DNA of 64,000 nt, from assembly GCA_039680605.1 (NCBI GenBank), contig JBDKTA010000068.1, positions 1-64,000 of the forward strand. The letters run 5' to 3'. A program made the position numbers and the translations under genes. Each line of letters opens with the position of its first letter. The first letter of the stretch is position 1. This document shows positions 1 to 64,000 of the stretch, piece after piece. Under the pieces are notes generated by a model. That model saw nothing but the letters and a program-made list of their open reading frames with translations. It was not told the origin of the DNA and searched no databases. Source of the DNA: Planctomycetaceae bacterium (GTDB lineage: Bacteria; Planctomycetota; Phycisphaerae; SM23-33).

Positions 1-120
1 GATCGGATCCAAAACAAGTGAAAAGACCCTTTGGGGTAGCAGAATGCCGCCATTGCACCGCCATTCCTGCACAAATCGACCGAAAATAATCTGCATAAAT
101 CTATAACTGCGGAAGTTGGG

Positions 121-1407
121 TTAGCGGGGCTTGGAGATGATGATGGAGTTGTTCTGTCCGCCGAAGCCCATCGAGTTGCTCATGATGTACTTGACGTCGG
201 CTTTGCGCGGGGCGTTGGGGATGTAGTCCAGATCGCAGTCGGGGTCGGGGCTGTGCAGGTTGGCGGTGGGGGGCAATATCTGGTCGCGCAGCGCCAGCAC
301 GCACGTCAGCAGTTCGGTCGCCCCTGCGGCGGCGATCAGGTGCCCGAGCATGCTCTTGACCGACGAGACAGGCACCTTGGGAGCGTACTGGCCGAAGGCT
401 CGCTTGATGGCCTTGGTCTCGACCTCGTCGTTCTGCTTGGTTCCGGTGCCGTGGGCGGAGATATAGCCGATATCCTCGGGTTTGAGTCCGGCGTCGGCCA
501 GCGCGGCGGTCATGGCCGTGGCGGCGCCGTCGCCCTCGGGGTCCTGGTCGGTGATGCGGAAGGCGTCGGCGGAGGAGCCGTAACCGATGATCTCGGCCAG
601 CATGGGCGCGCCGCGTCGTTTGGCGGATTCGTACTCTTCAAGGATGATGATGGTGGCGCCTTCGCCGATGACGAAGCCGTCGCGGGTGGAGTCGAAGGGG
701 CGGCTGGCGGTATCGATCGCGTCGTTGCGCCGGGAGAGGGCGGTGAGGCGCACGAAGCCGGTGATGCCCAACGGATGAATCATGCTGTGGGCGCCGCCGC
801 TGATGATGGTATCGACCATTCCGGTGCGGATCTGGCAGGCGGCCTCGCCGATAGCCTGGGTGCTTGCGGCGCAGGCGGTCAAAACGTTGAACGCCGGCCC
901 GCGCGCGTCGAACTCGGCAGCGAGATGCGCGACGACCATGTTGGCTTCCTGCTCGACCTCGCGGTAGAGCTCCATGCGCTCAAAGGCCAGCTTCGCCCAG
1001 CTCTTGTGGTCCAGCGCGTTGTCGCGCCAGGAATCGGTGATGCAGGAGACGAACTTCTCGAAGTCCAGGCTGCCCTCGCCGCTGCCGAGGTAGACGCCCA
1101 GGCGGTCGTGGTCGAGGGAGGCGTCGCCTTCGAGGGCGGCGGCTTTCCACGCCTGGCAGGCGGCGCCGAGGGCGAATCGGGCATGTCGGCCGGCGTGGAC
1201 GTGCCTGGCGGGGTCGGGCACCTGCGTGCTGAAGTCGTACCCGCGCACCTGCGCGGCAAACTTGCTGGGGAAGGTGCTGGCGTCGAAGATTTCGATGGGA
1301 TAGAAGCCTTTTTGAACCGTCAGCAGCTTGTGCCAGGTTTCTTCGACCGTGTGGGCCAGCGGGTTGACCGTGCCCATTCCCGTAATGACGACGCGTCGTT
1401 TCATCAT
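121..1407 (-). CDS. Beta-ketoacyl-ACP synthase (FabF/KAS II-like, catalytically complete)
   Basis: Condenses an acyl thioester with malonyl-ACP in chain elongation; soluble thiolase-fold protein. The 428-residue product is the usual KAS length. The nucleophile Cys179 lies in LTACAAST, His319 in ISAHGTGT, Lys351 in SSVKSM and His356 in LGHLIAAAG, so the full catalytic set is present. The C-terminal NSMGFGGQN glycine loop is also present. The start was chosen because ATG at 1405-1407 overlaps the upstream stop (ATGA), which is typical translational coupling; the next codon is also ATG. It is the last visible gene of the operon that starts with the dehydratase at 4228. With the degenerate ketosynthase upstream it probably forms a KS/chain-length-factor heterodimer (inference). 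It could also be the housekeeping FabF. Confidence 0.9.
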   Translation of the reverse strand: MMKRRVVITGMGTVNPLAHTVEETWHKLLTVQKGFYPIEIFDASTFPSKFAAQVRGYDFSTQVPDPARHVHAGRHARFALGAACQAWKAAALEGDASLDHDRLGVYLGSGEGSLDFEKFVSCITDSWRDNALDHKSWAKLAFERMELYREVEQEANMVVAHLAAEFDARGPAFNVLTACAASTQAIGEAACQIRTGMVDTIISGGAHSMIHPLGITGFVRLTALSRRNDAIDTASRPFDSTRDGFVIGEGATIIILEEYESAKRRGAPMLAEIIGYGSSADAFRITDQDPEGDGAATAMTAALADAGLKPEDIGYISAHGTGTKQNDEVETKAIKRAFGQYAPKVPVSSVKSMLGHLIAAAGATELLTCVLALRDQILPPTANLHSPDPDCDLDYIPNAPRKADVKYIMSNSMGFGGQNNSIIISKPR

Positions 1408-2714
1408 GGCTGGTACCGCTTGAACACGCACACCGCCGACTGACCGCCGACGGTGAAGGTGCTTGTGACTGCGTAATCGAACTTGCCCTGGCGCGGCGCG
1501 GGCGAGAAATCCAGCACACTTTCGCACGCCGGGCGCTCGAAGTTCGGCGTCGGCGGAATGACCTGCTCGGCCAATGCCTTGCACGCCAGGATCATGTCCA
1601 TCCCGCTGGCGCCGGCGAAGAGGCAGCCGACGGCGCCGGTGAGGGTGGTGGCGGGAAGCTTTCCGACGCCGGCGAATACTTCCGTCCACGCGGCGGCCTC
1701 GACCAGGTCCTCGCCGGGCACGGCGGTTCCATGGGCGATGGCCAGCCCCACGTCCTGCGGACCGATGCCGGCAGTGCGAAGGGCGTTGCGCAGGGCGGCG
1801 GCCAGATTGCCGCAGGTGGGGCGTTCGAGGTTGATGCCCTGAGGGTCGCAGGCGGCGGCAAAACCGACCAATTCGGCATGGATCCGCGCGCCGCGTGCAG
1901 TCGCTCGGGCCATATCTTCCAGAATCAGCAGCCCGCCGCCCTCGCCGATGGCAAAGCCGGCATGGGCGGCGTCGAAGGGTCGGCAGGCGGTGGCGGGGGC
2001 GTCGTTGCGAGTCGTGCAGGTGCGGTGCATCAGCGTCTGGCGGAGCAGGCCCATCGGGTTGAGCTTGCTCTCGGTCGAACCGGCGATAACCACGTCGGCG
2101 GCGCCGCGCAGGATCCACTGGGCCGCCTCGCCGACAGACATGTGCCCGCTGGCGTCGCCGCAGGTGATGTTGTTGCTGGGCCCTTCTGCCTTGTGGATGA
2201 TCGTCGTGTGGCAGGAGAGCATGTTGGGCAGGTACTTGAGCAGCCACAGCGGCGTGAGATTATTCATGCCGACCGTGCCCCAGGTCTTGTAGTCGAACCG
2301 CCCGTCGACGAGGCTGGTGACCAGGGCGGTGCCCAACTCAGGCAGTTCCGCGCACATGAGCCCGGCGCCGATGTTGCAGCCGAGCCGCTTGGGCTCGACG
2401 TTAGGCGTCTGCCCTTCCATTCCGGGCGTGACCAGGCCGGCGTCGCGGACGGCCAGGTCGGCGCAGGCGACGGCGATCTCGATGTCGCGGGCCATCACCT
2501 TGATGGATTTGCGATAGTCTTTGGGAACGAACTTCTTGGCCGAGAAATCTCGGAGCTGGCCGCCGATGTGGGTGGGGAAGCCGGTGGCGTCGAACCCTTC
2601 GATAGCGGCAACGCAGAGCTTGCCCGCCAGCGTGGCCTGCCAGAACTCGTCCAGGCCCACGCCGGAGGGAGCAACGACTCCCGCTCCGGTGACGGCGAGG
2701 CGGCGATCAGGCAT
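1404..2714 (-). CDS. Degenerate ketosynthase, chain-length-factor-like
   Basis: A thiolase-fold ketosynthase homologue of 436 residues, full length for the family. Aligned by eye to its neighbour, the nucleophilic cysteine is replaced by Asp187 (ITCGDAS in place of LTACAAS). The HGT histidine is kept (His328), but the Lys position is Thr and the last His is Cys364 (VGCLFAGASG in place of LGHLIAAAG). This pattern fits a non-condensing partner subunit such as the chain-length factor of type II polyketide or aryl-polyene systems. Family logic is established; the role here is inferred. The gene overlaps the stop of the upstream dehydratase gene and the start of the active ketosynthase gene, so the three are translationally coupled. 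Confidence 0.85.
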   Translation of the reverse strand: MPDRRLAVTGAGVVAPSGVGLDEFWQATLAGKLCVAAIEGFDATGFPTHIGGQLRDFSAKKFVPKDYRKSIKVMARDIEIAVACADLAVRDAGLVTPGMEGQTPNVEPKRLGCNIGAGLMCAELPELGTALVTSLVDGRFDYKTWGTVGMNNLTPLWLLKYLPNMLSCHTTIIHKAEGPSNNITCGDASGHMSVGEAAQWILRGAADVVIAGSTESKLNPMGLLRQTLMHRTCTTRNDAPATACRPFDAAHAGFAIGEGGGLLILEDMARATARGARIHAELVGFAAACDPQGINLERPTCGNLAAALRNALRTAGIGPQDVGLAIAHGTAVPGEDLVEAAAWTEVFAGVGKLPATTLTGAVGCLFAGASGMDMILACKALAEQVIPPTPNFERPACESVLDFSPAPRQGKFDYAVTSTFTVGGQSAVCVFKRYQP

Positions 2715-3183
2715 TTGCCGCTCCCAGGAACGGCTGAATCAACCGTTGGAACTGTCCGGTAAACACGAAATTCTCCTCGGGGAACTTCAACCCGGCCATG
2801 TTCTGGTCCACGTGTGAATACATCAGGTCGACGACGCCGATCTGCTTTCCGTTGCGCCAGACGATGCCGTTGGTCAGCGCCGCCGCCGGGGCCAGCGTGT
2901 CGATCTTGACCTCGTAGAGCAACTGGTCGCCGGGCACGACGATGTCGGTGAACTCGGCCTTGGAGATCTTGCCCAGGACGACCTTTTCCTTGAAATGCAT
3001 GGCATGCCCGACGAGCAGCCCGCCGGTCTGGGCGGTGCCCTCGATCATCAGCGACACGGGCATGATCGGGAATGCCGACCAGTGATCGTGCAGGTGGTCT
3101 TCGGCCAGCGAGACGTTCTTGAGGCCGACGGCCCGCTTGCCGGGCTCGAACTCCACGAGACGGTCAATCCAGTACCAACGCAT
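2707..3183 (-). CDS. FabZ/FabA-like hotdog dehydratase, second copy
   Basis: A predicted 3-hydroxyacyl-ACP dehydratase of 158 residues with the hotdog fold. His34 (LHDHWSAFPIMP) and Glu48 (LMIEGTAQ) occupy the catalytic His and Glu positions of FabZ. The usual HFPGxPxMPG loop is altered to HWSAFPIMPV, so substrate handling may differ from a housekeeping FabZ. The start codon follows GGGAG by a short gap. The stop overlaps the start of the degenerate ketosynthase gene. It shares an operon with the ACP and the second dehydratase at 3731-4228, which suggests a dedicated elongation cycle rather than redundancy (inference). Confidence 0.85.
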   Translation of the reverse strand: MRWYWIDRLVEFEPGKRAVGLKNVSLAEDHLHDHWSAFPIMPVSLMIEGTAQTGGLLVGHAMHFKEKVVLGKISKAEFTDIVVPGDQLLYEVKIDTLAPAAALTNGIVWRNGKQIGVVDLMYSHVDQNMAGLKFPEENFVFTGQFQRLIQPFLGAANA

Positions 3184-3221
3184 GCGATGCTCCCAATCGT
3201 CCGGGTTCGGCGGGTTGCGGA

Positions 3222-3602
3222 TCAGGCGACCTTGGTGCGAACGTAATTGCAGATCGTTTTTACGCGGAACAAATTCGTCATCTTGTTGATGTCGGGGTCC
3301 TGCTGGAAGTCGGTGAAGTCGGCATGGGGCATGCGTTCTTTCAACTGCGTCAGGCCCGACTCTGTCAGCTTTCCGTCCTGGACGTACTCGGGGTTGTTCA
3401 GGATGTTGTCCGGGAACAACTCCCCGCGCGGGATCTTGATGTCGAAGGCCTTCTCCAGGCGGAAGACGATGTCGAGAAAGTCGATCGACTCGGCGCCAAG
3501 GTCTCCGGTGAGGGTCGCTTCGGGGGTGACTTCTTCTTCGTCAACGCCCAGGGCGTCCACCAGCGTCTCTTTTACCTTTTCGAAAACTTCTGCTTCAGTC
3601 AT
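3222..3602 (-). CDS. Acyl carrier protein, extended form
   Basis: A carrier protein for acyl intermediates. The phosphopantetheine attachment serine is Ser39 in LGAESIDFLDIVFRLE, an ESI variant of the usual DSL motif. The protein has 126 residues against about 78 for standard ACPs; the extra length is an insertion and tail after helix II (roughly residues 60-110, rich in charged residues and asparagine), followed by a final VKTICNYVRTKVA helix. A strong AAGGAG lies 8 bases before the ATG. It sits between the two dehydratase genes, so it is most likely the dedicated carrier of this operon. Confidence 0.88.
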   Translation of the reverse strand: MTEAEVFEKVKETLVDALGVDEEEVTPEATLTGDLGAESIDFLDIVFRLEKAFDIKIPRGELFPDNILNNPEYVQDGKLTESGLTQLKERMPHADFTDFQQDPDINKMTNLFRVKTICNYVRTKVA

Positions 3603-3730
3603 CAGGCGTTCTCCTTGATGCCTTTCGTCGGGTTAGAATACAGCCGCCAAAGGTTCCACCTTCCGGCGGCTCGGGTCTTATCTATAGAGATTTTCGCCGC
3701 AAAAGTCAATGCTGCCGGTATCGAGGCCCG

Positions 3731-4228
3731 TCAGCACGCCGCAGCCGCCGCCAAGGCGGCAGGGCCTCCGCATAGATCAAACTCTCGCTTGAGGCCGGCG
3801 ATGATTTCCTGGTCGGAGGCGGCGGGGTGTCCGCGGTCGGCCAGGTTGAAGCATTCCAGTTCAAGGCGGACAACCGATACCGTCGGTTTGTCGCCGACAA
3901 ACCCATTGCCCTTGAGCTTGGCGATGTTGCCGTCGAGGGAAACAAGCTCCACCTCGCACCGCAGCACCTGTCCGGGGGCGACAAAGTTCGCGTATCGCAC
4001 GTTGCGGGCCACGGAAAGAACGACGATGCTCTTGGAGAATTTCTGCTCCAGCCTCACCAGCCACGCCGCCGCCTGCGTCAGCGATTCGAGCATCAGCACG
4101 CCCGGCATGACCGGAAAGATCGGGAAATGGTCGGCCAGGTACTCCTCGGCCAGCGAGAGAACCTTGGTCGTGACGATCTTCTTGCCCGGCACGATCGACT
4201 CAATTTTGTCCACAAGCTGAAACTTCAT
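3731..4228 (-). CDS. FabZ-like 3-hydroxyacyl-ACP dehydratase, first copy
   Basis: Predicted to dehydrate 3-hydroxyacyl-ACP to the trans-2-enoyl form. The catalytic loop LADHFPIFPVMPGVLMLESL is close to canonical FabZ, with His34 and Glu48 in place. The product has 165 residues; the last 20 or so form an alanine-rich tail not typical of FabZ. GAGG lies 8 bases before the ATG. This is the first gene of the five-gene minus-strand operon; about 130 bases separate it from the ACP gene, which could hold a second promoter although none is obvious. Confidence 0.87.
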   Translation of the reverse strand: MKFQLVDKIESIVPGKKIVTTKVLSLAEEYLADHFPIFPVMPGVLMLESLTQAAAWLVRLEQKFSKSIVVLSVARNVRYANFVAPGQVLRCEVELVSLDGNIAKLKGNGFVGDKPTVSVVRLELECFNLADRGHPAASDQEIIAGLKREFDLCGGPAALAAAAAC

Positions 4229-4308
4229 GGCGTAGCCTCATCCCCCACCTGGCCAAAGATTGCGGGGTTTTAGTCGTTCAAGAGACCCAATGCAAGCCTT
4301 TTTTACGT

Positions 4309-4395
4309 GGGTGCCATGGCGGCCGTCTTTCAGCCGCCATGCCCCGGACACTTCTGGGCAAGCATGGCGGCTGAGAAACGGCCGCCATGGCACCC
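4309..4395. repeat. 34-bp inverted-repeat intergenic element, copy 1
   Basis: Left arm 4309-4342 and right arm 4362-4395 are inverted copies differing at two positions. The core is GCCATGGCGGCCGT and CAGCCGCCATGC with a 19-base loop. Related copies occur at 55391-55474 (both arms, more diverged), 63007-63038 (one arm) and 8261-8285 (degenerate single arm). The element would fold into a long RNA hairpin. No open reading frame is inside. Confidence 0.9.
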
Positions 4396-4429
4396 GGGAC
4401 TTTGTTGGTTTCGGATTCAAGATATGTCG

Positions 4430-5281
4430 CTATTTGCGATGCCGCTGTCCCGGGTTGGCGTCGTCTTCATCGTATGAGCCGCCCTCGGCCATCTTTCCCT
4501 GCACTTCGACGCGCTCGACGCTGAGGGCTTTGCCCGTCATCGGGTCGATCGACGCCAGCACGCCGCACATGCGCGGGTCGCCTGCCGTCACGTCGTAGGG
4601 CGCCGGCATGTTCGTCCGCAGCGACGAGAGCACGCGGTCTTTGCGCCGCCCCAGCACGCCCTCGTACGGGCCGGTCATGCCGACGTCCGATATGAACGCC
4701 GTGCCGCCGGGCAGCACGCGGGCGTCTGCCGTGGGGATGTGCGTGTGCGTACCGAAGACGAGGCTGGCTCGCCCGTCCAGGTGCCAGCCCATGGCGATCT
4801 TCTCGCTCGATGCCTCGGCGTGAAAGTCCACAATGCGGATCCTGACCTCTGAGCCCATCTCGTCCATGCAGCGGTCCACCGCCGCCCAGGGCGAATCGTT
4901 GGCGCCCATGTACATCTGCCCCAGCACGCAGGCGACGCCCGCGCGGTATTGGCCGGATTTAATCGGCACGACTGTCCACCGCTTGCCGGCCGCCTGCACT
5001 GACAGGTTTGCCGGGCGTACGATGCGGTCGGACTTCTCCAGCAGGGGGATGATTTCCTTGCGGCGGTAGACGTGGTCGCCCATGGTTACCGCGTCGACGC
5101 CGTAACGCTGGAGTTTCTCGAAGATCTGCGGCGTAAGCCCGCTGCCGCCGGCGGCGTTCTCGGCGTTGCAGACCACCAGGTCAACCGACCGCTCCTTGAT
5201 AAACGTCCCAAGCTGATCGGCCAGGACCATCCGCCCCGCCCGGCCGACAACGTCGCCGATACACAACACGTTCACAGGCAT
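4430..5281 (-). CDS. YmdB/TIGR00282-family metallophosphoesterase
   Basis: A cytoplasmic calcineurin-like phosphoesterase of 283 residues; characterized YmdB proteins hydrolyse 2',3'-cyclic nucleotides. The N-terminal metal motif CIGDVVGRAGR, the NAENAAGG motif and the FGTHTHIPTAD histidine cluster match the family. The usual TxGNH motif reads TMGDHVYR, an Asn-to-Asp change at a residue that normally contacts the metal-bridging phosphate. The last 20 residues are charged and look disordered. It stands alone: upstream on the same strand there is a repeat array, then an oxidoreductase gene. Confidence 0.85.
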   Translation of the reverse strand: MPVNVLCIGDVVGRAGRMVLADQLGTFIKERSVDLVVCNAENAAGGSGLTPQIFEKLQRYGVDAVTMGDHVYRRKEIIPLLEKSDRIVRPANLSVQAAGKRWTVVPIKSGQYRAGVACVLGQMYMGANDSPWAAVDRCMDEMGSEVRIRIVDFHAEASSEKIAMGWHLDGRASLVFGTHTHIPTADARVLPGGTAFISDVGMTGPYEGVLGRRKDRVLSSLRTNMPAPYDVTAGDPRMCGVLASIDPMTGKALSVERVEVQGKMAEGGSYDEDDANPGQRHRK

Positions 5282-5339
5282 CTAACGTTCGCTTTCCAGG
5301 GCCACGCGGGCCAAGAGGTAGAAGACATTCTACATTGGC

Positions 5340-5442
5340 ATTTCCAATTTCCAATTTTCAATTTCCAATTTGAAGAGAAGCGCCTCCCGCTTGAGCGGCT
5401 TTCTGTTGTTAAATTGGAAATTGTCAATTGGAAATTGGAAAT
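5340..5442. repeat. Short-unit inverted array (AATTGGAA type)
   Basis: Left arm 5340-5371 is built from TTTCCAAT units; right arm 5411-5442 is its inverse, 30 of 32 bases matching. The 39-base centre contains a smaller hairpin (CCGCTTGAGCGG). The right arm ends 4 bases from the stop codon of the oxidoreductase at 5447. It is AT-rich in a GC-rich genome and contains no gene. Confidence 0.9.
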
Positions 5443-5446
5443 CTGT

Positions 5447-6565
5447 TCACCACTCGCGCGAGTCCGGCACGTCGAGCCAGGCGCCGCCTTGCTCGATCGA
5501 GAGCTGGCTGAACAGGCCCGGCAGCGTCATGTCCATCGACTCGTGGATGCCGATGGGCGTGGGGCGTTTGCCCGTGACGGCGTCGACGAAGTCCAGAATC
5601 TCAAAATAGTCGCCGCCGCCGTGGCCGGCCTTGTTGGCGGCCTCCATTCCGACCTTCCAGAACTCCGGCAGGAACTCGTCCTGCAGCTTGGCCAGGTCCA
5701 TCCACTCGCCTTCCTTGCAACGCGAGCGCAGCCAGATGCGGTTGATCTCGCCGTAGCCGTGCGAGCGGGCCGATTCGTAGCAGCCGTCGGTGCCCTGGAG
5801 CTGGTAGTTCGTCATCGAGTGCGGGCGGTCGCTGAGCATGTCCACGCGGATCTTGACCAGCCCGCCGCTGCGCATCTTGCAGAGCATGACGGACGATTCC
5901 TCGTTCTCGTACAAATCGCCGCGCGGGTCGCGGTAGTGATGCCCCGAACCGGCGCAGCAGACCCGCACGACGCGGTCGCCGGGCATCCACTGCAGGATCG
6001 GGCCCAGGCTGTGCGTTCCGTACGTAACGCCGTTGACGCCCGTCTGCCACTTGCGGCGCCACTTGGTGATCTCGTTGAGCCCCTTGAGCTCGTGGATGTA
6101 CTCGCCCTCGCCGTAGTACGGCGTGCCGAACAGCCCCCGCGCCACCAGTTCACGCACGATAACGTTGGGCTGCATATACGTGTAGTTCTCGGCCATCATG
6201 TAGATGACCCCTTTTTCTTTTACGGCCTGGACGAGCTGGCGGCATTCGTCGATGTTCACGCCGGCGGGCACTTCCGAGATCGCGTGCAGCCCCTTCCTGA
6301 CGGCCGCCAGCGCCTGGGGGATGTGAAACTGCATCGGCGTGCCGATGATGACGGCGTCGAGTTCGCTCTTGTCGAGCATGGTGTCGTAGTCGGTGTATTT
6401 CTCGGCCGCCCCGAACCACTTGGCGCTTTCGTCCAGGGCCTGGGCATTGGTGTCGCAGATGGCATGAATGCGCACGATGCCGGTGGCGTCGCAAGCGGCC
6501 TTAAAGCTGGCCCCGCGCCCGCAAGACCCCACGACGGCGACGTTCAACTTCTCAAGTGTGCTCAT
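5447..6565 (-). CDS. Gfo/Idh/MocA-family oxidoreductase
   Basis: An NAD(P)-dependent oxidoreductase of 372 residues, probably acting on a sugar or sugar-derived substrate. The Rossmann N-terminus reads LNVAVVGSCGRGASF, followed by a nucleotide-binding region up to about residue 125 with the EVPAGVN motif in the EKP position. A C-terminal alpha/beta domain follows with YGTHSLGPILQWM. There is no signal peptide. GGAG stands upstream of the ATG and outside the neighbouring repeat arm. The likely operon partner is the URO-D-like gene at 7146-8228, now separated by the GxxExxY element. The substrate cannot be read from the sequence. Confidence 0.85.
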   Translation of the reverse strand: MSTLEKLNVAVVGSCGRGASFKAACDATGIVRIHAICDTNAQALDESAKWFGAAEKYTDYDTMLDKSELDAVIIGTPMQFHIPQALAAVRKGLHAISEVPAGVNIDECRQLVQAVKEKGVIYMMAENYTYMQPNVIVRELVARGLFGTPYYGEGEYIHELKGLNEITKWRRKWQTGVNGVTYGTHSLGPILQWMPGDRVVRVCCAGSGHHYRDPRGDLYENEESSVMLCKMRSGGLVKIRVDMLSDRPHSMTNYQLQGTDGCYESARSHGYGEINRIWLRSRCKEGEWMDLAKLQDEFLPEFWKVGMEAANKAGHGGGDYFEILDFVDAVTGKRPTPIGIHESMDMTLPGLFSQLSIEQGGAWLDVPDSREW

Positions 6566-6583
6566 TCATTTTCTCCAAAAACG

Positions 6584-7140
6584 GGGAGTTACGTCCACGA
6601 ATGTCACGAATGACACGAATGGGGAAAGAATAACAACAATCCTTTGTTAGCGCACTACTCTTTCGGTCTTCAGTCGTTCTTCACCGAAGTTCAGGATGAT
6701 CGCCAGCTTCAGTCCCGTGGCTTTGAGGTACGACAAGGCCTGGGCTGTGCGGGCAGGATGCAGTGCATCCAAGGCCTTTAGCTCCAGCACGACCTTCTCG
6801 TCCACCACAATATCCATCCTGAACTCGCCGCATAAGACGCCATCATAATGAACCTCTGCCGATTTCTCACAGACAAACGGAATCCCTTTCTTGGCCAGTT
6901 CAACGCAAAGAGCCTTCTGGTACACCCCTTCGGGAAATCCCGGTCCCAGCTTTGAATAAACCCGCTGCGCACAGCCCACAATCTTGAAGCTCAAGGTCCC
7001 GTGAATGACCGAAGGAGCCACATAACTATTGTCCCGCAGATCGTCGCTCAGATTGTCTGCCATCTTCACAGCTCCTTGTCTTCTTGTTTCTTTGTCTTTT
7101 CCCATTCGTGACATTCGTGACATTCGTGGACGTAACTCCC
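6584..7140. mobile_element. GxxExxY element bounded by a 40-bp inverted repeat
   Basis: The left arm 6584-6623 and right arm 7101-7140 are inverted copies identical at 39 of 40 positions, made of a GGGAGTTACGTC end plus three CACGAATGT-type units. They enclose one small gene of the GxxExxY family. The outer ends lie 18 bases from one neighbouring start codon and 5 bases from the other neighbour's stop codon, as if inserted into a tight operon junction. No transposase and no clear target duplication were seen, so mobility is inferred. Confidence 0.75.
6647..7063 (-). CDS. GxxExxY family protein
   Basis: A 138-residue protein carrying the family signature at Gly42, Glu45 and Tyr48 (GPGFPEGVYQKAL). 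The downstream pattern FRMDIVVDEKVVLELKAL resembles the acidic/lysine core of PDDEXK-type nucleases, but function in this family is not established as far as I know. The ATG at 7063 was chosen over an upstream ATG at 7123 because AAGGAG lies 9 bases before it and the upstream start lies inside the inverted repeat. It is the only gene of the element and is visibly less GC-rich than its neighbours. Confidence 0.8.
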   Translation of the reverse strand: MADNLSDDLRDNSYVAPSVIHGTLSFKIVGCAQRVYSKLGPGFPEGVYQKALCVELAKKGIPFVCEKSAEVHYDGVLCGEFRMDIVVDEKVVLELKALDALHPARTAQALSYLKATGLKLAIILNFGEERLKTERVVR

Positions 7141-7145
7141 GTTCT

Positions 7146-8228
7146 TCACTCGTGGGACCACCGCTCGGCCTTCTTGAGCAGTTCGCGGGCGTCGGCTTCG
7201 GTGCGGCACCCGGTATGAATGAAGAGGCCGCGGGCGGAGAGTTCCTTCAGGGCCGGCTGCACTTCGTCGGGGCCGATGAAGATGTCGAGGTTCTTGCCTG
7301 CGGCCTGCACTTTCTTGAGCACGTCCATGTAATGCAGCGGGCTGGGCTTGCCGGCGCCGGGCAGGATCTGCAGGGCCTGCAGGCGCGGCAGTTCCAGCAG
7401 CGCGTCGACGTGGTTGAAGTTGCCCACGCCGTCGACGTGGTAGATCGCGTAGTCGAGGGTCTCAAGCTGCTTGATGATCCCCGGCAGGAACAGCTTACGG
7501 TAGTGCTCGGGCGAGATCATGTACGCAAAATCGTTCTGCGGCGAGTAGAACTTGCCCGGCGCCCACAGCGGGTACCAGGTGGTAGTCCCCTCGGCCGCCT
7601 TGTGCGTCATCTCGTACAGGCGGTTGTAGACCGTGATCCACAGGTCCATCAGGTACATCTCTGCCGCCAGCACTTCATCGGGGCGGTCGAACAGATCGTA
7701 CAGCAGCGGCTCTGAGCCCCGCAGCCAGGCGAGCGTGTCGCCGCTGCCGCCCAAGGCCGTCACCAATGAGGGGATGCACTTGCCCGCCGATTCTTCCACC
7801 GCGCGGGCCTGGAGGCGCAGCACGTGCGCGTACCGCGGGTTGTTTTCGTCGAGCTTCAGGTGCGTGCAGTCAAGGGTGTCGCCGGTCAGAACCGGCTGCA
7901 CCCAGCCGGTGTTCCAGTCCAGGTCCACCCGGCAGCCCAGCAGGGCGGGCAGGCTCTCGTGCCCGGGATGCCCGGCCGACCAGACCGGAAACGCCTCGCC
8001 GCCGAAGAACGTGCTGCCCATCCAGCTTTCCGCGCAGGCGCTGATATAGTCCAGGTCGGTCCAGCGCTGCTCGGGCGTGTCGGGCCGCGGCGGGGCCGGC
8101 GGGCAGGGCAGGGGCTTCTCGCGAGCGCCCGTTACCCACATCCCGCAGCGACCGGTGTTTTCGTGCGCCCACCATGCGCGATAGAAATCCTTCGTTCGCT
8201 CCCAATCATCCTTATACAGAAGGTTCAT
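7146..8228 (-). CDS. URO-D-like (uroporphyrinogen decarboxylase superfamily) protein
   Basis: A 360-residue cytoplasmic protein resembling the URO-D superfamily, a TIM-barrel group that includes corrinoid-dependent methyltransferases. Support comes from the C-terminal half: AIYHVDGVGNFNHVDALLELPRLQALQILPG and LDIFIGPDEVQPALKELSARGLFIHTG match the barrel strands and ends seen in such proteins. It is not HemE: the N-terminal arginine-rich substrate loop of HemE is absent. Its position beside a Gfo/Idh oxidoreductase is common in planctomycete sugar or methoxy-compound catabolism loci (recalled, not tested). GAGGATGAT precedes the ATG. Confidence 0.65.
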   Translation of the reverse strand: MNLLYKDDWERTKDFYRAWWAHENTGRCGMWVTGAREKPLPCPPAPPRPDTPEQRWTDLDYISACAESWMGSTFFGGEAFPVWSAGHPGHESLPALLGCRVDLDWNTGWVQPVLTGDTLDCTHLKLDENNPRYAHVLRLQARAVEESAGKCIPSLVTALGGSGDTLAWLRGSEPLLYDLFDRPDEVLAAEMYLMDLWITVYNRLYEMTHKAAEGTTTWYPLWAPGKFYSPQNDFAYMISPEHYRKLFLPGIIKQLETLDYAIYHVDGVGNFNHVDALLELPRLQALQILPGAGKPSPLHYMDVLKKVQAAGKNLDIFIGPDEVQPALKELSARGLFIHTGCRTEADARELLKKAERWSHE

Positions 8229-8260
8229 ATCATCCTCATAAGCCCGGCATATTTGCGGTG

Positions 8261-8285
8261 CGAAAAGCCGTCATGGCACCGGGGA
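8261..8285. repeat. Degenerate single arm of the 34-bp inverted-repeat family
   Basis: The stretch CGAAAAGCCGTCATGGCACC followed by GGGGAC resembles the right arm and flank of the element at 4362-4402. It lies between divergent genes. It may be a relic. Confidence 0.45.
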
Positions 8286-8351
8286 CCATGGACCCTATAT
8301 AATCTCTGCCCGGGTTGAAGTGATAGACCTTAACCGACAGGATCATCCACC

Positions 8352-9989
8352 ATGAAGTCATGCATAGCAGCGATGGCAATGCTCGGGGCATTCTCATTAT
8401 CCCTCGCGGCGGCCGACGAGCCCTCGCAGATCAAGACCCAGGCGATCAAGGCAACCTGGCAGTTCAGCATCGATGAGGGCAACACGTTCATCGACGCCCT
8501 GCCGCCGACCGCCAAGACGCTCATGGCAAAAGCGACCTTCACCATCGACGATCCCCAGACCGTGGCGGGGCTGTGGCTGGCGCACGTGGATGAGAAGCTG
8601 CCCAACCCGCTGTCGCCGGCGTATATCGCCAGCGCCTTCGCGATGGCCGGTCATCGAGAGGCTCGCGACCGAAACTGCGGCGCCAGCCCGCTGTGGACCT
8701 ACACCAAGGTGCAGATCAACGGAAAGGACATCACCGGCCCGCAGGAGGCCATGGTCTACACGGCTCTGCCCATCGAGCCGGCGGGCCTGCTGGTCAAGGG
8801 CTCCAACACGCTGACCGTCTCGGGAACGCTCTGGTCGCTGGCGACCGGGAAAAACCCCTGCCCGACCAAGCCGCTGCAACTGCTCGCCGCCGCGCCCCAG
8901 CCGGCAGCCGTCCTGGGCGGACCGCTGCTGGGAATGCTCGGGCCAGACGGCGTAACCGTCAACTGCGCCACGGCGTTGCCCGCGGCCGTCACTGTTACGG
9001 CAATGCCCACCGAGCCCGCCGGAGCGGAAGTTTCCGCCGCCTCGCCGGTGGGACTGTATCACCAGGTCAAGCTCCCGCTGCCTGCCGGTACACGAAAGTT
9101 CAGCTATAGCGTCACCAGCCGCGTCGGCGCGCATGAAGCCAAGGCCGGACCTTTTGCCGCCCGGCTGCCCGCGCCCGACGGCAAAGGCTTCAAGCTCGTG
9201 GCCATGGGCAACACGCGCTGCCACGTGTACACCGTCGAGAGCGGGCCGAAGCTTGCCGCGGGCATGCTGGCGGTCAACCCCGACATCTTTGTGCATGTCG
9301 GGCAGGTCGTCGAACTGGCGACGTGGGACTATCACTGGGAGCCGTTCTTCTTCAATCAGTACCGCCCGCTGATCTCGGCCGTCCCGACGTACCTGAGCCC
9401 CGACGGCGGCGACCACATCGGCCGCGTGTTCCGGGCCTTCGGCACCGCCGGCGACGACAAGCCGATGAACTGGACAGCCGCCTTCGGCGACGTGCGACTG
9501 ATCGGCTGCGACGGGGCGTACGAATGGAAGGCCGGAAACGACAACGCCAAGTGGCTCGAGTCGGTGCTGCAGGGCGCCAAGGAAAAGTACATCATCGCCT
9601 TCGATCATTTTCCCGGCTACACCGACGGTTACCAGAGCAGCCCGCACGGCGGGGCCGGCGAGCGCACGTTTCCGCCGATCAAGCAGTGCCGTGAGCTGAT
9701 CCTGCCGATGCTGGGCAAGTACAAAGCCACCGCCCTGGTCTCGGCGTACGACTACAACTACGAACGCATCGAGCCCACGCCCGACAAGGGCGTCACGTGC
9801 ATCATCGTCGGCGCCGGCGGGGCCAAGACCTACTGCCAGGGTTCGCCCAACGAGTTCACCAAGACCGCCAAGTGGATCCGAGTCACGTCGTTCGTGCAGT
9901 TCGAACTCAAGGACGGCTCAATGGAGATGACCGCTATCGGCATCGACGGAAAACCGATCGACTCGAAGACCTTCAAACCAAGACAGTGA
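8352..9989 (+). CDS. Secreted calcineurin-like phosphoesterase fold protein lacking metal ligands
   Basis: A 545-residue exported protein with signal peptide (residues 1-21, ending LSLAAA). An N-terminal beta-rich half (to about 285) is followed by a purple-acid-phosphatase-like half. Several metal-ligand positions are replaced: the first GD reads VAMGN, the second reads FVHVGQVVE, the GNH position reads SPDGGD, and the GHxHxYER motif reads AYDYNYER. The FDHFPGY segment retains one histidine. It is therefore probably not a standard phosphatase and may be a binding pseudoenzyme (inference). It is convergent with the gene at 9993. Confidence 0.7.
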   Translation: MKSCIAAMAMLGAFSLSLAAADEPSQIKTQAIKATWQFSIDEGNTFIDALPPTAKTLMAKATFTIDDPQTVAGLWLAHVDEKLPNPLSPAYIASAFAMAGHREARDRNCGASPLWTYTKVQINGKDITGPQEAMVYTALPIEPAGLLVKGSNTLTVSGTLWSLATGKNPCPTKPLQLLAAAPQPAAVLGGPLLGMLGPDGVTVNCATALPAAVTVTAMPTEPAGAEVSAASPVGLYHQVKLPLPAGTRKFSYSVTSRVGAHEAKAGPFAARLPAPDGKGFKLVAMGNTRCHVYTVESGPKLAAGMLAVNPDIFVHVGQVVELATWDYHWEPFFFNQYRPLISAVPTYLSPDGGDHIGRVFRAFGTAGDDKPMNWTAAFGDVRLIGCDGAYEWKAGNDNAKWLESVLQGAKEKYIIAFDHFPGYTDGYQSSPHGGAGERTFPPIKQCRELILPMLGKYKATALVSAYDYNYERIEPTPDKGVTCIIVGAGGAKTYCQGSPNEFTKTAKWIRVTSFVQFELKDGSMEMTAIGIDGKPIDSKTFKPRQ

Positions 9990-9992
9990 CCG

Positions 9993-10757
9993 CTAAATCA
10001 CTCGCTGGTGCTTGTCGGCGGGACGGCGTCGGATCCGCGTCCAGTACTCTTCGCGCACGTCGTCGTCAATATGCACGGGCCCGCCGCCGGCCCAGTGGCG
10101 ATCCTGCCCGTTCTTTTTGCAGCCGGAAATCCAATACTCGTCGCCGGTCTCAACATCGCGATAGTTCGCATAGTTTCCCTGGCCCTTGAGGCTCTGGAAC
10201 CGCTTGCCGCGGTAGTAGAGCATCCTGCCGGTCCTGGAAAATCGCACACGTCCTATCCACGCAGCCCCGCAGTCATTCTGCCCGGACTTCACCTCCACGT
10301 ACATGATCCGAGACCGCATCTTATTCCAAGCCGGTTCACGAGCAACTGGTTGTACTGACCAGAAACGCAGCGTGGCGTTGCCGCCCAGTTCAATCACCCA
10401 TCGTTGCGTATCGCTGCATATCCAGACCTCTTCTCCCGCTCGCCAAAGCTCCCCGTAGAGCCTCGGCATCTCGTGCGCAGGCAACCGCAGGCCCGTATTG
10501 CCTGCCGCCCAGAGTATGATGAGACTTTCGCAGTCCCCCAACGGCAGGCCCTTGAGCCATTCCACCACATCCTCATAGGAGAGAATCGAAGAATCAATCG
10601 CCCCAGCCTCCTCCATGGCAGACAAAGCCCCCCTCACGTGTTCAATAAGCTCCCTGGCCTGCGCTGAAGGCAATAGGAGTTCGCTATTCTTGCGCCGCAG
10701 TTCAGGAATGCGATCTATTCGGGCACGTATCTCCCTTGCCGGATTCATGAGGTTCAC
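9993..10757 (-). CDS. Protein of unknown function with a conserved RIGRVxFSxTG-type C-terminal domain
   Basis: I do not recognise a function. The 254-residue protein has no signal peptide or membrane segment. The C-terminal third (about 165-240) contains AWIGRVRFSRTGRMLYYRGK, NYRDVETGDEYWISGCKKNG and a final EEYW segment, a pattern I recall from small stand-alone bacterial proteins of unknown role. The N-terminal part is helical, with an acidic stretch and several tryptophans, and may be a separate domain. It is convergent with the preceding gene by 3 bases. Base composition is a little lower in GC than its neighbours. A second ATG three codons in could be the start. Confidence 0.6.
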   Translation of the reverse strand: MNLMNPAREIRARIDRIPELRRKNSELLLPSAQARELIEHVRGALSAMEEAGAIDSSILSYEDVVEWLKGLPLGDCESLIILWAAGNTGLRLPAHEMPRLYGELWRAGEEVWICSDTQRWVIELGGNATLRFWSVQPVAREPAWNKMRSRIMYVEVKSGQNDCGAAWIGRVRFSRTGRMLYYRGKRFQSLKGQGNYANYRDVETGDEYWISGCKKNGQDRHWAGGGPVHIDDDVREEYWTRIRRRPADKHQRVI

Positions 10758-10814
10758 CGTGACTAGGCGACAAAGCCCTCGACCACAGAACCATTCGTCG
10801 TCGCGAGGGCCGCT

Positions 10815-11528
10815 TTACTGTTGTGCGAAGACGCGCTTGAGCAGAGCCGTGGTACGGGCCGCCGGGTCTTCGCGGATGCTTTGCTCTTCCTGGGCGACCA
10901 CTTTGAACAAGCCCTCCAGGGCCCGGCTGGTCACGTAATCTTCGATGCCCGGCAGTTGCGGTTTGGCTGACAGCGGGATGGCGTTATACCGTCCGACCAG
11001 GTCGTTCCAGCCCTTGACGACGCCCAGGCGCCCCATCTGGTCGGACACGATCGGCATGTACAGGCTCTTGAGGCGGGCCGAGGTCCTCTGCCTGAAATAA
11101 TCGGTGGCCGCCGTCTTACTGCCGCCGGTGAGGATCAGACGGGCGTCGTCAAAGCTCATCTCTTTGATGGCGTCGATGAAGACCGGACCGGCCTGCGTTG
11201 CGGCGTGTTCGGCGGCAGCGTTCATCTGCCGCTCAAAGGCATCTACCTGACCGCCCAGCCCGACTTTGCGCAACGTAGCGGCTGCTTTGTCAAACTGCGA
11301 GGGCACGGTGATCTTGAGCAGCGCGCTGCTGAAATAGCCCCCCGGGGTGGAGGTCTTGGCCACGGCGTTTTCCGTGCCGACCTTCAACGCTTCGCCCAAG
11401 CCGCGGGCAATCGTGTTATCGTCCAGGGGCATGCCCATGGCGCCGAGCATCGAATCGAAATCGGAGTTGCAGCCGCCCGTCAAGAGGGCAGCCACGGCGG
11501 CCACAATGATCGGAACAGTCGTTCTCAC
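10815..11528 (-). CDS. DUF4197 lipoprotein
   Basis: A 237-residue predicted lipoprotein: the N-terminus MRTTVPIIVAAVAALLTGGC ends in a lipobox with Cys20. The body matches DUF4197 in layout, with repeated helices and the motif ALKVGTENAV followed by GGYF near residue 65 and a conserved FDDARLIL segment. The function of this family is unknown; members are usually periplasmic. It sits 23 bases downstream of the AsmA-like gene on the same strand and probably forms an operon with it. Confidence 0.75.
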   Translation of the reverse strand: MRTTVPIIVAAVAALLTGGCNSDFDSMLGAMGMPLDDNTIARGLGEALKVGTENAVAKTSTPGGYFSSALLKITVPSQFDKAAATLRKVGLGGQVDAFERQMNAAAEHAATQAGPVFIDAIKEMSFDDARLILTGGSKTAATDYFRQRTSARLKSLYMPIVSDQMGRLGVVKGWNDLVGRYNAIPLSAKPQLPGIEDYVTSRALEGLFKVVAQEEQSIREDPAARTTALLKRVFAQQ

Positions 11529-11551
11529 TGCACGCGCTCCTTATTCCGGAG

Positions 11552-12391
11552 TTATTTCTTTGGCGAGCCAAACAGGTCGCCCAGGCTCTTGTTGATATCC
11601 TGCGTCGCCTTTTCGGCGCCGCTCTTGATCTGGGCTGCCGCATCACCGGAAGCCTGCTGGAGCATCTTGCCGGCCTGCTCGCCCATGGCGTTGGCGGCGG
11701 CAGTGGCGTCGTGGTTGAGTATCCTGGTCAGGTCGCCGGGGATGGCGCCTTTCCCTTTTTCCGCCACGGCAGCGATGACGGCAGGAAAGATCCTGCTGAT
11801 CAGCGTGCCGATGGTCGCTCCATCCGGACCGTCGCTGGAAAGATTCTTGAGTTCGATGGCCGGGACTTTGACCGTCAGCGGCGCACCGGCGCCCAGGTAA
11901 AAGTTCGCCACGACGTTTCGAATCACCAGCATGTCGACCTTGATCTTCTTACCCGGGCTCTTGTCGTCGGGCTGCTGCTTGTTGGCGCCACCGCCGAGCT
12001 GTTTGACGTGGTCGAGGATTACCGAGATATTGTTCTTGCCGCCCGCCATTTCGATGTTGACGTCCAGCCCGTCGAGCACCAGCGACGAAATCTGGACCGG
12101 GCTGCCGATCACGCTGGAAGGCTGCACTTCCATGCTGAACAAGCCGGTGTTGATCAGGTGCGGGCTCTTGAAGCCCTGGGGGTTGGCGATTTTGAGCTGG
12201 TCGATCCTTGTGCTGCCGTTGAGCAGGCTGATGTTGACGTCCTTGACGGCCGTATCGACGCCCAGGGCATATTTTCCGCCCTGCTCGATGCCGCTCTTGG
12301 CCAGCGTGTCGATCATGGCCCACAAGCCGCCGACACTCAGAACAATCAAAGCCACGATTGCCAGAATGGTTCGCTTGACGGTCTTCTTCAT
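11552..12391 (-). CDS. AsmA-like / DUF748-like envelope protein
   Basis: A 279-residue protein anchored by an N-terminal membrane helix (about residues 8-28). After it comes an AsmA-type beta segment (YALGVDTAVKDVNISLLNGS, IANPQGF, LDGLDVNIEM). The C-terminal 80 residues are alanine- and glutamine-rich and likely helical or coiled. AsmA-family proteins act in lipid transport or envelope assembly; this short version lacks the long repeat groove, so its role is uncertain. It probably forms an operon with the DUF4197 gene. Confidence 0.65.
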   Translation of the reverse strand: MKKTVKRTILAIVALIVLSVGGLWAMIDTLAKSGIEQGGKYALGVDTAVKDVNISLLNGSTRIDQLKIANPQGFKSPHLINTGLFSMEVQPSSVIGSPVQISSLVLDGLDVNIEMAGGKNNISVILDHVKQLGGGANKQQPDDKSPGKKIKVDMLVIRNVVANFYLGAGAPLTVKVPAIELKNLSSDGPDGATIGTLISRIFPAVIAAVAEKGKGAIPGDLTRILNHDATAAANAMGEQAGKMLQQASGDAAAQIKSGAEKATQDINKSLGDLFGSPKK

Positions 12392-12561
12392 GATTTGCGC
12401 CTTTCAATTGGGTCGAGAGAACATGTGCGATGATAGTCCGGCAGCGCTGCGAGTCAAGATATAACCAATGAGATTGTTCTCTTGCCTCGCGTGCGGATCG
12501 GATAACGGGAACATATTACGAAGCGGCGGGGGGACGGGAGGGTTGTACTGATGAGAACACC

Positions 12562-15387
12562 ATGCCGGATACTTCGTCACCAACATATAAGGCAGCGGCT
12601 GCACGGCTGATCCTCATCGGCTTATTGATGCTGCCGGTTGCGGCTGCGAGGGCGGATTGGCCCACCTACATGCAGAACCCCGCGCGCAGCGGGGCGTGCG
12701 ATGAGACACTGGCCATGCCGCTGCAGTTGCAGTGGGTACACCAGTCGCGGCCTCCGGAGCCAAGTTGGCCCGGGCCTGCCCATCACGACTACTATCACAA
12801 CCGCCGTAATCTCAAGCCGATGGTCACATTCGACGTGGTGGACCAGATCGTCGCGTCGCGCGGGCGGGTGCTGTTTGGCTCGTCGGCCGAGGGCAAGGTG
12901 TACTGCCTTGATGCCGCCGACGGCAAAATCGTGTGGACGTTTGCCACCGAAGGCCCGGTGCGCCTGGCGCCGACGGTTGAGGGCGACAGCGTGATCTTCG
13001 GCAGCGATGACGGATGCGTGTACAGCGTTGCCTTTGCCGACGGGCGGCTGAAGTGGAAGACGCGCCTGACGGATCGCGACCGGCGCATCGGCGGCACCGG
13101 TCGCATCACCAGCGCCTGGCCGGTGCGGGCGGGCGGCCTGGTGCAGGGCGGCAAGGCGTACTTCTGCGCGGGCATCTTTCCGATGTACGGCGCGTATTAC
13201 TGCTGCCTGGACGTTCAGACGGGCAAGCTGCTGGCGAGCAAAAAGATCGACGATTCGGCGCAGGGGTACCTGCATAACGGCGGCGGGGCGGCTCAGGCAC
13301 AGACCGGCGCCGTGCCGAAGATGGCCGTGCTGGGGCCACTGGGCGCAGCGCCCAAAGCAGGCGGGCTGATTTTCAATTCTATCATCGCCCGCAAATACCG
13401 CTGCGGGTTGATCGCCTGCAAGAACATCCATGTCGCCGGCGGGGATGGCGAAGTGGCGGCGTTCGTTCCACCCGACTACAACAAGGGCGAACCCCGGATC
13501 GTCTGGGAGGCAAAGGTCGAGGGAAGAGCGTACGGTCTGGCGATCGACAGCGGGCGGTTGCTGGTCAGCACGGATGCGGGAAAGGTCTACTGCTTTGGCG
13601 CGGGCAAGGCGCAGGCGGGGCTGCGTACGAACGCCAAACCGCAAGCGGTTGAGGCCAGATTCGCTGAACTGGGCGCGAAGATACTGAAGATCGCGGATAT
13701 CGACCGGGGGTATGCGCTGGTGACGGATGCGCGGGACGGGAAGCTCGCCTGCGCGATTGCGGGGGGTTCGCAGTTCCAGGTCGTGTGCTGGACTACCACC
13801 GACGAGGCGTCCGCCGCGGTGCAGAAGACCGTTGATGAGGCGGGACTGTCGCATCGTGTCAGCGTGCATCGCGCGCCGGCGGAGGGCAAGACGCTGCCAT
13901 ACAGCGACTACCTGTTCAACGTGATCGTTCACGAGGGATTGCTGCAGGGCAAGGCCCTGGAGGCAAATCGCGAGGAACTCAATCGAGTCCTGCGACCCTG
14001 CGGGGGCGTCGCGATGCTGGGCAAGTCGCTCGACGAGGTGATTCGCCGCGGTGCGCTCAAGGGCGGCGGAACGTGGTCGCACTCTTACGCCGACCCGGGC
14101 AACAGCACCTGCAGCGGCGACGAACTGGTCAGCGGTCCGCTGGCCCTGCAGTGGTTCGGGGCGCCGGGCCCGCGCGAGATGGTCGACCGCCACAACCGCG
14201 GCGCGGCGCCGGTCTGGGCCAACGGCGTGCTGTACGTGTCGGGTTACGACTACCTCTACTGCCTCGACGCCTACAACGGCACGCTGCGCTGGCAGAAGCC
14301 CCTGCCCGCCTCGGCCCGCATGGACGCCACGCGCGACAGCGGCAACATGGCCGCTCGCGACGACGTGCTCTACGTCTCGGCCGGCGGGCAGTGCCTGGCG
14401 CTCGACGCCCGCAGCGGCGAGGTCCGCCGCACCTTCGACGCCGCCGCCGACGGCGCCAAGTGCGAATGGGGCTACGTCGCCAGCGTGGACGACATGCTCA
14501 TCGGCAGCGCCTCGCGCAGCGGCGCGCACCGCCGCGTGCAGGATCAGAACAGTTGGCACTGGGCGTACGACGGCGGGCGGCCCCTGGTAACCAGCACGAA
14601 CCTCTTCGCCTTCGACCGCTCCAGCGGCAAGCGGGCCTGGACGTACACGCCGCCCTCGGGCGCCATCGTCAACGCCGCCATCGCCATTGACGGCGGACGG
14701 GTGTTCTTCGTCGAGAGCACCAATCCCGCCTCCAGCCAAGCCCCCGACAGCAAGAGCACGCTGGAGGTGCTCGTGGGCAAAGGCTCGCAACTGGTCGCGC
14801 TGGACCTGCGCAGCGGCCGCGAGCTCTTTCGCATGCCCGCCGGCCTCGAGACCGTCGAGCACATGCTGTACCTCAGCGTCTCGCGCGGGGTGGCGGTGGC
14901 GTGCGGGTCGCGCACGGAGAAGGTCGGCGACAAGGGCGCCATCCTGCGCCACGATCTGTACGCCTTCGAGGCCGCCACCGGCAAAGCGATGTGGAAGGCC
15001 GTACACACCGCCGCCGGCGCCGAGGGCGTGGGGGCTTCGCACGGCGAGAACGCCTTCCGCCCCTCGATCGTCGGCGACGTGGTGTATATCAATCCCGGCG
15101 CGTATGACCTTCGGACCGGCAAGGCCCTGCCGATCCAGTGGGGCCAGGAAAAGCGCGGCTGCGGCGCGTACGCCATGTCCGCTACGGGCGCATATTTCCG
15201 CCTGTTCAACCCGGCCGTGGCCGACCTGAAAACCGGCCAGACGCAGCGCCTGACGTCCGTCACGCGCCCGGGCTGCTGGATTAACATCATCCCCGCCGGC
15301 GGACTGGTGCTGATCCCCGAAGGCTCCAGTGGCTGCACGTGCCCCTACCAGGTGCAGACATCGCTAGGCTTGATACCCGTCAAATAG
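12562..15387 (+). CDS. Secreted PQQ-type beta-propeller protein with an internal methyltransferase-like domain
   Basis: A 941-residue exported protein. After a signal peptide (about 1-32, ending AARA) comes a set of propeller blades with the quinoprotein signature (GKVYCLDAADGKIVWTFATE). A segment at about 365-495 resembles a class I methyltransferase fold (KILKIADIDRGYALVTDARD, then DYLFNVIVHEGLL, then REELNRVLRPCGGVAML), but its first glycine-rich loop is weak. A second propeller follows (VLYVSGYDYLYCLDAYNGTL, QCLALDARSGEV, LVALDLRSGREL). Cofactor binding cannot be judged from the sequence. The role is unknown; it is transcribed alone. Confidence 0.75.
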   Translation: MPDTSSPTYKAAAARLILIGLLMLPVAAARADWPTYMQNPARSGACDETLAMPLQLQWVHQSRPPEPSWPGPAHHDYYHNRRNLKPMVTFDVVDQIVASRGRVLFGSSAEGKVYCLDAADGKIVWTFATEGPVRLAPTVEGDSVIFGSDDGCVYSVAFADGRLKWKTRLTDRDRRIGGTGRITSAWPVRAGGLVQGGKAYFCAGIFPMYGAYYCCLDVQTGKLLASKKIDDSAQGYLHNGGGAAQAQTGAVPKMAVLGPLGAAPKAGGLIFNSIIARKYRCGLIACKNIHVAGGDGEVAAFVPPDYNKGEPRIVWEAKVEGRAYGLAIDSGRLLVSTDAGKVYCFGAGKAQAGLRTNAKPQAVEARFAELGAKILKIADIDRGYALVTDARDGKLACAIAGGSQFQVVCWTTTDEASAAVQKTVDEAGLSHRVSVHRAPAEGKTLPYSDYLFNVIVHEGLLQGKALEANREELNRVLRPCGGVAMLGKSLDEVIRRGALKGGGTWSHSYADPGNSTCSGDELVSGPLALQWFGAPGPREMVDRHNRGAAPVWANGVLYVSGYDYLYCLDAYNGTLRWQKPLPASARMDATRDSGNMAARDDVLYVSAGGQCLALDARSGEVRRTFDAAADGAKCEWGYVASVDDMLIGSASRSGAHRRVQDQNSWHWAYDGGRPLVTSTNLFAFDRSSGKRAWTYTPPSGAIVNAAIAIDGGRVFFVESTNPASSQAPDSKSTLEVLVGKGSQLVALDLRSGRELFRMPAGLETVEHMLYLSVSRGVAVACGSRTEKVGDKGAILRHDLYAFEAATGKAMWKAVHTAAGAEGVGASHGENAFRPSIVGDVVYINPGAYDLRTGKALPIQWGQEKRGCGAYAMSATGAYFRLFNPAVADLKTGQTQRLTSVTRPGCWINIIPAGGLVLIPEGSSGCTCPYQVQTSLGLIPVK

Positions 15388-15389
15388 CC

Positions 15390-15463
15390 GCTCTGACTGT
15401 TCAGGAAAATTAATTGGCTAGCGGCTGAAGGAATAGGCTATTTTTTAGGCTACTCAGAGCGGA
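15390..15463. terminator. Possible terminator region downstream of the PQQ-propeller gene
   Basis: CCGCTCTGA at 15390-15398 is repeated inverted as TCAGAGCGG at 15455-15463, enclosing an AT-rich stretch with a run of six T. The long loop makes it a weak classical terminator; it may be a relic of a small inverted-repeat element. Confidence 0.35.
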
Positions 15464-15496
15464 TTGCAGCAGCGGGGTTACTTCCTTAGCATAGAG

Positions 15497-16459
15497 ATGA
15501 GGACTATCGTGAAGACGTTTCGTGATATCGCCCCAGCGTTTCTGGAGAACTTTAAGACGTTCGCACAGCAGACGCGCGAGGCGTCAGCCAAGGCTGTCGG
15601 CAAAGACGGCCAGCGCGGGATCGTAGCCGGCATGTACCAGATGGCCAACCACTGCGACGGCGAAAAAGGCAAGCAAGCCAACACCGAGCGCATCTGCCGC
15701 GCCGTGGCCGCGCTGGCCAAGCGGGGCGTGAAGCTGCTGGCCTGCCCCGAAATGTGCCTTCAGGGATACTTCACCTGGGTCAACGGCGACGCCGACAAGG
15801 CCCGCGCGGCTGGGCGAAACCTTGCCGACGACGCGGCGACCTCGTCGCAGATCGCCCAGTTGCGCAAGGCCGCCCGCGCGGCTGGGATGGTGCTGGTCTT
15901 TGGCTTCTCCGAGAAAGCATCGGGGGGCAAGAAGGTCTTCAACTCCATCGGCGTCATCGACGCTGACGGCAAATGGCTGGGCTCGCACCGCAAGAATCCG
16001 CTGTTCCCGTGGGACTTCGAGACCAAGGTCTTCGACGAGCCGCCCAAGGCCGACCGCGTGTCGGTCTTCAAAACGAAGGCCGCCACCATCGGCGTGACCA
16101 ACTGCTTCGACGGCTCCTTCCCCGAGACCATCCGCGCCCTGCGCCTGGCCGGGGCCGAGATGCTCGTCTGGTGCAACGCGGCCGTGGGCGATCCGGTGAT
16201 GGGCAACTTCGACCGCGTGCCCACCGCGTCGTCGTACGCCACCGCGCACAACATGCCTGTCGTCTGCTGCAACGGGGCTGCGGAGAACCTTTCCGGCACC
16301 AGCAACATCTGCGCCGCCGGCGGCGTGCCGATGGTCGTGCTGCCTCCGGGCGAGGAAGGCTACGGCGTGGCGACGGTGAATCTCGCGGCGGCCGCCAACT
16401 GGGAAATCTATCGCACGCGATTGGTGCTCAAACCCAAGGCCCAGACCCCGCGGCCGTAA
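15497..16459 (+). CDS. Carbon-nitrogen hydrolase (nitrilase superfamily amidase)
   Basis: Predicted to hydrolyse a C-N bond (amide, carbamoyl or nitrile). The catalytic triad is visible: Glu85 in LACPEMCLQGY, Lys166 in GSHRKNPLFPW and Cys203 in GVTNCFDGSFPE. The 320-residue length includes an extra N-terminal helix of about 40 residues before the usual first strand. The ATG at 15497 was taken as start; the upstream in-frame start at 15464 has no better ribosome site and no clear AAGGAG is seen for either. There is no signal peptide. The substrate is unknown. Confidence 0.82.
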   Translation: MRTIVKTFRDIAPAFLENFKTFAQQTREASAKAVGKDGQRGIVAGMYQMANHCDGEKGKQANTERICRAVAALAKRGVKLLACPEMCLQGYFTWVNGDADKARAAGRNLADDAATSSQIAQLRKAARAAGMVLVFGFSEKASGGKKVFNSIGVIDADGKWLGSHRKNPLFPWDFETKVFDEPPKADRVSVFKTKAATIGVTNCFDGSFPETIRALRLAGAEMLVWCNAAVGDPVMGNFDRVPTASSYATAHNMPVVCCNGAAENLSGTSNICAAGGVPMVVLPPGEEGYGVATVNLAAAANWEIYRTRLVLKPKAQTPRP

Positions 16460-16465
16460 AGAGAG

Positions 16466-16505
16466 AGTTGTGTGTTGTGAGTCTCACCACTCACCACTCA
16501 CCACT
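16466..16505. repeat. Short-unit inverted array (CTCACCA type)
   Basis: Three CTCACCA units at 16483-16505 face a shorter inverted partner (GTGTTGTGAGT) at 16472-16482. The array fills the 50 bases between two convergent stop codons (16459 and 16510). Confidence 0.75.
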
Positions 16506-16509
16506 GCTT

Positions 16510-16890
16510 TTAGAACTGATACCGCTGTTGTCCGGCGTCGTCGAGGCTGAAGAACTGTCCGGGGATCAGGCGGATCTTGTTCAGGGCGCCGCCGAATCGG
16601 GACTGGATGGCCTTGGTCACGCCGCCCGACAGCAGCGTTTGGAGTTGGAAGCGGTGGGCGGCCGAGTCGACCATCACCGTCAGCACGCCGCGGCTGAAGC
16701 TTTCCAGGGCGGTGTGTTCGGCGATGGACTGCGGGATCATCTCGTCCCACAGCCTGGCCAGGGCGCCGAACTGCGAATATCGCTTGGAGAGCGTGCGTTT
16801 CATGAGCGTCGCCAGAGGCTCGGCCAGAGCGACGGCGCGGTCTTGCTTTTGGCGCTGCTGCCAGACTGTTCGCAGTTGTGAATCGTCCAT
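16510..16890 (-). CDS. DUF721 (DciA-like) protein
   Basis: A 126-residue protein with the DUF721 pattern: RYSQFGALARLWDEMIPQSIAEHT, then the strand SFSRGVLTVMVDSAAHRFQLQ and a C-terminal helix with KIRLIPG. In bacteria with DciA this family helps load the replicative helicase; whether this one does so is not shown. No neighbouring replication gene is present. It is divergent from the thioredoxin-like gene. Confidence 0.7.
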   Translation of the reverse strand: MDDSQLRTVWQQRQKQDRAVALAEPLATLMKRTLSKRYSQFGALARLWDEMIPQSIAEHTALESFSRGVLTVMVDSAAHRFQLQTLLSGGVTKAIQSRFGGALNKIRLIPGQFFSLDDAGQQRYQF

Positions 16891-17063
16891 GTTCGCAGTC
16901 CCATGTCGCCGTCCGTGGCGGCCGCTCGCGACAGGAATAGTGCCAGAACTCTATTTCGAACCATCGCCGTTATCAATCCAAAAACTTCAGGAATATTGGC
17001 ACGTGCTTCTTCCGCCAGCCTGGCGGCGGGCTGAATGCTAGAATGCATACGAAAGGACCTGCC

Positions 17064-17558
17064 ATGAAGAACGACCGCGCGGGGCTCAAGCTGATCGTGT
17101 TGGCGTTGGTTATCGGAGGCGCGGGTTTGGCCTATCGCGGCTGCAACAGGCCCGGACCGCAGGGCGCTTCGAGTAATCTGCCGTGGTTGGAGGATTTCGA
17201 AGCGGCCAAGGCCGCCGCCGCGGCTTCGGGCAAGCCGATGCTCGTGGATTTTACCGGCAGCGACTGGTGCGGCTGGTGCATCAAGCTCGATAACGAGGTC
17301 TTCTCAAAGCCCGCCTTCGAGGCCTACGCGCGGGAGAACCTCATCCTGGTGAAGCTGGATTTCCCCAAGCGCAAGGAACTGCCCGCGGCGATCAAGAGCC
17401 AGAACGAATCATTGTCCCGCCAGTATGGCGTGCGGGGATTCCCAACCATCCTGCTGGTGAGCCCCGACGGCGGCGTGATCGCGCGGACCGGGTACAGGCC
17501 CGGCGGGGCCGAGAGCTATGTCGAGCATCTCAAGACGCTGCTGAGCAAGCGGTCTTAA
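17064..17558 (+). CDS. Thioredoxin-like protein, membrane anchored or exported
   Basis: A 164-residue protein with one N-terminal hydrophobic segment (about 9-24) and a thioredoxin fold. The active site is WCGWC (Cys69 and Cys72) in DFTGSDWCGWCIKLDNEV, and the cis-proline loop is GVRGFPTILL. This layout matches DsbD-gamma/thioredoxin_7-type reductases acting outside the cytoplasm. AAGGACC lies 6 bases before the ATG. No partner disulfide gene is near. Confidence 0.82.
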   Translation: MKNDRAGLKLIVLALVIGGAGLAYRGCNRPGPQGASSNLPWLEDFEAAKAAAAASGKPMLVDFTGSDWCGWCIKLDNEVFSKPAFEAYARENLILVKLDFPKRKELPAAIKSQNESLSRQYGVRGFPTILLVSPDGGVIARTGYRPGGAESYVEHLKTLLSKRS

Positions 17559-17562
17559 GTTG

Positions 17563-17663
17563 CACGGGCCTGCCCGTGCAAACTGGCCAGACATGGCCGA
17601 GACGGCCATGCTACTCACGGCCGAGACGCCCGTGCCACTCATGGGCAAGATGCCCATGCTACT
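17563..17663. repeat. Hairpin-cluster repeat, copy 1
   Basis: A chain of short palindromes: GCACGGGCCTGCCCGTGC, then ATGGCCGAGACGGCCATG, then GGCCGAGACGCCCGTG, then ATGGGCAAGATGCCCATG (17641-17658), joined by CTACT/CCACT linkers. The CTA after the last hairpin is the stop codon of the minus-strand mtfA-like gene. A second copy is at 60915-60983. Confidence 0.85.
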
Positions 17664-18504
17664 TCTGCCAGTCCCAGGCGGCTGGGTCCACGCGGTAGAA
17701 ACGGGCCAGCTCGCGGTACAATTCATCGTGGACGCGTTTGAGCTGCTGCGGCTGCGTGAAGAAGGTCTCGGTCGCCACGGCGAAGAACTCGGCCGGGTCT
17801 GTCGCGCCATATTCGTCGAGCACGGCGTCGTCGCGATCCTGCTCGACCTTTCGCACCAGGCGGCGGTACTCGCGGCCGAAGACTTCCTGCCATCGCCGCG
17901 CCTGCTCGGGCTCCAGCGCGGGGATACCTTCGGCCTCGCCGCACTCCTGGTCGAGCTGGTGGGCGAACTCGTGCAGCACGAGGCTTCCCCATCGCCGGTC
18001 GCGGGACTCGGCCAGCAGCGAGTCCCAGCTGACGACGACGGCCCCGCTTCTCCAGGACTCGCCGAGCCGATCCTCCTCTTCTTCAATGACAAATCCGCCG
18101 GCGGCGGGCACGTGGCTGGGGGCGGTGTACGCGTCGGGGTAGACGAGGATCGACTGGCAGCGGGGGAAGAACCGCCCGCGCCCGTTGAGCAGCAGCATCG
18201 CCGCCTGGGCGGCGATCGTCAGGCGCATCTCGTGCGTGAGGGTCAGCCCGCCGCAGCCTTCGAAGTTCTTCTCAGCCAGCAGCACGTGCGTCAGGCCGTG
18301 AAGCGTCGCTTTCAGGCGTGAGGGCATTGCGCGATAGACGGGCAGGTTGGCGTTGAGGATGTCGACCCACTCCGGCGGGAACGGCTGGCGCATGAGCACG
18401 TGTCGCCGCCGTCGGCGCAGCAGCGGCCAGGCGGCGCCCGCCGCCAGAAGCGACGCGACGACGAGAATCAGGATGAGAAGGTCGGTGTTCATTTGGCGGA
18501 ACAT
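17659..18504 (-). CDS. MtfA-like (M90 family) zinc peptidase homologue
   Basis: A 281-residue protein with an N-terminal membrane helix (about 8-28). The zinc motif HEFAH is at residues 178-182 in LVLHEFAHQLDQECG, and FGREYRRL plus TDPAEFFAVATETFF supply the third-ligand region seen in MtfA/M90. E. coli MtfA binds the Mlc repressor and cleaves peptides; the substrate here is unknown. The stop codon lies within the tail of the repeat at 17563-17663. An ATG four codons downstream is an alternative start. Confidence 0.8.
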   Translation of the reverse strand: MFRQMNTDLLILILVVASLLAAGAAWPLLRRRRRHVLMRQPFPPEWVDILNANLPVYRAMPSRLKATLHGLTHVLLAEKNFEGCGGLTLTHEMRLTIAAQAAMLLLNGRGRFFPRCQSILVYPDAYTAPSHVPAAGGFVIEEEEDRLGESWRSGAVVVSWDSLLAESRDRRWGSLVLHEFAHQLDQECGEAEGIPALEPEQARRWQEVFGREYRRLVRKVEQDRDDAVLDEYGATDPAEFFAVATETFFTQPQQLKRVHDELYRELARFYRVDPAAWDWQK

Positions 18505-18661
18505 CTTAGCAGTTTTTTGCCAGCGGTCGGGCTTGCTCGACGCGGTTTTTCAGTCAAGAGGGACGCGCGAGGCAAGCCGCCGCTAACGTGCGCCCGGAGC
18601 GTTTGTTTCATTCTCCCGCCAGGTCACTATAATTTTGGCAAGCTCTTCGAGGAACCCGTCT

Positions 18662-19975
18662 ATGAAATGCGCACGGACATTCATCTTGCTGTTGAGTGGG
18701 GCTTTCAGTGCCAGCGCTATCGCCGCTGGGCCGGCGGCGCCGTCGGACGCCGAGCTCAAGACGGCGGTGAATGCGGCGGTTAAGAAGGGCGTGCATTTTC
18801 TTGCGTCGCGGCAGATCGGGGGCGACTTCGGGCGCGAGCAGTTTTCGCCGCAACCGGGGCACACTGCCGTGTGCGTGCTGGCGCTGATCAAGAGCGGCGT
18901 GGGGCCCAACGACCCGGTCATCCGCCGCTCGCTGGCGCCGCTGCTGAAGTACGCCTACGCCAAGGACCCCAAGGACAAGATGGCGGTCTACAACTGCGGA
19001 CTGACGCTGATGGCGCTGGATGCGGTCTGGGCCGCCCAGGGCAACAAGGGCCTTAATCCTCATTACCGGGCGATGGCCAACATGGTCGCGGCGCTGCAGG
19101 GGTTTCAGGGCGGCGACGGCGGCTGGGGGTACGGCCCGGTCGACAGTCATCGCGACCTGTCGAACACGCAGATCGCGCTGCTGGGGCTGTGGTCGGCCCA
19201 GCGCAACAAGGTTCCGGTTCCCGCGGCCGTGTGGGACAACGCCCGCATGTACGTCAGCAATCTTCACCAGCGCGACGGCGGATGGGTTTACTCCGCCGGG
19301 GCCAATGAGCAGCGGCATTCGATGGTGGCAGCGGGGATCAGCTCGCTGGCGATCTGCCAGCTCAGTCTGGCGGCGACGGCCGGCAGCAATCCCAACGCCA
19401 AGACCTATCGCAGCGGCGGGGCGAACCTGCCCAAGAGCGGCACAGTGATCGTGCGGCGCGACGTGCGAGCCAACAACGCCAACCCCATCGACCTGATCAA
19501 GCGGGGGTTTGCCTGGTTCAACGCCAAGGGCCTGGCGACGGGCGAACTGGAGACCTATTACCTCTACGGGCTCGAACGCGCATGCACACTGACGCGCGTG
19601 GAGTCGCTGGGGGGCAAGGAATGGTACCCGCAGGTCGCGCAGACGCTGATCAAGGCTCAGGCCGCCGACGGGTCCTGGAGCGGGCAGCACTCCTCGACGG
19701 TGGCGACCTGCTGGGCGCTGCTGGCCCTGTCGCGAGCGACCGCCCAGACGATCGGCCAGTATCCCTCGCCGCTGGGCGGGCAGTATTCGCCCGGGGCCGC
19801 CCCCGCCGGCGGCGATGCCGGCGCGCCCGGCGCTGACGCGATCAACCCCAATGCGGTCCCGGTGCTTCCGCCGACAGGGCCTGGCCGCGCACAGCCCGGC
19901 GCGGCGGGTGAAAGTCAGCCTAGTTCCTCGCAACCGGCCGACGCCGGGAACCCCAAGCGCCCCGCGATGCCGTAA
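18662..19975 (+). CDS. Secreted squalene-cyclase-like (alpha/alpha toroid) repeat protein
   Basis: A 437-residue exported protein: signal peptide about 1-21 (ends SAIA). Repeats of the prenyltransferase/squalene oxidase type follow: GFQGGDGGWGYGPVDSHRDL, NLHQRDGGWVYSAG, AQAADGSWSGQHSSTVATCW. The cyclase DxDD acid motif is absent, and export argues against a membrane triterpene enzyme, so it is more likely a structural or binding toroid common in planctomycetes. The last 80 residues are proline-, glycine- and alanine-rich and disordered. GAGG lies 9 bases before the ATG. Confidence 0.75.
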   Translation: MKCARTFILLLSGAFSASAIAAGPAAPSDAELKTAVNAAVKKGVHFLASRQIGGDFGREQFSPQPGHTAVCVLALIKSGVGPNDPVIRRSLAPLLKYAYAKDPKDKMAVYNCGLTLMALDAVWAAQGNKGLNPHYRAMANMVAALQGFQGGDGGWGYGPVDSHRDLSNTQIALLGLWSAQRNKVPVPAAVWDNARMYVSNLHQRDGGWVYSAGANEQRHSMVAAGISSLAICQLSLAATAGSNPNAKTYRSGGANLPKSGTVIVRRDVRANNANPIDLIKRGFAWFNAKGLATGELETYYLYGLERACTLTRVESLGGKEWYPQVAQTLIKAQAADGSWSGQHSSTVATCWALLALSRATAQTIGQYPSPLGGQYSPGAAPAGGDAGAPGADAINPNAVPVLPPTGPGRAQPGAAGESQPSSSQPADAGNPKRPAMP

Positions 19976-19979
19976 TAGC

Positions 19980-21002
19980 TCACTGCCCGCTCTCCTCGAT
20001 GGTGCGGGCCTTGAGGATCGGGTCGACGAACTCGATCTTGCGCTCGACGTTGGCGCGGCGGATGATCTCGGCCAGCAGCGCCTGCTGCGTGGCGCGGATC
20101 TTCTCCTGCCTCAGGTCCAGCGTCAGGGCGTTCTTGACAGTCTCGAACTTCGCCGCCGGCGGCTCGATGATCTTTTCGAGGCGAATGATATGGAACGCGG
20201 CGCCGACCTGGATGGGGTTGGAGATCTCGCCGACCTTCCTGAGCGACAGGGCCACCTCGCGCAGCGCCGCGGGAATGTCGCCGCTGCTCTTGCCGAAAGG
20301 CGGCAGCAGCCCGCCGTTGCTGCGCGACTCGTTGGTGGAGAATCGCGCGGCGGTCTGGGCGAAGTCCTGCCCGCTGGTGACCGTCGTCAGCACCTTCTGG
20401 GCATCGTCGAGCGTGGCCACCTGGATGTGGCGGATGACCACCTGGCGCGTGTATTTGCGGTCGTACGCCGCCCGCAGGTCTGACTCGGTGATGGCGATGT
20501 CCAGCGGCGTCATCTTGCGAAGCATGGCGTTGCGCTGCATGGCCATGTCCCACTGCTGGCGGGGCAGTTGACGCTTGACGAGCATCTCGTCCAGCAGGCG
20601 GCTGCGCTGCTGCGGGTCGCTGACGCTGGGAAACGCCTCCTGCACCGCCCGCTCCGTCTCGTCGGCCACGTCCTGCTCGGTAATCGCCACGCCCTTGTCT
20701 GCGGCCGCCTGGCGCACGAGCTCGTTGATGACCAGTTGCTGGGCGAAGCGCATTCCATAGACCTGTACCAGCACGTCGTGAAGCTGCCGCATGTAGATCG
20801 GCCTGCCGTTGACGTTGGCCATGACCGGTGCGTCAAGAGGCCTGGCCGGTGCGACGGGCGCCGCTGCTGGGGCCGGCTGAACCACCGGCGCCGCCGGCGG
20901 CGAAGGGTCCCGCGTCATGCCCGGCATGTGCATGCCGTCGCACCCCACAGCCGCCGCCAGAGCGATCACGCAGAACATCGTCCGAATCGTCATGGTTTGC
21001 AC
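19980..21002 (-). CDS. Parvulin-type peptidyl-prolyl isomerase lipoprotein (SurA/PrsA-like)
   Basis: A 340-residue protein. The N-terminus MQTMTIRTMFCVIALAAAVGC gives a lipobox with Cys21. A proline-rich linker (30-58) leads to a SurA-type chaperone region (about 60-175) and a PpiC domain (about 180-290) with VIRHIQVATLDDAQKVL, FSTNESRSNGGLLPPFGK and a VGAAFHIIRLEKI end. Such proteins help fold exported polypeptides. It is convergent with the toroid gene (4 bases between stops). Confidence 0.85.
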   Translation of the reverse strand: MQTMTIRTMFCVIALAAAVGCDGMHMPGMTRDPSPPAAPVVQPAPAAAPVAPARPLDAPVMANVNGRPIYMRQLHDVLVQVYGMRFAQQLVINELVRQAAADKGVAITEQDVADETERAVQEAFPSVSDPQQRSRLLDEMLVKRQLPRQQWDMAMQRNAMLRKMTPLDIAITESDLRAAYDRKYTRQVVIRHIQVATLDDAQKVLTTVTSGQDFAQTAARFSTNESRSNGGLLPPFGKSSGDIPAALREVALSLRKVGEISNPIQVGAAFHIIRLEKIIEPPAAKFETVKNALTLDLRQEKIRATQQALLAEIIRRANVERKIEFVDPILKARTIEESGQ

Positions 21003-21052
21003 CTCGTGACAAGAGGGTACCGCCGCGCCCCGCGCAGGTCAACCACCCGGAG

Positions 21053-24000
21053 CTATCCCAGCGCTTTGAGCGACGCTTGCACGTGGGCCAGATCGGCCTG
21101 GAGCTGATCGAGGCGCTGACGCTCTTTGGCCACGATGTCCGCTCGGGCATTGGCGAGGAACTTCTCATTGCCCAGCTTGGCCTGGATCCCGGCGATGCCT
21201 TTCTCCAGCGTCTGGGCCTGCTTGGTCAGCCGCGCCGTCTCGGCGGTTGCGTCCACCACGTCCAGCACGTAGAGCTTGGCCCCGGCGGCGACGACGGCGG
21301 CAGCATTGACCGGGGCGGGCTCGTTGCCTTGTCTGAACGCGACGGTCTCGACCTGGGCGAGGAATCGCAGCAGGTCGGCATTTTGCGTGAGCAGCTCTTT
21401 CACGTGCCCGTCGGCCTCGATCGCCACGTCGATGCGTCGCGAGGGCGGGACGTTATGCTGCGTGCGGACGTTGCGGACCTGGCGGATGATCTCCTGCAGC
21501 ATCTCGAAATTCTGCTGAGCGTTCTCGTTGATCGCGGCGCTGTCAGCCATCGGCCACTGCGCCCGCACCAGCAGCGGTTCGGCCTCGGCGGCGCCGGGTC
21601 CGCGGACGGGGCAGACGTCGTTAAGATTCTGCCAGATCGCCTCGGTGATGAACGGGATGATCGGGTGCATCAGCCGCAGCAGCACGTCGAGGCAGTGGGC
21701 GACGACGGCCTTGGGATCCTGCTGGCCGGCGTTGATGCGGTTCTTGGCGATCTCGAGGTACCAGTCGCAGAACTCATCCCACATAAAGTGGTAGAGCGTG
21801 TCGGCGACTTCGTTAAATCGGAACGCCTCGATCGAGGCGGTCGCCTGCGCGATCGTCGCGTTGAGGCGGCTGAGGATCCACGCGTCGGACAAGTCCGCCG
21901 TCGGGCGGATCTGGCTCCAGGCCGGGGCGCCGGCGATGTTCATCATCGCAAACCGCGCTGCGTTCCAGAGCTTGTTGCAGAAGTTGCGGCCGACGTCGAA
22001 CTTGGGCGAGGAGTTGACCTCGCGGCCGTCGGGCAGCTTCATCTTCTGCACAGGCATGCGCACGTCCTGAGTCTGCGTGGTCATGCTCACCAGCGTGAAC
22101 CGCATCGCATCCGCCCCGTGGCTGTCGATGATGTCCAGCGGATCGATCCCGTTGCCCAGGCTCTTGGACATCTTTCGCCCTTCGCCGTCCTGGATCATCG
22201 CGTGGATGAACACGTCGGTGAAGGGGATATCGCCCGCACAGTACTGCCCCATCATGACCATGCGGCTGACCCAGAGCGTGATGATCTCGCGCGCCGTGCA
22301 AAGCACGTCGCCAGGATAGTACTTCTTCAAAGCATCCGTTTGCTCGGGCCAGCCCAGCGTGCTGAACGGCCACAGGGCGGACGAGAACCATGTGTCCAGC
22401 ACGTCGCCATCTCGCTTCCAACCGCATCGTTCGAGCCATGCGACCGCGTCCGGATGATCGTGATCCAGGCAAATCCACGTGCGCATCCCCCCGTCATTAT
22501 CCGGTTGTTCTTCGCAGTGCAGGATGTACCGGACGTTGAATCGCCTGAAGTCGACGTCAAAGTCTCCGTTGACGGCGCGGTCGAGTGCCGCAACCATTTG
22601 CGCATCGTCTTCGTGTCCGCCCTTGCCGGGAATCGGTTCATGCCAGACCTTCTCGGGTTTCACTTCCGCAGGCAATTCCACATCGCGCGACCAGACGGGG
22701 ATCTGGTGCCCCCACCAGAGCTGGCGGGAGATTGGCCAGTCTCGCAGGTTCTCCAGCCACGTGCGGTAGTTGGTCGCGTAGCGATCGGGCGTGAACTTCA
22801 CGCGGCCGTCCATCAGCGGGGCCAGCGCCAGGCCGGCCAATGAGTTAACCGGCACGTCGGTGTCTTTGAGGTACGTGACGCCGTCGCGATCTTCGGTCAG
22901 TTCCTTCTTCACATCTGCAATTTGAGATTTCAGATTTGAGATCGGCTTCTTCACGGCCACATACCACTGATCGCTCAGATACGGCTCGATGGGCACGTGG
23001 CTGCGGTAGCTGTGCCCGACTTCGTGCGTGTACGGCCGCACGTCTTCGAGCAGCTTTTCGCGGCGGAAGAACTCGACGACGGCCTCGCGGGCCTCGAAGC
23101 GGTCCATGCCGACGATGTTCTCCACGTCGGGATTCTTGACAGCGTCCCAATCCGTCCAGCCGTGCTTGTCGCTGATCGTGCCGTCAGGCGCCAGCACGTT
23201 GATGATGTCGATGGGGGACTCGGGGCAGGCCGCATTGCGGCGCTCGCGAATGGCGTAGTCGTCCGGATCGTGCGCGGGCGTGACTTTAAGGAAGCCCGTC
23301 GAGAAGCGGGCCTTCTCGTCTTCGCTTTCGGGGTTGGGCAGCACGACGTGCTCGTCGGCGATGATCGGGATCAGCCGCCCGACGATCGGCAGGCGAACCA
23401 TCTTGCCCACCAGCGCCGCCGCCCGCGGGTCGCGCGGGTTCATGGCAATGGCCGTATCCCCCAGCATCGTCTCCGGCCGCGTCGTGGCAACCGTTAGTGT
23501 TTCCACCTTGCCGCCGTCGACGAGGGGATATCGCAGGTAGTAGAAGTTGCCTTGCACGGTCTCGTGCTCGACTTCGTCGTCGGCCAGGACGGTCTGGGTG
23601 GCCACGTCCCAGTTCACCAGGCGTTTGCCGCGGTAGATGAGGCCGTCGGCGAAGAGGCGGAAGAACGTCTCGCGGACGGCGCGGGCGCAGACTTCGTCCA
23701 TGGTGAATCGGGTGCGGTCCCAGTCGCACGAGCAGCCCATCAGCTCGAGCTGGTTGATGATGCGTTTCTCGTACTCGTCTTTCCAGGCCTGCACGCGGGC
23801 GATGAAGTCTTCGCGGGCGAAGTCGGTGCGGCGTTTGCCCTCCTCGGCCAGGATCCGCTTCTCGACGACCGTCTGCGTAGCGATGCCCGCGTGGTCGGTC
23901 CCGGGCATCCACAGCGTGTTGTACTGCTGCATCCGGCGAAAGCGGATCAGCACGTCCTGCAGCGTGTTGTTCAACGCGTGGCCCAGGTGCAGGGCGGCGG

Positions 24001-24145
24001 TGACGTTGGGCGGGGGGATGACGATGCAGTACGACTCGCCGGCGGCCTCCGGGTCGGCGGCGAACGCCCGCTGTTTCATCCAGCGGCTGTACACTTCCGA
24101 CTCGACGGCTTTGGGCTCGAAGATCTTGGCAAGTTCAGCGGGCAT
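21053..24145 (-). CDS. valS: Valyl-tRNA synthetase
   Basis: Charges tRNA-Val with valine. Class I motifs are clear: HLGH at residues 53-56 in PPPNVTAALHLGHALNN and KMSKS in GRKMSKSLGNGIDPLD. A C-terminal anticodon domain and a final coiled-coil arm (AETARLTKQAQTLEKGIAGI) complete the enzyme. The protein has 1030 residues, above the common 880-950. ATG at 24145 begins MPAELAKIFEPKAVESEVY after GAGG. Within the gene, bases 22911-22942 look like a short-unit repeat inserted in frame, giving the peptide PISNLKSQIADV. Confidence 0.95.
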   Translation of the reverse strand: MPAELAKIFEPKAVESEVYSRWMKQRAFAADPEAAGESYCIVIPPPNVTAALHLGHALNNTLQDVLIRFRRMQQYNTLWMPGTDHAGIATQTVVEKRILAEEGKRRTDFAREDFIARVQAWKDEYEKRIINQLELMGCSCDWDRTRFTMDEVCARAVRETFFRLFADGLIYRGKRLVNWDVATQTVLADDEVEHETVQGNFYYLRYPLVDGGKVETLTVATTRPETMLGDTAIAMNPRDPRAAALVGKMVRLPIVGRLIPIIADEHVVLPNPESEDEKARFSTGFLKVTPAHDPDDYAIRERRNAACPESPIDIINVLAPDGTISDKHGWTDWDAVKNPDVENIVGMDRFEAREAVVEFFRREKLLEDVRPYTHEVGHSYRSHVPIEPYLSDQWYVAVKKPISNLKSQIADVKKELTEDRDGVTYLKDTDVPVNSLAGLALAPLMDGRVKFTPDRYATNYRTWLENLRDWPISRQLWWGHQIPVWSRDVELPAEVKPEKVWHEPIPGKGGHEDDAQMVAALDRAVNGDFDVDFRRFNVRYILHCEEQPDNDGGMRTWICLDHDHPDAVAWLERCGWKRDGDVLDTWFSSALWPFSTLGWPEQTDALKKYYPGDVLCTAREIITLWVSRMVMMGQYCAGDIPFTDVFIHAMIQDGEGRKMSKSLGNGIDPLDIIDSHGADAMRFTLVSMTTQTQDVRMPVQKMKLPDGREVNSSPKFDVGRNFCNKLWNAARFAMMNIAGAPAWSQIRPTADLSDAWILSRLNATIAQATASIEAFRFNEVADTLYHFMWDEFCDWYLEIAKNRINAGQQDPKAVVAHCLDVLLRLMHPIIPFITEAIWQNLNDVCPVRGPGAAEAEPLLVRAQWPMADSAAINENAQQNFEMLQEIIRQVRNVRTQHNVPPSRRIDVAIEADGHVKELLTQNADLLRFLAQVETVAFRQGNEPAPVNAAAVVAAGAKLYVLDVVDATAETARLTKQAQTLEKGIAGIQAKLGNEKFLANARADIVAKERQRLDQLQADLAHVQASLKALG
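22911..22942. repeat. Short-unit array inside valS (ATTTGAGATTT type)
   Basis: AATTTGAGATTTCAGATTTG is made of about 9-base AT-rich units, unlike the surrounding GC-rich coding sequence, and resembles the intergenic arrays of this window. It keeps the reading frame and encodes part of an extra loop. Confidence 0.7.
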
Positions 24146-24162
24146 CGCGACCTCGTGATTCG

Positions 24163-25758
24163 TTATCCGACTTCCATCTCGTGCAGCAGCTTGTACTCGA
24201 CGGCGTCGACCAGCGCCAGCCACGAGGCTTCAATGATATTCTCACTGACGCCGACGGAGCCGAAGTAGCCTTTGCCGTGCTCGTCGTGCCAGTCGATCAC
24301 GACGCGCACCTTGGCGGCCGTCTCGGCGGCGGTGTTCACCACGCGCACTTTGTAGTCGACCAGGTGCAGGTCGTCGACGCCGGGGTGGCGACGCCGCAGC
24401 GCGGCGCGCAGCGCGCCGTAGAGCGAATCGACCGGCCCGCCGCCTTCACAGACTTCATGGTGCGCCTGGCCGTCGATCGTCAGCTTGACGGTGGCTTCAG
24501 TGACCGCCTTGCCGGCGTTGTGCTTCTGGATGATGCAGCGGAAGTGGTCCAGTTCCCAGAACTGGCGATACCACTTGCCGGCGAGGGTCTTTCGCACGAG
24601 CACGTCGTAGCTGGCCTCGGCGGCCTCGAACTGATAGCCCTGGCTTTCCATCTGCATCAGGGCGTCGAGGACCTTCTTCTGCGCCTGGCGGTCGGAGGCG
24701 ATCCCGAACCGCGCGTCGGTCAGCGCGGCGATGTTGCTGGTGCCCGAGAGCTCGCTGACGAGGATGCGTCGCGTGTTTCCGACGACGGCCGGGTCGACGT
24801 GCTCGTACGTCACCGGGTTGCGACGCACCGCATGCACGTGCATGCCCGCCTTGTGGGCGAATGCCGCCGAGCCGACATAAGGCTGGTCCGGGCGGAAGTT
24901 CAGATTCGTCACTTCGTAGACGTAGCGGCTGACTTCCGTCAGGCGCACGAGGCGGTCTTCGCCCAGGCAGCGGCGGCCGTACTTGAGCGTCAGCGCGGCG
25001 ATGACGGCGATGAGGTCGGCGTTGCCGCACCGCTCGCCGATGCCGTTGATGGTGCCCTGGACGTGGGTGGCCCCGCCCGCGACGGCCGCCAGCGAATTGG
25101 CCACGGCCAGTCCCGAGTCGTTATGGCAGTGAATTCCCACGCGGACGTTGGGCAGGGCGGCGCAGACTTCCGAGACGATCTGCTGCACGTGGTCGGGTCG
25201 GGAGCCGCCGTTGGTGTCGCACAGGGCCAGGCAGGCGGCGCCGGCTTCGGCGGCGGCCTGCAGGGCGCCCAGGGCAAAGGCGCGGTTGGCCCGCCATCCG
25301 TCGAAGAAGTGTTCGGCGTCGAAGATGACCTCGCGCCCTGCCGCGACGCAGCAGGCCACCGAGTCGGCGATCATCGCCTTGTTTTCCTGCTCGCTGACGT
25401 CCAGCACGTCGCGGGCGTGCAGGTCCCAGCACTTGCCGACGATCGTGATGACGGGGGCGCCGCTGGCCAGCAGGGCTTTCATGCCCACGTCGTCAGCCGC
25501 GGCGACGCCCTTGCGGCGGGTCATTCCAAAGGCGGCGATTTTCGCGCTGGCGATGGTGCGTTCCTTGACGGCCGAGAAGAAGGCTTCGTCCTTGGGGTTG
25601 CTCAGCGGGTATCCGCCCTCGATGTAGTCCACGCCCAGCTCGTCCAGGGCGCGTGCGATGAGCACCTTGTCTTCGAGGGAGAGGCTGACGCCTTCGGCTT
25701 GCGATCCGTCGCGGAGGGTGGTGTCGTATATCTGGATTCTGGGTTGTTCGTTGCTCAT
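24163..25758 (-). CDS. cimA: Citramalate synthase
   Basis: Condenses pyruvate and acetyl-CoA to citramalate, the first step of threonine-independent isoleucine synthesis. The LeuA-family barrel is marked by [16 protein letters not shown] near the N-terminus, [19 protein letters not shown] and [12 protein letters not shown]; a C-terminal regulatory domain (about 395-531) follows. The 531-residue length and the VDYKVRVVN end fit the CimA (TIGR00977) group rather than LeuA (recalled, not searched). ATG at 25758 starts [12 protein letters not shown]. It is controlled by a leader-peptide attenuator (25791-25953). It precedes valS, so branched-chain synthesis and valine charging may be co-transcribed. 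Confidence 0.88.
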
Positions 25759-25790
25759 GGGTGTGTCCATGTATTGGTCGTCAGTGTCGG

Positions 25791-25827
25791 AAAAAGCAAA
25801 AGGCCCCGAAGCCTCAGCCCCAGGGCC
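25791..25827 (-). terminator. Attenuator terminator of cimA
   Basis: In the leader RNA GGCCCTG and CGGGGCC form a 7-bp stem (bases 25802-25808 and 25821-25827) followed by TTTTGCTTTTT. It ends about 33 bases before the cimA start and 28 bases after the leader peptide stop, the spacing expected for transcription attenuation. Confidence 0.75.
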
Positions 25828-25854
25828 TGCACGCGCTGCCACTTCCGGCGTGCC

Positions 25855-25953
25855 CTAGGGCCAGGCGCGTACCACGATAATATCCGCGCGGACGCCGACC
25901 CCAGCGCGGGCAGGCAAGACAACTCCGGCCGGGTTGTGGGCGAACATCCGCAT
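25855..25953 (-). CDS. Leader peptide rich in branched-chain residues
   Basis: A 32-residue open reading frame starting MRMFAHNPAGVVLP and ending DIIVVRAWP, with eight Val, Ile or Leu codons and a run of two Ile and two Val codons just before the stop. GAGG lies 5 bases before the ATG, and a consensus promoter stands about 35 bases upstream. Together with the downstream terminator this matches ilv/leu-type attenuation, in which ribosome pausing at scarce charged tRNAs prevents termination. This is a reading of the sequence; expression is not shown. Confidence 0.7.
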   Translation of the reverse strand: MRMFAHNPAGVVLPARAGVGVRADIIVVRAWP

Positions 25954-25996
25954 CGGGACCTCATTGCCATCGAAGAACGCGCACGATGGTTTGAAG

Positions 25997-26025
25997 ATTA
26001 TCGTTCCAAGGGGCCCGTTCGTCAA
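25997..26025 (-). promoter_or_regulatory. Sigma-70-type promoter of the cimA leader
   Basis: On the minus strand TTGACG (26020-26025), a 17-base spacer and GATAAT (25997-26002). A start near 25990 would give a leader RNA of about 230 bases before cimA. Confidence 0.75.
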
Positions 26026-26151
26026 CGAAGAAAGGGAAAGCTCCCGCCTCAGGGCCTCAGTCCCACACCAGCGCGGTCGTACTTGCCATGCCGGGTCGTC
26101 TCGTCGCTCCAGGGCGATGCCGTTCCCTTGGCGGCTGTGCCGGTCATCATG

Positions 26152-26181
26152 TTGCAGTATTTGTCCGATGTATGGTATAAT
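26152..26181 (+). promoter_or_regulatory. Promoter of ssrA
   Basis: TTGCAG (26152-26157), an 18-base spacer and a perfect TATAAT (26176-26181), about 24 bases before the mature tmRNA end. It is divergent from the cimA leader promoter. Confidence 0.75.
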
Positions 26182-26204
26182 GACGTTGTGCATCCGGAAG
26201 TTCC

Positions 26205-26554
26205 GGGGGCGAATTGGATTCGACCGGACGAGTCTGGGTGTCGGTGGCGTGCCGAGGTTCTCAGGAGGCCTCGTAAAACACCTGGGACTATTTTATTTGC
26301 CAAGCCTCAACTGGCAATGGCAGCTTAATTAAGCTGTCCGCTCTGGGTCTCGCGCCCGCGAGGGGCTCAGGGTGAAAACTAGCGGGCTTACCAAACGAGA
26401 GTGGTCTGGTTACTCGCGAGGGACATAAGGCCAGGCTGGCTGTCGGATGACCGTGTCGATTCGGGCCCCGGCAGCGACATTAAATAACCGACTACGCACG
26501 TAGAGGCCGCCATCAAGCCGTCACGGGACGCGGGTTCGATCCCCGCCGCCTCCA
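26205..26554 (+). ncRNA. ssrA: tmRNA (SsrA)
   Basis: A 350-base tmRNA that rescues stalled ribosomes. The 5' end GGGGGCGAATTGGATTCGAC is characteristic, and GGGGGCG pairs with CGCCTCC at the 3' end next to a T-arm (CGGGTTCGATCCCCG). The acceptor end is TCCATTG, so CCA is probably added after transcription. The tag reading frame is best placed at 26299-26328 and gives AKPQLAMAA followed by TAA; the resume codon GCC is inferred. A strong terminator follows directly. Confidence 0.95.
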
Positions 26555-26557
26555 TTG

Positions 26558-26588
26558 AAAAGGCCCGCTCAACGCGGGCCTTTTTTTT
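26558..26588 (+). terminator. Rho-independent terminator of ssrA
   Basis: AAGGCCCGC and GCGGGCC pair around a short loop and are followed by eight T. Confidence 0.92.
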
Positions 26589-26602
26589 GCTGTCGCATCC
26601 TC

Positions 26603-27133
26603 TCATGTGGCTGGCGACTTAGGCCCAAACAGCAGAAGGATAATGATCCCGATGATGATCAGACCCAAGGCGATGGCCATGAAGAGGAACAATCCCTTGT
26701 TGCCGTGAAACGCCGAGCCAAACTGGTCTTTCTCTACAGACGCCCCGAAGCGCTGCATCAGGTGGCGGTGCATCGGCGCGGGGTCGGGGGCCTGCAACGG
26801 GCGAAAAAAAAGCCACTGGCCGCTGGAAAGAGCGATCGAGTACAGGTTGCCGGACTCCTCGACTCGCAACCGGCGGCCTTTCACCGGCAGCGTGAAAATC
26901 TTCGTCTTGGCGGTTGCCGCTCCGATCAGGGCCCCGATGACGCCAAACATGACGCCATAGTTCATGGTCTTGCCTTCGATCACGATCTTGTCGGGATGAA
27001 TCGCGAGCTTCCCGACGCAGCGAAGATTGCCCCCGGCCCGCGGATCTTTATGCACTGCAAATGCCACGGAAAATTGATGAACCTTCGGGGCCGGCGCCGG
27101 AACGGCAGCGGCCAATTTGTCTAAGGCGTCCAT
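26603..27133 (-). CDS. Membrane protein of unknown function
   Basis: A 176-residue protein that I do not recognise. It has a short disordered N-terminus (PAPAPK), a beta-rich central region (GKLAIHPDKIVIEGKTM, KIFTLPVKGRRLRVEESGNL, SIALSSGQWLFFRPL) that resembles a PH-like fold with a small hydrophobic insertion (GVMFGVIGALIGAA), and a C-terminal membrane helix (about 148-170). GGGAACTGCC stands before the ATG. It is a single gene, convergent with ssrA. Confidence 0.6.
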   Translation of the reverse strand: MDALDKLAAAVPAPAPKVHQFSVAFAVHKDPRAGGNLRCVGKLAIHPDKIVIEGKTMNYGVMFGVIGALIGAATAKTKIFTLPVKGRRLRVEESGNLYSIALSSGQWLFFRPLQAPDPAPMHRHLMQRFGASVEKDQFGSAFHGNKGLFLFMAIALGLIIIGIIILLLFGPKSPAT

Positions 27134-27265
27134 GGCAGTTCCCAGAGAAGAAGAGATAAGCTTTGACTTCCAGAAATGTTAAACCGCCTCGGAAGCCAAG
27201 TCAATTCTGCTGTCAGGGCCTTCTGTGCGGCGTGGACGTCTCGCCATGCTACGGGAGCGGCATTG

Positions 27266-28564
27266 CTACTTGCGAGCGGCGCGCGACACGTCGCTGCTCA
27301 CGCTCTTGCGCGTCGCAGGAGCAGAGCTGCGCCACGGCTTGGGCGAGCGGGATATTTCCGCCGTTACGATTTGCGGGGCGGCAGCTGGGGCGTACGCCGT
27401 GTCGCGCCAGAGGAGCTTGGCGCCTTTGCGGTGCATGAACATCGCCCGCACGAGCATGCTCGCGACGATCATGCAACTGAGCGGATAGAGCAGCCCGTAA
27501 TACCACGGCCAGCCGCCCATGGAATAGAAGCGGCAGACCATGATTGCTTCGGCCAGCGAACCGGCGGCGGCGATCGTCGCCAGGGCGTACCAGGCCTGGC
27601 CGGCGTCGGGCCAGATGGCCCAGGCGCCCAGGCCTGCCGCGGCTAACACATAGCAGGTCAACCCCACGCCCACCAGCAGGGCCAGCGCGGCGGCCAGGTG
27701 CGCCGGACCGTCAAAGACGCCGAAGAAGATCCGGTTCCACCCGCGGAGGATCTGCTCCAGCGTCGAGTACATCCGCACGCCGACCAGGCCCTGCGACGGC
27801 GTCACGGTCAGTCGCAGGCCGCTGCTTTTGACGCGCCGGGCGATGTCCATGTCGTCGATGAGGCTGGCCTTGAACGCCTCGTGCGTGCCGATGGCTTCAT
27901 ACGCGCTGCGGCGGATGAGCATGAACGCCCCGTGGGCGGCCACCACGTCCGTGTTGGGATTGTTGGCCCGATGCGGGGGGAAGTGGAACATCAGCAGGGC
28001 TGCGCAGATCGGCTGGATCAGCCGCTCCCAGAACGTGAGCATCTCCAGGTCTGGCATGAGGGTCAGCAGGTCGCTGCGGTCCTGCTGGGCGTGGGCCACC
28101 GCCAGCGTCAGGGCGGTGGGGCATCGCAGTCGGCAGTCGGCGTCGGTCATCAGAATCCAGTCGCCGCTCGATGCGGCGATACCGCGCTGCATCGCGTGGT
28201 TTTTGCCGGCCCACCCGTCGGGCAGGGTCTCGACGTGGATGACCTTAAGCCGCGCGTCGTCGCCTGCCAGGCGCTGGAGAATCTCCCGCGTGCGGTCGGC
28301 GCTGCGGTCGTCGACGACGATCATTTCGAGGTTGGGGTAATCCTGCGTCAAAATCGAGCGAACGCAGTCGGCGATGGTGTGCTCTTCGTCCTTGGCGGCC
28401 ACCACGATCGAGACCCGCGGCGTCTCGGTCAGCGGCTGGTTCTGCCACTGCGGCGTGAGGCGGAAGATCCGCCGCCATAGCGGCACGACGGCGATGTTGC
28501 GGACGATCCAGATCAGTGTGACAACGCCGGCCAGAACGATCAGCAAAACCATCATCGAGTTCAT
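27266..28564 (-). CDS. Membrane-associated family 2 glycosyltransferase (HpnB/CrtQ-like)
   Basis: A 432-residue enzyme with an N-terminal membrane helix (about 3-25), a GT-A catalytic domain and three C-terminal membrane segments (about 290-385). The nucleotide-sugar site is RVSIVVAAKDEEHTIADCV with VVDDRS, the metal motif is TDADCR and the acceptor-base region is SLIDDMDIARRVK. This architecture fits glycosyltransferases acting on hopanoids or carotenoids (HpnB, CrtQ). No other hopanoid or carotenoid genes are in the window, so the substrate is open. The last 45 residues are basic and disordered. Confidence 0.8.
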   Translation of the reverse strand: MNSMMVLLIVLAGVVTLIWIVRNIAVVPLWRRIFRLTPQWQNQPLTETPRVSIVVAAKDEEHTIADCVRSILTQDYPNLEMIVVDDRSADRTREILQRLAGDDARLKVIHVETLPDGWAGKNHAMQRGIAASSGDWILMTDADCRLRCPTALTLAVAHAQQDRSDLLTLMPDLEMLTFWERLIQPICAALLMFHFPPHRANNPNTDVVAAHGAFMLIRRSAYEAIGTHEAFKASLIDDMDIARRVKSSGLRLTVTPSQGLVGVRMYSTLEQILRGWNRIFFGVFDGPAHLAAALALLVGVGLTCYVLAAAGLGAWAIWPDAGQAWYALATIAAAGSLAEAIMVCRFYSMGGWPWYYGLLYPLSCMIVASMLVRAMFMHRKGAKLLWRDTAYAPAAAPQIVTAEISRSPKPWRSSAPATRKSVSSDVSRAARK

Positions 28565-28602
28565 CCCCCTCCGGCGTGTTCGTATTGGCGGCAGAGGCCG
28601 GT

Positions 28603-29007
28603 CTATTCCGTCAAATCGCTGTGGGGCCCGTGTGCGAAGCGAAGCACCTGGGTCACCCGAACGACCACGCGTCGCTGCACCTGCGGCATGGCCGGCACGG
28701 GCTCGGCGGCAGGGTCGTAGCCGTCCATCACGTCATAGGCCTCAATGCCTTCAACCTCGCCGAGCAACTGGAACCCGACGTCGGCGGCCCGGTCCCACAC
28801 CACGGCGGCCAGGCGTTTGTTCACCGTCAGGTTCTGAACCGTTCCCGGACAGAACCATTCAATGATGTCGATGGTTCCGCCGTCGCGGAAGGTGGCGCCG
28901 CCGGCGGAGGCGATATGCGGCTGCCCCAGGTCCGAGGCGGTGGCGACGATGACGAAATCGGTCTTCGCGGCCAGTTCGCGCGCCTGTTCGAACAGTTGCT
29001 GGTTCAT
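28603..29007 (-). CDS. Pyridoxamine 5'-phosphate oxidase-like flavin-binding protein
   Basis: A 134-residue split-barrel protein with ELAAKTDFVIVATASDLGQPHIA at the N-terminus and a barrel core (TVQNLTVNKRLAAVVWD). It probably binds FMN or a related cofactor; the substrate is unknown. ATG at 29007 was chosen because GGGGGAG stands just upstream. It is the third gene of a trio with the alpha/beta hydrolase and the phosphoribosyltransferase, all on the minus strand with gaps under 30 bases. Confidence 0.75.
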   Translation of the reverse strand: MNQQLFEQARELAAKTDFVIVATASDLGQPHIASAGGATFRDGGTIDIIEWFCPGTVQNLTVNKRLAAVVWDRAADVGFQLLGEVEGIEAYDVMDGYDPAAEPVPAMPQVQRRVVVRVTQVLRFAHGPHSDLTE

Positions 29008-29033
29008 GGACTCCCCCCGATCGGCCCGAGCGG

Positions 29034-29696
29034 TCAGGGCCTGAGGTAAGTGGCGAACCATTGCCCGGCGTAGCGTGCGACCTGTTCGAGGGAACCGGGT
29101 TCCTCGAACAGATGCGTGGCTGCGGGTATGGTGATGAGTTTCTTTTTGCTCCGGAGCAGGTGCAGGGCGTGGCGGTTGAGCTCGAGGACGGTCAAGTCGT
29201 TGCCGCCGACGATCAGGAGCGTGGGCGCCTGCACCTTGGGCAGAAAGTCACCGGCGAGATCCGGTCTGCCGCCGCGCGAGACGACGGCGCGCACGGCGGG
29301 TCTTTCAGCCGCCGCCGCCAAGGCCGCGGCGGCGCCGGTGCTGGCGCCGAAGAGCCCGATCGGCAAGTCGCGCGTGCGGACCTGGGCGCCCAGCCAGTCG
29401 ATGGCCGCGATCAGGCGCCCCGTCAGCAGCGAGATGTCAAACCGCAGGGCGCCGCCGCGCTGGTCTTCGACGTCCTCGGAGGGCGTCAGGAGGTCCATCA
29501 GCAGCGTGCCCACGCGCGACTGCTGAATCTGTTCGGCCACGTAGACGTTGCGCGGACTGTGGCGGCTGCTGCCGCTGCCATGGGCGAAAGCCACCACGCC
29601 CAGGGCGTGCGGCGGAAGGATGAGGTTGGCTTCAAGGCGGACACCCGCGGCGGGTATGGAAACGGCTGTCGGGTCGGAACGGGTGGTCTGGGCCAT
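29034..29696 (-). CDS. Alpha/beta hydrolase (dienelactone hydrolase-like)
   Basis: A 220-residue soluble hydrolase. The nucleophile is Ser119 in the elbow GLFGASTGAAAA; the acid is probably in GGNDLTV and the histidine in PAATHLFEEPG. The oxyanion region is FAHGSGSSRHSPRN. There is no signal peptide. It sits between the PNPOx-like and phosphoribosyltransferase genes; fusions and clusters of these two families are known in other bacteria, which suggests a shared but undefined role. Confidence 0.82.
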   Translation of the reverse strand: MAQTTRSDPTAVSIPAAGVRLEANLILPPHALGVVAFAHGSGSSRHSPRNVYVAEQIQQSRVGTLLMDLLTPSEDVEDQRGGALRFDISLLTGRLIAAIDWLGAQVRTRDLPIGLFGASTGAAAALAAAAERPAVRAVVSRGGRPDLAGDFLPKVQAPTLLIVGGNDLTVLELNRHALHLLRSKKKLITIPAATHLFEEPGSLEQVARYAGQWFATYLRP

Positions 29697-29719
29697 AGTG
29701 CGATTCCCCCTTCGTCGAA

Positions 29720-30379
29720 CTACTGTTGAGCGGCGTGTTGTCGCTGCTGAGCATGTCGCCGGAGCAGTTCGATGACTTCGTCATCGCTGGACTGCTCGAA
29801 CGACTGGTACCACTGCCCGATGGCGCTGAACCCCAGCGGCGTCTGCGGGCAGACGATCTCGTCGACGTCCTCGGCCAAGACCGCCACTGTGCCCGGCGGA
29901 GCCACCGGCACCGCCAGCACCAGCCGCCCCGGGTTCGCCTGCCGCATCGCCCGCACGGCGACCCGCGCCGTTCCGCCGGTGGCCATGCCGTCATCGACCA
30001 GAATGACCACGCGACCCTCGATCTGGGGCCCAGGTCGGTCGCCGCGGTACATGCGGCTGCGACGCTCGAGTTCGGCGCGCTCCTGCTGCTCGACGCGTTC
30101 GATGTAAGCCGCCGGCACGTGCAGGGCGGCGATGGCTTTGGAGTCGAGATATCGCGCCCCCCCGGAGGCGATGGCCCCTATGCCGAACTCAGGATTATAC
30201 GGGGCGCCGAGTTTGCGAACGATCAGCACGTCCAGTTCGGCATCGAGTTCGCGCGCGACCTCGTATCCGACGACGACGCCGCCGCGCGGCAACGCCAGCA
30301 CCAGCGCGTCTTTGCCTCTGTAATCGCTGAGGGCCTGAGCGAGCTTCCTTCCGGCGTCGGTCCGGTCCCGGTATACCAT
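29720..30379 (-). CDS. Phosphoribosyltransferase-family protein
   Basis: A 219-residue type I phosphoribosyltransferase fold. The PRPP loop is RVVILVDDGMATGGTARV (about residues 123-140) and the N-terminal part has ALVLALPRGGVVVGYEVA. The base specificity is not evident; this group often lies beside alpha/beta hydrolases, as here. ATG at 30379 (MVYRDRTDAG) is preceded by GGGGAGAAG. It is the first gene of the trio. Confidence 0.8.
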   Translation of the reverse strand: MVYRDRTDAGRKLAQALSDYRGKDALVLALPRGGVVVGYEVARELDAELDVLIVRKLGAPYNPEFGIGAIASGGARYLDSKAIAALHVPAAYIERVEQQERAELERRSRMYRGDRPGPQIEGRVVILVDDGMATGGTARVAVRAMRQANPGRLVLAVPVAPPGTVAVLAEDVDEIVCPQTPLGFSAIGQWYQSFEQSSDDEVIELLRRHAQQRQHAAQQ

Positions 30380-30566
30380 TGTCTTCTCCCCGACAGCAAA
30401 CGTTCCATCAGGATTGTAGTCTTCTCGATGGCGGCGAATGGGGCTCAACGATAAAGTAATTCCAGTCACAAAAGGACTGTTTCATGGGATTGTCCCCCGA
30501 CCCCCTGACCGGCAGCCGCGGGTTGAGGTCTTGTTCGCCGCGTGCGGCGTCTTGTACAATGCGGTG

Positions 30567-30845
30567 ATGGTCACTCCTGCAGGAAAGCGAAAGAAGAAAG
30601 CCAAGATCGTCGGCGTCGGACTGGACAACGACGACGGCCACGTCCGCGTCACGCGCGGCGAGAATTTTGAGTTGGTCGGCGGGTCCGATGAGACGCACCA
30701 GACGATGCAGGAGAAGTGCATCAAGTTCAACGAGAAGCTCGGCGACCGGGGCAAACAACTCGAGGACCTGGAGCCCCAGGAGTTCCTGGATATCGCCCAC
30801 CAGGTGCAGATGCTGCCGCTGGCGCTGCGCCCCCGGCCGTCGTAG
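30567..30845 (+). CDS. Small conserved-looking protein of unknown function
   Basis: A 92-residue protein: a basic N-terminus (TPAGKRKKKAKIVGVGLD), a strand pair ending HVRVTRGENFELVGGSDETH, then a helix (TMQEKCIKFNEKLGDRGKQL). I do not recognise it. A good extended -10 promoter (TTGTTC, 18 bases, TACAAT at 30555-30560) lies so close to the ATG that the transcript would be nearly leaderless, and no ribosome site is present. It is divergent from the phosphoribosyltransferase gene. Confidence 0.6.
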   Translation: MVTPAGKRKKKAKIVGVGLDNDDGHVRVTRGENFELVGGSDETHQTMQEKCIKFNEKLGDRGKQLEDLEPQEFLDIAHQVQMLPLALRPRPS

Positions 30846-31058
30846 TCGCCCGACGCGGCCTGCGGTCCGGGCGGTCGCGAAAAAAAATTCTCCATTTTTT
30901 GTATTGTCCGGAAAGGCGACAGAGTGCAGAATATAGTTGCTAAGAGAGGAACTGCCGGTCGGTGATGGAGCGACGCTGACAGGTTCCCGTCGTTAAGCAG
31001 TACCGGTTACAACTCAATCAAGCGAAGAACAGTTTGTTGCGTTCGACGGAGGCCGTTT

Positions 31059-31247
31059 ATGCGCGGATTTCGTCCAAGTCGGGTTTCAGGAGTACGGGAT
31101 CTCTTTGACGATTCCGAAGGGACAAAAGAGGAAAAGGTGTACCGCTACATGGCACGGGCCCAAGCGGGTCTGCCACTCTTTGATCCGGAGGAAGAGGAAG
31201 AGGAATCCCCCCGGCGCCATGAGCGCCATGTTGTTCAGAAAGCCTGA
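31059..31247 (+). CDS. Small acidic protein of unknown function
   Basis: A 62-residue protein with GGAGG 6 bases before the ATG, which is the main support. It has a basic N-terminus (MRGFRPSRVSGVRDLFDD), a helix (EEKVYRYMARAQAG) and an acidic run of seven Glu, Asp and related residues followed by a His/Arg tail. There is no homology that I recognise. About 210 bases upstream hold no gene. Confidence 0.5.
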   Translation: MRGFRPSRVSGVRDLFDDSEGTKEEKVYRYMARAQAGLPLFDPEEEEEESPRRHERHVVQKA

Positions 31248-31297
31248 AGCCTGCAGGCGGGCATGCCGACCATGCCCCCTGGAATAATTTTTCCCTG

Positions 31298-31326
31298 TTG
31301 ACCCGTATTACGATTCGGCGTAATAC
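31298..31326 (+). promoter_or_regulatory. Promoter with an embedded palindromic operator, ECF metal transporter
   Basis: TTGACC (31298-31303), 17 bases and TAATAC (31321-31326) form a near-consensus promoter. A perfect inverted repeat GTATTACG / CGTAATAC with a 6-base centre spans 31305-31326, filling the spacer and the -10 box. A repressor bound there would block transcription. The regulator is not identified; the spacing does not match the classical NikR site. Confidence 0.75.
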
Positions 31327-31382
31327 TATTATCATGTCTGCGGGACCCATGCGGCCCGCTTCCCTGAACGGAGCCCCTTGTG

Positions 31383-32456
31383 ATGAGCCTGCCCCTGGCG
31401 ATGCACATGGCCGATGGTCTGTTGAGTAAGGAAGTCGCCTTCGTTACGCTGCTGCTGGCGGGGGCGGCGTTGGCTCTTGCCAGTCGCAAAGGACGCTCGC
31501 TGGCGGCAGAGAAAATGCCCGTCATGGGCGTCATGGGGGCGTTTGTCTTTGCCGCCCAGATGATCAACTTTCCCATCCTGCCCGGCGTCAGCGGGCACCT
31601 CGCCGGCGGCGTGCTGCTGGCGATCGTGCTGGGGCCCTGGGCGGCGGTCATCGTGATGGCCGCGGTGCTGATCGTGCAGTCGCTGCTGTTCCAGGACGGC
31701 GGGCTGCTGGCGTTGGGGTGCAACATCATCAACATGGGCGTCGTGCCATGCCTGCTGGGGGCCTGGATCTACCGCCACGTCGGCGCAGGCGCAAACGCCA
31801 GACCCTGGCGGCGATACCTGGCCACCTGGGCGGCGTGCCTGGCCGGCGTAACCGCTGGCGCGGCCTTGGTCCCCCTGGAGGTCTATGCCTCCGGCGTGCT
31901 GCAGATTCCCCTGGGGCGGTTCACTGCCGTCATGATCGGCCTGCACTTGCTCATTGCCCTGGTGGAGGGTCTGATCACGTTTACCGTGCTGGCATACCTG
32001 CAGCGAGTACGCCCGGCGGTGCTTGGGCAGGCTTGCCCCGAGGGGGCGCTGCCCTGCGCGGCGCTAAACATCAAGGCAGTTGCCGCCTCGATCATCATCA
32101 CGGCGTTGTTCCTGGCCGGCGTGGTGAGTTGGTTCGCCTCGCCGCATGATGACGGTCTTGAAGCGGCCCTGCAAAGCCAGCATTCTCCTGCCGCTCAGGC
32201 CACGACCGACCCGCTCGTCCAGAGCGTGCAGGCCTGGCACGAGAAGATCGCCCCGATGCCGGACTACTCCCTGGGCGGCGCCGCCGGAGCGGCTGAAGAA
32301 GAGGTCTATCCAAAAGTCGACGCCCGCGGCAGCGTCGCCGGGATCATCGGCACCATCGCCACACTGGCCCTGCTGCTGGGTGTCTCGATCGTCCTCAAGC
32401 GGCCGCGGGGGCGCGGCGCTCGCCGCGGCGCCGCGCCACTGGGCGACGCGGTCTGA
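31383..32456 (+). CDS. ECF-type nickel/cobalt transporter, substrate-binding CbiM/NikM fused to PDGLE domain
   Basis: The metal-binding membrane component of an energy-coupling-factor uptake system for Co2+ or Ni2+. Hydrophobic helices cover about 20-220 and match CbiM/NikM (GHLAGGVLLAIVLGPWAA, INMGVVPCLLGAWIYR). A C-terminal extracytoplasmic part with a last helix (about 315-340) corresponds to the NikN/PDGLE partner. The family binds metal at an N-terminal Met-His; here MHMADGLLS starts at residue 7, so the ATG at 31401 may be the working start although GGAG favours 31383. It is first in the operon with cbiQ and cbiO. Confidence 0.85.
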   Translation: MSLPLAMHMADGLLSKEVAFVTLLLAGAALALASRKGRSLAAEKMPVMGVMGAFVFAAQMINFPILPGVSGHLAGGVLLAIVLGPWAAVIVMAAVLIVQSLLFQDGGLLALGCNIINMGVVPCLLGAWIYRHVGAGANARPWRRYLATWAACLAGVTAGAALVPLEVYASGVLQIPLGRFTAVMIGLHLLIALVEGLITFTVLAYLQRVRPAVLGQACPEGALPCAALNIKAVAASIIITALFLAGVVSWFASPHDDGLEAALQSQHSPAAQATTDPLVQSVQAWHEKIAPMPDYSLGGAAGAAEEEVYPKVDARGSVAGIIGTIATLALLLGVSIVLKRPRGRGARRGAAPLGDAV

Positions 32457-32461
32457 CCGGC

Positions 32462-33235
32462 GTGCATCACAGCCACATAGACCGGTTCGCCCAGGGTGCC
32501 AGCGTCGTCCACGCCCTCGACGCCCGCACGAAGCTGCTAGCCGTTCTGGCGTATGCGGCCGTGCTCGTCAGTTACGACCGCCACGCGTTGTGGGCGCTGG
32601 CGCCGATGTGCGTCCTGCCGCTGGGGATGCTCTGGCTGGGGCAGGTGCCGCTGTGGTTCGCCCTGCGGCGGGTGGCCGTGCTGAGCCCGATGATCGCCGT
32701 CGCCTGCCTGGTCAGCGCGTTTATGAACCCGCAGCTATTTCGGCTTGGGCTGGGTCCGTGGCATTTCACCCTCAGCGGCGGGCAGATCACGGCGATCAAC
32801 ATCGCCGCAAAGTTCGTCCTGGCCCTGCTGGCGCTGACGGCGTTAACGGGTACGACGCCATTTTCGCAGTTGCTTCAGGCGATGCGCCGCCTGGCCATGC
32901 CGCGCCTGCTGGTGATGCAACTGGGCCTGGTGTACCGCTACCTGTTCGTGCTGATCGACCAGGCGATGCGCCTTCGCCGCTGCCGCGACCTGCGGGCGGG
33001 GCAGGCGGCGCCGCTGGGGCGCAAGTTGGCGGCCGCCGGCAGCATGGCCGGATCGCTGCTGGTGCGGACGATCGACCGCTCGCAGCGCGTGGACCTGGCG
33101 ATGCGGGCGCGGTTGTTCGACGGCTCGTCGCGCAGCCTGGCGACGCTGCGCTTCACCTGGACCGACGCGGCCGCACTGGCGGCGGTGGGGGCGTACCTGG
33201 TCTTCTGCCGCCTGATTTACGCGAAGGTTCTTTGA
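32462..33235 (+). CDS. ECF transporter transmembrane component CbiQ/NikQ
   Basis: The T-component that couples ATP hydrolysis to the substrate-binding subunit. The 257-residue protein has about five membrane segments; the coupling helices contain RRCRDLRAG and MRARLFDG, variants of the Ala-Arg-Gly signatures typical of EcfT. The start is GTG at 32462, 5 bases after the cbiM stop. The N-terminus MHHSHIDRFAQG has three histidines and may contact metal (inference). Confidence 0.85.
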   Translation: MHHSHIDRFAQGASVVHALDARTKLLAVLAYAAVLVSYDRHALWALAPMCVLPLGMLWLGQVPLWFALRRVAVLSPMIAVACLVSAFMNPQLFRLGLGPWHFTLSGGQITAINIAAKFVLALLALTALTGTTPFSQLLQAMRRLAMPRLLVMQLGLVYRYLFVLIDQAMRLRRCRDLRAGQAAPLGRKLAAAGSMAGSLLVRTIDRSQRVDLAMRARLFDGSSRSLATLRFTWTDAAALAAVGAYLVFCRLIYAKVL

Positions 33236-33236
33236 G

Positions 33237-33941
33237 ATGAGCGAACTGCTGGACATCCGCGACCTGCACGTGAGCTACCACGACGGCACCGCCGCACTGA
33301 AGGGTCTGAGCCTCTCGCTGGCGGCGGGGGAGAAGGTGGCGCTGATCGGCCCCAACGGCGCGGGCAAGACCTCGCTGCTGCTGGCGACCGTCGGGGCTCT
33401 GCCCTTTGGCGGCCGCATCGTCGTCGACGGCATTGAACTCAAGTCACGCACCGAGGCGCAGGTTCGCAGCCGCTGCGGCATGACGTTCCAGGACCCGGAC
33501 GACCAGCTCTTCATGCCCACGCTGCTGGACGACGTGGCCTTTGGTCCGCTCAACCAGGGGCTGGACCCGGCCGCCGCACGCGAGCAAGCGCTGGCCGCCA
33601 TCGCCGCGGTGGGCCTGCCGGGCCTGGAAGGCCGCAGTGGCCACCACCTCAGCGGCGGCCAGAAGCGCCGCGCCGCCCTGGCGACTATCCTGTCGATGCA
33701 GGTCAAGCTCTTGCTGCTCGACGAGCCCGGCAGCAGCCTCGACGCCCGATCACTGCGCCACCTGGCCGACCTGCTATCCGCCCGCAGCGAGGCCATGCTC
33801 CTGGCCACGCACGACCTGGCCATGGTCCGCCGCCTGTGCTCGCGCGTCATCCTGATCGACGACGGCCGCACCGTCGCCGCCGGCCCGACATCCGCTATCC
33901 TGGACGACCACGCCCTGCTCGTGCGGCACGGTCTGGCATAG
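33237..33941 (+). CDS. ECF transporter ATPase CbiO/NikO
   Basis: The ATP-binding subunit. Walker A is GPNGAGKT (38-45), the Q-loop Gln is at 85 in MTFQDPDDQLF, the ABC signature is LSGGQ (138-142), Walker B is LLLLDEP (158-164) and the switch His is 192 in ATHDLA. The 234-residue length is normal for the family. Its ATG starts 1 base after the cbiQ stop. Only one ATPase gene is present, so it should form a homodimer, as in dedicated cobalt and nickel systems. Confidence 0.92.
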   Translation: MSELLDIRDLHVSYHDGTAALKGLSLSLAAGEKVALIGPNGAGKTSLLLATVGALPFGGRIVVDGIELKSRTEAQVRSRCGMTFQDPDDQLFMPTLLDDVAFGPLNQGLDPAAAREQALAAIAAVGLPGLEGRSGHHLSGGQKRRAALATILSMQVKLLLLDEPGSSLDARSLRHLADLLSARSEAMLLATHDLAMVRRLCSRVILIDDGRTVAAGPTSAILDDHALLVRHGLA

Positions 33942-33957
33942 CGGCCGCTATGTTCGC

Positions 33958-34116
33958 CGGTACCGGTACGCGTTATACCACAATTGTACTTCCTTGCACT
34001 TTGTTGTACTTTTCACAGCGAATTCTGGGGAAGTACAATGCATTACTATTGACAGTGGTATCGAAGGTCAGGTGTTGTACCGGTAGCATTAATGGAATGA
34101 TGGAATGATGGAATGA
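33958..34116. repeat. Imperfect inverted repeat plus GGAATGAT array
   Basis: TACCGGTAC, TACCAC and TTGTACTTCC near 33960-34000 recur inverted in 34030-34088, and three GGAATGAT units stand at 34094-34116. The stretch covers the 3' end of the HEAT gene and the gap to cbiO. It resembles the other short-unit arrays. Confidence 0.6.
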
Positions 34117-34770
34117 AAGCCTCACCGCCCGGTCGTCATGTAGCTCGAGCAGAGCAACGGCGGCTTTAGCGCGAATATCCGCCCGGGGATGCTTCAGGAA
34201 ACCGGCAACAGGCAGAACGGCCCTCGGACTTCCGGTTCGTCCGAGTCCCGCAATGGCCCACGGATGATAGAGGTTGGCGTTGGACCTGTTCTGGAGGACG
34301 GCCAGAAGGGGATCGACGCTCTTGTCCCCAAAACTCAGGACCGCCTGAAGCATCTCTGCTTCGCTCGCGCGAGGTATGGCCTCGACGATAGGCTGTACAG
34401 CCTGATCGTCGCCCAGTTCGGCCAAGGCTTTCGCGGCCGCGACGAGCAGGCCTGCTCTCCTGGTCTTGAGTATTTCAATCAGCGGGGCGATCGCCCTCTT
34501 GTCCATGTTCTTGGCCAGGCCCGCCGCGGCTGCTTCACGGACCCATTCCTCTTCGAAAGCGTCCTGTAGCACACTCAAGAGCACCTTGCCGGATTCCTCT
34601 CCACCAATGGCAGCGAGGTCTTCGACGGCGCCCTTGCGGGTCTCCCAATCGTCCGCTTTAAGCAGGGCAGCCTTGGCTTCTATCTCCTTGGACGAATCGC
34701 CTCCGGCTAAAACCGATGTCCATACGGTCGCAGACATGACTGCTATTGCCAGCATGAAGGTGCGTGCCAT
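33973..34770 (-). CDS. Exported HEAT-repeat protein with a repeat-derived C-terminus
   Basis: A 265-residue protein: signal peptide (MARTFMLAIAVMSATVWTSV, start at 34770) and HEAT repeats of about 30 residues (WETRKGAVEDLAAIGGEE, WVREAAAAGLAKNMDKRAIA, AAKALAELGDDQAV, ADIRAKAAVALLELHDDRAV). After about residue 215 the frame runs through intergenic-type repeats (34094-34116 and 33958-34088) and encodes unrelated sequence, so the original end was probably lost. HEAT proteins act as scaffolds; the partner is unknown. Confidence 0.7.
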   Translation of the reverse strand: MARTFMLAIAVMSATVWTSVLAGGDSSKEIEAKAALLKADDWETRKGAVEDLAAIGGEESGKVLLSVLQDAFEEEWVREAAAAGLAKNMDKRAIAPLIEILKTRRAGLLVAAAKALAELGDDQAVQPIVEAIPRASEAEMLQAVLSFGDKSVDPLLAVLQNRSNANLYHPWAIAGLGRTGSPRAVLPVAGFLKHPRADIRAKAAVALLELHDDRAVRLSFHHSIIPLMLPVQHLTFDTTVNSNALYFPRIRCEKYNKVQGSTIVV

Positions 34771-34884
34771 ATTCGATTCACTCAGTGTAGTGTGGCGTTC
34801 CTGAAAATGCACCGGAAAAGCACCTCAAAAGCGCCTAATCGCTGACTATTCCGACTTTCGGTGCGAGTTGCATATTCCGAATGC

Positions 34885-34920
34885 CCGGTTCCCAATTCCC
34901 GGCTCCCGGTTCCTGTTCCA
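34885..34920. repeat. Short-unit single-arm array (TTCCCGG type)
   Basis: Degenerate units of CGGTTCCC and AATTCCCGG run between two minus-strand genes and end 17 bases before the M48 gene stop. No inverted partner was found. Confidence 0.6.
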
Positions 34921-34936
34921 GCCAGGCGGGGCGGCC

Positions 34937-35761
34937 TCAGCGCAGGCGGGTGCGCATGTCCATGAAGGCCTTGGCTCGCGGGTCGCCCTGGGAGGGGGCG
35001 TAGCCGGCGTGGCGGCTGGTGACGGCCGCCTGTGCTTTCTTGACGCGTTCGCTGGTCAGCGGGTGGGTCTGGAACATTTCGGCGAACTTGCTCTCGTCCT
35101 TTTCGCCCAGCGACATCAGGAACTGCAGCGTCTCGACCATGCCCCAGGGGTTGAACCCTGCCCGCTCCATATAGGCGATGCCCAGATCGTCGGCCTGGTA
35201 TTCGTCCTTGCGGCTGTACTTGAGCACGGCCATGTTACCGACGACGGAGGTGGCGGCCTTGGCGATGTCGGCTTTGTCGCCGGCGAGTTGTCCGGCCAGT
35301 TCCACCAGGAGTCCGGCGCCCATCTGCCGCTGCATGCCCTGGATGTTGTGCCGCGCGCAGATGTGCCCGATCTCGTGCCCGAGCACGGCCACGAGCTGCC
35401 GCTCGTTGGTCAAGCTGCCGAAGAGGCCGGCCGTCACGAAGACCTTGCCGCCCGGAAGCGCAAAGGCATTGGGCGTCTTGGTGGCGACGAGCTGGAACTC
35501 CCAGGGCAGCTCCGGCCGATCGCTGACGGCCGCCACTTTCTTGCCCAGCGTCTGCACGTAGTTCTGAAGGGCTGCGTCAGGCACCTTGCCGCCGAACTCC
35601 TTCTCGAACTGCGGCGCCGACTCGATGCCCATCGCCACTTCCTGCTGCTCGGAGATGAGGCTCAGCTCGGGCTTGCCCGTGACGGGGTTGACACTGCAGC
35701 CCGCCGCTGCCGACAGCACCATCGCCACGACCGCAACATTCAGAACGAGACTCGTCCGCAT
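34937..35761 (-). CDS. M48-family metallopeptidase lipoprotein
   Basis: A 274-residue zinc peptidase exported as a lipoprotein (lipobox AAAGC with Cys22). HEIGH occupies residues 129-133 in VLGHEIGHICARH, and the downstream Glu in KDEYQADDLG is the likely third ligand. This matches BepA/LoiP-type peptidases that process outer-membrane proteins. ATG at 35761 begins MRTSLVLNV; a longer frame upstream runs through repeat and tRNA-like sequence and was rejected. Neighbouring genes give no functional clue. Confidence 0.88.
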   Translation of the reverse strand: MRTSLVLNVAVVAMVLSAAAGCSVNPVTGKPELSLISEQQEVAMGIESAPQFEKEFGGKVPDAALQNYVQTLGKKVAAVSDRPELPWEFQLVATKTPNAFALPGGKVFVTAGLFGSLTNERQLVAVLGHEIGHICARHNIQGMQRQMGAGLLVELAGQLAGDKADIAKAATSVVGNMAVLKYSRKDEYQADDLGIAYMERAGFNPWGMVETLQFLMSLGEKDESKFAEMFQTHPLTSERVKKAQAAVTSRHAGYAPSQGDPRAKAFMDMRTRLR

Positions 35762-35930
35762 GGTGACTCTCCTTGTATTTGACCGGGCCCAGCCTACCGC
35801 GCCCCCCAAGCGGCCGTCAAGCGGGGGCGAGCCGGATTGCAGGTTTGCGACTTTCGAGGAAGAGCCTGTTGCGTGTCTCTTAGATCGCCGCGATCCTGCT
35901 ACGGTACGTCTTCCAGACATGGGCATCCAC

Positions 35931-36033
35931 TGCCGGGGGTGGGAGTCGAACCTGCCTGCCGGCAGGCAGGCCCACACGGGGCGTAAGCCCCTCGAGATTT
36001 TGAACCTGCCCGCCGTGGCGGGCCTGCCCGCGC
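35931..36033 (-). pseudogene. Partial tRNA-Leu copy split by two palindromic insertions
   Basis: Bases 35931-35950 and 35971-36004 repeat the 3' 62 bases of the intact tRNA-Leu at 36297-36358. A 20-base palindrome (35951-35970) interrupts the T-arm, and a second insertion of about 20 bases containing CCCGCC and GGCGGG sits near 36005-36026. It cannot fold as a tRNA. Confidence 0.8.
35951..35970. repeat. 20-base perfect palindrome, copy 1
   Basis: CCTGCCTGCCGGCAGGCAGG sits exactly between GTCGAA and CCCACACGGG, which are contiguous in the intact tRNA-Leu. An identical copy is at 60951-60970. No target duplication is seen. Confidence 0.85.
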
Positions 36034-36034
36034 A

Positions 36035-36292
36035 TCATTCACAGGATGGGTAATTGTTTCGAATCCATTCTCGGCCAGAACCAGTCTTCAGCTCCCGCTC
36101 TCGTTGCCGTGCTTGGATCCGGCTTGGGAAGACCTCGCTGTGGATCACGACAAACGGCCCTCTGCCTCTTGTGGATAAATTGTAGCCTCTATTGTGCTGA
36201 AGAAGCCTGCGCTCAAGATTATCCGTTAGCCCGATATAGAGCTGTCCGTTCTTGATGCTTCTCAAGACATATGTTGTCCAGACCTGCTTCAC
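36035..36292 (-). CDS. Small GIY-YIG nuclease-family protein
   Basis: An 85-residue protein with TTYVLRSIKNGQLYIGLTDN at the N-terminus: the Y-V-L and Y-I-G elements form the GIY-YIG motif, and a conserved Arg (RRLLQHNRG) and Glu (RERELKTGSGREW) follow. This size matches YhbQ/UvrC-like single-domain members. The start is probably GTG at 36292, just after the tRNA end; a longer frame only translates the tRNA and is rejected. There is no ribosome site. The gene lies precisely between the intact tRNA-Leu and its partial copy. Confidence 0.8.
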   Translation of the reverse strand: MKQVWTTYVLRSIKNGQLYIGLTDNLERRLLQHNRGYNLSTRGRGPFVVIHSEVFPSRIQARQRERELKTGSGREWIRNNYPSCE

Positions 36293-36296
36293 CCAC

Positions 36297-36382
36297 TGCC
36301 GGGGGTGGGAGTCGAACCCACACGGGGCGTAAGCCCCTCGGGATTTTGAATCCCGCGCGTCTGCCAGTTCCGCCACCTCGGC
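36297..36382 (-). tRNA. tRNA-Leu (anticodon CAA)
   Basis: An 86-base class II tRNA. The anticodon arm is CGGGA TTCAAAA TCCCG, the long variable arm is GGGGCTTACGCCCC and the T-arm is GTGGGTTCGACTCCCAC. The acceptor stem GCCGAGG/CCCCGGC has one A-C mismatch. The 3' end is GGCA followed by GTG, so CCA is not encoded. Confidence 0.93.
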
Positions 36383-36792
36383 GCTTTGCGTTTCAACCCC
36401 TACAAGTATAGCGTTTTCGCCTTATTTGCAAGGGTTTTCACGTCGGCCCGCATTGTCGCCTATCCGTCCATTGGAGTCTACAGGAATCGGGGAAAATCTG
36501 CCAAGCCACCAGCAGAGAACGCATTTGTCTGATTGGAGTAAATGCGGCCTTCGGCAACAACGCCCATAATATCGCATGGGAGGAGTGTTTTGAATTGACA
36601 TATCTCGAATGCGTGGTAGCATGCTTTGAGTCGTATTCCTGAGCAATTGCCCCGTTGAGTGTCCCAGGAGAAGCCGCCGGCGAATCAGAGGCGGTTGGGA
36701 AGCAGAGACGGAGGCGGGCATATCTGTTTCGGGAAAAGTTCCACTTGTACTGATCCCAGGCCTGTTTTCATGGTCCAATCGAAAGGAGCCGG
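36383..36792 (+). promoter_or_regulatory. Intergenic region with a promoter for the PEP-CTERM gene
   Basis: TTGACA (36595-36600), 16 bases and TAGCAT (36617-36622) form a plausible promoter, leaving a leader of about 160 bases. The rest of this 410-base gap holds no gene or structure that I can support. Confidence 0.5.
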
Positions 36793-37698
36793 ATGATGCG
36801 TATGCGCGGACTTATCGCAGTGGCCGTCATGTTGACGGTAGTAGGCGGCGCTCAGGGCGGAGCCTACCTGATGATCACGGATTTCCACACCACCGGGGTG
36901 CTGGATGAGCAGGGAACACAGGCCAACGCCATTGACCTCGAAGCCGCGGGCAATGTCAAGACGCTGGCCCAGTTCAAGCAGGACGTGGCCACGGCCTTCA
37001 ATAACGGCCTTGGCGGCGTGATTACCTTCGACGACCCGATGGGCTACATGAACGACTCGGGCCCCAAAGTCATCGGCTACGGTACGGCCGGCAGCGGGCG
37101 CGGGTACAACTTTACCGGCGGAGCTGGACTGAACAACAGCAATTACATGGACGAACCGCTCAAGGCCCTGTACGGCGTCAGCCAGGACAAGACTCTGCAG
37201 ATCGGGGTTGCCCGCTGCCTCGAGGCCTGGACGCTGGGCGCCTCCTATGTGGGAGTCTCGGGGCCGAGCGTCCTGAACCCATCGGTCAACGGCGGTGCCA
37301 CTTCCTCTGCCTCTGGGGCCTGCATGACGCCGGAAACGAACTACTGGAGCGGCGACAACAGCAAGGAAACGCTCAGTTTTGGCGCCGGCGTGGTGGAACT
37401 GAGTTTTGTGCTTCTGTCAGCCACGCAAAACGTTAACGTGTGGGTAAAGTACGCCGATGGCAGCCTTGGCGATGTCCGCACGATCACGCAGACCGCGGGC
37501 GAGGATGTGTTTGTTCATTTTGCCGGTACGGCAGGCAACAACATCGTCGAGATGACCTGGGACAGCGACGTGGCGCGTCCGGCCATTGACGACATGGCCT
37601 TCCTGATGACCGGCTGGGACACTGTCCCAGAACCGGCGACCATGAGCCTGATGGCTATGGGTGGGCTGGCGGCTTTGATCCGTCGCCGCAAAGCTTGA
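36793..37698 (+). CDS. PEP-CTERM exported protein
   Basis: A 301-residue secreted protein: signal peptide about 1-21 (VVGGAQG), then a beta-rich extracellular body of a kind I do not recognise, with glycine-, asparagine- and serine-rich stretches. The C-terminus VPEPATMSLMAMGGLAALIR followed by RRKA is a textbook PEP-CTERM sorting signal (Val-Pro-Glu-Pro, hydrophobic helix, basic end), processed by an exosortase. The exosortase gene is not in this window. AAGGAG precedes the ATG. Such proteins are often surface- or matrix-associated. Confidence 0.9.
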   Translation: MMRMRGLIAVAVMLTVVGGAQGGAYLMITDFHTTGVLDEQGTQANAIDLEAAGNVKTLAQFKQDVATAFNNGLGGVITFDDPMGYMNDSGPKVIGYGTAGSGRGYNFTGGAGLNNSNYMDEPLKALYGVSQDKTLQIGVARCLEAWTLGASYVGVSGPSVLNPSVNGGATSSASGACMTPETNYWSGDNSKETLSFGAGVVELSFVLLSATQNVNVWVKYADGSLGDVRTITQTAGEDVFVHFAGTAGNNIVEMTWDSDVARPAIDDMAFLMTGWDTVPEPATMSLMAMGGLAALIRRRKA

Positions 37699-37776
37699 TA
37701 CGGAGAGGTAGGCGTTAATCTCAGCGGGCGGTCTTCGGGCCGCCCGCTGTACGCGCAGGCAAAATCTTTGAGAGCT

Positions 37777-38485
37777 ACAGCGGGGGCATGGGGGGCGGGG
37801 GGCCTTTTTGCCCTTCGACGTGCCACTGGCGCATCTTGCGGGAGTAGTCCCACTCGATCAGGTAATTGTTCAGCTCCTGCGACAGGGCCTTGTTGTCCGT
37901 CGAGAACTCGAAGGGGTAGCGCGTGATTGCAGTCAGCGCCCGCTGGATCGCGCGGCGGGCCAGGGGAGACTGTTCGGTTTTGAGCGCCTCGATCAGGTCC
38001 GGGATCGAGTAGAACGCGTTGAGCGAGCCCAGCGAATTGGCGGCCGAGGCGCGAACCTGCTCGTGCGGGTCCTTGAGCAGCCCCCGCAGTTGCGGGCAGT
38101 ACTTCGGGTCCTCGAGCTGGCGGATCGGGCGGGGGGGCGTGATCTGCCGGATGGCGACGGCCGCCGCCTGGCGGATCTGGTGCTGGGGCGACTTGCCCGC
38201 TTCGACGATCACCTCGTCACGGCGCGGCCAGTCTTTCACTTTGGCCAGCGCCATCACGGCGGCGGCGGAGATTTGCGGCGCGGGGGAGCGTGCGGCCTGG
38301 GCGAGCAGTTCGCCGCTGCGGTTGGTCTGCATGGCCGCCAGCGTGTCAGCGGCGGCAAGGTTGCCGGACATCAGCGCCTCGGCCAGCGAGGCCTCGTTGC
38401 GGCGGTGTGCGTAGCCCACGGCGGCGCCGATCACCACCACCAGGGCCAGGCCCGCCAGCAGGATTTTCAGGCGCCGGGACATCAT
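37777..38485 (-). CDS. Membrane-anchored HEAT-repeat protein
   Basis: A protein of about 235 residues with an N-terminal membrane helix (about 7-26, LKILLAGLALVVVIGAAVGY) and HEAT repeats (PQISAAAVMALAKVKDWPRR, HQIRQAAAVAIRQIT, EQVRASAANSLGSL, LARRAIQRALTAI). The C-terminus is proline-rich. It is downstream of the prepilin-like gene by 10 bases and probably in the same operon. The role is likely a scaffold. Confidence 0.72.
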
Positions 38486-38495
38486 TGCAGCATCC

Positions 38496-39785
38496 TCAGT
38501 TGCCCCACAGATCCGGGCGCGTGTCGGGGTCGATCTCGACGGCCGTTCGCGACATAACGCGTCCGTCGATATAGAGCACGTTGGCCTGGAGAAGGTCGCC
38601 CGTGGCGTGCCGCGCGCCCAGACCGGTGGCCGCGTCGCCGAAGATTTCCAGTGCGGCCTTGGGGTCGTCGGGGTCGTCGTTGTTGGCGACGAGGCTCTTG
38701 TAGTCCAGCGCGCAGATGCCGTCGGGTCGGGTGGAGAACACGGAGAGTTTCATGCGGCTGTTCATACCGTAGCTGAACTCGACAGGCTCGGTGGAGGCGG
38801 GGGGTTCGGCGGCGCCGCCACCGCCGTCGGCGGGCGCAGGAAACTCCGGCCACTTGTGGGCGGTGTACCACGGATAGTTGACGCCGAAGTGGTAATAGCT
38901 GTTGTCGAGCTGTCCACCGGGTGAACTGGCAGGATAGGCCTCCGGGGCCGAGCCGAGGTAGAAGGCGCTCATGGCGTCAGTGTAGTACCACGGGTGCAGT
39001 TGCCAGTCGAACCGCTCGCTGTGGCGGTCGCCGGCGACGGGGTAAAGAAGCCGGTCGTTGTGCCGCCACATGTTGCCGTCGTACGACGTCCAGTACCGCA
39101 GTTCGTGAACGGCTCCGCCACCGGCGCCGGTCCAGGGTCCGCCGTCAGTGTGCAGGCCGCGTAGGCGCCCGGCGATGAAATAGGTCGTCGGCACGAACCG
39201 CGGCGGGCGAGGCTGTTCCACGCCGTCGATGAACCAGTAGAACGTGCTCCAGCTGCCGTAGTGGGGCGGCGTGGAGTGTCCGCGCGGGCTCAGGGTGATC
39301 GTGACGTTCGTTCCGCCGGTAACGGTCTCGAACTTGAACTCGACTCCGGCGAAGCGATTGTAGTCGCCGTGATATCGCCCCGGCGTGGTATTGGGCATGG
39401 CATGCCATCCGTCATCGACGACGTAGAAGGGCATGGGCATCTCGGGCTTGGGCGGCTCGGGCGTGGCGGGTTGGTTGAGGAAGTCGCTCTTCCACAAGGC
39501 CTGGTCGAAGTCGCCGCCCTCGGGACAGCGGAAGATGATCGGCGTGTCGGTGTACTTTGCAAGACGGTCCTGCCATACGCCTACGGGCATGGCGCCGGTG
39601 TAGTCGCCCCGGAACATGTGGTACGCCTGTCCGATGCGCCCGAGGTTATTCAGGCACGTCAGGCGGTTCATCCGCGACGTGAAGCTCTGAACCGACGGCA
39701 GTAGCAGCGTCACCAGAACGGCGATGACTGCGACTACAACGAGCAATTCCGAGAGAGTGAAACCGCAGGCCTTTGACAGCTTCAC
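38496..39785 (-). CDS. Type IV prepilin-like exported protein with large C-terminal domain
   Basis: A 429-residue protein with a prepilin signal: a short leader (MKLSKACG), cleavage before FTLSELLVVVAVIAVLVTLL and Glu at mature position 5. The large body, with a tryptophan- and proline-rich region and an H-X9-DG-type terminal region, resembles planctomycete DUF1559-type pseudopilins. The GTG at 39785 was chosen over an upstream ATG (39839) because AAGGAG lies 6 bases before it and gives a standard short leader. Secretion genes at 56-58 kb could process it (inference). Confidence 0.82.
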   Translation of the reverse strand: MKLSKACGFTLSELLVVVAVIAVLVTLLLPSVQSFTSRMNRLTCLNNLGRIGQAYHMFRGDYTGAMPVGVWQDRLAKYTDTPIIFRCPEGGDFDQALWKSDFLNQPATPEPPKPEMPMPFYVVDDGWHAMPNTTPGRYHGDYNRFAGVEFKFETVTGGTNVTITLSPRGHSTPPHYGSWSTFYWFIDGVEQPRPPRFVPTTYFIAGRLRGLHTDGGPWTGAGGGAVHELRYWTSYDGNMWRHNDRLLYPVAGDRHSERFDWQLHPWYYTDAMSAFYLGSAPEAYPASSPGGQLDNSYYHFGVNYPWYTAHKWPEFPAPADGGGGAAEPPASTEPVEFSYGMNSRMKLSVFSTRPDGICALDYKSLVANNDDPDDPKAALEIFGDAATGLGARHATGDLLQANVLYIDGRVMSRTAVEIDPDTRPDLWGN

Positions 39786-40058
39786 TGCCCGCTCCTTCCA
39801 TCCGGCAAGGCGATCGACCGAGGGCGCTGCCGTGATCATCCATGCACCCTCAAGCTATCACTTATTATAAACCGTCGCCGCCCGCAGTCAGGAGCTTCCT
39901 TTTCTTGTTTTTGGCATATTTTTTCGGAATGGGTGACATGGCGACGCGATGCCTTCCTTGCAGTACCTTCCGCGCATGAGAATTGTCCGAAATCCGAAAT
40001 TGGTTGCGGCACTGCCCCCGCGATGCGGTTGATCATTCACGCTAGCCCGAAAACTGCA

Positions 40059-40157
40059 TGAACCGCAGAGATCGCAGAGTACACAGAGAAGCGAATGGCT
40101 TTCTGTAAGTTTCTTTGCTCAAAACACCTCTGCGGCCTCTGCGATCTCCGCGATGAA
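40059..40157. repeat. Short-unit inverted array (CGCAGAGATCG type)
   Basis: ACCGCAGAGATCGCAGAG at 40061-40078 and the inverted CTCTGCGGCCTCTGCGATCT at 40128-40147 form the arms, with about 50 bases between. It ends about 10 bases from the pckG stop. The remaining gap up to 39786 shows no gene. Confidence 0.85.
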
Positions 40158-40166
40158 ATATCCGCC

Positions 40167-42056
40167 CTAGAGGTTCAAGGGGCTGACATAGTCGCCCTTG
40201 GCGGCCTGGAGTGTTTCGAGCCTCTTGCGTTGGGCAGCGAGTTCCTGGAGGACGGCCGGCGGGATCTCGGGCTCGTTGCGGTAGATGGCCTCGATGCGAT
40301 CGATCTTGGCGAGGTTCTCGGGAATGCGGATTGTGAACTGCTCGACGTAGTCCTGCTGCGTGTAATCTTTGTCGAGCAGTTTCTTGAACAGCGGGGCGAG
40401 GTCCTGGTACAGCGGGAGACGCCCGGTGGGGGCCTCGATGGCCTGCACCTCGTTGTGCGAGCGAAGCTCCATCCACTTGACCCAGACCATCTTGTCCAGC
40501 CGCGTATTGAGATACTCGCCGCCGGCGTTCTTGAGGTAGTAGTTGGTGCCGTAAATTCGCGGCGCGTTGGCGGCGAGCTTGTCGCCGAAGTTCAGGTTGT
40601 TGGCGATATACCGCCCGATCGGGATGGCCACGAACTGCATGATGCTCATCAGATCGAAGGTGCGCACGCCGGTCTTGCCGACGGTGGCGGCCGTCGTTTC
40701 CGACTCGAGCGATGCGCCCATCGTCACGATGCCGTGCGTCCAGTTGAAGCTCTCCTGCACCGGGACGGAGGTGTCGCTGTCGCGTCCGCCGTACATGATG
40801 CCGCCGATGACGACGCCCGCGGGGTCGTTCCACTTGGGGTCGAGATTGGCCAGGTCCGTCAGACGCACGGTGTATCGCGCATTGGGGTGGGCCGCGGGAA
40901 TCTCCACGCCGGTTGGGTCCTTCATGCCCTGGGTCCACGCGCCGGCGAAGTTCTCGCCTTGTGCGGGCAGCTCGCGCCCCATGCCCAGCCAGTAGGGGTT
41001 GGAGTCGTTGACCAGCACGTTGGAGAAGATGACTTCGCCGGGCTTGGTCAACAGATCGTAGATCGCCGGGTCGTCTTTGGGATTGACGTCGCGGATGATG
41101 CCGAAGATGCCGGCCTCGGTGTTCACGCAGCGCGCCTGCCCGTCGATGATCCGCAGGTACGCCAGGTCGTCGCCGAGGATGGTCTCGCCGCCGAGCATGG
41201 CGGTGGAGGTCTTGCCGCAGGCGCTGGGGAAGGCGCCGGTGAAGTACGTCACCCGCCCGCCCGGTCCGTGAACGCCCATGATGAACATGTGCTCGGCCAG
41301 CCAACCTTCGCGGTCGGCCTTCTGAATCGCCAGGCGCAGGGCGAGTTTCTTAAGCCCGACGGTATTGCCGGCGTACTGCGTGTTGACCGAGAGCACCATG
41401 TCCTGCGTGATGTCGATATAGATGCGCTTGTGCTCGACGTCGCTGCTGGTGAGGCGCTCGTCGACGGCCCCGGTGGCGTGCAGGAAGCGGAAGAAATCGC
41501 CGCTGCCGGCGAGCTTCTTGAACTGCTCATAACCGGGGCGGTACAGCAGGTCTTCGCTATGCACGACGTACGCCGAATCCGTGATCTGGGCGCACTGGGT
41601 GCTGAACGCCGAGTTCAGCGGACCGAGGCTGTAGAACCGCACGAACATGGTGCGGCCTTTCATCGAGCCCGTGAAGTACCCGCGGATTTCGGTCAGTCCT
41701 TCGTCGCGGTCGATCGAGCGGAGACGCTTGCCCAGCGTCATGCCCTTGGGCACGAGGTACTTGGTCACTTCAGTGTCGCGGCCCTGGTCGTTGACCATGG
41801 CGCTCTGGAAACCGTCGAAGTGTACGCTGTGACCGGGGGTCTTGAGGGCGGTCTCTTCGCGCTGGGCCAGGGCCTGGCGGCGGACCCACGCCATATCGGC
41901 CGGATCGTCGCAGAGAACCTTGACGGCGTCGGGTTGGCAAAGCGAGACGGCGTCGGCCACGAAGGCGTTGAGCTTGTCGTTGGCAAGCTTCTCAAGGTTG
42001 GCCATGCTGACGGCATCGAGTTTTGATTGCAGGATGTCTTTGTGTTTGGTGTCCAT
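40167..42056 (-). CDS. pckG: Phosphoenolpyruvate carboxykinase (GTP)
   Basis: Catalyses oxaloacetate plus GTP to phosphoenolpyruvate, CO2 and GDP, the entry to gluconeogenesis. The 629-residue length is normal. The GTP-type kinase loop FPSACGKTSTAM contains the conserved active-site Cys280; HGPGGRVTYFTG and metal/substrate regions EGWLAEHMFIMGVH and NWTHGIVTMGASLESETTAA are present. ATG at 42056 begins MDTKHKDILQ; a longer in-frame start at 42242 runs through repeat sequence. It is divergent from nadD. Confidence 0.96.
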   Translation of the reverse strand: MDTKHKDILQSKLDAVSMANLEKLANDKLNAFVADAVSLCQPDAVKVLCDDPADMAWVRRQALAQREETALKTPGHSVHFDGFQSAMVNDQGRDTEVTKYLVPKGMTLGKRLRSIDRDEGLTEIRGYFTGSMKGRTMFVRFYSLGPLNSAFSTQCAQITDSAYVVHSEDLLYRPGYEQFKKLAGSGDFFRFLHATGAVDERLTSSDVEHKRIYIDITQDMVLSVNTQYAGNTVGLKKLALRLAIQKADREGWLAEHMFIMGVHGPGGRVTYFTGAFPSACGKTSTAMLGGETILGDDLAYLRIIDGQARCVNTEAGIFGIIRDVNPKDDPAIYDLLTKPGEVIFSNVLVNDSNPYWLGMGRELPAQGENFAGAWTQGMKDPTGVEIPAAHPNARYTVRLTDLANLDPKWNDPAGVVIGGIMYGGRDSDTSVPVQESFNWTHGIVTMGASLESETTAATVGKTGVRTFDLMSIMQFVAIPIGRYIANNLNFGDKLAANAPRIYGTNYYLKNAGGEYLNTRLDKMVWVKWMELRSHNEVQAIEAPTGRLPLYQDLAPLFKKLLDKDYTQQDYVEQFTIRIPENLAKIDRIEAIYRNEPEIPPAVLQELAAQRKRLETLQAAKGDYVSPLNL

Positions 42057-42191
42057 GGTCTTCCGTTCGTGGTAAGGAGCCTTCCGTGTCGACATTTGCC
42101 CAGGCCCAGCGGCGGCCACGCGTCGCCGTGCGGCGGGCAGGGCTTTATACGCAAGAAAAGCCTGTTCGTCAAGCCATAGGTGGGGGAAAAG

Positions 42192-42352
42192 AAAATGCGA
42201 AACTCGAAATACGAAATTCGAAACAAACAGCAAACAACGCAAGGGGCAAACAACAAGGCGGAAACTTCACGACAGGCGCCTTGCTTCTTTGTTTGCTTTA
42301 TTGTTTCCTGTTGTCAGTTCCTTGTTTCGGATTTCGATATTCGGGTTTTGGA
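42192..42352. repeat. Short-unit inverted array (CGAAATTCGAAAC type)
   Basis: The left arm CGAAATACGAAATTCGAAAC and a following AAACAACG-type stretch are matched inversely by the right arm up to about 42350 (TTCGGATTTCGATATTCGGG), giving about 60 imperfect paired bases with a short centre. It fills most of the 305-base gap between divergent pckG and nadD. Confidence 0.8.
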
Positions 42353-42361
42353 TTTGTCTTT

Positions 42362-42994
42362 ATGCCTGAGCGTCTGGCCTACATGGGCGGCACCTTCGAC
42401 CCGGTGCATAACGGGCACCTTTCGATTGCGCGGGCGGTGGCTCAGCGACTCTCCGTCGACCGCGTGACGTTTGTCCCGGCAGCAGCGCCGCCGCACAAGA
42501 GCGGCGGAACCGTCGCGGGCAAGGAGGACCGCCTGGCCATGCTCGAACTGGCCGTCGGCGATCAGCCGCTGCTGGCGGTCAGTCGGATCGAGCTCGATCG
42601 CCCCGGGCCCAGCTACACCCGCGACACGCTTGTGGAACTGCGCCGCCTGGCGGGGCCCGGGCCCGAACTGGTATGGATCATCGGCGCCGACATGCTGGCC
42701 GACCTTCATCTGTGGCATCGCGCCGATGAGGTCGTGGACCTGGCGACGATCGTTACTGCCGTGCGCAGCCCTTGGGACCGGCGGCTGGAGCAGATCTTTC
42801 AGCGGCTGTCAGGGAGTTTTACGATCGAGCAGGTGGCGAGGCTTCGGCAAGGGGTTCTGAGCACGCCGCTGGCGGATGTCTCGTCGACGCTGGTGCGTGC
42901 TCGGGTGTCGGCGGGGCAATCGGTTGCCGAGCTGGTTCCGCCCGCCGTCAGCGACTATATCGCCGCGCACGGGCTCTACCGCCGGGCGCACTGA
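42362..42994 (+). CDS. nadD: Nicotinate-nucleotide adenylyltransferase
   Basis: Transfers AMP from ATP to nicotinate mononucleotide in NAD synthesis. The nucleotidyltransferase motif GGTFDPVHNGHL (9-20) and the C-terminal SSTLVRARV motif (ISSTxxR form) are both present; AAPPHKSG is the substrate loop. At 210 residues it is the standard length. ATG at 42362 lies at the end of a repeat array, and no strong ribosome site is visible, so translation may rely on a weak site. Confidence 0.92.
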   Translation: MPERLAYMGGTFDPVHNGHLSIARAVAQRLSVDRVTFVPAAAPPHKSGGTVAGKEDRLAMLELAVGDQPLLAVSRIELDRPGPSYTRDTLVELRRLAGPGPELVWIIGADMLADLHLWHRADEVVDLATIVTAVRSPWDRRLEQIFQRLSGSFTIEQVARLRQGVLSTPLADVSSTLVRARVSAGQSVAELVPPAVSDYIAAHGLYRRAH

Positions 42995-43113
42995 GTTACG
43001 AGCGGGGGAAAAATCGCGGCGGAGGCATCGCGCAATAGAATCTCCCCCGCGTGCTTGTCGGGCACGCAGGGGAGATTCGCCAGCACGGGCTGCAACAGGG
43101 ACAACTCGGGGTT

Positions 43114-44091
43114 CTATCGGCTGGTCATGACCAGCACTTCGACGCGGCCTTCACGACGAAGCTTTGCGTCGCCGCAGTCGATCATCTTGATGCGGTCTCT
43201 GGGGACGCCGGCGCTGACAAGTTCATCCCGCACCGCGTTGGCGCGGCAGCGTTCGAGCTTGCGGTCTTTGCAGATCGAGCGTTCGGGCACGTCGATCCCG
43301 ACGACGAGCGACGGGTTGCGTTTGACGTACTCGGCGATCTCGTTGATCATGCCGCGCTGGGTGTCCATGATCTCGCAGCTCTTTCCGCTGAACCAGAACT
43401 CGCGGTACGACGCCCAGCAGCGGATCTCGCCGGCGGGGCCTTCGGAACCGGCCGGACCGGCTTCGCCGGCTTCACCGGCAGGACCAGCGGGTCCAGCAGG
43501 ACCGGCTACGCCGGCAGTGGTCGGGCCTTTGTCGCCTTCAGGACCACTGGGGCCGGAAGGACCGGCGGGGCCTTGAGGTCCGCGAGGACCGGCAGGACCC
43601 ACCAGCGTCGGGCCTTTGGGACCCATGGGGCCCGCTTCGCCCGTGCGACCGGCGGGGCCTTCAGGACCGGCAGGACCGGCGACGCCGGGTTCGCTCTCGC
43701 CGACAGCGCCGGGCGATCCGGTAGCGCCTTGCGGGCCTTGCGGGCCTGCAGGACCTGCAGGACCGGCGGGACCGCGCACGTAGTCGCCGACGGGGCCTCG
43801 GGGACCGGCCGGGCCAGTGGCGCCCTTAGGTCCGCGCGGGCCTTGCGGTCCGGCCTCGCCCGCCAGAGCGCGGCCTGCCGGGCCACGCGGGCCCTTCATT
43901 CCTGGAGGTCCGGGGGGGCCTTCAGGTCCTTGCGGTCCTGCCGGACCGACAAGGTCGAACCGGCATCGTTCCTTCGGCGGGCAGTTCTTAGAGTCCTTGT
44001 CGCCAAAACAGACCCCGCACCCGCCCGCCAACGCCAGGCCCGCGACCATTCCCACAAGAGTCAATGCGCCCACAATTCTGCTTCTTGACAT
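43114..44091 (-). CDS. Collagen-like lipoprotein with OmpA-type C-terminal domain
   Basis: A 325-residue envelope protein. The lipobox ends LALAGGC (about Cys25), so it is likely an outer-membrane lipoprotein. Residues about 48-215 are a Gly-X-Y collagen-like region rich in GPAGPQGP triplets, expected to form a trimeric rod. The C-terminal 105 residues ([53 protein letters not shown]) fit an OmpA/MotB peptidoglycan-associating fold with variant anchor residues. GGAGG lies 9 bases before the ATG. The combination suggests a wall-tethered fibre (inference). Confidence 0.78.
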
Positions 44092-44330
44092 GATCCAGTT
44101 CCTCCCTTCGTTGTCCAAAACGTTTTTGACGCGGTTGAACCCCCCAAGGGTGCAAGCCCCGTCTGCTGATCAGGCTCTCCGGCACTTCCGGATGCCATCT
44201 GAACTCCCCATTTAGCGTGGAGGCATTACGGCCTCCCCCATCCGACAAATATTCTATGCCAAGTCAAAGCGCGAAATGGGCAGAAGTTTGAAAAGTCTTT
44301 CCGGTTCGAAAAGCGATTGCCTCTGAGGCA

Positions 44331-45950
44331 TCACGTGTTCTTCTTGCCGGCGCCCTTTGCTTTTTCATTGCGGATGACGTTTGCGCGGCGGGCCCAGGCG
44401 TCCCACTGGGCGGCCAGCGTCGCGGCGAGAGCGGGCTTCTCCGCCGCCAGGTTGTGCAACTCCGTGCGGTCGGCCTTGAGGTCGTACAGTTCCCACGGAC
44501 CCTTGTGCCCGAGGCGCACGAGCTTCATGTCGCCGGTGCGCACCGCCGCGTTGCCTTCGTGTTCCCAGAACAGGGCCTCGCGCTGAACGGGCTTGTTGTC
44601 GAACGCTGGTGTAAGGCTGCGCCCTTCCATCGGCAGGATGGCCTGGCCGTTGAACTTCGCGGGGTACGCGGCGCCGCCGACGTCTGCACAGGTGGGCATG
44701 ATGTCGATCACGTGCCCCACCTGGTGCCGCAAGCCGGGCGTGCGGATGCCCGCCGGCCAGTGCGCAATCAGCGGCGTGGCGATCCCGCCCTCGTGGTTGA
44801 AGTGCTTGTATCGCCGCAGCGGCGTGTTCGACAGCGTCGCCCACGACTGCCCCTGGAATACGGTCGATCGAGGTCCGCCCGGCGGGTCGCCCTGAAGGAT
44901 CCCGTTGGGCCCGCTCTCGGCGTTGCCGCCGTTATCGGACATGAACAAGATCAGCGTGTTGTCCAGCACCCCGCGCTTCTCCAGCGAGCCCACCAGCCGC
45001 CCGATTGACGCGTCCATGCGCGCTACGGTAGCCGCATAAATCGCCATGATGTGGTCGAAGCGATCTCGCTCCCTGGCGTCGAGGCTTTCCCAGGCCTTGA
45101 CCGTGTCCGGGCGCGGCGACATCGCCCAGGCCTTGTCGACGATGCCCATCTCGATCTGCCGCCGGTGGCGCTCGATGCGAAGGGCGTCCCAGCCGTCCTT
45201 GTACTTGCCGCGAAAACGCGCGATCGCGTCGGCAGGGGCCTCGAGCGGAAAGTGCGGCGCATTGTGCGCCAGGTACAGAAAGAACGGTTTCTTCGCCGCG
45301 ATTCCCTCATCGATGAACTTGATGCCGTAGTCGGTCCAGAGATCGGTGCTGTACCAGCTCCTGGGCAGCTCCGGGCCGTGGTTGTCGAGCTTCCTGCCGT
45401 TGAGGTAGAGCTCGGCGCGCTTGTCGTTATCGTAGTAAAACCCGCCGGCGGGGGCGTTGAGGCTGCGGTCGAAGCCCCGCTGCCAGGGAACCACGCCGTG
45501 ATTCTGCCCCACGTGCCACTTGCCCGATATCGCCGTGAAGTACCCCGCCCCGCGCAGCACCTCGGCGATCGTCACGCAACGATTGTTCAGCCGCCCGCGA
45601 TAGCCCGGCTGACCGTCGTCGGCGACCATGTGCCCGACGCCTGCCTGGTGCGAGTACAGTCCTGTCAACAGCGATGCGCGCGTGGGGCAGCATCGACCCG
45701 TGTTGTACACCTGGGTGAACCGCAGCCCGCGCGACGCCAGGGCGTCGATGTGCGGCGTGGGAATCTCGCCGCCGTAACAGCCGATGTCGGAGAAGCCCAT
45801 GTCGTCAACAAGCACCACGACGATGTTCGGTTTGGCCGCGGCACCGTCGCCGCCGCCCCCGCGCGCCCACGACGGCAGCACCAGCGCCCCGGCCCCAACG
45901 GCAGCGGCCTTGAGAACATCACGACGAGATAAAGACGATGCGCCGCTCAT
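44331..45950 (-). CDS. Tat-exported arylsulfatase-family sulfatase
   Basis: Hydrolyses sulfate esters, probably of sulfated glycans. The 539-residue protein starts with a twin-arginine signal (SRRDVLKAAAVGAGALVLP). Metal Asp residues 49-50 lie in VVLVDDMGFSDIG; the formylglycine motif is CCPTRAS (Cys87, Pro89, Arg91); GKWHVGQ and MSDNGGN are further active-site segments. The cysteine form requires a maturase acting elsewhere. AAGGAG precedes the ATG. No glycoside hydrolase or other sulfatase gene adjoins it. Confidence 0.93.
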   Translation of the reverse strand: MSGASSLSRRDVLKAAAVGAGALVLPSWARGGGGDGAAAKPNIVVVLVDDMGFSDIGCYGGEIPTPHIDALASRGLRFTQVYNTGRCCPTRASLLTGLYSHQAGVGHMVADDGQPGYRGRLNNRCVTIAEVLRGAGYFTAISGKWHVGQNHGVVPWQRGFDRSLNAPAGGFYYDNDKRAELYLNGRKLDNHGPELPRSWYSTDLWTDYGIKFIDEGIAAKKPFFLYLAHNAPHFPLEAPADAIARFRGKYKDGWDALRIERHRRQIEMGIVDKAWAMSPRPDTVKAWESLDARERDRFDHIMAIYAATVARMDASIGRLVGSLEKRGVLDNTLILFMSDNGGNAESGPNGILQGDPPGGPRSTVFQGQSWATLSNTPLRRYKHFNHEGGIATPLIAHWPAGIRTPGLRHQVGHVIDIMPTCADVGGAAYPAKFNGQAILPMEGRSLTPAFDNKPVQREALFWEHEGNAAVRTGDMKLVRLGHKGPWELYDLKADRTELHNLAAEKPALAATLAAQWDAWARRANVIRNEKAKGAGKKNT

Positions 45951-46016
45951 GTCGGAGACTCCTTTACATGCTCACGCGGTCATCAGCATACATCGGTGAT
46001 GGGGGCAATGAAAGCC

Positions 46017-46142
46017 TATGGAGTGCGGCAGCAGCAGCTGCCGCTTTGGAAGTTGTTCCCCAGCGGCGAGCCGCGTTGCTCTACGAGACAAGTCCATTCC
46101 CAAAACTGCCAAAGCGGCAGCTGCTGCTGCCGCACTCCATAG
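46017..46142. mobile_element. MITE-like element with 39-bp terminal inverted repeats
   Basis: Left 46017-46055 and right 46104-46142 arms match inversely at 38 of 39 positions; both begin or end with CTATGGAGTGCGGCAGCAGC. The 48-base centre has no gene. There is no visible target duplication. It lies between the sulfatase start and the histidine kinase stop. Confidence 0.8.
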
Positions 46143-46164
46143 TTCGCTCTTTCTTTGGATCTGT

Positions 46165-48648
46165 TCACGCCTGCGCAGGCGGCTGGCGTTGGAGCGGGGC
46201 TACCAGCTTGAAGCGGCTGCCGCGGCCGGGGAGGGAATCGATCTCCATTTTGCCGCCGAGCAGGTCGAGCCTTTCGCGGACGCTGAAGAGCCCGAACCCG
46301 CCGCCTTTGCCGGCCTTGGCGGCCAGGGCGGCAGGGTCGAATCCGGCGCCCTCGTCGGCGACGGTGACTTCGATCTGCGAATCCGACCATCGGACGTGAA
46401 CGTGCGCCGAGCGAGCGTGGGCGTGTTTGACGGCGTTGAAGAGCAATTCCTTGACCGACTGGAACAGCAGAATGATCATGTCCTCGGGACCCGGTGCGTC
46501 GTCCCCGTCGGCATGGACATCCACGCGCAGGCCGTGCTTGTGCTGCATCCAACGTCCCAGCCACTCCAGGCCGGCGATCAGCCCGCCCTCGTGGAGGATC
46601 GGCGGGGAAAGATCCCCCGTCAGCGACCGCGAGCACTCGATGGACTGGTCGAGCAGCTCCCGCACGTCCACCGCGGCCTTTTGGGTCTTGGGATCGCTTG
46701 ATCGCTCCAACGGGACGAGGCGGAACTTGGCGCCGACCAGGAGCTGCTGGAGGTCGTCGTGAAGCACCTCGGCCAGGCGGCGCCGCTCGCGCTGCTCGAC
46801 CAGCGTCAGTTCCGACGCCAGATGCGCCAACTGGATCGAGCGGTCGCGAAGGGCGTCCTGGGCGCGCTTGGCCTCGGTGATGTCGATGCCCATCTCCATG
46901 ATCAGGGACGAACCGTCGGAATCAGTGAAGGGAAAGTCGAAGATGTCATACGTGTGGCCGTTTGGGCCGGTCCACTCCCAGTGGTGGGGGGCGTGGGTCT
47001 TGAAAACGGTGAAGGTTTCGCAATCTTCGCACGGCTGCGTGCGCTCGAAGAGGTACTCGTAGCACCGCCGGCCATGGGATTTTCCAAAGTTCTCCTCGAA
47101 GAACCGGTTGGCAAAGGGTACGTAGTAATCCCTATTCAGCAGGACGACGTAGACCGGCAGGGTCTCCAGCACGTCGAAGAGGCGCTGGCGTTCGCCCTTG
47201 GCGGCGTCGGTGGCCTTGGCCAGTTCGATGGTTCTCTCGATGACGCGGCGTTCGAGTTCGTCGTGCGCCTGCCGCAGGGCTTCCTGGGCCCGCACGTTGG
47301 CCTCGTGCAGGCGGATGGAACTGATCCCGACCGACACGTCGTCAGCCAGTTCCGCCAGCAGGCGCGTCTGCTCATCGGTGAAGCCCTCGGGCAGCGTGGA
47401 ATAGATCGAGATCGCGCCCATTGCCTTGCCGCGGGACATCAGCGGCAGGACCAGCGAGGAGGCATAGCCGCGTTTGACGGCTTCGCTGCGCCAGGGCAGG
47501 AACTTGGGGTCGGTCTGCATGTTGCGGCAGGTGGCGGGCTTTCCCGAGCGGATGGCAGTGCCGGTGGGTCCGCGCCCTCGCGGCGTATCGGCCCAGCTAA
47601 GTTGCAGCGTTTCAAGGTAGCCTTGCTCGAATCCCGCCGAGGCGACCGGCCGGACGCTCTTGCCGGGGTCGTCGTGTGCGAATCCGATCCAGACCATGGC
47701 GTGGCCACAGTCCTCGATGATGATCTTGCAGACTTCCTGGAGATACTGGTCCTCGTTGACGGCGCGGGTCATGGCCTGGCTGGAGTGCCGCAAGGCTACC
47801 AGCGTGCGGTTGAGGATGCCCAGCTCATTCTCGGCTGCCTTGCGGGCGGTGATATCGGTGAAGATCACGGCAAACTGCAGCGGGGCCGGCTGGTAAGCAA
47901 ATACCTCGTACCATCGCCCCAGTGCGGCGGAGTAGTTCTCGAACCGGCAGGCCTCGCCGGTCAGGGCCACCTTGCCGTAGGTGTCGATCCAATGCTGCTC
48001 CGTCTGGGGCAGGACCTCCAGCACGCGCTTGCCGATGATCTCTTCCCGCCTGAGCCCGGTCAACTGCTCGAAGGCCGGATTGACATCGAGGAACCGGTAA
48101 TCCACCGGCCGTCCCGTTTCATCAGTGACGACCTCATGCAGGGAGAATCCCTCGACCATGTTGGTGAACAGCGAGTGGAAGCGCTTTTCGCTCTCGGTCA
48201 GGGCTTGCTGAGAGCGGCGTTTCTCCGTCACGTCGTGAAAGACCAGCACGGCCCCGATCACCTCGCCGGCGGCGTCGCGGATGGGAGCTGCGCTGTCCTC
48301 GATGGGCACTTCGCTGCCGTCTCGGCGGCGCAGGGCGGTGTGGTTGGCCAGCGTCAGGGCCTTCTTCTCGCGAAGGACCTTGCCGACCGGGTCGCCCGCC
48401 GGCTGCCCCGTTCGCTCGTCGATAATGTGGAAGACCGACGTGACAGGTTGGCCGGCGGCCTCCGATTCGTTCCAGCCGGTTACCGAGGCGGCTTCGGGAT
48501 TGAGGAAGGTCACTCGCCCCTGTGCGTCGGTGGCGATGACGGCGTCGCCGATGCTGGTCAGCGTGACGCGCAGCCACTCGCGCTGGCGCTGCAGCTCCTC
48601 CTCGCCCGCTTTGTGCGGGGTGACTGGAACAGCGGGGAATTGAGCCAT
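46165..48648 (-). CDS. Multi-PAS/GAF sensor histidine kinase (HisKA_3 type)
   Basis: An 827-residue cytoplasmic sensor. Domain order read by eye: PAS (about 20-145), PAS (about 155-275), GAF (about 280-440, NMQTDPKFLPWRSEAVKRGYASS), coiled linker, PAS (about 490-600), then a NarX/DegS-type dimerisation box with His630 in RRRLAEVLHDDLQQLL and an ATPase domain (VADEGAGFDPAAL, GGGFGLFSVRERLDLLGG). There are no membrane segments. No response-regulator gene is adjacent, so the partner is elsewhere. The signal is unknown. Confidence 0.88.
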   Translation of the reverse strand: MAQFPAVPVTPHKAGEEELQRQREWLRVTLTSIGDAVIATDAQGRVTFLNPEAASVTGWNESEAAGQPVTSVFHIIDERTGQPAGDPVGKVLREKKALTLANHTALRRRDGSEVPIEDSAAPIRDAAGEVIGAVLVFHDVTEKRRSQQALTESEKRFHSLFTNMVEGFSLHEVVTDETGRPVDYRFLDVNPAFEQLTGLRREEIIGKRVLEVLPQTEQHWIDTYGKVALTGEACRFENYSAALGRWYEVFAYQPAPLQFAVIFTDITARKAAENELGILNRTLVALRHSSQAMTRAVNEDQYLQEVCKIIIEDCGHAMVWIGFAHDDPGKSVRPVASAGFEQGYLETLQLSWADTPRGRGPTGTAIRSGKPATCRNMQTDPKFLPWRSEAVKRGYASSLVLPLMSRGKAMGAISIYSTLPEGFTDEQTRLLAELADDVSVGISSIRLHEANVRAQEALRQAHDELERRVIERTIELAKATDAAKGERQRLFDVLETLPVYVVLLNRDYYVPFANRFFEENFGKSHGRRCYEYLFERTQPCEDCETFTVFKTHAPHHWEWTGPNGHTYDIFDFPFTDSDGSSLIMEMGIDITEAKRAQDALRDRSIQLAHLASELTLVEQRERRRLAEVLHDDLQQLLVGAKFRLVPLERSSDPKTQKAAVDVRELLDQSIECSRSLTGDLSPPILHEGGLIAGLEWLGRWMQHKHGLRVDVHADGDDAPGPEDMIILLFQSVKELLFNAVKHAHARSAHVHVRWSDSQIEVTVADEGAGFDPAALAAKAGKGGGFGLFSVRERLDLLGGKMEIDSLPGRGSRFKLVAPLQRQPPAQA

Positions 48649-48856
48649 GGCGTGGCCTTTCGCGGGCTAATGTTGCCTCAGTATCATTCATTCAGACTAT
48701 CAAAATTCAGTGGCAGTCTAAATAGGAAAAAGGCTGCAAATTGAATAGGGGAAATACCTAAGACAGGAGCTCGCCTCCAGTCGCAGGCACACACCTTCGT
48801 CCTTTCGCCGGGCATATCGAATTCTCTTGCTCGCTCGGCGCTGGTTCGTTATCATC

Positions 48857-48969
48857 CGTGCATCATCGAGAGTGCGCGAGGGTTCTGGCCCGACGACCGC
48901 ACGGCAACCTGTCGCGGACGATGTTGGAAAGCGATAAGGTGCCGCAGCCATCCCGCAAGGGGCCGATGT
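48857..48969 (+). promoter_or_regulatory. SAM riboswitch (SAM-I clan)
   Basis: Leader RNA conserved core: ATCGAGAG, GAGGGTTCTGGCCCGACGA, CGGCAACC and AAGGTGCC in the SAM-I order, closed by GCATC with GATGT. A GC hairpin follows (GACCCGCTCCGCAGCGGGT). Binding of S-adenosylmethionine would favour the terminator at 49018-49041. It lies directly before metY. Confidence 0.85.
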
Positions 48970-49017
48970 GACCCGCTCCGCAGCGGGTAAACAAGCCGAA
49001 ACTTTGCGATGTTGGCG

Positions 49018-49041
49018 CCTCTCCTTGCGAGAGGTTTTTTT
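49018..49041 (+). terminator. Riboswitch-controlled terminator before metY
   Basis: CCTCTC and GAGAGG pair around CTTGC and are followed by seven T. It lies about 50 bases after the riboswitch core. Confidence 0.85.
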
Positions 49042-49048
49042 ATGTGAA

Positions 49049-49118
49049 AACCAGTAATCAGAAATCAATAACCGGGCAACACACAGCAGTGATTACTGAT
49101 TACCGATTACTGATTACT
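49049..49118. repeat. Short-unit inverted array (GTAATCAG type)
   Basis: AACCAGTAATCAGAAATC on the left is matched inversely by GATTACTGATTACCGATTAC on the right. It lies between the riboswitch terminator and the metY ribosome site, leaving both intact. Confidence 0.85.
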
Positions 49119-49146
49119 TGACTCTCAAGAAGGAGTAAGCAGCAAC

Positions 49147-50451
49147 ATGACTGATTCCGCCAACTACCGCCTTGGCACCAAGGCCCTTCACGCTGGGCAG
49201 GAGCCCGATCCGGCCACGCTCTCGCGAGCCGTGCCCATCTACGCCACCAGCAGCTATCTGTTCAAGAGCACCGACCATGCGGCCGCGCTGTTTGGGCTGC
49301 AGGAATTCGGCAACATCTACACCCGCCTGATGAACCCCACCAACGACGTGCTGGAGAAGCGCCTGGCCGCCCTCGACGGCGGCGTCGGCGGCCTGGCGTT
49401 CGCCAGCGGGATGGCCGCCATCACGGCCGCGGTGCTGACCATCACGCACTCGGGGCAGAACTTCATCGCCTCGACGAGCCTCTACGGCGGGACGTGGACG
49501 CTGTTCTCGCAGACGCTCAAGAACCTGGGCGTCGAGGTGCGGTTCTTCGACCCGGACAAGCCCGAGCTGATCCGCAAACTGGCCGACGCCAACACGCGCT
49601 GCGTGTACCTCGAGTCGATCGGAAACCCCAAGAACGACGTGCCGGACCTGGCGGGAATCTGCTCGACCGCCCACAGCCTGGGCCTGCCGGTCATCGTCGA
49701 CAACACCGTCACCACGCCGGTGCTGCTGCGCCCCATCGAGCACGGGGCCGATATCGTCGTGTACTCGACGACCAAGTTCATCGGCGGACACGGCGTACAT
49801 GTCGGCGGGGCCATCGTCGACAGCGGGCGATTCCGCTGGGCGGACGACCCCAAGCGCTGGCCGGAGTTCTGCGCGCCGGACCCGTCGTATCACGGCATGG
49901 TCTTTGCCGAGGCGCTGGCGCCCATGGGCAACATCGCCTATATCATCCACATTCGCACCCACTGGCTGCGCGACACCGGGGCGTGCATGAGCCCCTTCGC
50001 CGCGTTTCTGTTCCTGATGGGCCTGGAGACGCTGCACCTGCGCATGCCCAGACACTGCCAGAACGCCCAGACGCTGGCCCAGTGGCTCGAGAAGCACCCC
50101 GCCGTCGAAAAGGTGACCTACGCGGGCCTGCCCAGCAGCCCCTATCACGCCAACGCGCGGCGGTACCTGCCCGGCGGGGCCGGCGCGATCGTCGGCTTCG
50201 ATATCAAGGGCGGCAAAGACGCCGGCGTCAAGTTCATCAACGCCGTAAAGCTCGCCAGCCACCTGGCCAACATCGGCGACGCCAAGACACTGGTGATTCA
50301 CCCGGCCTCGACGACGCACCAGCAGCTCAGCGAAGACGAGCAACGCGCCGCCGGCGTGACGCCTTCGTACATCCGCATGAGCGTGGGCATCGAAGATGTC
50401 GAAGACATCCGCGAAGACCTCGACCAGGCCCTCAAGGCCTCGCAGGTTTGA
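49147..50451 (+). CDS. metY: O-acetylhomoserine aminocarboxypropyltransferase (sulfhydrylase)
   Basis: Makes homocysteine from O-acetylhomoserine and sulfide; PLP-dependent. The cofactor lysine is Lys210 in VVYSTTKFIGGHG and the PLP aspartate is in PVIVDNTVTTP (Asp185). The 434-residue length and FASGMAAITAAV loop match the Cys/Met metabolism enzymes of MetY type. AAGGAG lies 10 bases before the ATG. It is regulated by the SAM riboswitch upstream, and metX-metW follows, so substrate and product steps are co-located. Confidence 0.93.
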   Translation: MTDSANYRLGTKALHAGQEPDPATLSRAVPIYATSSYLFKSTDHAAALFGLQEFGNIYTRLMNPTNDVLEKRLAALDGGVGGLAFASGMAAITAAVLTITHSGQNFIASTSLYGGTWTLFSQTLKNLGVEVRFFDPDKPELIRKLADANTRCVYLESIGNPKNDVPDLAGICSTAHSLGLPVIVDNTVTTPVLLRPIEHGADIVVYSTTKFIGGHGVHVGGAIVDSGRFRWADDPKRWPEFCAPDPSYHGMVFAEALAPMGNIAYIIHIRTHWLRDTGACMSPFAAFLFLMGLETLHLRMPRHCQNAQTLAQWLEKHPAVEKVTYAGLPSSPYHANARRYLPGGAGAIVGFDIKGGKDAGVKFINAVKLASHLANIGDAKTLVIHPASTTHQQLSEDEQRAAGVTPSYIRMSVGIEDVEDIREDLDQALKASQV

Positions 50452-50461
50452 CCGGGAAGAT

Positions 50462-50622
50462 TCACCGCGGAGATCGCGGAGATCGCGGAGAAAGACAGAG
50501 AAAGGAATGATGGAAGAATGGAAGCTGACGTTCGGCGCGTACCCAGTATTCCATCCTTCCAGTATTCCACTATTCCCTGTCCCTATCCCCCTCTGCGTTC
50601 TCTGCGACCTCTGCGGTGAGAT
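50462..50622. repeat. Nested short-unit inverted arrays (CGGAGATCG and GGAATGATGG types)
   Basis: Outer arms: CACCGCGGAGATCGCGGAG (about 50463-50490) against CTCTGCGACCTCTGCGGTGA (about 50600-50620). Inner arms: AGGAATGATGGAAGAATGG against CCATCCTTCCAGTATTCCAC. The nested array sits between metY and metX. Confidence 0.88.
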
Positions 50623-50631
50623 GGATTTAGA

Positions 50632-52455
50632 ATGACCGAAAGTTTCCAAAGTTCGGATTCGATTCGCGGGGTTGGGCCGCTGCGCCATGCGCGGCGGGCG
50701 GTGTTCGATCAGCCGCTGACGCTGGAACGCGGCGGGCGGCTCGAGCAGATCGAAGTCGTCTACGAAACGTACGGCCGCCTCAACGCCGCAGCCGACAACG
50801 CGGTCTGGATCTGCCACGCCCTGTCGGGCGATTCGCACGTGGCGCGCCACGACGAAGGCGACGATGCGGGCTGGTGGGACCTGGCGGGTTTCGTCGGGCC
50901 CGGCTGCCCGATCGACACCGACCGCTATTTCGTGATCTGCCCCAATATCCTGGGCGGCTGCCGCGGAACGACCGGGCCGGGAAGCCTCAATCCCGCAACG
51001 GGCAAACCGTATGGACCGGCGTTCCCGACGATCACCATCGGCGACATGGTCGAAGTGAACCGGCGCCTCATGAACCACCTGGGCATCCGCAAGCTCCTTG
51101 CCGTCATCGGCGGCTCGATGGGCGGCCACCAGGTGCTCCAGTGGGCCGCGCGGTACGGCGACGAGATGGCCGGCGTGATTCCGCTGGCGTCGTCGGCGCG
51201 GTTGAGCAGCCAGGCGCTGGCGTTCGACGTGGTCGCCCGCAACGCGATTTTGCGCGACCCGCACTTTTTCGGCGGCGAATACTACGACAAGATCGCCGGT
51301 CCCAGCGTCGGCCTGGCGATTGCCCGCATGATCGGGCACATCACGTACCTCTCGCGCGAGGCGATGCAGGAGAAGTTCGAGAGCGACCGCCTGGCCCCGC
51401 GCGACGTGGCCATCGAGTTTGAAAAAGAGTTCTCCGTCGGCACGTACCTGGGCTACCAGGGCAGCAAGTTCGTCGAGCGGTTCGACGCCAACAGCTACAT
51501 CGCCCTGTCGATGGCGATGGACCTGTTCGACCTGGGCGCCACGCCCGAGCGCCTGGCGGAGGTCTTCCGTCGCAGCAGTGCGCGATGGCTGGTCGTCAGC
51601 TTCAGCAGCGACTGGCTGTTCAGCCCCGCCGAGTCGCAGCACATTGTCAACGCGCTGATCAAGGCCCAGCGCGCGGTCTCGTACTGCAACGTCGCAAGCA
51701 CCTGCGGGCATGACGCCTTCCTGCTCGACAACGAGGTGCGCGTCTACGGCGAGCTGGTGCGGGCATTCCTGGGCGACCTCAGCGGCGACGCCCACGACGA
51801 CGGACCCGGCGACGCCGACGACGCCGGGGGCATCAGCCATACGAATATCTTCAGCCCCAGCCGACCCCAGCGGCTGGACTACAGCCTCATCGCCAGCCTC
51901 ATCGAGCCCGGCGCCAGCGTGCTGGACCTGGGCTGCGGCAGCGGCGGGCTCTTGACGCAGCTTCGCCTTCGCGGCCACCAGGTGCTGCACGGCATTGAGA
52001 TCGACGAGCAGGAGATCATCGCGTGCGTGCGTCGCGGGCTGAGCGTCATGCACGCCGACCTGAACAACGGCCTGCGGTCGTTCGGCGACGGGCAGTTCGA
52101 CTGCGTGGTGCTCTCGCAGACGCTGCAGGCGATCAAGGACGTCGAGCAGGTGGTGGCCGACATGCTGCGGGTGGGGCGGCGATGCGTGGTGAGCTTCCCC
52201 AACTTCGGTTATCGCAAGCTGCGGGAGATGCTTTACCACGAGGGGCGGGCGCCGCGCAGCGAAGGGCTCCTGCGCTACACGTGGTACAACACGCCCAACA
52301 TCCGCTTCCTGACGCTGGACGACTTCGAAGCCTTCTGCAGCGACAAGGGCATCACCATCCACCGCCGCGTGGCGCTGGACACCGAAAAGGCAAAAGAGAT
52401 CACGCTGGACCCCAATCGAAACGCCGACCTGGCGATCTTCGTGCTCAGCCGGTAG
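50632..52455 (+). CDS. metX: Homoserine O-acetyltransferase fused to MetW
   Basis: A 607-residue fusion. The N-terminal alpha/beta hydrolase domain (about 1-385) acetylates homoserine: nucleophile Ser162 in VIGGSMGGHQVL, Asp327 in SFSSDWLF and His360 in CGHDAFLLD. An acidic linker (about 385-405) leads to a MetW methyltransferase-like domain (about 415-607) with LDLGCGSGGL (431-440) and VVLSQTLQAIKDV. Separate metX and metW genes are the usual arrangement; MetW partners MetX in some bacteria. The fusion fits a fixed complex. Confidence 0.92.
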   Translation: MTESFQSSDSIRGVGPLRHARRAVFDQPLTLERGGRLEQIEVVYETYGRLNAAADNAVWICHALSGDSHVARHDEGDDAGWWDLAGFVGPGCPIDTDRYFVICPNILGGCRGTTGPGSLNPATGKPYGPAFPTITIGDMVEVNRRLMNHLGIRKLLAVIGGSMGGHQVLQWAARYGDEMAGVIPLASSARLSSQALAFDVVARNAILRDPHFFGGEYYDKIAGPSVGLAIARMIGHITYLSREAMQEKFESDRLAPRDVAIEFEKEFSVGTYLGYQGSKFVERFDANSYIALSMAMDLFDLGATPERLAEVFRRSSARWLVVSFSSDWLFSPAESQHIVNALIKAQRAVSYCNVASTCGHDAFLLDNEVRVYGELVRAFLGDLSGDAHDDGPGDADDAGGISHTNIFSPSRPQRLDYSLIASLIEPGASVLDLGCGSGGLLTQLRLRGHQVLHGIEIDEQEIIACVRRGLSVMHADLNNGLRSFGDGQFDCVVLSQTLQAIKDVEQVVADMLRVGRRCVVSFPNFGYRKLREMLYHEGRAPRSEGLLRYTWYNTPNIRFLTLDDFEAFCSDKGITIHRRVALDTEKAKEITLDPNRNADLAIFVLSR

Positions 52456-52458
52456 GGG

Positions 52459-52560
52459 GGATAGGTATGGGACCGATAGGACTTATGGGACCTATGAAAA
52501 ACGATTCTCACTCCTATTAGTCCTGTGGTTCCTATAGGTCCCATGCGTCGTATAGGTCTT
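52459..52560. repeat. Short-unit inverted array (TATGGGACCTATAGG type)
   Basis: Left arm ATAGGTATGGGACCGATAGG with ACTTATGGGACC (52461-52493) is inverted at the right (CCTATAGGTCCCATGC, about 52530-52546). It fills the gap between two convergent stop codons and the right arm overlaps the TAA at 52559. Confidence 0.85.
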
Positions 52561-54049
52561 ATTTCCTCCAAGGCTTTTGCGGGAATGGCCGCCCCAGAAG
52601 CTTACCCAACTCGCTATGCACATCTGAGCTGCGCAGGAGCGGGGGCAGGGGGCCCGCGGTAGACATGATGAATGTCGTGCTGTTGGTCTTGTTGAGGCTG
52701 CCGTGGGTCGACGCCACTTTCACTTTCCCGGAAAAATACGTTGCGCCGTAATAGCGATCATTGGCCAGCGAGGCGATCACGTCGGGCGGGTTCTGCACCA
52801 GATCGTGGTGCGCCCCCCAGAGACGCTGCAGCGGGATGGGGTAGTCGTGGCGGCCGCTCAAAGCCAGCATCTCATCGGCTGTATACGATCGCGAGAAATC
52901 ATCCAGGACGCCTTGGAGGCGCAGCGGGTCGCCTCGGACGGGGCTGTAGCGATAGGCGTTCTTCTCCGCGCGGCGGATCAAGGCTTTCTGGCCGTTGCGC
53001 CCGAGCACGGCCACCGCGTCGCCTTCGAGGTAGCTGACCAGTTCGACGCCATCGATGGCAATGAGGTCGGCGGCCAGTTCGGCGCGGCGGCCCGTCACGA
53101 AGTTTGCCGTCGTCACCAGTCCGAACGGTACGGGCACGACGCTCTTGTCGCCCTTGAGCGACTCACCGACCTGCCATCCCTTGTCCTTGAGCAGGTCGTC
53201 GAAATCCAGGAGCTGCGCCGCGGTATAGCTGTGTCCGTGGTCGGCCAGCAGCGTGATCTTCACCTTGCCCCGGTACATCTGCAAGGTCTGGAGCACCATT
53301 TGCTCGACGCGTTCCAGGGCGCGACGCTGCCCCTCCTCGCCGTCGGCGGTGCTGATGCCGGCCGAACTGACAAAGTATGCCAGGAACTCCCGCTGCCCGT
53401 CGGCGACGCTGCGTTCGAAGGCGGACATGCAACTTCCGGTTTCGCTGATGAAGGTTTTCCACGGTGCGACGTAGGCGATGGCGTCGGTGAAGGTGCCGGC
53501 GCGGTAATCCATCATCGTGTTGTATGGCTGATTGATACCGGCCAGATAGTCTCGCGGTCCGCCCTTGAGTTCGTTCTCTTGCCTGTTGAAATATGCAGAC
53601 TCCAATGCCCTGGGGGGCGGTCCATTCAGCAGGCGCTGCATGGCCGGGTCGGTCAGCGTCGGGTACGGCGCGATGAGGCGGGAGGGCCTGTGAAAGACCC
53701 GCAGATTACGCTGGGCGTAGTAACGCTCCAGTACGTCGAACCCGAATCCGTCCAGGATCAGCACCAGGTGCGGGCACTGCCCGGCGGGAATGTCGTCCAG
53801 CCGGATGATCTCATCCGGCCGGCCGCTCGTGCCGGCTGAATAGCCGATGCGATCGACCCGCCCGTCGGCATCGGCAAGGAGGAAGAAGTCATTCGTTCTG
53901 TCGCCGTCGGTGTCGTAGGCGCGAAAGGCGCCGCCGGCCAGACCGTTCTCGGCCGCCGGTTTGGACGGGAACGTGATAGCCTTTGCGCATCCGCGGCAAA
54001 CCACGGCGGCAATGATAGCCGCCAACAGAGCAAGGATGTCCAGTCTCAT
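52559..54049 (-). CDS. Alkaline-phosphatase-superfamily (PglZ-like) lipoprotein
   Basis: A 496-residue exported hydrolase. The hydrophobic N-terminus ends AAVVCRGC, a possible lipobox. The metal Asp lies in HLVLILDGFGFDVL, the nucleophilic Thr in PYPTLTDPAMQR, and further metal ligands in ITLLADHGHSYT and VASTHGSLNKTNS. This matches phosphodiesterase/phosphatase members related to PglZ. ATG at 54049 was chosen because it starts MRLDILALLAAIIA; a longer frame adds an implausible prefix. The substrate is not evident. The stop codon lies in the neighbouring repeat arm. Confidence 0.78.
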   Translation of the reverse strand: MRLDILALLAAIIAAVVCRGCAKAITFPSKPAAENGLAGGAFRAYDTDGDRTNDFFLLADADGRVDRIGYSAGTSGRPDEIIRLDDIPAGQCPHLVLILDGFGFDVLERYYAQRNLRVFHRPSRLIAPYPTLTDPAMQRLLNGPPPRALESAYFNRQENELKGGPRDYLAGINQPYNTMMDYRAGTFTDAIAYVAPWKTFISETGSCMSAFERSVADGQREFLAYFVSSAGISTADGEEGQRRALERVEQMVLQTLQMYRGKVKITLLADHGHSYTAAQLLDFDDLLKDKGWQVGESLKGDKSVVPVPFGLVTTANFVTGRRAELAADLIAIDGVELVSYLEGDAVAVLGRNGQKALIRRAEKNAYRYSPVRGDPLRLQGVLDDFSRSYTADEMLALSGRHDYPIPLQRLWGAHHDLVQNPPDVIASLANDRYYGATYFSGKVKVASTHGSLNKTNSTTFIMSTAGPLPPLLRSSDVHSELGKLLGRPFPQKPWRK

Positions 54050-54126
54050 AAGAGCCTCTGGCAGGATTCTAGTCAGGGCAAACTGCACTCTTTCAAATTT
54101 CGCCGCCTGTGGGTACATGTATCCTC

Positions 54127-55383
54127 ATGCGTGCGCTGGTGTACGACGTAAAACCCGCGGGGTGGGCGGCCTGCTGGGCCTTGCGAAAGGTCTGGCGCGG
54201 TTGCCAGTTGACGCCCCTGAACGGGCTGTCGCTGCGCGAGATGAACGTGCCGGATCTTCCGACGGGGCAGTGGGTGCGCGTCTCGACCCGCCTGGCGGGA
54301 ATCTGCGGAACCGACTGCGCCATCCTCGCTCAGAAGCAGGTTCCCGACTCGATTCTGCAGGCGTTCAGCTCAATGCCTTTCGTTCTTGGGCATGAAAACG
54401 TCTCGGTCGTCGAGGCGGTGGGGGCCGAAGTCGCCGGCGAGTGGGTGGGGCGGCGCGTCTGCGTGGATCCCGGTCTGAGCTGCCCCGTGCGCGGGATCGA
54501 CCCGCCGTGCGGGGCGTGCGCGGCGGGGCATTTCGGCGCGTGCGAGAACTTCGGCGCCGACGGCCAGGGCGAGTCTCGTCTGCCGCCGGGCACCAGTGTG
54601 GGGTACAACCGCGCCACCGGCGGGGCGTTTGCCGAATCGTTCGTGGCTCACGTCAGCCAACTCGTGCCGGTGCCGGACAGCCTGAGCGACGAACAGGCGG
54701 TGCTGACCGATCCTCTGGCCTGCAGCCTTCACGCGGTGCTGCGATCGGATCGGCTTGCCTCAGCGCGGCGGGTGCTGGTGTATGGGGCGGGTATGCTGGG
54801 CCTGGGCGTGATCACGTCGCTGCGGGCGATGGATTATGGCGGCGAGATCCACGTTATCGTGCGCCGTCCCAGCCAGGCGAAGATGGCCATGGCGATGGGG
54901 GCCTCGCGATGCCTGCAACTGCCCGCTGATCGCCGGGGGCGGTACCAGGCAATCGCCGAGGCAACCGGCGCGAGCATCCATCGCGTCCGATTCGACAACT
55001 GCACTCTGACGGGCGGGTATGACGTGGTCTTCGAATGCGTCACCAGCGCCGCCAGCCTGACTGAGTCGCTGCGATGGACGCGAAGCCGCGGCGAGGTGAT
55101 CTATCTCGGAACTGGACGCGCCGCCGGCGCCGACTTGACCGCCTTGTGGTTCCAGGAACTCGACGTGCGGGGCGCGTACGGCCGGCAGATTGAACGCCTC
55201 GGCTCGCGGCAGATCGCGACGTATCCGCTGGTTCATGAGTTGATGGCCGGCGGGCGGCTCAAAACCGAGGGGCTTCTGACGCATACGTTCGAGCTGGGCG
55301 ATTACCGCCGCGCACTGGCCACGGCAATGCATATGCGCGGGCCCGGCGCCATCAGAGTAGCTTTCGATTTCCGCAAGCAATAG
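54127..55383 (+). CDS. Zinc-dependent medium-chain alcohol dehydrogenase-like protein
   Basis: A 418-residue MDR-family oxidoreductase. The catalytic zinc cysteine is in LAGICGTDC and the His/Glu pair in LGHENVSVVE; a structural-zinc-like cysteine set lies around CPVRGIDPPCGACAAGHFGAC. The Rossmann core LVYGAGMLGLGVITSL is present. It resembles threonine or polyol dehydrogenases and is longer than the common 340-360 residues. Most of the 121-base gap after its stop is the repeat at 55391-55474. Confidence 0.82.
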   Translation: MRALVYDVKPAGWAACWALRKVWRGCQLTPLNGLSLREMNVPDLPTGQWVRVSTRLAGICGTDCAILAQKQVPDSILQAFSSMPFVLGHENVSVVEAVGAEVAGEWVGRRVCVDPGLSCPVRGIDPPCGACAAGHFGACENFGADGQGESRLPPGTSVGYNRATGGAFAESFVAHVSQLVPVPDSLSDEQAVLTDPLACSLHAVLRSDRLASARRVLVYGAGMLGLGVITSLRAMDYGGEIHVIVRRPSQAKMAMAMGASRCLQLPADRRGRYQAIAEATGASIHRVRFDNCTLTGGYDVVFECVTSAASLTESLRWTRSRGEVIYLGTGRAAGADLTALWFQELDVRGAYGRQIERLGSRQIATYPLVHELMAGGRLKTEGLLTHTFELGDYRRALATAMHMRGPGAIRVAFDFRKQ

Positions 55384-55390
55384 ACCGTGT

Positions 55391-55474
55391 GGATGCCATG
55401 GCGGCCGTTGTTCCGCCGCCATGTCCCTGATGCCCGGCGGCGGCATGGCGGCAGAGAAACGGCCGTCACGTCGC
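55391..55474. repeat. 34-bp inverted-repeat intergenic element, copy 2
   Basis: Left GCCATGGCGGCCGTTGTTCC and right GCGGCAGAGAAACGGCCGTC arms are diverged versions of copy 1 at 4309-4395. It starts 8 bases after a stop codon and ends about 30 bases before purE. Confidence 0.8.
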
Positions 55475-55504
55475 CCAGGCAAGAAAAACAAGGAAAGGAC
55501 GATT

Positions 55505-56014
55505 ATGGCCGCCAAAGGGAAAGCGATCGTGGGCGTGGTGATGGGCAGCGACAGCGATCTGGAGACGATGAAGCGCTGCCTGGCCCAACTGAAGGAACTG
55601 GGCGTGGCGTACGAGGTGCGGATCGTCTCGGCGCATCGGACGCCCGAAGAAGCCCACCAGTACGCCGCGACGGCAGCGTCGCGCGGGCTCAAGATCATCA
55701 TTGCCGCGGCGGGCATGAGCGCCGCCCTGGCCGGCGTGATGGCCGCAAGCACCACCCTTCCGGTAATCGGCGTGCCCATGGACAGCGGATCGCTCAACGG
55801 GCTCGACGCGGCCTTGAGCACCATGCAGATGCCCCCGGGGGTCCCGGTTGGCTGCATGGCTATCGGCGCCGCCGGGGCGACCAACGCGGCTGTCTACGCC
55901 GCCGCCATCCTGGCGCTGGGCGACAAGGCCCTGGCCCGCAGGCTCGCTCAATTCAAGCGGAGCCAGCGCGACAAGGTTCTGCGCAAGAACGAGCAGGTTC
56001 AGAGCACCTTGTAG
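55505..56014 (+). CDS. purE: 5-(carboxyamino)imidazole ribonucleotide mutase
   Basis: Class I PurE moves the carboxyl group from N5-CAIR to CAIR in purine synthesis. The 169-residue protein has VGVVMGSDSDLETM, VSAHRTPEEAHQYA and the GMSAALAGVMAASTTLPVIGVP core. The glycine-rich SGSLNGLDA segment is typical of class I. No purK is nearby. ATG at 55505 follows AAAGGACG. Confidence 0.95.
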   Translation: MAAKGKAIVGVVMGSDSDLETMKRCLAQLKELGVAYEVRIVSAHRTPEEAHQYAATAASRGLKIIIAAAGMSAALAGVMAASTTLPVIGVPMDSGSLNGLDAALSTMQMPPGVPVGCMAIGAAGATNAAVYAAAILALGDKALARRLAQFKRSQRDKVLRKNEQVQSTL

Positions 56015-56020
56015 CGTCAG

Positions 56021-56560
56021 CTATAACAGCGGCGTGGTTCCGCGCGGATTGACCTTGGGCGCCTCGACGGATTTCTGAATCGCGCTGAGTTGACCGGTGC
56101 TGGTGTTGTAATACCATCCGCCCGAGCCGGATGTGGGTGCGGGGCTGGCCGTGCCGAAGATGATGGTCTTGGCCATAGAACTCGATGCCTTGGGGTTCTT
56201 GGGCCACTCCGGCAGATACGGACCCAGCGTTCCGTCTTTGCTGATGTTGCCATTGGCGTCGGTTTTGGAGATCAGGCGGGCAATTGCGTTGGTCGTGTCG
56301 AGCTTGCCGGCGGCATTGAGATGCGGGCCTCGATCGTTGTGCTGGATCGTGTAGAGACCGATGGCCTTCTGTGCCGTGGCCAGATCGGAAGCCAGGGCGG
56401 CCTCGAGGGCGTCCTGGCTGGAGTTGGTGAAATAGGGAATGACGATCATCGCCAGGATCCCCAGGATCACCACCACGATCAGGATCTCGACCAGCGTGAA
56501 GCACCGGTCGGGGCCTTTGCCCCCGCGGGCGCGAGTTTCCGGCCAAGTCTTCGTTATCAT
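56021..56560 (-). CDS. GspG-like type II secretion major pseudopilin
   Basis: A 179-residue pseudopilin: leader to residue 20, then FTLVEILIVVVILGILAMIV with Glu at position 5 of the mature helix. The residue before the cleavage site is Cys (DRCFTLVE) rather than the usual Gly. The body (DALEAALASDLATAQKAIGLY, GPYLPEWPKNP, GWYYNTSTG) fits GspG. It is followed on the same strand upstream by GspB- and GspA-like genes, which form an export-secretion set. Confidence 0.82.
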   Translation of the reverse strand: MITKTWPETRARGGKGPDRCFTLVEILIVVVILGILAMIVIPYFTNSSQDALEAALASDLATAQKAIGLYTIQHNDRGPHLNAAGKLDTTNAIARLISKTDANGNISKDGTLGPYLPEWPKNPKASSSMAKTIIFGTASPAPTSGSGGWYYNTSTGQLSAIQKSVEAPKVNPRGTTPLL

Positions 56561-56571
56561 CGTGATATTCC

Positions 56572-57162
56572 TCAGAGGCGCACTACCAGCGTTTGTCCGT
56601 CAATGGTCAGCAGGACTGACTGACTGTCGATTCGCATCACCCGCGCCCCCTCGATCTGATCGCCCGTCTGCAGGGCGTGCCCGTTGATAATGGCTGCCGG
56701 GCCCGATGGTCCGTACATCACGCCGCTGAGCTTGAAGGAACTCGCCGTGGGAGCAGGCGCTATGGTTTGCGGGCCTGTCGCGGCCGCCACCGCTTGCGGT
56801 GCAGCGTCCTCTGGGCTGATCGTTTCAAACGCCACCGCCGCGCAAGGCTTGGGCGTGTTGCAGGGCAATCCGTCCCTGTTCACTGCCGGTACGTTTTGCT
56901 GGGGGTCGACGTCTGGGGCCCCTGCAGGGACGTCTGTCTTTACTGTCGCCGCCGGCGGCGCGGCATGCGGACGGGCGGCGCCCGTGATGACAAGTGTTGC
57001 CAACGCCGCAGCGCCCAGGAGGAGCGCCCCGACGGCCGACTTCGCCGCCAGACTCGACCGTCCGGACGGGGAAGGCAGTTCCCGCAGCGGCGACGCCATA
57101 GCAGGATCGAGGCGGGGCTTCTCCAGTTCAGCTCGCTTCAGCGCGTCGTTGATCAGGCTCAT
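56572..57162 (-). CDS. GspB-like secretion protein
   Basis: A 196-residue protein with MSLINDALKRAELEKP at the N-terminus, a membrane helix (about 43-62), a proline/alanine-rich periplasmic linker and a C-terminal domain (FKLSGVMYGPSGPAAIINGH, GARVMRIDSQSVLLTIDGQT) resembling GspB/T2SSB. GspB partners GspA in secretin assembly. Its start overlaps the stop of the GspA-like gene (ATGA). Confidence 0.78.
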   Translation of the reverse strand: MSLINDALKRAELEKPRLDPAMASPLRELPSPSGRSSLAAKSAVGALLLGAAALATLVITGAARPHAAPPAATVKTDVPAGAPDVDPQQNVPAVNRDGLPCNTPKPCAAVAFETISPEDAAPQAVAAATGPQTIAPAPTASSFKLSGVMYGPSGPAAIINGHALQTGDQIEGARVMRIDSQSVLLTIDGQTLVVRL

Positions 57163-57983
57163 GACACGCTCCCTTTGAGCTCACGGGCAGCCAGCCGCAC
57201 CAGCCGGCGGCTGATCGCCGGCGTCTGGCTGACGTAACCGGCCAGCAACGCCTTATCGCCCAGGGCGTTGATCAGCCGCGGCGTGCCTCGGGCGAAGCGG
57301 TGGATCGCCCGGACGGCGGAGGGTTCGAAGTGCAGCCCGCGCGAACTGCCCGCCAGGCCCGCCACGTTCAGGCGGTGGCGCAGATATTCGGCCGTATCGG
57401 TGCGGGTCATCGTGCCCAGGTGATAGCGTACGGTGATGCGCTGCGAGAGCTGTCGCAGGTCCTGCCGCGCCAGCGTGTGCGCCAGTTCCGGCTGACCGAC
57501 CAGGATGATCTGCAGCAGTTTCTGCTTTTCGGTTTCGAGGTTGCTCAGCAACCGAACCATCTCCAGGGCCTGGACGGACATCGTCTGGGCCTCGTCGACG
57601 ATCAACACCGCGTCCTGTCCGGCGCAGTTGACCTCGATCAGGTGGTAGTTGATCGCCTGGAGCAGGTCGAAGTGGTCGCGACCGACGCCGACGAGCCCGA
57701 ACTCCTGCGCGATCGCCCGCAGCAGGTGGGTTTCGCTCATGGCCGCGGGGTTGAGCAGCAGGGCGGTCTGGTACTTCTCGCCCAGGCGGTTCAGCAGTGC
57801 GCGGCAGAGCGTGGTCTTGCCGGCCCCGACCTCGCCCGTCAGAAGAATGAATCCCTTGCGCTGCTGCACGCCGTAAAGCAAATGGTTCAGCGCTTCCTGA
57901 TGCTGGTCGGTCAGGTAGAGAAAACGCGGATCGGGCGTGATGTTGAACGGCTCTTCTTTGAGCCCATAGAAGTCTATGTACAT
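57159..57983 (-). CDS. GspA/ExeA-like AAA ATPase
   Basis: A 274-residue ATPase starting MYIDFYGLKEEPFNITPDPR, the signature N-terminus of the ExeA/GspA group. Walker A is TGEVGAGKTT (about 49-58) and Walker B is AVLIVDEAQ; the sensor region is RGTPRLINALGDKALLAG. Classical GspA is longer and has a membrane helix and peptidoglycan-binding domain, both absent here, so this is the cytoplasmic ATPase part only. ATG at 57983 was chosen over 58004 because it gives the conserved start. Confidence 0.83.
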   Translation of the reverse strand: MYIDFYGLKEEPFNITPDPRFLYLTDQHQEALNHLLYGVQQRKGFILLTGEVGAGKTTLCRALLNRLGEKYQTALLLNPAAMSETHLLRAIAQEFGLVGVGRDHFDLLQAINYHLIEVNCAGQDAVLIVDEAQTMSVQALEMVRLLSNLETEKQKLLQIILVGQPELAHTLARQDLRQLSQRITVRYHLGTMTRTDTAEYLRHRLNVAGLAGSSRGLHFEPSAVRAIHRFARGTPRLINALGDKALLAGYVSQTPAISRRLVRLAARELKGSVS

Positions 57984-58226
57984 GCCGCAAATCCTCGATT
58001 CCATTCACGCGGCCGACATTTGGTCCATCAATGCCGTGTTACTTTCTTCGGCGAAATGAGAAATGTTGCTTGATGGTTTCACGTGGAGGGGAAATGCGAG
58101 GCATTGCTTGTCTTGTTAGCGGTCGAGCCCGCCACGGCGGATCTTCGACTTGCTCGACGGGTCTTTCCTGTCGCCAACAACCGCGCGGCGCAAGCCCCGC
58201 CGCTGACATTCGCCGCTGGTTGCCCC

Positions 58227-59195
58227 TCACCCAGCCTGCGTCAGCAGCTTGTGCAGGGCCGGCAGGGTCGCCCGGTGGTCGCCGCGGATGTAGAAGCTTG
58301 TCCCGCCGTCGGCGACGGTGCGCACCAGCACGGTCTTGTACGGGCGGTAGTAGTACTCGAAGCTGTCCTTGGGAGCCTCGGCGTGTATGTCGCCCGACAG
58401 CGGCAGCAGATCGAAAACTGCCGAGGTGATATGACGGATCTGGCGGCCTTGCTGAAACGCCACATTGCGGGCCATCGCCAGGGCCTTGAGGTAGACCTCC
58501 GGTCCCATGACGGCAGAGCCGTAGCAGAGCACGGCGCCGTCTTCGATAGTCTCGATCGCCCGGGCGAGGATCAGGAAGTCGCGATAGCTCGCCTCGCCGA
58601 CGGCCGCCCCGTCGCAGTTGGGGTGCTCATGCAGGATGTCGTAGCCGATCCCGACATGCACCGTCGCGGGCACCGACGCCTCGTACGCGGCGGCGAAGAT
58701 CGAGACGTCCTTGTGCGGCAGGTTGTCTCGGCAAATCGCCCGGCCGACGGCTTCGCCCAGGCCCAGGCCCTCGACGTTGCCGGTTGACACGATCGTGTTG
58801 AGGTCGCCGGTTTCCTGCCACAGCCCAAACTGCCCCGCGCGGATGTAATGCGCCACCGACTCGGTGCTGGCGCCGATGCGGGCCAATTCATAATCATGGA
58901 TAGCGCAGGCCCCGTTCATCGCCAGGGCGCTGATCCACCCGCCGCGGATCAAGTCGATCACGTAGCGGGACAGGCCCTGCTTGATCACGTGGGCGCCCAT
59001 GAACATCACCACTCCGGCGCCGCGGTCGCGGGCGGTTCGCATAGCCGCCGCGACGGCAGGCAGATCGGGGTGCTCAAAAGGCACAGGGCGCTGGCCGACC
59101 TGCAACACCGATCCGAGATCCATTTCGTGCCGCCGCTGGTCCAGCGGCTCAAGATGCAACGCGCTGCGGTCGAACAGGGGGTATTTGCTGGGCAT
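58227..59195 (-). CDS. Deoxyhypusine-synthase-like fold protein (tentative)
   Basis: A 322-residue cytoplasmic protein. FMGAHVIKQGLSRYVIDLIR and GGWISALAMNGACAIHDYEL resemble the NAD-binding segments of the deoxyhypusine synthase superfamily, but the conserved catalytic Lys region of true synthases is not evident, and bacteria lack eIF5A, so it may be a related enzyme of unknown reaction. GDLNTIVSTGNVEGLG and VHVGIGYDILHEHPN are other conserved-looking stretches. ATG at 59195 (MPSKYPLFDRS) follows GGGAGCACG. Confidence 0.55.
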   Translation of the reverse strand: MPSKYPLFDRSALHLEPLDQRRHEMDLGSVLQVGQRPVPFEHPDLPAVAAAMRTARDRGAGVVMFMGAHVIKQGLSRYVIDLIRGGWISALAMNGACAIHDYELARIGASTESVAHYIRAGQFGLWQETGDLNTIVSTGNVEGLGLGEAVGRAICRDNLPHKDVSIFAAAYEASVPATVHVGIGYDILHEHPNCDGAAVGEASYRDFLILARAIETIEDGAVLCYGSAVMGPEVYLKALAMARNVAFQQGRQIRHITSAVFDLLPLSGDIHAEAPKDSFEYYYRPYKTVLVRTVADGGTSFYIRGDHRATLPALHKLLTQAG

Positions 59196-59332
59196 GTCGT
59201 GCTCCCGTGTCTGGTGAGTGATTATCCCCAAATGCCGACAACGAAGCAATATGCGGCGTCAGACCGCGTTGGGCCTTGCGGTGCCGGACCATGCGACCGG
59301 CCGACGAATGGTGACGAATCAGGAGCACTGGG

Positions 59333-60244
59333 ATGAAACACGTATTGAGTGTGGTGGCAATGGCGTTTGTCGCGTTGACAGCGAGCTATGCGATGGCGCA
59401 GGCGGAGGCCGATCAGGGACAGGATGCCCCGCCGCCCCAGCGCCAGCCCGGTCCGCCGCTGTTCATCGGCCCCATCCCCGATCAGGCGCTGGCCTCGCTG
59501 GACTTGACGGCGGAGCAGAAGAAGCAGATCGAGGAGATCCGGGCCGCCAACAAACAGGCCATGCAGGAGTGGATGAAGAACAACGAGGCCAAGCTCAAAG
59601 AAACGATGGATAAGGTCCGCGCCGCTGAAGAAGCCGGTCAGACCGACCAGCTCAAGGAACTGCGAGACCAGGTCAAGGCCCTGTACGATTCTCGTCGCGA
59701 GCTCGCCGTCGCGTGCAATAAGAAGATCGAAGGCGTGCTGACCGACCAGCAGAAAGCCAAGATGCGCCAGACCCGGACCCGCGGCGGACGACGCACCCAG
59801 GAGCAACAGGGCCAGGGCAGGCAAGAAGGCCAAGACGCCCGGGGCGGCCAGCGCGGCGCCAAGGGCCAGCGCGGCGGAGAAGCTCAGCGCGGCGGTCAAG
59901 AGCGGGGGGACCAGCGAGGGCCCGCCGGCATGATGCCCATGGGACCGATGGGAGTGGCAAACCTCACCCCCGAACAGCGCCAGAAGATCCGTGCCATCAT
60001 GGAAGAGGCCCAGAAGAAGATTCACGACGAAGTGCTCACCGATGAACAGCGCGCGGCGATTGAAAAGATGAAGAACCGCCTCGGCGCCCGCGAGGGCGGC
60101 CAGGGGAGAGACGCCCAGGTCCGCCCCGGCGGCGAAGAGGGCGGCGACCAGCAAGCCCCACGCGAACGATCCCAGCGCGGTCGTCGCCGAGGCCCCGGCC
60201 GTGAAGGCGGCGAATCTGCTCCGGCGCCCGCGCCGAACGAATGA
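59333..60244 (+). CDS. Secreted Spy/CpxP-like helical protein with charged low-complexity region
   Basis: A 303-residue exported protein: signal peptide about 1-22 (SYAMAQA). Two LTxxQ-type helical segments (LDLTAEQKKQIEEIRAANKQ and NLTPEQRQKIRAIMEEAQKK) flank a Gln/Gly/Arg-rich region (about 150-195), and a Gly/Arg/Glu-rich tail follows. The helix motif matches the Spy/CpxP periplasmic chaperone and metal-sensing group. CAGGAG lies 9 bases before the ATG. A strong terminator follows. Confidence 0.75.
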   Translation: MKHVLSVVAMAFVALTASYAMAQAEADQGQDAPPPQRQPGPPLFIGPIPDQALASLDLTAEQKKQIEEIRAANKQAMQEWMKNNEAKLKETMDKVRAAEEAGQTDQLKELRDQVKALYDSRRELAVACNKKIEGVLTDQQKAKMRQTRTRGGRRTQEQQGQGRQEGQDARGGQRGAKGQRGGEAQRGGQERGDQRGPAGMMPMGPMGVANLTPEQRQKIRAIMEEAQKKIHDEVLTDEQRAAIEKMKNRLGAREGGQGRDAQVRPGGEEGGDQQAPRERSQRGRRRGPGREGGESAPAPAPNE

Positions 60245-60267
60245 CCGCGAAACCGTCGTTTGTGGCA

Positions 60268-60304
60268 ATCCCCCCGTGCCTCGCGCGGGGGGATTGCTTT
60301 TTGG
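60268..60304 (+). terminator. Rho-independent terminator
   Basis: GCAATCCCCCCGTGC pairs with GCGGGGGGATTGC and is followed by a T run. Confidence 0.93.
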
Positions 60305-60532
60305 GGTTTCACAAAAACCAAGCTTGTCTACTGTCGCTTGACGCTCCCGTGGGAACCATTTCCTGCCTGCCGGCGAAGATAGGTGACGCACCTGCTGCCG
60401 CTGGGGCAAGAATCTTATACCTTTTAGGGGAGCGGGGCGGGATTCCTCCTACGATTATTACAGGAGGCGCTGAAGTTGAGACGCCTTTGGTCCGATTAGT
60501 AGACGGAAGAGTTTGTGCAAGGAACACATTGC

Positions 60533-60883
60533 ATGGTAACTGTCCGAAATAATTGGGTTGAGTTCAGCTTCTTCCGAGACGCGGCGAAGTCAGTCTTTGT
60601 GGCCGGCGACTTCAACGGCTGGCGGCAGGACGAATTGCGCATGTCCAACGACGGGCGCGGCAACTGGCAGGCTCGCCTGAAACTTCCTGTCGGCGAGTTC
60701 AAGTTCCGCTACTGCGCCGACGGGCAGTGGTTTACCGATTATGCGGCTTTCGGCCTCGAGCCCGGGCGCTTTGGAATGGACAGCATTGTCCGCGTGCCTG
60801 AGAAGTCGCCCGCCCTCAGCCTTGCCCCGATCAAGAAGATCCGCCCGGCGGCAGTGCATCACAAGAGAAGCTTTGCAGCGTAG
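60533..60883 (+). CDS. Stand-alone CBM48/glycogen-binding-like protein
   Basis: A 116-residue protein made almost only of one CBM48-type domain: VEFSFFRDAAKSVFVAGDFN, then GRGNWQARLKLPVGEFKFRY. The tryptophans and Asn seen in the glycan-binding face of glycogen-associated AMPK and isoamylase domains are present. It has no signal peptide. AAGGA lies 9 bases before the ATG at 60533; GTG at 60515 is an alternative. It may target a partner to storage polysaccharide (inference). Confidence 0.75.
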   Translation: MVTVRNNWVEFSFFRDAAKSVFVAGDFNGWRQDELRMSNDGRGNWQARLKLPVGEFKFRYCADGQWFTDYAAFGLEPGRFGMDSIVRVPEKSPALSLAPIKKIRPAAVHHKRSFAA

Positions 60884-60914
60884 CCTGACCGTCCCGCCCC
60901 TGCATCCCCGTTCA

Positions 60915-60983
60915 CCACGGGCGAGACGCCCGTGGAACTCATGGGCAAGACCTGCCTGCCGGCAGGCAGGTGCCCATGCTACT
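60915..60983. repeat. Hairpin-cluster repeat, copy 2
   Basis: CACGGGCGAGACGCCCGTG, an AACTC linker and CATGGGCAAGA/TGCCCATGCTACT. The last hairpin loop is split by the 20-base palindrome at 60951-60970. The CTA (60979-60981) is the scpB stop codon, as in copy 1. Confidence 0.85.
60951..60970. repeat. 20-base perfect palindrome, copy 2
   Basis: CCTGCCTGCCGGCAGGCAGG identical to copy 1 at 35951-35970, inserted between the A and T of CATGGGCAAGA|TGCCCATG. Confidence 0.9.
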
Positions 60984-61884
60984 CCTTTTCCCCGTCCTCC
61001 TCCTCATCGTCATCATCTTCCTCATCATCATCCCAATCATCTTCGTCATCTTCGTCATCTTCATCGTCATCCCAGTCATCATCGTCTTCGTCAGCTTCAT
61101 CCGCTTCTTTGGCAGCGGCGGGATCGAAGAATTCCTCGTCGGCTGGGGTTGCATTCGCCGCTTCCGCGGCGGGCTCTTCCGTTGCAGGCGGGGCCTGGCC
61201 CGGATCGACTTCAGCGGGCTCTTGCACGGCGGCCTCGTCGGAGGTCTGGGGCGGGACGGGCTTGTCGCCGCTCTTGAGTTCTTCGACGTTGGGCAGGTCG
61301 TCCAGGCTCGCCAGGCCGAAGACTTCAAGGAATCGCCGCGTCGTGCCATAGAGCATCGGCCGACCCAGCACCTCGGCGCGCCCGACGATTTTGACGAGCT
61401 GCTTGTCGAGCAGACCGCGCAGCACTTCACCGCACGCCACGCCGCGGATGGCCTCGATGTCGGCCCGCATGACCGGCTGGCGGTACGCGACCACGGCGAG
61501 AGTCTCCATCGCCGGCTGCGTGAGCTGCGTTTCTTTGTGTACCTGCAGCAGTCGCCCCAGCACGCCCTGGTGTTCGGGCAAGGTCATGATGAGGAACCCG
61601 CCGGCCACCTCTTCGATGCGAAACGCCCCGCCCGTCTGTTCGTAGCGATCATTGAGGGCTTCAATCGCCCCGCGGACCTCCGCCTGGGGCAGCTCGGCCA
61701 CCGCCGCCATGCGGGCGGCAGTCAGCGGAGCGTTGCTGGCGATGAGCATGGCCTCGACGGCCGCCTGCCCCTGCGCATCGGCGGGGGAGGTGGAAGTATC
61801 TTCGGGGGAAGGAGCAGCATCGTCAGGCGAGTCCTGCGCGGCTCCATCCTGCACGGGCACTTCAGATTCAGGGGCGTCATCCAT
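60979..61884 (-). CDS. scpB: Segregation and condensation protein B with long acidic tail
   Basis: A 301-residue ScpB, partner of ScpA and SMC in chromosome condensation. Winged-helix domains cover about 40-215 (AAVEAMLIASNAPLTAARMA, LVKIVGRAEVLGRPMLYGTT, FLEVFGLASLDDLP). After a proline/alanine linker the last 40 residues are almost all Asp and Glu. The usual length is near 180-200, so the tail is an addition. ATG at 61884 begins MDDAPES. No scpA or smc gene adjoins it. Confidence 0.9.
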   Translation of the reverse strand: MDDAPESEVPVQDGAAQDSPDDAAPSPEDTSTSPADAQGQAAVEAMLIASNAPLTAARMAAVAELPQAEVRGAIEALNDRYEQTGGAFRIEEVAGGFLIMTLPEHQGVLGRLLQVHKETQLTQPAMETLAVVAYRQPVMRADIEAIRGVACGEVLRGLLDKQLVKIVGRAEVLGRPMLYGTTRRFLEVFGLASLDDLPNVEELKSGDKPVPPQTSDEAAVQEPAEVDPGQAPPATEEPAAEAANATPADEEFFDPAAAKEADEADEDDDDWDDDEDDEDDEDDWDDDEEDDDDEEEDGEKE

Positions 61885-61990
61885 GGGCACCAAGGTATCG
61901 GCACACCTCGCGCCGGTCAAGACCTATGGGATGCGGCGGGCTCAGCCACCGCTTTGGATACTGCGGGCACAAGGACCGACTGCGCGGTGG

Positions 61991-62467
61991 TCAGCGAAAC
62001 CGCAGGAGATAGAAGACGATGACGGTCAATAGCATTGGCGCAAAGCAGAGGATCGTTCCGGCCACCGCCAGACCTTTCCCGCGTCGGATGCGCAGAGCAT
62101 TCTGGTAACCCGTCAATCCCAGGATGCCGCCGGAAACTGCACAGACGACCTCCATTATCAACGCGGGACACAGCAAGGACTGGAAAATGAACCCCGATAT
62201 TGGGATTACGATGCATGCAATGCCAAGCGCAAAAGCGGCGACCGCGGAACGATTGGGAACTGGCACAGCAGGGGCCGGAAGACGTCGCGGTCGTCTTCCC
62301 GGCAATTCCGGCTCAGCTAGGGTATCAGCGAGCGACTCCAGCGGATTGCGCTGGTCGAGAGGGACCTGCAACGGTTCGTCGCACTGAGGACAGGCAATGG
62401 TGCTGCCTGCCTGGTTTGTCATGGCGGCGATTTCTCGTCCGCAATGTTCGCAGGTGAAGGTGATCAT
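61991..62467 (-). CDS. Zinc-ribbon membrane protein
   Basis: A 158-residue protein with an N-terminal zinc ribbon (FTCEHCGREIAA, IACPQCDEPL, two CxxC pairs) and three hydrophobic segments (about 75-95, 97-118, 133-155) after a proline-rich linker. The membrane part resembles the DUF4190-type short repeats seen in planctomycetes (recalled). Function is unknown. Confidence 0.7.
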   Translation of the reverse strand: MITFTCEHCGREIAAMTNQAGSTIACPQCDEPLQVPLDQRNPLESLADTLAEPELPGRRPRRLPAPAVPVPNRSAVAAFALGIACIVIPISGFIFQSLLCPALIMEVVCAVSGGILGLTGYQNALRIRRGKGLAVAGTILCFAPMLLTVIVFYLLRFR

Positions 62468-62613
62468 AGGTATCCTGTCGCGGCGTTGAGTGCCCCCGGC
62501 GCCGACAGGGGGATATGGGGGCCACTCATCAGCAAGAGGATATGCGGGGTGACTGAGCCGGTCAAGGACTCATGGTAACTGCCAGTGCAGCGGGGGAGCC
62601 GCCGCGCCTTGCA

Positions 62614-62910
62614 TCACGCCACACGAACGACCACTTCTTTTTCAATCCGCTTTTCGAGCCGCTCGCGCGCTCGTTCGAGATCGTAGTAGGACTGGAGGTT
62701 GAGCCAGAACTGCGGCGACATCCCGAAATAACGCCCCAACCGCAATGCCGTATCGGCCGTGACCCCAAGCCGGCCTTTGATGATTTGGTTCACGCGGGTA
62801 GGCTGAACGCCGATATCCTTCGCCAGGCGATATTGCGTAATCCCCATCGGTTTGAGGAACTCTTCCTGAAAGATTTCACCGGGATGAACGGGTTTGAGAA
62901 CCGTGCTCAT
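62614..62910 (-). CDS. HigA-family antitoxin-like HTH protein
   Basis: A 98-residue protein starting VHPGEIFQEEFLKPMGITQY with a helix-turn-helix (RLAKDIGVQPTRVNQIIKG) that fits the HigA/VapI addiction-module antidotes. A HigB toxin gene usually precedes it, but the 180 bases upstream hold only a terminator-like hairpin and a repeat arm. It may be an orphan regulator. Confidence 0.82.
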   Translation of the reverse strand: MSTVLKPVHPGEIFQEEFLKPMGITQYRLAKDIGVQPTRVNQIIKGRLGVTADTALRLGRYFGMSPQFWLNLQSYYDLERARERLEKRIEKEVVVRVA

Positions 62911-62950
62911 GTTCGACCTCAGCGGCTATTATTCCGATCACCAATAGATA

Positions 62951-62987
62951 CAAAAGCCCCGGGCTTCGCTTTCGCGTCACCCGGGGC
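62951..62987 (-). terminator. Terminator-like hairpin after the Gfo/Idh gene
   Basis: AGCCCCGGG and CCCGGGGCT pair and are followed on the minus strand by TTTTG. The T run is short, so efficiency is uncertain. Confidence 0.6.
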
Positions 62988-63006
62988 TGTGTGATCGGTC
63001 GCGGAC

Positions 63007-63038
63007 ATGGCGGCTGGGAAACGGCCGCCATGGCACCC
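63007..63038. repeat. 34-bp inverted-repeat family, single arm
   Basis: ATGGCGGCTGGGAAACGGCC followed by GCCATGGCACCC matches the right arm of the element at 4362-4395. No left arm is present. Confidence 0.8.
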
Positions 63039-63096
63039 GATTTCATCGTTCTCGTCGTCGTCCTCGTCCTCGTCGTCGGTTTTGTCTCTTGTTGCG

Positions 63097-64000
63097 CTAC
63101 TTTCCGATCTTGATCGGCTTGCCTTGCTTGGCGCTGGCGTAGATGGCGTCGATGAGTTCCATCACGACGAGGCCTTCTTCGCCGGTGGCGGTGTGGGGGC
63201 GGTCGTTGACGATGGCGTCGACGAACTGGTAGTAGCAGCTTGCCGCGCCGGGCATCGGCGGGTGCAGCTTCATGTCGAACTGCGCGCCTTCACGCTCGAC
63301 GAACAACTCGGCTTCAAAGCTGTACCCTTCGCCCAGGTTCCGCTGCACGAGGCCGCCCTTGGTGCCCAGGAGGCGGGTTTCCATCTTCTCGTTTTCGGCG
63401 ATGTTTCCGGCCCAGGAGGCCTTGACCATCATCGTGGCGCCGTTGGCGAACTTGATCATCGCTGCGGCCATGTCTTCGACGTCGAAGGTCTTGCCCTGCG
63501 CCTTGGCGATGGGACGGGCAATGTGGTCGTACGTGTTAGCCAGCACCCACACCGGGCGCGGGTAGCCCATCAGCCACAGCGCCAGGTCCATGCGATGCAC
63601 GCCCAGGTCGATCAGCGGTCCGCCGCCGGCCAGCGCCTTGGTGCCGAACCATCCGCCGAAGCCCGGCATGCCGCGGCGGCGCATCCAGGTGGTCTCGGCG
63701 AAGTACACATCGCCCAGCACGCCCGATTCCACCTGCTTCTTCAGCGCCCACGACTGGTCGTTGAAGCGGAACGAGAAGTTGATGCCCACTCGCTTGCGGG
63801 CGGCCTTGGCGGCGGCCAGCATCTTGCGCCCCTCGGCGGCGTTCATCGCCATGGGCTTTTCGCACAGCACGTGGCAGCCGGCCTTGAGGGCCGCAATCGT
63901 CAGAGGCATGTGGAACTTGTTAGGCGTGGCCACGCTGACGATGTCGAGCTTTTCGGTCTTGAGCATCTTCTCAACCGAGGTATAGAGCCCCGGGATCGCC
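63097..64000 (-). CDS. Gfo/Idh/MocA-family oxidoreductase, 5' end outside the window
   Basis: An NAD(P)-dependent oxidoreductase lacking its N-terminal start because the window ends; the frame continues in to 64000 (IPGLYTSVEKMLKTEKLDIV). It contains HVLCEKPMAMNAAEGRKML (EKP motif) and GGGPLIDLGVHRMDLALWLMG, the substrate-domain HR motif. At least 300 residues are visible. It probably acts on a sugar derivative. It differs from the family member at 5447-6565. Confidence 0.88.
   Translation of the reverse strand, partial: AIPGLYTSVEKMLKTEKLDIVSVATPNKFHMPLTIAALKAGCHVLCEKPMAMNAAEGRKMLAAAKAARKRVGINFSFRFNDQSWALKKQVESGVLGDVYFAETTWMRRRGMPGFGGWFGTKALAGGGPLIDLGVHRMDLALWLMGYPRPVWVLANTYDHIARPIAKAQGKTFDVEDMAAAMIKFANGATMMVKASWAGNIAENEKMETRLLGTKGGLVQRNLGEGYSFEAELFVEREGAQFDMKLHPPMPGAASCYYQFVDAIVNDRPHTATGEEGLVVMELIDAIYASAKQGKPIKIGK

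Follow-up and report, generated by a model that had tools for sequence, protein, structure and literature searches.

A GIY-YIG nuclease gene between an intact and a partial tRNA-Leu: a probable member of a family of tRNA-linked elements

In the contig JBDKTA010000068.1 of the Planctomycetaceae bacterium assembly GCA_039680605.1, a nuclease gene coding for only 85 residues lies between an intact tRNA-Leu gene and a partial copy of that tRNA. This raises the question whether such a unit is a mobile element in its own right, and if so, how it is tied to its tRNA. I analysed positions 1 to 64,000 of the contig, hereafter the window, together with related loci from other genomes. The initial annotation of this DNA, made from the letters alone, had described a small element that inserted at a tRNA and rebuilt its 3' end, with the nuclease as its only gene.

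The tRNA-Leu locus in the window

The tRNA-Leu(CAA) gene is present as a single copy in the genome, and its 3' end is separated from the nuclease gene by 4 nt, in good agreement with the five or so bases first estimated. The score of the nuclease (Table 1) lies well above the curated PF01541 cut-off of 22.6 bits, its GIY-YIG domain comprises residues 5-73, and in the alignment it has the Y, Y-G, R, H and E columns that are invariant in 14 tRNA-linked relatives. The start codon is a presumed one; the frame stays open upstream into the tRNA (113 codons). As had been proposed, the nuclease gene is the sole gene between the tRNA repeats, and the element as a whole is only about 350 bp long. A group I intron of the tRNA with its homing enzyme is ruled out, as no Rfam intron match is found anywhere in the window and the tRNA is uninterrupted. 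Elsewhere, the window holds a tmRNA with the tag AKPQLAMAA and a SAM riboswitch (26205-26554 and 48860-48972, respectively).

Table 1. Positions in the window of the tRNA-Leu, the nuclease gene and the parts of the partial tRNA copy.
Feature	Position	Strand	Basis or remark
Intact tRNA-Leu(CAA)	36297-36382	-	ARAGORN and Rfam RF00005
GIY-YIG nuclease gene, one domain, 85 aa, GTG start	36035-36292	-	PF01541, 58.6 bits
Partial tRNA-Leu copy, D-arm to 3' end, interrupted by two palindromes	35931-36036	-	identity blocks of 97% and 100%
Copy block equal to tRNA nt 33-66	35971-36004		97% identity, E 2e-13 (3.2-kb locus)
Copy block equal to tRNA nt 65-86	35931-35952		100% identity, E 1e-8 (3.2-kb locus)
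Palindrome in the T-arm of the copy, CCTGCCTGCCGGCAGGCAGG	35951-35970	.	dispersed genomic repeat
Palindrome in place of the 5' side of the copy's anticodon arm, CCTGCCCGCCGTGGCGGGCCTG	about 36005-36026	.	corresponds in position to hairpins at other loci
Weak extension of the repeat resembling the nuclease gene start, GTGGATGCCCATGTCTGGA vs GTGGGTGAAGCAGGTCTGGA	35906-35930	-	sequence comparison

Chance can be excluded as the origin of the tRNA copy, because of the E-values of its two blocks and its recurrence at other loci. Initially taken for a 62-base repeat split by two palindromes, it does contain both palindromes, but it extends from the D-arm as far as the 3' end, and its length is not exactly 62 bases; beyond the second palindrome follow a few further D-arm bases, GATGCGCGGG in the copy and GACGCGCGGG in the intact tRNA. 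Past the tRNA, only 4 nt of the repeat align by BLAST. The palindrome in the T-arm occurs at 37 genomic sites when up to 2 mismatches are allowed, and the one in the anticodon arm has one copy within the 209 kb of this genome searched. Both occupy the same arms as the hairpins of other loci, but they are not of the TCC...GGA type described below. The T-arm palindrome is also seen at 60951-60970 of the window, and a wider context is common to several of its copies.

Recurrence and anatomy of tRNA-linked nuclease loci

PF01541 was searched in the same GTDB family, order and class, after which the loci were fetched and scanned for tRNAs. This search, made without regard to tRNAs, gave 141 distinct loci with a single GIY-YIG domain; 35 of them have a tRNA on the same strand within 300 bp upstream and none has one on the opposite strand (0.30 expected, p about 5e-61), while about three quarters have no tRNA link. 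Scanning genome contigs with one protein as query gave no matches, and a six-row alignment of closer sequences did find loci; with 80 named loci from this genome scan and 30 from the phylum, the set grew to 252. In this set a tRNA is located upstream in 71 and downstream in 34 loci on the same strand, and on the opposite strand in two, at a linkage rate that is biased for the later-added loci, which came from tRNA-linked queries.

The layout is observed in at least 8 phyla and with about 15 tRNA isotypes. Its named hosts include the Planctomycetota, Acidobacteriota, Chloroflexota, Verrucomicrobiota, Myxococcota, Nitrospirota, Bacteroidota, Omnitrophota, Poribacteria and several Patescibacteria lineages. 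The initial annotation had suggested looking in other genomes for GIY-YIG genes next to tRNAs with tRNA repeats, and such loci are indeed found by the dozen, in many phyla. Relatives on phages and plasmids show less than 60% identity; one of the four inspected lies behind tRNA genes, on an Acidiphilium plasmid, and a search of that locus for partial tRNA copies found none. In the genome of the window, a second small GIY-YIG gene (L001, G000:C48, 1248-1761 of the locus) is located 178 bp behind a tRNA-Asn; partial tRNA copies were looked for here too, and none were found.

Two arrangements are distinguished. In layout A, the intact tRNA precedes the nuclease gene, which is followed by a copy of the 3' part of the tRNA; copies of the 5' part may stand ahead of the intact tRNA. 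In layout B, a 5'-part copy is followed by the nuclease gene and then the intact tRNA. Extra partial copies are present in about 60 of 105 tRNA-linked nuclease loci (a few loci counted twice) and at 1 of 73 control tRNAs, consisting of the 48 other tRNAs of the window's genome and 25 tRNA-Leu(CAA) genes of relatives. Most 5' copies extend from nt 1 into the T-loop. Most 3' copies begin in the D-loop and reach the 3' end of the tRNA, and the copies point the same way as tRNA and nuclease gene.

In 37 copies at 27 loci, counted among copies with sequence on either side of the hairpin, a short hairpin substitutes the anticodon arm; some copies have a second one in the T- or D-loop. The form TCC...GGA is found at 22 of these 27 loci, against a baseline of 3.5% TCC starts among the perfect hairpins of all DNA fetched (copies included). 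Of the hairpin classes in the fetched loci, the one with TCC ends shows the highest enrichment (101 vs 31.5, the copies themselves included), and a loose TCC...GGA pattern counted genome-wide is enriched in some genomes only.

The longest tandem array, at L313, lies before the tRNA and comprises 11 copies at a spacing of 107 bp, and at L347 the tandem units of 223 bp include the promoter region and the 5' part of the tRNA. The downstream repeat continues for at least 12 nt past the tRNA in 12 of 33 layout-A loci, in several of them as far as duplicated first codons of the nuclease gene, and some loci consist of tandem repeats of a tRNA with a truncated nuclease gene.

The single control with a copy is a tRNA-Pro(GGG) of the window's own genome (L205, G000:C25), which has, a short distance behind the intact gene, a 3' copy with the hairpin GTCGCTGCGGCGAC and no nuclease gene. 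It is likely the scar of a lost element, judging from this hairpin, which nearly matches the hairpins at L037 and L173, two nuclease loci linked to tRNA-Pro(GGG). In genome G527 (L382-L392), more than 10 scattered 3' parts of tRNA-Val(GAC) start at nt 29-34 and extend some 30 nt beyond the tRNA; flanks are common to several of them, and no nuclease gene is nearby. These repeats possibly represent another tRNA-anchored repeat or attachment-site family.

Isotype clades and an element-free site

The tRNA isotype is not distributed randomly over the nuclease tree. Mapped on a tree of 99 tRNA-linked nucleases, whose 86 columns limit its resolution, the isotype requires at least 41 changes vs 67.7 after shuffling, and none of 200 shuffles gave a value as low. 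One clade of 13 nucleases from four phyla is linked to tRNA-Asn throughout, and another, also with 13 members, to tRNA-Pro. Pseudo-tRNAs of the tRNA-Pro group have arms that are 98.6% identical to the tRNA of their own locus vs 89.4% to those of other loci, the own tRNA being the closest in 9 of 9 cases, and the hairpin TCCCTTAGGGA is identical across four species. As the arms fit their own tRNA best and this hairpin is common to four species, the arms track the host and the hairpin tracks the element.

The nuclease is thus found in clades tied to a site, and it is either present or absent at a conserved site. The initial annotation had pointed to element-free strains as a check, and in genome G095 the orthologous tRNA-Asn site lacks both the nuclease gene and the copies, while the complete genome G090 of the same genus has both; the left flank is syntenic over 3 kb at 84% identity, and the right flank gives no alignment. 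The intact tRNA-Asn of G090 is identical to that of its relatives G597 and G598, which, in the one case tested, does not fit a cleave-and-rescue scheme with a recoded rescue tRNA. At a tRNA-Val where G538 carries an intact nuclease gene, G589 has lost most of that gene and retains no more than its 3' end. A decayed start of a GIY-YIG gene is also seen behind a solitary tRNA-Asn in genome G054 (L406).

Interpretation and comparison with known systems

The explanation that I favour, with a probability of about 0.6, is a widespread family of minimal mobile elements in which a free-standing GIY-YIG gene is locked to a tRNA and to duplicated pieces of it, and which spreads in a homing-like manner; the locus in the window is best read as one of its members. 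Weighing against this explanation are the single domain of the nuclease, related to UPF0213 and Slx1, the right flank of the empty site that gives no alignment, the three quarters or so of the PF01541 loci that have no tRNA link, the 86 columns of the tree and the window's palindromes, which differ from the TCC...GGA type. The notion of a small element with one gene at a tRNA is upheld by dozens of loci and by the element-free site within one genus. However, insertion with rebuilding of the 3' end is too narrow a description, because in many loci 5'-part copies are present in addition or instead, and exchanged anticodon arms and, in some copies, duplicated nuclease starts occur as well. The pattern looks as if the tRNA had been duplicated on either side of the nuclease gene, and not like the attL and attR of an integrase. 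That no named family fits, as was first noted, is well supported by the same layout at dozens of loci; the family is apparently undescribed, and in the open-access papers searched I came across no account of GIY-YIG genes that are linked to tRNAs and accompanied by copies of this kind.

The activity and target of the nuclease, the transfer of the element and the role of the hairpin copies could then be as follows. The nuclease would break DNA in or near the tRNA gene, and repair from a copy that bears the element, or tandem duplication of the broken segment, would lead to gain or amplification of the nuclease gene and to duplication of the tRNA. One tRNA copy would be kept functional by selection, because the gene is essential, and the others would persist as pseudo-tRNAs whose anticodon arm has given way to a hairpin. 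Homology for recombination would come from the tRNA arms, while the hairpin and the nuclease gene would form the travelling core. More tentatively, and with some doubt, these loci might constitute a new class of selfish elements in most bacterial phyla, annotated only as 'GIY-YIG nuclease family protein', in which a one-domain and possibly structure-specific nuclease swaps the anticodon arm for a hairpin and maintains itself next to the one functional copy; the host would be addicted, because loss or disruption of that copy would be harmful.

Alternatively, GIY-YIG proteins may mobilise or disperse short hairpins, as RAYT transposases do with REP sequences, the hairpins that flank the nuclease entering the D-, anticodon and T-loops of spare tRNA copies that tolerate them. 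TCC...GGA hairpins do occur in unrelated tRNA copies of several phyla, in the anticodon arm as well as in T- and D-loops, and both the enrichment of TCC-ended hairpins (101 vs 31.5, copies included) and the 37 genomic sites of the window's T-arm palindrome point in this direction. However, the hairpin sequences differ among clades and the genome-wide signal derives from a loose pattern in some genomes only, and I consider this explanation unlikely. It is quite unlikely that the nuclease gene is resident and serves the cell, for example in the repair of branched DNA, and only happens to lie behind tRNAs while the copies arise by ordinary tandem duplication and decay. Its closest solved structures are UPF0213 and the branched-DNA nuclease Slx1, and the L347 units with promoter and tRNA 5' part resemble segmental duplications; even so, clades specific to one isotype cross phyla, copies are almost absent at control tRNAs, and it is the anticodon arm that is replaced, by a recurring hairpin.

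The pseudo-tRNAs could also be functional RNAs, decoys or regulators of a nuclease that acts on tRNA, with the unit serving as a defence or toxin-antitoxin module. Such a role would agree with the tRNA arms that are retained around a closed hairpin, with arrays of up to 11 near-identical copies (L313) and with the common orientation of copies, tRNA and nuclease gene, but it is improbable: with most 5' copies ending in the T-loop and most 3' copies beginning in the D-loop, one strand of the acceptor stem is missing, the copy number ranges from 0 to 11, and GIY-YIG enzymes are DNA nucleases in the known cases. The remnant of an integrase-type genomic island, in which the partial tRNA would be attR and the nuclease gene what is left of the cargo, is very improbable. 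A 3' tRNA copy downstream of the tRNA is typical of such islands. However, no integrase is found, the nuclease is the sole gene between the copies here and elsewhere, and 5' copies, hairpin anticodon arms and duplicated nuclease starts are unlike att sites.

If the homing-like family holds, it would give a function and a target to very common tiny nucleases that annotation leaves unexplained, and it would perhaps be the smallest class of elements to exploit essential tRNA genes. It would account for the tandem pseudo-tRNAs in many draft genomes and could serve as a compact system to study the site preference of a one-domain nuclease and the duplication of tRNA genes. In addition, open frames running from a tRNA into these nuclease genes would give rise to false N-termini in databases.

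By sequence profile, the solved structures nearest to the nuclease are UPF0213 (1zg2, 1ywl), followed by SLX1, and a weak AlphaFold model built without an alignment (pLDDT 60) has UPF0213 and Slx1 as its best matches. UPF0213/YhbQ-type GIY-YIG proteins and Slx1 are not known as tRNA-linked mobile elements, and the link to tRNA duplication is new here. The homing-endonuclease models of NCBIfam and PHROGs match the window nuclease weakly. Classical homing enzymes carry a DNA-binding module; a separate domain of this kind (I-TevI-type) was looked for in the 85-aa protein and is absent, so that the nuclease may work like a free-standing homing endonuclease without being a member of the classical homing families. 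REP/RAYT systems likewise combine a small gene with short palindromes, but the gene here is a GIY-YIG and not a RAYT (Y1 transposase) gene, and REP/RAYT have no tRNA anchoring like that seen here. Integrase islands and satellites at tRNA genes share the intact tRNA on one side and the partial tRNA on the other, and differ in having an integrase; the element of about 350 bp has none, with copies on either side and a hairpin for the anticodon arm.

The closest parallel in function is SegB of phages T4 and T6, also a free-standing GIY-YIG gene adjoining tRNA genes. SegB is a phage enzyme near a tRNA cluster, and the passages of the SegB paper considered here (PMC13096335) describe neither hairpin pseudo-tRNAs nor isotype-locked families across bacterial phyla. 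According to the same passages, SegB cuts inside tRNA genes and, in T6, amplifies a segment with tRNA and truncated segB (PMC13096335). It is from this precedent that I favour a homing-like element, and the tandem repeats of a tRNA with a truncated nuclease gene resemble the T6 amplification as it is described there.
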